Source: Nitrospiraceae bacterium
GTDB lineage: Bacteria > Nitrospirota > Nitrospiria > Nitrospirales > UBA2166
Reading direction: 5' to 3'
NCBI GenBank assembly: GCA_002726235.1
Contig: PBSN01000015.1
Span: forward strand, 1 to 26,195
Length of the DNA: 26,195 nucleotides
The notes beneath the pieces were generated by a model. The model searched no databases and had not been told where the DNA came from. It worked only from the letters and a program-made list of their open reading frames with translations. Each line of letters begins with the position of its first letter. Position 1 is the first letter of the stretch. Of this stretch, positions 1 through 26,195 are shown piece by piece. The translations under genes were made by a program, and so were the position numbers.

Positions 1-247
1 CGCCGCCTACATGCTCGGGATGTTTCAACGGATGGCACTGGGCCCTGTCTCCCCTCAGAGCGCTACTTTGTCAGACCTGACTCGCCGCGAGGTGGCGACT
101 GTTATTCCGCTGATCTTGGCGATATTTGCCGTTGGCCTCTACCCAACCTTCATGCTGGATGTAATGCACATGAGTGTCACCACTCTCTTGCAAGACTTGC
201 CGCAGATACCGACACTCCAGATCGCGGAAGTGCTCACCACGCCATGA
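1..247 (+). CDS. nuoM: NADH-quinone oxidoreductase subunit M, first copy (3' end only)
   Basis: This is the C-terminal ~81 residues of a NuoM-type proton-pumping membrane subunit of respiratory complex I; the start lies before the window. The visible part has the last membrane segments (VIPLILAIFAVGLYPTFML) and a short tail ending in LTTP. It is identified by near identity to the C-terminus of the complete nuoM that follows: GMFQRMALGPVSPQ and DLTRREVATVIPLIL are shared. Nucleotides 1-178 match 1582-1759 with only four differences, all transitions, then similarity drops abruptly. A 72-78 bp gap separates it from the next gene, in the same direction, so the two are probably co-transcribed. Two adjacent NuoM subunits are known from 2M complex I in Nitrospira. 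The product call is secure because of the paralogue; the upstream extent is unknown. Confidence 0.9.
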   Translation, partial: AAYMLGMFQRMALGPVSPQSATLSDLTRREVATVIPLILAIFAVGLYPTFMLDVMHMSVTTLLQDLPQIPTLQIAEVLTTP

Positions 248-325
248 GGGGATTATTGAAAACTGTTGTTATTAAGAAGATAAGCGTATCGAGCTTTTGT
301 TCCCGCAGATCATGAAAGGGTGAAC

Positions 326-1828
326 ATGGATAATTTGGTCTCCCATCTGGTGAGTTGGATTGTGTTAACCCCAATTCTGGGCTTGGCCATCATCGGATTC
401 CTCCGCAATGCTGGCGCCATACGCTGGACAACTCTCGGCATCACACTGCTTACGCTCGGACTCGCGGTAGACCTGTGGGTAAACTTTGACTACGCAGTCG
501 GCGGACCACAATTCATAGACCGCGTAGCGTGGATACCGGCCTTCAGCATTCAGTACGCGGTTGGCGTGGACGGCATCAGCTTGCTGCTGGTTCTGCTCAC
601 CGCATTCCTTGTCCCTTTGTGCGTCCTGGGATCCTGGCGAAGCATCACGAAAAACGTAAAGGTCTTCATGATGCTCCTTCTCCTAGTGGAAGGGGCCATA
701 ATGGGCGTGTTTACTGCCCTGGACGCCTTCCTCTTCTTCTTTTTCTGGGAAATCACAATGATTCCCACGTATTTCCTGATCTTATTCTGGGGAGGGCCCA
801 AGCGAACCCAAGCAGCAATCAAATTCCTCTTGTTCAGCCTAACGGGAAGTCTCCTGCTGCTCATTGGGATTTTGTCCCTGTACCTCGTGGGAGGCACATT
901 CGATATGCTGGCACTCACGCAGGTGGCATATGCACCCGAGGTTCAGTTTTGGATTTTCCTGGCACTGTTTGTGGGATTTTCTATCAAAGTGCCTATGCTC
1001 CTCGTCCACAGTTGGCTTGCGGAGGCGCACTCGGAGGCACCAACGGCAGGCAGCGTTATCCTCTCTGGACTCTTGCTCAAGATGGGGACATACGGATTTC
1101 TTCGCTTCTGTCTCCCGATCTTTCCCGAGACCTCGGTAGCATTCGCCCCGTTCATCCAGTGGCTCTCCGTCCTAGCTATTCTCTACGGCGGCGCCATGGC
1201 CCTTGCACAACATGATTTCAAACGCCTTATCGCCTATTCCTCCATCGCCCATATGGGATTCGTCACCTTGGGTATTTTTGGGTTCAACAATCAAAGCGTC
1301 CAAGGCGCCGTCCTTCAGATGGTCAATCACGGAATTACCACCGGTGCCCTGTTCCTCATAGCTGGCATGTTGTACGACCGCACGCATGACCGGACGATCG
1401 ACAATTATGGAGGGTTGCATCAGGTGATGCCGAGATTCGTGGTGGTTTTAGGCATTTTTGTCGTGGCAGCCTTTGGATTGCCGGGAACCGGAAATTTCAT
1501 CGGAGAGTTCCTCGTTTTGGCCGGAACTCTCTCGCATAGTTACCTCATGGTCCTGCTTGTCTTGGCAGGAATTGTGCTTGGCGCCGCCTACATGCTCGGG
1601 ATGTTTCAACGGATGGCACTGGGCCCTGTCTCCCCTCAGAACGCTACTTTGCCAGACCTGACTCGCCGCGAGGTGGCGACTGTTATTCCGCTGATCTTGG
1701 CGGTATTTGCCGTTGGCCTCTACCCAACCTTCATGCTGGATGTAACGCACATGAGTGTCGCGGTCTTGGTCAAAGATCTAGCCCAAGTTCAACCGCTTCA
1801 GATCATAGAAACATTAACTGCACCATGA
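326..1828 (+). CDS. nuoM: NADH-quinone oxidoreductase subunit M, second copy
   Basis: This is a complete 500-residue antiporter-like membrane subunit of complex I, which pumps protons across the inner membrane as quinone is reduced. The protein is almost wholly hydrophobic with about 14 membrane segments. Typical NuoM residues are visible: the Glu in WEITMIP (E142), the Lys in FSIKVPM (K221), HSWLAEAHSEAPT (from H228) and the Lys in LLLKMGTYG (K252). The length matches the family (~500). I chose ATG 326 because AAAGGG lies five bases upstream; an in-frame GTG at 320 would add two residues. The gene follows another nuoM. No nuoN follows, although nuoN usually closes the operon; the next gene is a SulP permease 230 bp away. 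The product is certain at family level. Whether it serves a 2M complex I or a separate ion-coupled complex cannot be settled from this window. Confidence 0.93.
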   Translation: MDNLVSHLVSWIVLTPILGLAIIGFLRNAGAIRWTTLGITLLTLGLAVDLWVNFDYAVGGPQFIDRVAWIPAFSIQYAVGVDGISLLLVLLTAFLVPLCVLGSWRSITKNVKVFMMLLLLVEGAIMGVFTALDAFLFFFFWEITMIPTYFLILFWGGPKRTQAAIKFLLFSLTGSLLLLIGILSLYLVGGTFDMLALTQVAYAPEVQFWIFLALFVGFSIKVPMLLVHSWLAEAHSEAPTAGSVILSGLLLKMGTYGFLRFCLPIFPETSVAFAPFIQWLSVLAILYGGAMALAQHDFKRLIAYSSIAHMGFVTLGIFGFNNQSVQGAVLQMVNHGITTGALFLIAGMLYDRTHDRTIDNYGGLHQVMPRFVVVLGIFVVAAFGLPGTGNFIGEFLVLAGTLSHSYLMVLLVLAGIVLGAAYMLGMFQRMALGPVSPQNATLPDLTRREVATVIPLILAVFAVGLYPTFMLDVTHMSVAVLVKDLAQVQPLQIIETLTAP

Positions 1829-1946
1829 CCATTCCCAATGTCTTTGATGTCCATGATGCTTAGACACGGTGCTTTGTGAGAGTCCACCTTGAATAAAATA
1901 ACGGTATCGTTTGTGCGCATTTTTACACCTTTACCTTTTCAACGTG

Positions 1947-1955
1947 TGCTATGAT
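1947..1955 (+). promoter_or_regulatory. Possible extended -10 promoter of the SulP gene
   Basis: TGCTATGAT fits an extended -10 element (TGn followed by a TATAAT-like hexamer). It lies about 100 bases before the SulP start, inside the 230 bp gap after nuoM. No convincing -35 hexamer stands at 17 bp, which is tolerated for extended -10 promoters. It suggests the permease can be transcribed independently of the nuo genes. Confidence 0.35.
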
Positions 1956-2058
1956 CCGACCCCAGTTGAGGGGGATTATGTGAACTACCAGTATGGCTCA
2001 ACTACACACAGCGCGCCATACGTAACCCTATTGCAGATGCGGGAAGGCATGTTTCAGA

Positions 2059-3723
2059 ATGAGCAACGATAACCCTACTCTTCCAAAAACCGGAATCCCG
2101 GGCCTCACTGCCCACTTCAAAGCAGATTTTGTCTCGGGGGCAATGATTTCGTTGATTGCACTGCCCTTGTGTCTTGGGATTGCGTTGGCATCAGGCGTGC
2201 CTCCAATTGCGGGATTATTCACCGCCATTATCGGTGGCATATTAGCCTCGCGTGTTAATGGTTCCTTCGTAACCATTAGTGGCCCAGCAGCTGGGTTAAT
2301 TGTGGTCAATCTCGGCGCGGTAGCAAGTCTTGGCGGACTCGATCCGACTCCGGAAATGCAAGCGCAAGGCTTAACATACGCCGCCGGGTATCCCTATGCC
2401 CTCGCGGCCATGCTGGTGGCTGGCGGCTTTATCATGCTGTTCGGGTTGTTGCGGGTTGGGAAATTGGGAGATTTTTTTCCCACCTCGGTAATTCACGGCA
2501 TGTTGGCAGGCATTGGCGCGATCATTATCGTCAAACAGTTCTTTGTAGCCTTGGGCACCGAGTCCAATGCCGCCCCTGGCGGTCATGGCCTCACGGGAGA
2601 CATTCTCGCCATTCCGAACGGATTTATGACCCTCAACCCCCTTATCACACTCATCGGCATTGTAAGCATCGCCATTATTGTGATCCATCCGTACATAAAA
2701 ATTGGATTCCTCCGCGCCATTCCAGCGCCTATGTGGGTTATCCTCGTGACAATTCCGCTTGGACGCTATCTGGACATTGCGACAGAGCGATCCTATGAAT
2801 TCATGGGTACCGTATACCAACTCGGACCACAGTATCTCGTCCGACTTCCAGAGAACGTCATGGACGGAGTCGTCTTTCCGGACTTTGGAAAAATCGCGGA
2901 AATGGCGTTCTGGTTCGCGGTACTCTCTATTGCGCTCGTGACCACGATCGAGTCCATGCTGAGTGCGGTGGCCGTTGACTCGCTTGATCCCCATAAGCGG
3001 CGAACGAATCTAGACAAGGATGTATTTGGTATGGGCGCTGGTTCGGCTGGTTCGGCCGTGATCGGCGGTCTCCCGATGATTTCTGAAATCGTGCGCAGTT
3101 CAGCGAATGTGACCAACGGAGCGCAAACGCAGTGGTCGAATTTCTGGCATGGCACGTTCCTCCTTGTCTTTCTGCTGTTTGGAAAGGCGCTCATTGACAT
3201 GATCCCGCTGGCTGCCCTCGCTGCCATGCTCATCACAGTCGGGTTTAGACTCGCCTCCCCGAAAGAATTTGCGCATGTACTGCACATCGGCAAGAATCAG
3301 CTTTTCCTGTTTGTCTTGACAATGGTCATGGTGGTTGCGACAGACCTTTTGGTTGGGGTGGCTACTGGAATCGTTGCCAAGATGATTATTCACCTGTACT
3401 TTGGCGCACCAGTCATGAATGCGTTTAAGGCAGAGATTACGACGACCCCTATTCAGGGTGGAGAGCTCATCAAGATCAAAGATGCAGTGATCTTTTCGAA
3501 TTATCTGTCCATCAAGGGGTATGTTTTAAAATTGGATAAGGATACGAAGAAAAATATCACACTTGATTTCGCGGAAGTTAATTTGGTTGACCATTCAGTG
3601 ATGGCAGCCCTGCACAATCTCAAAAATCTCTTGGCCGAACGTGGACAAACATTGACATTGGCGAATATGGACCATATGACTCCGGTGTCAGAGCATCCAC
3701 TGGCCGCACGGCTTGGGATCTGA
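2059..3723 (+). CDS. SulP-family anion permease with C-terminal STAS domain
   Basis: This 554-residue inner-membrane transporter belongs to the SulP (SLC26-like) family, which moves sulfate, bicarbonate or other anions, often with Na+ or H+. The N-terminal ~430 residues are hydrophobic segments with the family pattern ALPLCLGIALASGVPPIAGL followed by a segment containing ISGPAAGL (residues ~25-80). The last ~100 residues form a soluble STAS-like domain (ITLDFAEVNLVDHSVMAAL, near residues 497-515), a regulatory module in this family. The ATG at 2059 follows GGGAAGG at about 11 bases. It lies directly after tandem nuoM genes, so bicarbonate uptake in an autotroph, powered by the ion gradient, is a reasonable inference, but substrate cannot be read from sequence. 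A strong hairpin lies 85 bp downstream. Confidence 0.88.
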   Translation: MSNDNPTLPKTGIPGLTAHFKADFVSGAMISLIALPLCLGIALASGVPPIAGLFTAIIGGILASRVNGSFVTISGPAAGLIVVNLGAVASLGGLDPTPEMQAQGLTYAAGYPYALAAMLVAGGFIMLFGLLRVGKLGDFFPTSVIHGMLAGIGAIIIVKQFFVALGTESNAAPGGHGLTGDILAIPNGFMTLNPLITLIGIVSIAIIVIHPYIKIGFLRAIPAPMWVILVTIPLGRYLDIATERSYEFMGTVYQLGPQYLVRLPENVMDGVVFPDFGKIAEMAFWFAVLSIALVTTIESMLSAVAVDSLDPHKRRTNLDKDVFGMGAGSAGSAVIGGLPMISEIVRSSANVTNGAQTQWSNFWHGTFLLVFLLFGKALIDMIPLAALAAMLITVGFRLASPKEFAHVLHIGKNQLFLFVLTMVMVVATDLLVGVATGIVAKMIIHLYFGAPVMNAFKAEITTTPIQGGELIKIKDAVIFSNYLSIKGYVLKLDKDTKKNITLDFAEVNLVDHSVMAALHNLKNLLAERGQTLTLANMDHMTPVSEHPLAARLGI

Positions 3724-3807
3724 GGACGCCTTGTCACAACGTTGGCGCATCGATGTTTCATAGTTTCGTGGCGCCATCTGAAACGGAATTGCATTTGAAA
3801 TACGCCT

Positions 3808-3850
3808 AGCCATATGTCCTGCCCCAGATTCGCTGGGGCAGGACATGGCT
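3808..3850. terminator. Strong hairpin between convergent SulP gene and gyrA
   Basis: A perfect 14-bp inverted repeat (ATGTCCTGCCCCAG at 3814-3827, complement at 3833-3846) encloses a 5-base loop. The stem extends by AGCC/GGCT with a 2-base bulge. It sits between the ends of two convergent genes, 85 bp after the permease and about 100 bp past the gyrA stop. There is no clear T-run on either side, so it may act as a bidirectional or Rho-assisted terminator or an RNA-end stabiliser. Confidence 0.6.
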
Positions 3851-3953
3851 GTGGGGCCTACCAATCCCTCGCAAGTACCCGAGACCGTCGATGCTAGCTA
3901 GGAATCTCTTACGAATTTCTTGGGGATTGTCTGCCTTGTAGGGCGGTTGGGAT

Positions 3954-6407
3954 CTAGGAACTAGGCTGTTCGATGTTCGCCTCATTGGCAAGCTTTGCTA
4001 CCCCAACGACGCGATCAGTATCTTGGGTGCCCATGAGCTTGACACCCTGAGTGTTTCGCCCAATTTCTCGAATGTTGGTGATCGGGCAGCGGAGGACTTT
4101 CCCTTCGGCAGTCATGATCATGATTTCATCCTCCTCGCTGACTTGAAGGAACGCGACCGCATTGCCATTTCGTTTTGTCGTTTTCACAGAAATAACGCCC
4201 TTGCCGGCACGACCCTGTGTTCGGTAGCTATCTGACGAACTTCGTTTTCCAAAGCCGTTCTCTGTGACGGTAAGAATCGTCGCCTTTGTGTTCGGTGCAA
4301 GTGTCTGCATCCCGATGACTGTATCGCCCTTCACCAAGCTGATACCCCTCACGCCACGCGAGGGCCGTCCAACGGATCGGGCGTATTTTTCCTTGAATCG
4401 AATGACCAGCCCACTCTGCGTTCCCAGCATGAGATCGTGGTGTCCGTCGGTAACTTCAGTGGCAATCAACTTGTCGCCTTCGTCAAGCTTGATGGCAATA
4501 ATGCCTCCACTTCTTGGATGACTATACGCCGAAAGCGCCGTCTTCTTTACAACCCCATTCTTGGTCCCCATCACAACATACCGGTCATCTCGAAATTCAC
4601 TGACGGGAAGGACAGTGGTCACATGTTCGTCGTCTGCCAAGGCGAGCAGATTGACGATCGCGCGTCCCTTGGTGTTGCGGCCAGCTTCGGGAAGTTCATG
4701 CACCTTCAACCAATAGACCTTGCCCCCATCAGTGAAAAAGAGCAGATAGTCGTGTGTCGATCCCAGATACAGATTTGAGACAAAATCCTCCTCGCGGATA
4801 CCCATGCCTGTACTGCCCTGCCCACCCCGTCGTTGGGATCGATACAACGACGCTGGAGTGCGTTTGATGTACCCCGCATTTGAGATGGTAATGGCCATAT
4901 CCTCTTGCGCAATAAGATCTTCAATGGTCATATCTTCGGCGTATGGAATGATTTCTGTGCGCCGTGTTTCAGGATATTGCGCTTTGATTTCTCCGAGCTC
5001 TGTGCGAATGATGCCTCGCACTAAGTCCTCGCTGGCAAGCACTGACCGCAAATGAGCAATACGTTCAGTGACATCACGATACTCTTGCATCAATTTTTCT
5101 CGCTCAAGTCCGGTCAGGCTCTGCAAACGCAGAGTACAAATGGCAGTTGCTTGAATGTCACTCATCTCGAACTGCTGCATCAGCCCAGCTCGTGCATCTT
5201 GCGGTGTGTCGGCGTTGCGGATGAGCGCGATGACCGCATCAAGGTTATCGAGGGCACGGGTTAATCCTTCAAGAATATGCGCCCGTTCGAGCGCCTTCTT
5301 GAGTTCAAAGGAAGTTCGGCGAACGACGACTTCCTGACGATGCTTGATAAACTCACTAAGCGCGTCTTTCAACGTCAGGATCTGCGGTGTGTTCCGCACC
5401 AGTGCAAGAAGGATAATGCCAAACGACGTTTGAAGCGGCGTCATCTTATACAGCTGGTTAAGCACGATCGCAGGGATTTGTCCTTTCTTCAGGTCCAGCA
5501 CGACGCGAATCCCATCTCGGTCTGACTCATCCCGAAGATCGGAAACACCTTCAACCTTCTTGTCTCGAATGAGATCCGCAATCCGTTCCATCAATTTCGA
5601 TTTGTTGAGCTGAAACGGCAGCTCCGTAATGACAAGAGATTCCCGGTCCTTCCGCTCATCTGTTTCTACGGCTGCACGTCCGCGAAGAGTGATAATCCCG
5701 CGTCCCGTCTCATAGGCTGATTTAATCCCTTGAGAACCAAAGATCATTCCTTTGGTCGGAAAATCCGGGCCTGGAATGAACTGCATCAATTGTTCGACAG
5801 TGATATTCGCATTATCCATAAGGGCCAACAGCCCATCAATAAGTTCGGCAGCACAATGCGGCGGTATCTTCGTCGCCATGCCCACAGCAATACCTTCCGA
5901 TCCATTCATCAGAAGGTTCGGAGCTTTCGAGGGCAACACGACAGGTTCGACGGACGATTCGTCATATGTCGGACGGAAATCCACAGTTTCCCTGTCGATA
6001 TCCGTAAGCAATGCCTCCGCAAGAGGAGTGAGCCTCGCTTCGGTATAGCGCATGGCGGCTGGAGGATCGCCATCAATGGACCCAAAGTTGCCTTGGCCAT
6101 CGACCATTGGATAACGCATGTTGAAGGCTTGCGCCATCCTGACCTCAGAGTCATAGATCGCGGAGTCACCGTGGGGATGATAGTTCCCCATGATTTCGCC
6201 AACGATCTTGGCCGATTTGCGATAGGCCCGATTCGACGCCAGACCCATCTCGTTCATGCCATGTAGAATCCGGCGATGAACCGGCTTGAGACCATCACGT
6301 ACATCCGGCAGCGCACGGCCTACGATCACACTCATCGCATAGGCCATATACGATGAACGCATCTCGTCTTCTAAAGCAATATGGTCGAGTTGTTCTTCAA
6401 GTCCCAT
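3954..6407 (-). CDS. gyrA: DNA gyrase subunit A
   Basis: This is the breakage-reunion subunit of the A2B2 gyrase that introduces negative supercoils using ATP. The 817 residues begin with the classic EDEMRSSYMAYAMSVIVGRA region. The catalytic Tyr is Y121 in AAMRYTE. The quinolone-determining loop reads GDSAIYD, keeping the Ser (S82) and Asp (D86) typical of drug-sensitive enzymes. A coiled coil with ILEGLTRAL lies near residue 380. A C-terminal beta-pinwheel domain of ~300 residues follows, carrying repeated IKLDEGD-, ISLVKGD- and ISVKTTK-like blades. The GyrA box at 525-531 reads QRRGGQG instead of the usual QRRGGKG. There is no long acidic tail. It starts 25 bp after gyrB with only a weak ribosome site, so it is probably translated from a shared dnaA-dnaN-gyrB-gyrA transcript. 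Identity is certain. Confidence 0.97.
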   Translation of the reverse strand: MGLEEQLDHIALEDEMRSSYMAYAMSVIVGRALPDVRDGLKPVHRRILHGMNEMGLASNRAYRKSAKIVGEIMGNYHPHGDSAIYDSEVRMAQAFNMRYPMVDGQGNFGSIDGDPPAAMRYTEARLTPLAEALLTDIDRETVDFRPTYDESSVEPVVLPSKAPNLLMNGSEGIAVGMATKIPPHCAAELIDGLLALMDNANITVEQLMQFIPGPDFPTKGMIFGSQGIKSAYETGRGIITLRGRAAVETDERKDRESLVITELPFQLNKSKLMERIADLIRDKKVEGVSDLRDESDRDGIRVVLDLKKGQIPAIVLNQLYKMTPLQTSFGIILLALVRNTPQILTLKDALSEFIKHRQEVVVRRTSFELKKALERAHILEGLTRALDNLDAVIALIRNADTPQDARAGLMQQFEMSDIQATAICTLRLQSLTGLEREKLMQEYRDVTERIAHLRSVLASEDLVRGIIRTELGEIKAQYPETRRTEIIPYAEDMTIEDLIAQEDMAITISNAGYIKRTPASLYRSQRRGGQGSTGMGIREEDFVSNLYLGSTHDYLLFFTDGGKVYWLKVHELPEAGRNTKGRAIVNLLALADDEHVTTVLPVSEFRDDRYVVMGTKNGVVKKTALSAYSHPRSGGIIAIKLDEGDKLIATEVTDGHHDLMLGTQSGLVIRFKEKYARSVGRPSRGVRGISLVKGDTVIGMQTLAPNTKATILTVTENGFGKRSSSDSYRTQGRAGKGVISVKTTKRNGNAVAFLQVSEEDEIMIMTAEGKVLRCPITNIREIGRNTQGVKLMGTQDTDRVVGVAKLANEANIEQPSS

Positions 6408-6432
6408 GGGTACAATCCAGAGAAGTCAAAAT

Positions 6433-10010
<3,578 letters not shown>

Positions 10011-10034
10011 CGAGTGTCCTCCCCCGCGCGCGAG

Positions 10035-11360
10035 TTAACTCCCAAGCCGTAGTGAGCGTGTTAATGCGTCAATCGTGAGGGCGACGCTTCCCCCATCTTG
10101 TTTTTCTTTCTCTATCTTTTTACACGCGTGCATGATCGTAGTGTGGTCTTTTCCCCCAAAGTGTCGCCCGATTTCCGGATACGACATCTCAGTCAGATCA
10201 CGACTCAAATACATGGCAAGCTGCCGCGGCAACACGAGTGCCTTGGTTCGCTTCTTTGACTTCATGTCTGCGACTTTAACGCCAAAACGGGCCGCTACTG
10301 CATTCTGCACTTCTGCAATGTCAATTCTCTGCTGGGATGCGCTGAGAAGATCTCGCAGAACTTCTCTCGTGAGACTCATTGTAATGGGTTCGCCGGTTAG
10401 AGACGAAAATGCTCCCAGGCGAATCAAGCAACTTTCCAGTTCTCGAATATTTGAGCGAACGCTTGACGCGATAAAGTGGGCAATCTCATCAACCAATTTC
10501 ATCCCTTCAGCGTCTGCTTTTTTCTGAAGAATTGCTACCCGAGTTTCTAGGTCTGGTGGTTGAATGTCGGCAATCAGCCCCCATGCAAACCGCGACTGAA
10601 GACGAGCCTCCATCCCTGGTATATCTTTCGGGAAGCAGTCGCTCGAAAGCACAATCTGCTTCTGGGCTTCATAGAGTGCATTGAACGTATGAAACAACTC
10701 CTCCTGCGTCCGCTCTTTCCCGGCAATGAATTGTATGTCATCAATTAATAGGGTTTCCGCGCTGCGGTATTTTCTTCTGAACTCTACCATCTTGTCATAT
10801 CGGATGGAGTGCACCACTTCGTTGGTGAATTGCTCCGATGACACATAGACGATCCTCATTCCGGGGTTCGCGTATAGCGTGGTCCCAATCGCATTGAGAA
10901 GGTGGGTTTTCCCCAGCCCTACTCCCCCGTAAATATAGAGAGGGTTGTAGGCTTTCGCCGGGTTTTCCGCGACCGCGAGACAGGCGGCGTGAGCAAACTG
11001 ATTACTCGCGCCTACAACAAATTTTCCAAATGTGTATTTTGAATTGAGTTGGTTTATACGATTGGGTTTTTTATCAGGAGGTCGCGGGGGCTCGGGCTTG
11101 GCATCTTCAGCAGCGTCATCGGGTTTCCACTGAATCTCAACGGCATCGCAGCCTAGCAATTCTCCGATAACGTCACTCACGACATCTCTATAGTGCTCCT
11201 CAAGCCACTGTCCGAAAAATCGGTTCGGGACTCGAAGCGTAATTTCCTTGCCATTCACAGAATCCAAGGAGACAGATCGAAACCACGTATCAAACGCTTG
11301 ATGCCCTATCCTCTCCTCTATGCTCCCTAGGCATTGCCCCCATATAGCAGAAACGTTCAT
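10035..11360 (-). CDS. dnaA: Chromosomal replication initiator DnaA
   Basis: DnaA is the AAA+ protein that binds DnaA boxes, melts oriC and loads the helicase. The 441 residues contain domain I (1-~80), a short proline-rich domain II linker (about 85-100), the Walker A motif GGVGLGKT (145-152), Walker B LLIDDIQF (204-211), the sensor/arginine region SRFAWGLIADIQPPDLETR, and domain IV with the DnaA signature GGKDHTTIMHACKKIE (402-417). The signature has IMHACKK in place of the common VLHAVRK, still typical of the family. It heads the operon and lies right next to the putative origin, the usual arrangement. AGGGTGAG sits just upstream of the ATG at 11360. Identity is certain; autoregulation through the nearby boxes is likely but inferred. 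Confidence 0.97.
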   Translation of the reverse strand: MNVSAIWGQCLGSIEERIGHQAFDTWFRSVSLDSVNGKEITLRVPNRFFGQWLEEHYRDVVSDVIGELLGCDAVEIQWKPDDAAEDAKPEPPRPPDKKPNRINQLNSKYTFGKFVVGASNQFAHAACLAVAENPAKAYNPLYIYGGVGLGKTHLLNAIGTTLYANPGMRIVYVSSEQFTNEVVHSIRYDKMVEFRRKYRSAETLLIDDIQFIAGKERTQEELFHTFNALYEAQKQIVLSSDCFPKDIPGMEARLQSRFAWGLIADIQPPDLETRVAILQKKADAEGMKLVDEIAHFIASSVRSNIRELESCLIRLGAFSSLTGEPITMSLTREVLRDLLSASQQRIDIAEVQNAVAARFGVKVADMKSKKRTKALVLPRQLAMYLSRDLTEMSYPEIGRHFGGKDHTTIMHACKKIEKEKQDGGSVALTIDALTRSLRLGS

Positions 11361-11436
11361 TTGCTCACCCTATCCATTGTTTGCACTCTTCCATAATACA
11401 TCTCTACACAATCTCTATATGTCTCTACTCACAGCT

Positions 11437-11456
11437 TTATCAACACATGTGCATAA
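11437..11456. other. Convergent pair of DnaA boxes
   Basis: TTATCAACA on the plus strand and TTATGCACA on the minus strand are separated by two bases. The second fits the TTATNCACA consensus exactly. The site lies ~80 bp upstream of the dnaA start, so it could serve both origin binding and dnaA autoregulation. Confidence 0.75.
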
Positions 11457-11604
11457 CCTGTTACTTTATACCAATCCATCTTCCCATCTTCAAGGACCTT
11501 CCATGAGCAACCACAGGCCACCCCCATAGAACCCCAATGCCAATGTACTTTCTTCATACGCATTCACACTCATTAATTTCATTGTTTTTCAACAACTTAT
11601 GAAA

Positions 11605-11622
11605 TTATGCACAGTGTCAACA
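11605..11622 (+). other. DnaA box plus abutting relaxed box next to the unwinding element
   Basis: TTATGCACA (11605-11613) is an exact consensus box. GTGTCAACA (11614-11622) follows directly and matches TTATCAACA at 7 of 9 positions. The second ends five bases before the triplet run, the position of the anchoring box in origins that use DnaA-trios. Confidence 0.7.
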
Positions 11623-11627
11623 GTCCT

Positions 11628-11651
11628 TACTATTACTACTATTACTATTAT
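11628..11651 (+). other. DnaA-trio run of the origin unwinding region
   Basis: Eight consecutive triplets of TAC or TAT are present. Read on the opposite strand 3' to 5' in the adjoining phase they give repeated GAT/AAT, the published DnaA-trio consensus. An AT-rich stretch with TTATATAGATAATAAAG follows (11652-11690) and is the likely first-melted DNA. Confidence 0.75.
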
Positions 11652-11704
11652 TCTTTCTTATATAGATAATAAAGAATAAGAAGAAGGTGCTACACCAAAC
11701 CTCC

Positions 11705-12025
11705 CTACCAGGTAACAATTTCATCAGTTTCAAAAATGAGATCCATAAGGCCATCATATCCTAATATTTGAGGCGAATGTGAGGATGCTGATGCATTAAA
11801 AGAGTGACTCTCAGGGGACAAAAGTGAAAATATCGGAGTGTCCGCCGAAACGATAGTTTCTGTGAGCTTTTGTGCAGTGACTACCGTGACTCGAAGGTCT
11901 GCTCTTTCGCTTTGCGAATGCAGGATTGCTTGTAGAGGAGGTTCAACCGTATTGGTGATTAGGTAGAGGATGCGCTTCACTGGAAAACCATAGTTAGAAA
12001 GCCATGGAGTATGAAGAGCGGGCAA
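11705..12025 (-). CDS. DsrH/TusB-like small sulfur-relay protein
   Basis: This small protein (106 residues from ATG 12025) is the last of three DsrE-superfamily-like genes in a row. It has the DsrH/TusB pattern: an N-terminal strand KRILYLITN, a central VTVVTAQKL strand, and the typical end GYDGLMDLIFETDEIVTW with a terminal Trp. DsrEFH/TusBCD proteins form a hexamer that passes sulfur from carrier to carrier, in tRNA 2-thiouridine synthesis or sulfur oxidation. The start is uncertain: ATG 12025 overlaps the previous gene by 32 bp, whereas GTG 11977 gives 90 residues, nearer the family's ~95, and starts right at the first strand. Neither has a good ribosome site. The stop lies 15 bp from the putative unwinding stretch of oriC. 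Family assignment is from fold pattern and gene order, not strong identity. Confidence 0.6.
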   Translation of the reverse strand: MPALHTPWLSNYGFPVKRILYLITNTVEPPLQAILHSQSERADLRVTVVTAQKLTETIVSADTPIFSLLSPESHSFNASASSHSPQILGYDGLMDLIFETDEIVTW

Positions 12026-12338
12026 TCATGTCAGATATTTGTGAGTGAGAGACAGGATGGATTGAAAAAGAAGGGTCAAAATCTATGTGAATGGAAGACT
12101 CCTTTTCAACATAAAAAGGTGTTCTCATGTCCTGAAAAATAGGGAGAAGTTTCTCTAGTGTATCATTATCAGACCCTTCGTTAAAGTCTTTTGAGAGAAG
12201 AGATAAGGCGTGATTTAGTAAGATAATGTCTGTCGATTGCCCGCTTGCAAGGAAAGAAAGTGCAATTCTGAGACCTTCAATCGAGCGATGTGTGGTAGAG
12301 GGATCGCTTCGAAGGAGAAATAAGATGGATGGTGTCAT
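11994..12338 (-). CDS. DsrF/TusC-like small sulfur-relay protein
   Basis: This is a 114-residue soluble protein. It begins with a hydrophobic strand (SILFLLRSDPSTTHRSIEG) followed by a helix (RIALSFLASGQ) and a second strand (TDIILLNHALSLL), the Rossmann-like opening of the DsrE/DsrF superfamily. The segment DMRTPFYVEKES is similar in place to the third strand of TusC. It sits between a better-recognised DsrE-like gene (21 bp upstream) and a DsrH-like gene (overlapping downstream), the standard E-F-H order. No conserved Cys is visible here, as is common for the F and H subunits. The ribosome site before ATG 12338 is weak. The likely role is as a subunit of a DsrEFH/TusBCD-type sulfur-transfer complex; this is inferred mainly from context and fold pattern. 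Confidence 0.6.
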   Translation of the reverse strand: MTPSILFLLRSDPSTTHRSIEGLRIALSFLASGQSTDIILLNHALSLLSKDFNEGSDNDTLEKLLPIFQDMRTPFYVEKESSIHIDFDPSFSIHPVSHSQISDMIARSSYSMAF

Positions 12339-12359
12339 GTGTGAAGCATTGGAGTTTAG

Positions 12360-12680
12360 CTAATTGAGAGCAAGGAAGCGATCCGTTCCACGAATAATAT
12401 TGGAGAGAATGACGAGTCCGCAAAAAACAATGTCTTTATCGGTGGATGAAGAGGGGATTTGTCGTTGCATGCAGCCATAGGCGCAGACAAATAGTTTCAC
12501 ATGAGGACAGCGAAACTCAGAGAATGATGGGGTAGAGAGGTGATGCACTCCATCATCAATGAGGTAAAGAGAAACGATGATATTTCTCTCTCCTGCGACT
12601 TGGAGGAGTCCAAGCGCAACAGCGGTATTTCTGTGAGCTGGGGGGGTTGAAAGGAGAATCCCGAGGGTCTTCTTCTGCAT
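12360..12680 (-). CDS. DsrE/TusD-like small sulfur-relay protein
   Basis: This 106-residue protein is of the DsrE/TusD type. It opens KKTLGILLSTPPAHRN (strand plus loop), has a strand-helix NIIVSLYLIDDGVHHL, then VKLFVCAYGCMQRQI, where Cys66 corresponds to the sulfur-binding Cys of TusD/DsrE, and ends ILSNIIRGTDRFLAL, matching the family ending 'DRVLxF'. It is first of the three DsrE/F/H-like genes. Reading is open to an ATG at 12716, but a TTGACA / TATGAT promoter overlaps that codon, so I prefer the ATG at 12680, which starts at the first strand as family members do. It probably transfers persulfide sulfur to a TusE/DsrC-type partner, which is not in this window. Confidence 0.7.
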   Translation of the reverse strand: MQKKTLGILLSTPPAHRNTAVALGLLQVAGERNIIVSLYLIDDGVHHLSTPSFSEFRCPHVKLFVCAYGCMQRQIPSSSTDKDIVFCGLVILSNIIRGTDRFLALN

Positions 12681-12711
12681 AAGAGGCTCAGAAAAAACGC
12701 AGAGCGATAGC

Positions 12712-12741
12712 ATCATATCCCTATGCCATTTAGCGTGTCAA
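12712..12741 (-). promoter_or_regulatory. Sigma-70 promoter of the DsrEFH-like genes
   Basis: On the minus strand TTGACA (12741-12736) and TATGAT (12717-12712) are separated by 18 bases. This is a near-consensus housekeeping promoter. The -10 covers the ATGATG at 12716-12711, so transcripts would start around 12704 and could not use that codon. This favours the downstream start at 12680. Confidence 0.6.
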
Positions 12742-12911
12742 CCAGGAAAACCCCCCTATTTTCTCTTGCTGAATACCCCAAGTTGAGATCGAAAAACCCT
12801 CTTTTTCCCTGCGGCTACAGATACAATTTTGGCTCATGCGTGAGGTAGAGGAAAAGGAAAGAAATAGGGAGGAAAGAAGTGTGGAGGTGAGCACGAAAAA
12901 GAGCCCCCAGC

Positions 12912-12941
12912 TTGACTTTGCGTCTTCCCATGCGGTAGATG
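12912..12941 (+). promoter_or_regulatory. Possible promoter of tRNA-Leu and the tig operon
   Basis: TTGACT (12912-12917) and TAGATG (12936-12941) are 18 bases apart and lie 27 bp before the mature tRNA 5' end. The -10 is imperfect. The interval 12742-12967 otherwise holds a ~65-base almost purely purine stretch (12837-12906) and no gene I can support. Confidence 0.4.
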
Positions 12942-12967
12942 TTCTAGTTGCCAGTCTTGAGCCTGAG

Positions 12968-13050
12968 GCGAGAGTGGCGGAATAGGCAGACGCGCAAGAT
13001 TTAGGATCTTGTGGGGAACCGTGAGGGTTCGAGTCCCTCCTCTCGCACCA
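12968..13050 (+). tRNA. tRNA-Leu (anticodon UAG)
   Basis: The acceptor GCGAGAG (12968-12974) pairs with CTCTCGC (13040-13046), followed by discriminator A and an encoded CCA (13048-13050). The anticodon arm CAAGA-TTTAGGA-TCTTG gives anticodon TAG, reading CUN leucine codons. The T-arm is GAGGGTTCGAGTCCCTC. The extra arm GTGGGGAACCGT is long, as expected for class II leucine tRNAs. It lies 38 bp ahead of the trigger factor start and may share its transcript. Confidence 0.95.
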
Positions 13051-13088
13051 GTTCTCACACGTCGTATTGGGATCCATTTGGAGAGTTG

Positions 13089-14390
13089 ATGAAGGTCGAG
13101 GTAGGTGAAATTAGCTCGGTGAGGCGTACGCTCACCATCGAGGTTTCCGAGGAAGATGTCAAGAAGGAGTTTGCCCGTGCCTACACCGATCTTAGAAAGA
13201 GGGTTCGCGTTCCTGGGTTCCGACCTGGAAAAGCGCCTCACTCTCTCTTGGAGAGGAAGTACGCCGACGTTGTGGCGGAGGACGTTGTGCTAAAGCTTGT
13301 CCCTGACTATTCCCGCCGTGCAGTTAAGGAATCCGGAATGAGTCCGATTATGGTTGAATTTCCATCCATCGACCATAAGTCTATCCACACAGATAAGGCT
13401 TTCTCGTTCACCACAACCATTGAGATTAAGCCCAATTTTAAAATGAATGATATCAATGGGATTCCTCTAAGCAAAGAGACTCGAAAGATTACGGCGGAAG
13501 ACGAGGAGAAAGCGCTTGATGCTCTTCGGCATCGCCAGGCCACGCTACACGAGGTCACGGAAGAAAGGGAGACTGTAGAGGGTGACTTTGTGAGTGTTGA
13601 TATTAGCGGTTTTGTTGGAGGTCGGCCAATCGAGGCGCTCACGCAAACCGGGGTCCTCGTCCACCTCGGTTCCAAAAGCTCATACATGGGAGTAGAACTT
13701 GATGCCCAGCTCACTGCGCAGCGCAAAGGAGATACGATTGATGTGACTGGCACTTATCCCAAGGATTCTTCCCATTCTGACCTGAGCGGTAAACCCGTCG
13801 CGCTTGCGATTCACGTTCGCGCGGTGAAGGCCTCAGTGCTGCCTGAGCTTGATGATGAATTTGCGACTGATCTGGGATTGACGTCGTTGGGCGAACTCAA
13901 ACAGAAGGTGCGTGAGGGGCTAGAAGTACAGTTAAAGCGGGACACCGAAAAATTATATAAAGATCAGCTTGTCAAGCATCTTGTCGATACGCATACTTTT
14001 GATATTCCGCCATCACTTCTCCAAGAGGAGATGGCGCTCGCTATGCAACATGTTGAGCATGATCATCAACATGAACATGGGGACGACGACGGTTCGGAGA
14101 AGCAGGACAAATTGCGAACGCTGAGAGCCAATATTCAGGAAACGGCCATGGCACAGGTCAAGGCACGGCTGATTCTTGATGCGATTGCGAAAGAACAAGG
14201 CTTTACGCTTTCAGATGACGAAATTGAAACTGAATACAGGAGCCTTGCTGAACAGATGAAACTCTCCGTCGCTGAGGTGAAAAGGAAAGTCCATGCCGGG
14301 GGAGATCGTGGGGTTGAGCGTCTCAAGGCCAGACTGCTGCATCTAAAAGCCATCCAGCATGTCTATGACAACGCACATATTCAAGACTGA
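13089..14390 (+). CDS. tig: Trigger factor (ribosome-bound chaperone)
   Basis: Trigger factor binds ribosomal protein L23 at the exit tunnel and helps nascent chains fold. This one has 433 residues, equal to E. coli (432). The N-terminal domain holds the ribosome-docking signature GFRPGKAP (43-50). The FKBP-like prolyl isomerase domain follows (about 150-245: EGDFVSVDISGFVGG, GVELDAQLTAQRKGDT). The helical C-terminal chaperone domain starts at LPELDDEFATDLG. An odd feature is the patch QHVEHDHQHEHGDDDG (about residues 319-334) with five His, not part of the classical protein. I start at ATG 13089, five bases after GGAG; an upstream in-frame start would run back into the tRNA. It is followed by clpP (22 bp gap) and clpX, a standard order. 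Confidence 0.96.
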   Translation: MKVEVGEISSVRRTLTIEVSEEDVKKEFARAYTDLRKRVRVPGFRPGKAPHSLLERKYADVVAEDVVLKLVPDYSRRAVKESGMSPIMVEFPSIDHKSIHTDKAFSFTTTIEIKPNFKMNDINGIPLSKETRKITAEDEEKALDALRHRQATLHEVTEERETVEGDFVSVDISGFVGGRPIEALTQTGVLVHLGSKSSYMGVELDAQLTAQRKGDTIDVTGTYPKDSSHSDLSGKPVALAIHVRAVKASVLPELDDEFATDLGLTSLGELKQKVREGLEVQLKRDTEKLYKDQLVKHLVDTHTFDIPPSLLQEEMALAMQHVEHDHQHEHGDDDGSEKQDKLRTLRANIQETAMAQVKARLILDAIAKEQGFTLSDDEIETEYRSLAEQMKLSVAEVKRKVHAGGDRGVERLKARLLHLKAIQHVYDNAHIQD

Positions 14391-14412
14391 GCGAGTATAA
14401 GGAGCACTCCGA

Positions 14413-15015
14413 ATGCTAATTCCAATGGTCATCGAACATTCCAGTCGCGGAGAGCGTGCGTACGATATTTACTCTCGGTTGCTGAAAGACCGAATTGTTT
14501 TTATCGGTGAGCCGATTGATGATAACGTCTCAAATCTCGTCATTGCCCAATTATTGTTCTTGGAAGCCGAAGGCCCTGAAAAAGATATCAGCATCTATAT
14601 CAACTCTCCAGGCGGCATGGTCACTGCGGGGCTTGCGATTTATGACACCATGCAATATATCAAGTCTCCGATCTCGTCAATATGCGTGGGGCAAGCATCA
14701 AGCATGGGAGCCTTACTCCTTGCGGCCGGGACAGCGGGAAAGAGGTTTGCCTTACCGAATGCACGAATCATGATTCATCAACCCATGGGAGGCTTTTCGG
14801 GGCAAGCCACTGATATCGATATTCAGGCCAAAGAGATTTTAAAGATGCGTCAACGGCTGAACGAAATCCTTGTCTGCCATACAGGACAATCGATTGAAAA
14901 AATCCGTGCGGATACCGAGCGTGATTATTTCATGACGGGAGAAGAATGTTTGGCATATGGCCTGATTGATGAAGTTATTTTACGCATAAGTGAAGAGCGG
15001 AAGAGCGAGTCGTAG
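14413..15015 (+). CDS. clpP: ATP-dependent Clp protease proteolytic subunit
   Basis: ClpP is the self-compartmentalised serine protease of the ClpXP machine: two heptameric rings degrade substrates unfolded by ClpX. At 200 residues it has the usual length. The catalytic triad is visible: Ser97 in GQASSMGA, His122 in RIMIHQP and Asp171 in TERDYFM. The start [23 protein letters not shown] is typical of mature ClpP with little or no propeptide. The ATG at 14413 follows AAGGAG by a few bases. The gene lies 22 bp after tig and 11 bp before clpX, on the same strand, forming a tig-clpP-clpX operon. Identity is certain. Confidence 0.97.
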
Positions 15016-15026
15016 GAAGGACCCAT

Positions 15027-16277
15027 ATGGCAAAAGCAGACAAGGGACAGGGGCAGCTCCGATGTTCCTTTTGCGGCAAGGGGCGGGATGATGTCCATAA
15101 GCTTATTGCCGGACCCGTGGTGTACATTTGCGACGAATGCGTCGACTTATGCAACGATATCATCGCAGAGGAGTGCGAGGAAGAGCGAGAGGCGATTGCC
15201 GGACGGCTGATTAAACCAGCCGAAATTCGCACGGTTCTCGACCAATATGTCATCGGGCAAGACCGAGCCAAGAAGATCCTCTCGGTTGCAGTCCACAATC
15301 ACTACAAGCGAGTTGCAGCGAGCATGACTGATGAGGTCGAGCTTCACAAGGGGAATATCCTCATTCTCGGACCCACTGGAAGTGGAAAGACGTTACTCGC
15401 ACAAACCCTTGCGCGCATTCTTGATGTTCCCTTTACCATCGCTGACGCCACGACGCTGACTGAGGCTGGATATGTCGGGGACGATGTCGAAAACATCATT
15501 CTGAAACTCCTTCAAGCAGCGGATTACGATGTCGAGCGCGCAGAACGCGGGATCGTCTACGTTGATGAGATTGACAAAATCAGCCGAAAAAATGACAGTC
15601 CATCGATTACACGGGATGTATCTGGGGAAGGCGTCCAGCAGGCGTTGCTCAAGTTGATCGAGGGTACAGTTGCGAATGTCCCTCCACAGGGAGGGCGCAA
15701 GCACCCGCATCAGGAATTTATTCAGGTTGATACATCACATATCCTATTCATTTGCGGTGGTGCGTTTGTCGGTATCGACGATGTGATTAGCCAGCGCATG
15801 AATCAGAAAACAATGGGGTTCGGGGCCAACGTGAGCGGATCCAAGGATCAGGATGCCGGAAATGTATTACAGAAAATTCAACCCGAAGACTTGCTAAACT
15901 ACGGACTCATTCCGGAATTCGTTGGACGGCTTCCGGTCATTGCGACGCTTGACGAGCTGGACGAAAAAGCCTTCATAAGAATTCTTCGCGAGCCTCGCAA
16001 TGCCCTGACCAAGCAATACGAAAAGCTGTTTTCATTTGAGAAAGTGCGGCTAAAATTTACCGACAGTGCACTTGCGGCCATTGCCAAGAAAGGGTACGCG
16101 CAAAAGACGGGTGCACGAGGACTTCGAGCAATTATGGAGGAGGCACTGCTGGATTTAATGTACGATCTTCCGTCGCGTACGGACATCAAAGAGTGCATCA
16201 TCACGGAGGAGACCATCTCAGGGTCTGGACAAGGAGCTTTAATTCCAATTCAAGATACAGATGCAAAGTCTGCGTAG
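15027..16277 (+). CDS. clpX: ATP-dependent Clp protease ATP-binding subunit
   Basis: ClpX is the hexameric AAA+ unfoldase that feeds proteins to ClpP. It has 416 residues. The N-terminal zinc-binding domain has Cys13, Cys16, Cys35 and Cys38 (CSFC...CDEC). Walker A is GPTGSGKT (115-122), Walker B has D180-E181 in VYVDEIDK, the pore loop is GYVG (149-152 region), and the RKH loop reads GGRKHPH. The ClpP-docking IGF-type loop reads MGFGANV, with Met in place of the first Ile. The C-terminal small domain has [27 protein letters not shown] stands six bases before ATG 15027. The gene frequently found next, lon, is absent here; rpsU follows 83 bp later. Confidence 0.97.
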
Positions 16278-16360
16278 CTCCTAATGATGTTTTGAGGAAA
16301 CACCATGAGGAGTTATAGATCGGCATAACTTAGCGCGTAGGTAGGAGGGCAACCGTACTA

Positions 16361-16555
16361 ATGGAAATTCGAGTATTCAATAACAATGTCGAGAAGGCAC
16401 TGAAAATTGTGAAAAAGAAGCTTGCTGGGGAGGGGCTCTTTCGAGAGCTTAAGCGACGGCGATTTTACGAGAAGCCCAGCATGCGGAAAAAAAAGAAGGA
16501 GCGTGAGGCCAACCGGCGTCGCTTGAAATGGTTGATGAAGCGGCGGGCTGGTTGA
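16361..16555 (+). CDS. rpsU: 30S ribosomal protein S21
   Basis: S21 is a small basic protein of the 30S platform, needed for efficient start of translation on natural mRNAs. The 64-residue product begins MEIRVFNNNVEKALKIVKKK and continues with the basic run FRELKRRRFYEKPSMRKKKK typical of S21. The AGGAGG at ~16342 stands about 13 bases before the ATG, a slightly long spacing; no closer in-frame start exists. It lies 83 bp after clpX on the same strand without a clear terminator between. No T-rich hairpin follows. Identity is secure from the sequence pattern and size. Confidence 0.94.
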   Translation: MEIRVFNNNVEKALKIVKKKLAGEGLFRELKRRRFYEKPSMRKKKKEREANRRRLKWLMKRRAG

Positions 16556-16604
16556 ATGGGTCTATGTTGCGTGCTCCTGGCTAGGCACTGAACCGGTTGC
16601 ACCT

Positions 16605-16891
16605 TCATAGTGCACTGCAGTGCTTTACACACCAGCGTCTGCGTACGCTGATAGTCTTCACGGGTATTAACTTCCATTCAGCCTTTGTACATTTTGCATC
16701 GGTCACTTCAAGGCCCGCTCCGATAAGTTCTTGAGTCAACTCTGTAAAGTCCGCCGTGCGAATCGGCAGTGATTCGTAGAAAATGCTTTCCTAAATATCG
16801 TTCGTGTGTCTTGTGATATCCCTGCGTAAGGCGCCCGGTTTCTTTTTCGAACACAAAGCCATCCTAAAATTCTCCATACAGATTTATCCAT
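16605..16891 (-). pseudogene. Decayed small gene of unknown function (two frameshifts)
   Basis: Three adjoining reading frames on the minus strand give a continuous protein-like sequence. It starts at ATG 16891 (MDKSVWRIL), shifts near 16864 into DGFVFEKETGRLTQGYHKTH (16863 downward) and ERYL, and shifts again near 16785 into ESIFYESLPIRTADFTELTQ. It then runs through ELIGAGLEVTDAKCTKAEW to a TGA at 16605. The total is about 95 codons. Composition is like a soluble protein. I do not recognise the family; the C-terminal part has a loose resemblance to the end of YebC-type proteins but this is too weak to name. There is no ribosome site of note. Chance cannot be fully excluded since no frame exceeds ~60 codons. 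Confidence 0.4.
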
Positions 16892-17002
16892 GCATCTGGT
16901 TATGACCCAACTATTGGCCAATATAGGCTATTGCGGGAATGTCATCATTTTTATTCACAGCGCTCTCAACAGACGATGCGGGAATTTCCACAGGAAAGTA
17001 CA

Positions 17003-17032
17003 TTGTTATCAACAGGAAAACAACAGTATATA
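17003..17032 (+). promoter_or_regulatory. Probable nrdJ promoter
   Basis: TTGTTA (17003-17008) and TATATA (17027-17032) are 18 bases apart. The -10 lies inside the first candidate NrdR box, which is the usual geometry for NrdR repression. A DnaA-box-like TTATCAACA (17006-17014), identical to a box in oriC, overlaps the -35. The remaining DNA between rpsU and here holds only the decayed gene at 16605-16891 and a 12-bp palindrome GCACTGCAGTGC (16612-16623). Confidence 0.45.
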
Positions 17033-17067
17033 GTATTTAATGCAATAAAGTACTGGATATTTAGTGT
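17021..17067 (+). promoter_or_regulatory. Candidate tandem NrdR boxes upstream of nrdJ
   Basis: Box 1 CAACAGTATATAGTAT (17021-17036) and box 2 ACTGGATATTTAGTGT (17052-17067) match the NrdR consensus (ACACTATATATAGTGT-like) at about 11 and 12 of 16 positions. Their starts are 31 bp apart, three helical turns, the spacing known for NrdR operators. They lie 85-131 bp before the nrdJ start and flank the expected transcription start. Confidence 0.6.
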
Positions 17068-17151
17068 TGCTTGCTTTATTCTACGTGGATCAGGTTTGCA
17101 GGGTTTTTGCCGTAATTCCGAGAAGTCAATCCGTGGTTGTGGAGGGTGTAT

Positions 17152-20100
17152 ATGAGGATCCAAAGACGATTTACGCAAGCTGGAGCTAGCCCCTACAAAG
17201 ACATTCAGTTTATCAAGCGCTTCTCAGAGATCCGGAATCCTGATGGGTCCGTTGTCTTTCACATGGATCAAGTAGATGTACCCGAAGACTGGTCTCAGCT
17301 CGCAGTTGATATCCTCGCGCAAAAATATTTTCGCAAAGCAGGCGTTTCCCAGGCGCACACGAATGGGACCTTGGAGAAGGAATCAGATGGTAAACCTGTG
17401 TTGGGTGGTGAACATGATGCTCGCCAGGTGTTCCATAGGCTTGCCGGGTGTTGGACCCAGTGGGGAAAGGACGGAGGGTACTTTCAGGCCGACACGGATG
17501 CCAATGCTTTTTATGACGAAGTCTGTTACATGCTAGCGACTCAGATGGCTGCACCAAATTCGCCGCAGTGGTTTAACACCGGCCTCAACTATGCCTATGG
17601 CCTCGTTGGCCCGTCTCAGGGGCATTTTTATGTAGACCCGAAAAGTGGCAAGGTTCAAAAGACGGAGAACGCCTATGAGCGTCCTCAAGTACACGCCTGC
17701 TTTATCCAGTCAATCAACGATGATTTGGTCAATGACGGCGGGATCATGGATTTATGGGTTCGGGAAGCTCGCCTGTTTAAGTACGGATCGGGTACGGGAA
17801 CCAATTTCTCAAATCTTCGAGGGAACGGAGAGCAGTTATCGGGAGGCGGGAAGTCTTCTGGACTCATGTCGTTCCTAAAGATCGGCGATCGTGCCGCCGG
17901 GGCCATCAAATCTGGTGGGACCACTCGACGTGCCGCGAAGATGGTGTGCTTGGATCTTGACCATCCTGATATCGAGGAGTTTATCGACTGGAAGGTCGTC
18001 GAAGAACAAAAAGTTGCAGCAATGGTCACCGGGTCAAAGATTTGCGCGCGCATGCTCAACGAAGTGTTGCAGGCGTGCTATGTCAAAAATGGGAATGGCC
18101 ATCCACAAGTTAAAACGGATGTGAAGGAAAATCAGGTTCTCAGGCACGCAGTGCAAGCGGCACGGCGAGAGAATGTCCCTGATGCTTACATTCAGCGCAT
18201 GTTCGTCTATGCGCGAGAAGGGTTTACCCATTTTGTGTTTCATGAATATGACACGAACTGGGACAGCAACGCGTATCAGACCGTCGCTGGGCAAAATTCA
18301 AATAACAGTATTCGCGTGCCCAATGAATTTTTCCATGAGCTTGAAAAAGATGGCGATTGGACGTTGCGACAGCGGACCGATGGGACGGTGGCAAAAACCG
18401 TCAAGGCGCGAGAATTGTGGGACCGCATTTCATGGGCTGCGTGGATTTGTGCAGATCCAGGAATCCAATATGACACAACGATTAATGACTGGCATACCTG
18501 TCCAGAAGACGGGCGTATCAACGCCTCGAATCCTTGTTCAGAATATATGTTTCTTGATGATACCGCATGTAATCTTGCATCGCTAAATCTTGGAAAATTT
18601 GTAAAAGCCGATGGATCGTTTGATATCGATAGCTTCAAGCATGCTGTTCGGATTTGGACCATTGTGCTTGAGATTAGTGTGTTCATGGCGTCGTTTCCGA
18701 GCCGGGCCATTGCCGAGAAGAGCTATGCGTTTCGCACCCTTGGGTTGGGATATGCGAATCTCGGATCGATGTTGATGCGCCAAGGCATTTCGTATGATTC
18801 AGTTGAGTCGCTTGCGATTTGCGGAGGAATTACCGCGATTCTTACAGGTGAATCGTATGCTACATCAGCGGAAATAGCTGCGGAGCTTGGGCCCTTTGCG
18901 GGATTTGCAAAGAACAGAGAGCATATGTTGCGAGTAATTCGTAACCATCGTCATGCGGCCTATGATGGTGCACCCGAAGAATACGAGGGTCTCGGTATTG
19001 TGCCGAAAGGTCTTGATGTTGAACATTGTCCTCCAGAGCTGGTAACAGCCGCACGTGACGCCTGGGATCGTGCGTTGGAATTGGGCAAGGCTCATGGGTA
19101 CCGTAATGCGCAGACAACGTGTATCGCACCGACTGGAACGATAGGTTTGGTGATGGACTGTGACACCACTGGTATCGAGCCGGATTTCGCGCTGGTGAAG
19201 TTTAAGAAACTCGCGGGAGGGGGATACTTTAAAATAATCAATCAAAGCCTGCCCCTAGCATTGGCACGCCTCGGGTACTCGGAGGTCGAAATCCAAGATA
19301 TCGTCACCTATGCTATCGGACATGGGACCCTCGAGGATGCTCCGGAAATCAATCATGAGACACTGACAGAGAAAGGGTTTGACAGTACCGCTATTGATCG
19401 TCTTGAAGCTTTGCTGGGACAGGCATTTGACATTTCCTTTGCGCTGAATCCTTTAACGCTTGGTGAGGAGTTTTGCCGAGAACACCTTGGGATCACTAGC
19501 GAACAAATTGGAAAGCCACGCTTCAATTTATTGAAAGCGCTCGGATTCACCCAAGCTCAGATCGATGCGGCAAATGACTATTGCAGCGGCACCATGACTG
19601 TCGAAGGCGCACCTCATCTTAAGCTAGAACACCTATCGGTCTTTGACTGTGCGAACAGATGTGGACGTATAGGGAAGCGGTTTCTTGCGGTGGCGGCCCA
19701 TATTCAGGTGATGGCAGCCGCGCAACCATTTATCAGTGGGGCGATAAGCAAAACGATTAATTTACCCGCTGAGGCTACGGTTGAGGATGTCATGGCATCA
19801 TATATCTTGGCATGGCGGAGCATGCTTAAAGCGGTTGCGCTCTATCGGGACGGGTCGAAGCTCAGCCAGCCGCTGAGTGCGTCAATTAATGTGGATGAAC
19901 TGGAAGAGTTCGGTGCCGACCTTAAGGCAACGCCGGTTGCCGCATCTGTGGTGGAAGATCTCAGTCACCGAATCTTGGTGAGGTATTTGGCGAAACGACG
20001 GCCATTGCCCGGACGAAGATCTGGCTACACCCAGAAAGCGATCATCGGAGGACACAAGTTGTATCTTAGAACCGGTGAGTACGAGGATGGCACTATAGGT

Positions 20101-20742
20101 GAAATATTCCTCGATATGCATAAAGAAGGCGCTGCGTTTCGGAGCCTAATGAATTGTTTTGCCATTGCAGTGTCACTCGGCCTTCAGCACGGTGTGCCGC
20201 TGGAGCGATTTGTCGACGCCTTCGTGTTCACTCGTTTTGAACCAAGTGGACCCGTAAGAATGAACGACCATATCAAAATGAGCACTTCGCTAATCGATTA
20301 TATTTTCCGAGAGCTGGCAATCACCTATCTCGGACGGGAAGATCTCGCGCAAGTGGTTGAAGACGACCTCCGCGTGGATTCCGTAAAGAAAGATCCGGAA
20401 TGTCTCGATGAAGTCTTGCCAGATAAGCATGAACTTGCTGCTGCGTCTATTAGCACACATCTCTTTCCAGCACGGAGTCGGGTTGATCATGGGAACGGCA
20501 ATGGTCATGAGAACGGCAATGGTCATGAGAACGGCAATGGTCATGAGAACGGCAATGGTGCTGTCCGTACAATGCTGAAAGGTGCGCAGAAGATGGTGAC
20601 GGCTACCGCCGAAATACAAGAAGCACGGATGAAAGGGTACGAAGGTGATCCCTGTTCTAACTGCGGGCTTTTTAAGATGGTCAGAACCGGAACTTGTCTG
20701 AGATGTGACGATTGTCACGAAGTTAGCGCAGGGTGTTCGTAG
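17152..20742 (+). CDS. nrdJ: Adenosylcobalamin-dependent ribonucleoside-diphosphate reductase (class II)
   Basis: This 1196-residue class II ribonucleotide reductase makes deoxyribonucleotides using adenosylcobalamin to generate the thiyl radical, so it needs no oxygen. Active-site features are visible: Cys183 in HACFIQSI, the NPCSE motif at 460-464 carrying the radical Cys462 and Glu464, and APTGTIG near 658, matching the ATGTIS-like phosphate loop. The last ~130 residues before the tail include a TSCPD-type domain ([20 protein letters not shown]). Residues 1113-1136 are a Gly/Asn/His repeat. The C-terminus has a Cys-rich cluster (CSNC...CLRCDDC, 1168-1188) typical of long NrdJ and probably used for re-reduction. 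I start at ATG 17152, six bases after GGAGG; a TTG at 17137 would include that site. NrdR-like boxes stand upstream, and a shared hairpin lies ~200 bp downstream. Confidence 0.96.
20488..20559 (+). repeat. Four in-frame 18-bp tandem repeats in nrdJ
   Basis: The unit CATGAGAACGGCAATGGT is present four times head to tail; the first copy has GGG for GAG, the other three are identical. It encodes HGNGNG once and HENGNG three times. It forms a flexible linker just before the C-terminal Cys-rich tail. Being exact at DNA level, it is probably recent and variable in copy number. Confidence 0.9.
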
Positions 20743-20944
20743 GCGTCATAAGAGCGTATGTGTTTTGATGTCATCATGCGGTTGCGATGAGGAAAGCGGG
20801 CAAGAAAACGGTTCGTGCATTCAACTCGTCAGTGTAACGGTGCTAATTCTGGTGAGGAGGTAGCATGCGTCCGGTAATCGTCTCTGGCCGGAGCATGTGA
20901 CGTAACGATCGCATGCCCCTGTCGCACATTGCGCCGATGAGTAA

Positions 20945-20974
20945 GGCGAAAACGCCGTTGGCGAGCTTTTCGCC
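20945..20974. terminator. Hairpin between convergent nrdJ and gdhA
   Basis: GGCGAAAACGCC (20945-20956) and GGCGAGCTTTTCGCC (20960-20974) pair with a three-base bulge and a GTT loop. On the plus strand TTTT lies in the stem; on the minus strand AAAA/TTTT does likewise. It sits seven bases past the gdhA stop and ~200 bp past nrdJ, so it probably ends both transcripts. Confidence 0.55.
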
Positions 20975-20980
20975 ATTCTG

Positions 20981-22234
20981 TTAAGGGTACAAACCTCTTG
21001 CCAAATGGGCTTGCGCGACGGTATCAATTCCACGCATCAGGGCGGCTGTCCTCATGCTGATGCCGTTATTTCTTGAAAATTCCATAGTTCGATGAAAGGC
21101 TGACTTTAGGATGCGATGAAGCCGTTCGCGAATATCTTGCTCTTCCCAAAAGTACTTCTGCACATCCTGTACCCATTCAAAATATGAGACGATGACTCCA
21201 CCCGAGTTCGCGAGAATGTCGGGAATCACCATTACTCCCTTTTTTTCCAAAATCAGATCGGCTTCGAGGGTCGTTGGCCCATTCGCAGCTTCTACAAGGA
21301 TCTTGCATTTGATGTGCCGCACGTTCTTCTTTGTGATTTGCTCGGAAAGCGCCGCGGGAACTAGAACTGTACAGTCCAGTTCAAGCAATTCCTGGTTTGT
21401 CACAGGTGTTGTGTTTGGGAATGTTTCCAAGAGGCGTCCTTCTGATTGATGTCGCATAAGCGCGTGAATATCCAGTCCATCCGTATTGTAAATTCCCCCC
21501 GTGGATTGACTGACAGCGACTACTTTGGCTCCCTTTTCGTGAAACGTTCTAGCAGCATGAAACCCAACATTGCCAAATCCTTGCACCACGACCGTGGCAT
21601 CTTCGACTGGAACCTTGAGCATGTCCAGAGCCTCGAGGGCGACAGTAACAACACCGAGGCCAGTCGCTTCCTCGCGTCCACGGCTTCCGCCAATCACAAT
21701 GGGCTTTCCGGTGACCACTCCGGGAACGGCATAGCCGCGCTGCTGGCTGTAGGTGTCCATCATCCATGCCATAGTCTGAGCATTTGTTCCCACATCAGGA
21801 GCCGGAATGTCCTTGTCAGGACCAATGACCGACACAAACTCTGACGTATAACGTCGGGTCATGCGTTGGAGTTCGTTTCGAGACATCGTTCGTGGATTAC
21901 ATCTCACTCCGCCTTTTGCCCCACCATAGGGAAGATTCACCAACGCGCACTTCCAAGTCATCCACATGGCCAATGCGGCAACCTCTCCAAGGTTTACATC
22001 GGGATGATAGCGAATGCCGCCTTTGGTCGGTCCTAAAGCGCTATCGTGTTGTACGCGATAACCGGTGAACACTTGGACGCTGCCATCATCCATCCGTGTG
22101 GGAATTGACACGACGACTGCGCGTTGCGGAAGCCTTAGTCGCTCACGGAGGTTGGAATCAAGTTTCAACATATCCGCAGCGTGTTCGAACTGCTCAGTTG
22201 CGAGACGGAAAGTTGGCGTATCACATTCTTTCAT
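20981..22234 (-). CDS. gdhA: Glutamate dehydrogenase (Glu/Leu/Phe/Val dehydrogenase family)
   Basis: This enzyme interconverts 2-oxoglutarate plus ammonium and glutamate with NAD(P)H. The 417 residues equal the short hexameric class. The substrate site is visible: K71 in GPTKGGIRYHP, K95 in MTWKCALVNLPYGGAKGG, and the catalytic K107 in the same run, with D147 in PAPDVGTNA. The Rossmann dinucleotide site is GFGNVG (219-224). LANSGGVIVSYFEW near residue 345 is typical of glutamate rather than leucine dehydrogenase. NADH or NADPH use is not clear to me. AGAGGAGA stands about eight bases before ATG 22234. It follows the alanine dehydrogenase gene by 69 bp on the same strand, so the two are probably co-expressed and couple ammonium to amino-acid pools. 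Confidence 0.92.
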   Translation of the reverse strand: MKECDTPTFRLATEQFEHAADMLKLDSNLRERLRLPQRAVVVSIPTRMDDGSVQVFTGYRVQHDSALGPTKGGIRYHPDVNLGEVAALAMWMTWKCALVNLPYGGAKGGVRCNPRTMSRNELQRMTRRYTSEFVSVIGPDKDIPAPDVGTNAQTMAWMMDTYSQQRGYAVPGVVTGKPIVIGGSRGREEATGLGVVTVALEALDMLKVPVEDATVVVQGFGNVGFHAARTFHEKGAKVVAVSQSTGGIYNTDGLDIHALMRHQSEGRLLETFPNTTPVTNQELLELDCTVLVPAALSEQITKKNVRHIKCKILVEAANGPTTLEADLILEKKGVMVIPDILANSGGVIVSYFEWVQDVQKYFWEEQDIRERLHRILKSAFHRTMEFSRNNGISMRTAALMRGIDTVAQAHLARGLYP

Positions 22235-22303
22235 ACCGACAGAGTCTCCTCTCGTCTACTCTCACAATTAGTATGGTATGACTGGCAATCCCTATTTATG
22301 TCC

Positions 22304-23419
22304 TCACGCATTGATGTTTGCGAGAGTTTGCCATTCCATGCCGAAAGTTTCCGCTACGCCACGACAATACACACTGCCATCGAAGAGATTCAGTCCTGAT
22401 GCAACGGCAGGATCTTTATTGATTGTTTGCTGAAGGCCAAGTTTTCCCACTCTACGAATCATCGGAAGTGAGGCATGCGTGAGTGCTCGAGTTGATGTCT
22501 GTGGCACAACACCAGGCATGTTCGTGACACCATAGTGCAAGATACCCCCTACATCGAACACAGGATCGCGGTGTGTTGTCGGCTGCGACGTTTCAAAACA
22601 TCCTCCTTGATCAACAGACACATCTACAATGACCGATCCGGGTGTCATTAGTGAAACCATCTCCTGTGTTACCAGCAGTGGAGTTCGTGATCCCACCACG
22701 TGGACAGCGCCGATAGCGAGGTCAGTATCACACAGTGTATCCTGCACAATTGCGGTGTTCGCTATAAGCGTAGTTACTTGATCACCATATCGATCTTGGT
22801 GTCGCTGGAGCTGGCGATGATCTTCTCCCAAAATCGTTACACGTGCGCCAAGGCCTATTGCGATCATTGCCGCATTACTTCCGACGACACCACTACCGAG
22901 AATGGCCACATGTCCTGGTGAGGCACCCGAAGCGCCGGAGAGCAGACAGCCTTTCCCGCCGTGCTGCTTCTGAAGAAAACTTGCTCCGATTTGCACGGAG
23001 AGGCGTCCCGCGATTTCACTCATCGGGATCAACAATGGGAGACTTCCATCAGGCAACTGAACTGTTTCATATCCGATGGCGGAAATATTTTTTTCGAGTA
23101 GTGCATCCATCACATCGCGGTGCGTTGCTAGGTGAAGGTAGCTGAAAAGAATTTGCCGCTGACGCAATAGGCGGCATTCCGCGAGTGTTGGCTCCTTCAC
23201 CTTCACGACCAATTCCGCTTGCTCAAAGAGCTGTTCTTCTGACATCATGATGACTGCGCCTGCCGTCGTGTATTGATGGTCTGAAATCCCGCTCCCGATA
23301 CCTGCAGACTGTTCAACGAGTACTTGATGCCCATCGCTGACAAGTAGGCCTACTCCTTCCGGAGTGATCCCGACACGATATTCATCAATTTTTCGTTCTT
23401 TGGGGATGCCGATAACCAT
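22304..23419 (-). CDS. ald: Alanine dehydrogenase
   Basis: Ald catalyses the NAD-linked interconversion of L-alanine and pyruvate plus ammonium. The 371 residues match the family (~370). It opens MVIGIPKERKIDEYRVGITP with the substrate residue R15. K75 in VVKVKEP and the catalytic H96 in YLHLA are in place. The NAD-binding loop is ILGSGVVGSNAA. The catalytic Asp is in VIVDVSVDQGG near residue 270, followed by HRDPVFDVGGILHYGVTNMPG. The ribosome site at ATG 23419 is weak. The gene lies 99 bp after pyrF and 69 bp before the glutamate dehydrogenase gene. Together they can assimilate or release ammonium. The annotation is secure; the physiological direction is not known from sequence. Confidence 0.95.
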   Translation of the reverse strand: MVIGIPKERKIDEYRVGITPEGVGLLVSDGHQVLVEQSAGIGSGISDHQYTTAGAVIMMSEEQLFEQAELVVKVKEPTLAECRLLRQRQILFSYLHLATHRDVMDALLEKNISAIGYETVQLPDGSLPLLIPMSEIAGRLSVQIGASFLQKQHGGKGCLLSGASGASPGHVAILGSGVVGSNAAMIAIGLGARVTILGEDHRQLQRHQDRYGDQVTTLIANTAIVQDTLCDTDLAIGAVHVVGSRTPLLVTQEMVSLMTPGSVIVDVSVDQGGCFETSQPTTHRDPVFDVGGILHYGVTNMPGVVPQTSTRALTHASLPMIRRVGKLGLQQTINKDPAVASGLNLFDGSVYCRGVAETFGMEWQTLANINA

Positions 23420-23459
23420 CTCGGTCTATTGTAGCTATTCAGCTTTATGGGAGGAAACG

Positions 23460-23512
23460 GCAAAAAAATCTAAAACTGTCCCTGAAGTTCCTTGAACCTG
23501 CTCAAGGTCTAA
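23460..23512 (-). terminator. Possible terminator after pyrF
   Basis: On the minus strand the inverted repeat CCTTGA-GCAGGT-TCAAGG is followed by ATTTTTTT about 25 bases on. A short GTCT/AGAC hairpin lies just before. The T-run is somewhat distant, so read-through into ald is possible. Confidence 0.3.
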
Positions 23513-23518
23513 AACAGA

Positions 23519-24250
23519 CTATCCCAGCGCGTGGTCAATGTCTTCACAAATGTTTGCAGCAATCGCTCGTGGATCGTGCGCATTTTTGATTGGCCGTCCA
23601 ACGACCAGATAATCCGCGCCATTTTTTATAGCCTCAGCAGGAGATACAACACGCTTTTGATCATCGTGATCAACTCCTTGTGGACGAATTCCTGGACAAA
23701 CGATGATGGGATCTTTTCCAACATGATCCCGTAGCATTGCCACACTGTCACCTGAACAAATCAAGCCGTCACTTCCATGAGCGAGACTGTATTTCGCTTT
23801 CCACACGATAAAATCGTCAAGTGTGCGCTGTGGTCTATCGGGGCCAATCATACCGAGTGTATGCAAGTCCTGCTCATTGAGACTGGTGAGAACCGTGACG
23901 GAAAGGAGTTGTAGCCGCGATTCTCCCTTTGCCTCCTTTGCAACTCTCAGGGTCGTTCCCATTGCACTCATGGTGACAAAGCGAACGCCAGCTCCAGTCG
24001 CATAGGAGATCGTCCGTCTGATTTGGTCCGGGATATCGTCGGGAATTTTAAGGTCAAGGAACACCGTAAGTCCACGCTGCATGATTTCGGATACTATTGC
24101 TGGACCTTCTGCAAAAAATAAAGCCCACCCAACCTTGTAAAACGAGACAAGCCCATCAAGTTTCTCAATAAGCCGAAATGCCTCGTTCCTCTTCGTCACA
24201 TCAAGAGCAACGATTAGGCGGTCTTGTGGCGAAATCAGCGCACGAGCCAT
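23519..24250 (-). CDS. pyrF: Orotidine 5'-phosphate decarboxylase
   Basis: PyrF makes UMP from OMP, the last step of de novo pyrimidine synthesis. From ATG 24250 the protein has 243 residues, close to the family's ~230-245. It opens LIVALDVTKRNEA with the first active-site Asp, then SFYKVGWALFF with the Lys, then the Asp-x-Lys-x-x-Asp motif in FLDLKIPDDIPDQI. The phosphate-binding end is VCPGIRPQGVDHDDQKRV with GADYLVVGRPI. The motif normally reads DLKFHDIP; here there is one extra residue (DLKIPDDIP) while the Asp, Lys and Asp stay in register. The frame stays open to a TTG at 24289, but ATG 24250 fits the family start better. It lies upstream of ald in the same direction. The call is firm. 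Confidence 0.92.
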   Translation of the reverse strand: MARALISPQDRLIVALDVTKRNEAFRLIEKLDGLVSFYKVGWALFFAEGPAIVSEIMQRGLTVFLDLKIPDDIPDQIRRTISYATGAGVRFVTMSAMGTTLRVAKEAKGESRLQLLSVTVLTSLNEQDLHTLGMIGPDRPQRTLDDFIVWKAKYSLAHGSDGLICSGDSVAMLRDHVGKDPIIVCPGIRPQGVDHDDQKRVVSPAEAIKNGADYLVVGRPIKNAHDPRAIAANICEDIDHALG

Positions 24251-24419
24251 GGTGAAGTGTGGGAGTGCGAAGTCAAGGTTTGCTTCCAAGTATTGACACT
24301 ATCGGCGGATCTTATACCACGGGAAGAATGCAATCTCATACTACATAGTCATGCGCAAGAAGCAAAGCGGAGAGTGTGGTTAAGATTGCAGGGATCTGGT
24401 CTTCAAATGAGTGATGCGG

Positions 24420-24500
24420 GATGCTCTGGCAGGAATCGAACCTGCGACAACTGGATTAGAAGTTCGGTCCACCCTTGTAACGCCACACTACACCACCCTA
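24420..24500 (-). pseudogene. Damaged partial copy of tRNA-Arg(UCU)
   Basis: Positions 24426-24466 repeat 24668-24708 of the intact tRNA-Arg at 39 of 41 bases, in the same orientation. The copy covers the anticodon loop to the 3' T-arm. Both changes fall in the anticodon stem and are not compensated. The 5' half (24467-24500) does not resemble a D-arm or pair with the 3' end, so it cannot fold as a tRNA. A perfect 8-bp inverted repeat CCTACGTA/TACGTAGG lies at 24497-24516. Between this copy and the intact tRNA I see no gene (24517-24659), nor between pyrF and 24420. Confidence 0.7.
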
Positions 24501-24659
24501 CGTAAGACTACGTAGGATACTCTCAAGTCCTTACCAGCGCACTGTTTCGTTGATTATTGTTGTCTGATGTTGCATGGCGTAGTTCTGGCTAACCGTACCA
24601 AAAACCGGACTCTTGAAGAATTGAAAATTGTGTGAGGTGACGTAAGTGATTGAAATGAT

Positions 24660-24736
24660 TGGCGCGCCTGGCAGGAATCGAACCTGCGACAACCGGATTA
24701 GAAGTCCGATGCTCTATCCTACTGAGCTACAGGCGC
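24660..24736 (-). tRNA. tRNA-Arg (anticodon UCU)
   Basis: On the minus strand the acceptor GCGCCTG (from 24736) pairs with CAGGCGC (24670-24664), followed by discriminator G and an encoded CCA (24662-24660). The anticodon arm TCGGA-CTTCTAA-TCCGG gives TCT, which reads AGA/AGG. The D-arm AGCTCAGTAGGATAGAGC and T-arm GCAGGTTCGATTCCTGC are canonical. Its 3' half is duplicated 240 bp downstream. Confidence 0.96.
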
Positions 24737-24791
24737 ATCCCCTCAGCCGTCAGATGTAACGTAAGCGCTGCAGGAGGTCAAGGGGAAAGAG

Positions 24792-25235
24792 ATGTTCAGT
24801 GACAAAAGGGCGGTGGCGCATTTGCCCCACGATCCTCGACCTGACGAGAATGCATCTCAAACGCAGTATAGACGTTTTGAGATGATTAGCTATACAAGTT
24901 TTCGTGAGATGGTGAAAAATCACACAATTTGAATGGATGGCTGATGCTTATGAAGATGGGATCCACGCAATTTTCGACGCGTTGTGGATGCTGGGGAAGC
25001 TTTTTCGGAACCACAAATGCCTACAGGCGATGGTCATTTGACAGTGATGATGGAAACAGCCTCCCCAGCAAAACCATTTCTAGATGGGACATGGGAGATT
25101 TGGGGAAGAAAGCTGGTCAAGAGGGCTGATGGGGGAGAATATCAGATTGCTTGCCAATTACAAAATAAGCCAAAATCACCCGAACATTGGACCGGGTCTC
25201 TGCATGGACAATGCGTGCTTCAGCTCATGCTTTAA
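24792..25235 (+). pseudogene. Frameshifted gene of unknown function (~148 codons)
   Basis: An ATG at 24792 stands six bases after AGGGG. Its frame runs MFSDKRAVAHLPHDPRPDEN to REMVKNHTI and stops at TGA 24930. A +1 shift at ATT-TGA continues EWMADAYEDGIHAIFDA (24931-~24981), and a return shift near 24970 continues VVDAGEAFSEPQMPTGDG, GHLTVMMETASPAKPFLDGT and WEIWGRKLVKRADGGEYQ to TAA at 25233-25235. The two shifts cancel, so the whole spans 444 bases. Each part has protein-like composition, which suggests a once intact soluble protein. I do not recognise it. It could be a pseudogene, or contain sequencing errors; the first shift site (ATT TGA) faintly recalls +1 programmed frameshift sites. 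It lies just outside the tRNA-Arg duplication. A hairpin with 11-12 bp arms is at 24853-24884. Confidence 0.5.
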
Positions 25236-25331
25236 TGTTCCAGAAGCAGTTTTTATTTCAATGTATGCCACTTGATTTAATTTAAAGCAAAAAGCAGTGA
25301 CAATTATTGATTGTTATGTTTAAAGTTTTTA

Positions 25332-25360
25332 TTGACAGCGTGCGTGCATGATGATATAAC
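25332..25360 (+). promoter_or_regulatory. Consensus sigma-70 promoter of the HARE-HTH gene
   Basis: TTGACA (25332-25337) and TATAAC (25355-25360) are separated by exactly 17 bases. Transcription would start near 25367, leaving a ~58-base leader before the ATG at 25425. It is the best promoter in the window. The leader contains GTTGCT three times (25380, 25393, 25404). Confidence 0.8.
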
Positions 25361-25368
25361 ACGCACGC
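25338..25368. promoter_or_regulatory. Perfect inverted repeat over the promoter (candidate operator)
   Basis: GCGTGCGTG (25338-25346) and CACGCACGC (25360-25368) form a perfect 9-bp inverted repeat with a 13-base spacer; arm centres are 22 bp apart, two helical turns. The arms fill the promoter spacer and the start point, so a bound dimer would block RNA polymerase. The regulator is unknown. Confidence 0.6.
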
Positions 25369-25424
25369 TTCCTAATGGTGTTGCTAGGAAGGGTTGCTGT
25401 ATTGTTGCTGGAGAGTGTGGGCGA

Positions 25425-25940
25425 ATGGCGGAAGAGTTTAAAGATATTATTGTTGGCCTTGAGCAGAGAATCAAGAATTATCGAACTCGCTTGAAAGATG
25501 TTGAGAAAAAGCGAGAAAAACTCTCCGATCAGGTCGAAACGATACAAAAGTACTTAGAAGTAGCAGAAACCCTCTACAGAGTCGAAGTGGATAAAGCCAA
25601 ACTGGCAAGTTTGTCCACCCAAATCACGACCGAGGATGTGGCGAACAACTCGCCTGCCATTTCGGGCTCAGATGCCGAGGATCAAGCCCGGGACATTCTT
25701 CTTGGACGAAGCCGATTTTCTCGTTTGAATATCCCCGATGCGACTTACAAAATTCTGTCCGAAACGCGCAAACCAATGCACGCCAAGGATCTCTATCAGC
25801 GATTGCTGGAGGGGGGAATCCACATCAGAGGGAAAACGCCGGTGACGTCAATTGCTACCGCGGTAAAACGGGATAAACGCTTTAGAAAGGTTCTGCCGAA
25901 TACCTTTGAATTGGTAGAGGACAAGAACGTAGGGACTTAG
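25425..25940 (+). CDS. Coiled-coil protein with C-terminal HARE-HTH domain
   Basis: This 171-residue protein has a charged heptad-rich N-terminus (about 8-62: GLEQRIKNYRTRLKDVEKKR and on), predicted as a coiled coil, a Ser/Asp-rich linker (65-95), and a winged helix of the HARE-HTH type at ~101-167: IPDATYKILSETRKPMHAKD, then LYQRLLEGGIHIRGKTPVTS and a basic RDKRFRKVLPNTFELVE end. This domain is known from RNA polymerase delta subunit, bacterial restriction-type proteins and eukaryotic ASXL proteins, and is thought to bind DNA or read modified DNA. The ATG at 25425 follows GGAG at ~11 bases. It has a strong promoter with an overlapping palindrome, so it may be autoregulated. It is followed by a histone-like gene. 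The precise function is not known. Confidence 0.75.
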   Translation: MAEEFKDIIVGLEQRIKNYRTRLKDVEKKREKLSDQVETIQKYLEVAETLYRVEVDKAKLASLSTQITTEDVANNSPAISGSDAEDQARDILLGRSRFSRLNIPDATYKILSETRKPMHAKDLYQRLLEGGIHIRGKTPVTSIATAVKRDKRFRKVLPNTFELVEDKNVGT

Positions 25941-26085
25941 GTGAGCATGATGGTCAGCAATATCGGGAGGAATTCTAAGCCCTGCGGGCCTGAAACTATA
26001 TACGAAAGGGTGGTTGTTGAATAAATCGTTCCCTTGGAGAGTCGGGTTTAGTCATTTTCATTAACTTAAGGAGGAGGTGAACTCA

Positions 26086-26195
26086 ATGCCAGTGAAAAAG
26101 AAACCAGCTGCTAAGAAAAAAGCAGTGAAAAAGAAACCAGCTGCCAAGAAAAAAGCAGTGAAAAAGAAACCAGCTGCCAAGAAAAAAGCAGTGAA
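26086..26195 (+). CDS. Lysine/alanine-repeat histone H1-like protein (5' part)
   Basis: The start of a very basic protein: MPVKKKPAAKKKA, then exact repeats of the 11-residue unit VKKKPAAKKKA to the window's end. The arrangement resembles histone H1 C-terminal tails and bacterial H1-like nucleoid proteins that bind DNA by charge. A very strong ribosome site AAGGAGGAGGTG stands ~8 bases before ATG 26086, indicating high expression. Upstream, 25941-26085 holds no other gene I can support. Some proteins carry such tails at the front of a folded domain, so the full protein must be seen to name it. The 3' end is outside the window. Confidence 0.7.
   Translation, partial: MPVKKKPAAKKKAVKKKPAAKKKAVKKKPAAKKKAV
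26092..26190 (+). repeat. Three 33-bp tandem repeats in the histone-like gene
   Basis: The 33-base unit beginning GTGAAAAAGAAACCAGCTGC is present three times with a single base difference (T/C) between the first and later copies, and a fourth copy starts at 26191. It codes for VKKKPAAKKKA. The near identity at DNA level shows recent duplication and makes copy number likely to vary. Confidence 0.9.

Follow-up and report, generated by a model that had tools for sequence, protein, structure and literature searches.

Does the intergenic DNA upstream of dnaA in an uncultured family of Nitrospirota, order Nitrospirales, hold a replication origin opened in the manner of Bacillus subtilis, and what do the relatives of this genome disclose about the bases that DnaA would read there? 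The window analysed was one entire contig (26,195 bp) of a 1.87-Mb, 27-contig genome, ~91% complete, for which the original prediction had proposed an oriC with a B. subtilis-like DnaA-trio module.

Location of the origin

The dnaA gene (10035–11360, minus strand; 441 aa) was identified by TIGR00362 (E = 4e-166) and by the Pfam domains Bac_DnaA, Bac_DnaA_C and DnaA_N. It adjoins dnaN, gyrB and gyrA in a leftward-running series, the genes on the other side (tRNA-Leu, tig, clpP and clpX) run rightward, and a 344-bp intergenic region (11361–11704) separates dnaA from small ORFs starting at 11705. GC skew was negative to the left of the putative module and positive to the right, with the change of sign at the module itself, and the cumulative minimum fell at 11761, ~110 bp past the triplets described below and not elsewhere in the window. 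With dnaA adjoining, a DnaA-box cluster present and the skew minimum at this point, the oriC call was upheld: the module is positioned in oriC, upstream of dnaA.

Equivalent minima were recorded in relatives. In two metagenome-assembled genomes (MAGs) of the same genus, Nitrospiraceae bacterium UBA2166 (L002) and Nitrospirales bacterium UWMA-0026 (L003), which are the nearest named relatives by DnaA (85–86% identity), the minimum lay 380–390 bp upstream of where dnaA starts. Skew was also sampled in two single-contig genomes of the order (noisily in the larger genome), and the cumulative minima within 40 kb around dnaA fell at 1909433 (dnaA start 1908639; ~0.8 kb upstream) and 2802874 (dnaA start 2802559; ~0.3 kb upstream).

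Anatomy of the module

All of the parts originally listed were found in the order proposed. A relaxed DnaA box, TTTTCAACA, with two mismatches (11586–11594, plus strand) is followed by a strict box, TTATGCACA, with one mismatch to TTATCCACA (11605–11613, plus strand), which points toward the triplets and is abutted by a second relaxed box, GTGTCAACA (11614–11622, plus strand). After a 4-nt spacer, GTCC (11623–11626, plus strand), come eight putative DnaA-trios (11627–11650, minus strand; top strand TTA CTA TTA CTA CTA TTA CTA TTA), and thereafter a flank of 75% AT (11651–11690), the distal part of the predicted unwinding element. The run had been noted as TAC/TAT triplets, a reading that is one base late: the run itself stands, and its trio register, which is conserved across the order, is CTA/TTA, or 3'-GAT/AAT-5' on the other strand. 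In that register the trio strand reads 3'-AAT GAT AAT GAT GAT AAT GAT AAT-5', the first trio directly following GTCC.

The published search rule for the basal unwinding system (BUS) seeks a DnaA box with no more than two mismatches 0–16 bp before the trios, the commonest form comprising tandem boxes of which the upstream one is nearer to consensus (PMC8287927). Here TTATGCACA, with its single mismatch, ends 13 bp before the first trio, and is the nearer to consensus of two tandem plus-strand boxes, TTATGCACA then GTGTCAACA. Against a minimum of three 3'-NAN-5' triplets, the window has eight, with central A in 8/8. GAT, the commonest trio above all beside the box, accounts for 4/8, and the box-proximal trio is AAT rather than the preferred GAT.

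The likeness to the BUS of B. subtilis oriC (DnaA-boxes #6/#7 plus DnaA-trios; PMC6669920, PMC8287927, PMC10721633) extends to tandem boxes of like orientation, the upstream one nearer consensus, a short spacer, repeated 3'-[G/A]A(N)-5' trios, an AT-rich flank and the pocket residues of DnaA. Unlike the BUS, which lies in incC downstream of dnaA, the window module lies upstream of dnaA and is directed away from it, and it has eight trios, half of them AAT. Clostridial oriC modules (e.g. L036 and L018) share an identical geometry of box, abutting box, 4 nt and CTA/TTA run, but are likewise located downstream of dnaA. That the module occurs in a non-Firmicute had been put forward as notable, a claim that falls away: BUS/trio modules have been predicted in 85% of 2070 species by a search that assumes central A (PMC8287927), so that one in Nitrospirota is ordinary. 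What the window adds is a well-anchored origin for an uncultured Nitrospirota family.

A further DnaA-box cluster proximal to dnaA (11425–11456) has the arrangement >,>,<, and consists of CTACTCACA (>), TTATCAACA (11437–11445, plus strand) and TTATGCACA (11448–11456, minus strand); the same arrangement recurs directly upstream of dnaA in the order's other families. A plus-strand stretch at 11512–11553 (CACAG..ACCCCCA.AG...ACCA), situated between the two clusters, was conserved in 3/3 same-genus genomes and perhaps represents weak sites for DnaA or a portion of the dnaA promoter.

The triplet run proved non-random on dinucleotide shuffling: the longest run reached 5 in 5000 shuffles of the 344-bp intergenic region and 4 in 200 shuffles of the whole window, as against the 8 observed. 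Of 20,000 region shuffles, 0.025% produced a box with three or more triplets within 16 nt, and a scan of the window's 26 kb disclosed no other run of at least four such triplets.

Conservation within the genus

The spacing of box, 9 nt, 4 nt and triplets was identical in the window, L002 and L003. The strict box is represented in the two relatives by TTATCCACA and TTATACACA, the abutting relaxed box by GCATAAACA and GTATCAACA, and the spacer by ACCT and CCCC, its length of 4 nt being kept. Their triplets are more degenerate (CTT CTC CTA CCA CTA CTA TTT TTT in L002; CTA CTC CTT CTA CTA CTT CTT ATT in L003), and the perfect regularity is therefore peculiar to the window. Comparison with close relatives, proposed at the outset as a check, accordingly supported the module, its boxes, spacing and register being kept despite the more degenerate triplets: on these alignments, the genus conserves the register and, for the most part, positions one and two of each triplet.

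These observations bear directly on the notion of a neutral triplet microsatellite, with the run arisen by slippage beside dnaA. It is indeed short, regular and the sole such run in the window; but slippage would alter length and leave the units identical, whereas in the relatives register and box spacing persist even though the sequence differs, and the comparative data make this origin of the run highly improbable.

Survey of the order

Upstream DNA was collected from order, class and phylum relatives, mostly draft genomes, and examined with a home-made module finder that places some runs in the wrong register. A scored run was detected in 124/147 usable order genomes, 200–345 bp upstream of dnaA and directed away from it, and none by this finder in the remaining ~16%. 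The best box ended 3–4 or 12–13 nt before the run in 111/130 counted cases. Orientation, box phasing and location upstream of dnaA are thus common to the window and to the other Nitrospirales origins (families f2–f4). Unlike the window, in which central A alone occurs, f2–f4 often have trios with central C (top-strand CGA/CGG) or with a different third base (top-strand CTC). As a check on the method, clostridial loci yielded the expected module downstream of dnaA. Certain further classes of Nitrospirota also had clearly recognisable runs (e.g. L214, L237 and L256), in numbers too few to count.

A strict scan for CTA/TTA-type triplets returned almost nothing beyond the window run, and could be read as an absence of conservation; that reading was rejected, as registers read by box distance show conservation. 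Also rejected as trios were dnaA-proximal CTG TTA ATA matches in family f4, which belong to the conserved >,>,< box cluster, CTGTTAATAA being an inverted DnaA box (TTATTAACA). In several genomes of genus g6 (G038, G023 and others; loci L094 and L098), the dnaA match contains one TAG, possibly a stop codon near the C-terminus within the aligned range.

Middle-base substitutions

Runs were selected by a score on their first base, with a mild penalty for C at the second and third, a procedure that introduces no bias between G and A at the middle position. In the 124 order genomes, top-strand middle bases were T 718, G 213, C 40 and A 21, corresponding on the DnaA-contacted strand to A 72%, C 21%, G 4% and T 2%; in the regions as a whole G is the rarest base (13%) and A stands at 30%. 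Shuffled sequences subjected to the same selection gave T 523, A 567, C 246 and G 280. A second, box-anchored selection using the first base alone gave T 737, G 233, C 63 and A 23, with central G (top strand) in 14 of the 19 genera counted, genera being assigned by hand from the table of relatives.

In order to lessen the effect of shared ancestry, 46 disjoint closest pairs were compared, each picked by similarity of the same upstream DNA and not by a species tree. Top-strand middle-base changes were G<->T 23, C<->T 5 and C<->G 2, with none to or from A; on the trio strand, A<->C therefore made up 23/30, versus a 10% share in the flanks (1882 changes, including C<->T 548, A<->G 406 and G<->T 190), and the binomial probability of the G<->T excess against that share was ~1e-17. 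First-base changes were C<->T in 23/25, and the third base varied more freely. The resultant trio-strand pattern is 3'-[G/A][A/C]N-5'.

We consider it probable, from these comparisons, that trio evolution in Nitrospirales obeys a base-specific rule, 3'-[purine][amino base]N-5', in which cytosine is a natural and frequent alternative central base. If true, the rule would back the amino-group capture model with evidence from evolution, and the motif would extend beyond the published 'NAN' search pattern. This order-wide pattern, which lies outside the window with its eight canonical trios, is the new part of the work: in the part of the literature that was searched, no description of natural central-C trios was found, nor any paper treating Nitrospirales trios.

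An alternative origin for the central-C triplets, as a separate distal element or as the outcome of GC-biased drift in GC-richer genomes, is rather unlikely. In its favour, they are concentrated distally: in family f3, central C is rare in trios 1–2 and common in 3 and 5–8. Drift toward GC, however, should favour T<->C (548/1882 in the flanks) over T<->G (190), whereas the middle base shows 5 versus 23; moreover, the central-C triplets share the register and first-base rule and occur in 14/19 genera counted, and the DnaA pocket is unchanged.

The same substitutions weigh upon the suggestion that the region is indeed oriC but the triplets a mere easily melted AT-rich pyrimidine tract, opened by E. 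coli-like bending and loop-back with no base-by-base reading. The AT-richest 50-mers of the window start at 11629–11633, so that the run sits in its AT-richest 50 bp; loop-back opening of the IHF type is known from other systems, and nitrospirae are reported to possess IHF (PMC10316083). Yet low melting energy leaves unexplained a fixed 3-nt register at a fixed box distance, as it does first-base changes of C<->T in 23/25 cases, middle-base T<->G in 23/30 and a freer third base, and T to G changes raise GC content and would hinder melting. This suggestion is accordingly regarded as improbable, though less remote than slippage.

The DnaA pocket

In the B. subtilis complex, the central adenine touches Asn187 through its amino group; central cytosine separates strands about as well as adenine, guanine and thymine slow separation, and in vivo cytosine in trios 1–3 supported growth better than the other two substitutions (PMC10721633). 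An amino group is common to both bases, which is why cytosine can stand in for the central adenine, and it was suggested that other DnaA proteins might accept such sequences (PMC10721633). The window genome's DnaA keeps the base-capturing residues equivalent to B. subtilis E183, N187, R202, K222, E223 and E228, with V at the I190 position and Asp in place of N196, which makes the third-base contact in B. subtilis. The first six are invariant in the DnaA proteins of the order that were examined; the pocket would therefore be the same throughout, with the variation in the DNA staying inside its tolerance.

Nitrospirales origins thus appear to use the central A/C freedom found in B. subtilis, and the comparison serves as a natural test of single-stranded DNA recognition by DnaA. 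By inference from structure to sequence, the order-wide substitution pattern lends natural support to the amino-group readout deduced from Bacillus mutants. On that showing, a search rule demanding central A would count too few trios in genomes of this kind.

Proposed mechanism and helicase loading

Taken together, anatomy, position, non-randomness, conserved spacing and register, the DnaA pocket and the substitution pattern make it very likely that 11361–11704 is oriC and 11605–11690 its DnaA-trio/basal unwinding module, the best explanation of the data. Points against it are the AAT trio beside the box, the count of GAT at no more than 4/8, the Asp at the N196 position, the ~16% of usable order genomes that yielded no scored run, and the case of T. 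maritima, which shows that an annotated trio can be supportive only, the binding being done by a different TAG block (PMC10316083). Binding, opening and helicase loading are deduced from these sequence features. DnaA would bind the strict box and next the abutting relaxed box, and in this way an ATP-DnaA oligomer would be guided onto the triplets' bottom strand, where each protomer interface would take two bases of one trio (3'-[G/A], then the central A); stretching of the captured strand would then open the AT-rich flank.

Helicase would be loaded afterwards, probably with DciA rather than via the Bacillus DnaD/DnaB/DnaI route. Unlike B. subtilis, the window genome has DciA (E = 8e-23) and, at ~91% completeness, gave no match to the DnaB_2 (DnaD/DnaB) domain, for which the B. 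subtilis control was positive; helicase loading should therefore differ from that of Bacillus. The suggestion that the same strand-opening mechanism operates in both organisms is consequently supported, by the skew, module conservation and DnaA residues, for the predicted opening but not for the whole initiation pathway.

Other features of the window

Three small minus-strand ORFs (11705–12716) adjoin oriC; that at 11994–12338 matches DsrE/DsrF (E = 2e-6) and that at 12360–12716 does so weakly, and they are possibly a DsrEFH/TusBCD-like set transcribed toward the origin. The neighbouring minus-strand ORF at 12730–13077, without a family match, overlaps the tRNA-Leu gene (12968–13050, plus strand) and is probably spurious. 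A second DnaA-box-like cluster (16951–17014) lies upstream of nrdJ (17137–20742, plus strand), with TTATTCACA at 16951, TTATCAACA at 17006 and CTCTCAACA- and TTTCCACA-like sites in between, and is partly kept in L002; the arrangement hints at control of ribonucleotide reductase by DnaA. Palindromes resembling NrdR boxes follow this cluster.
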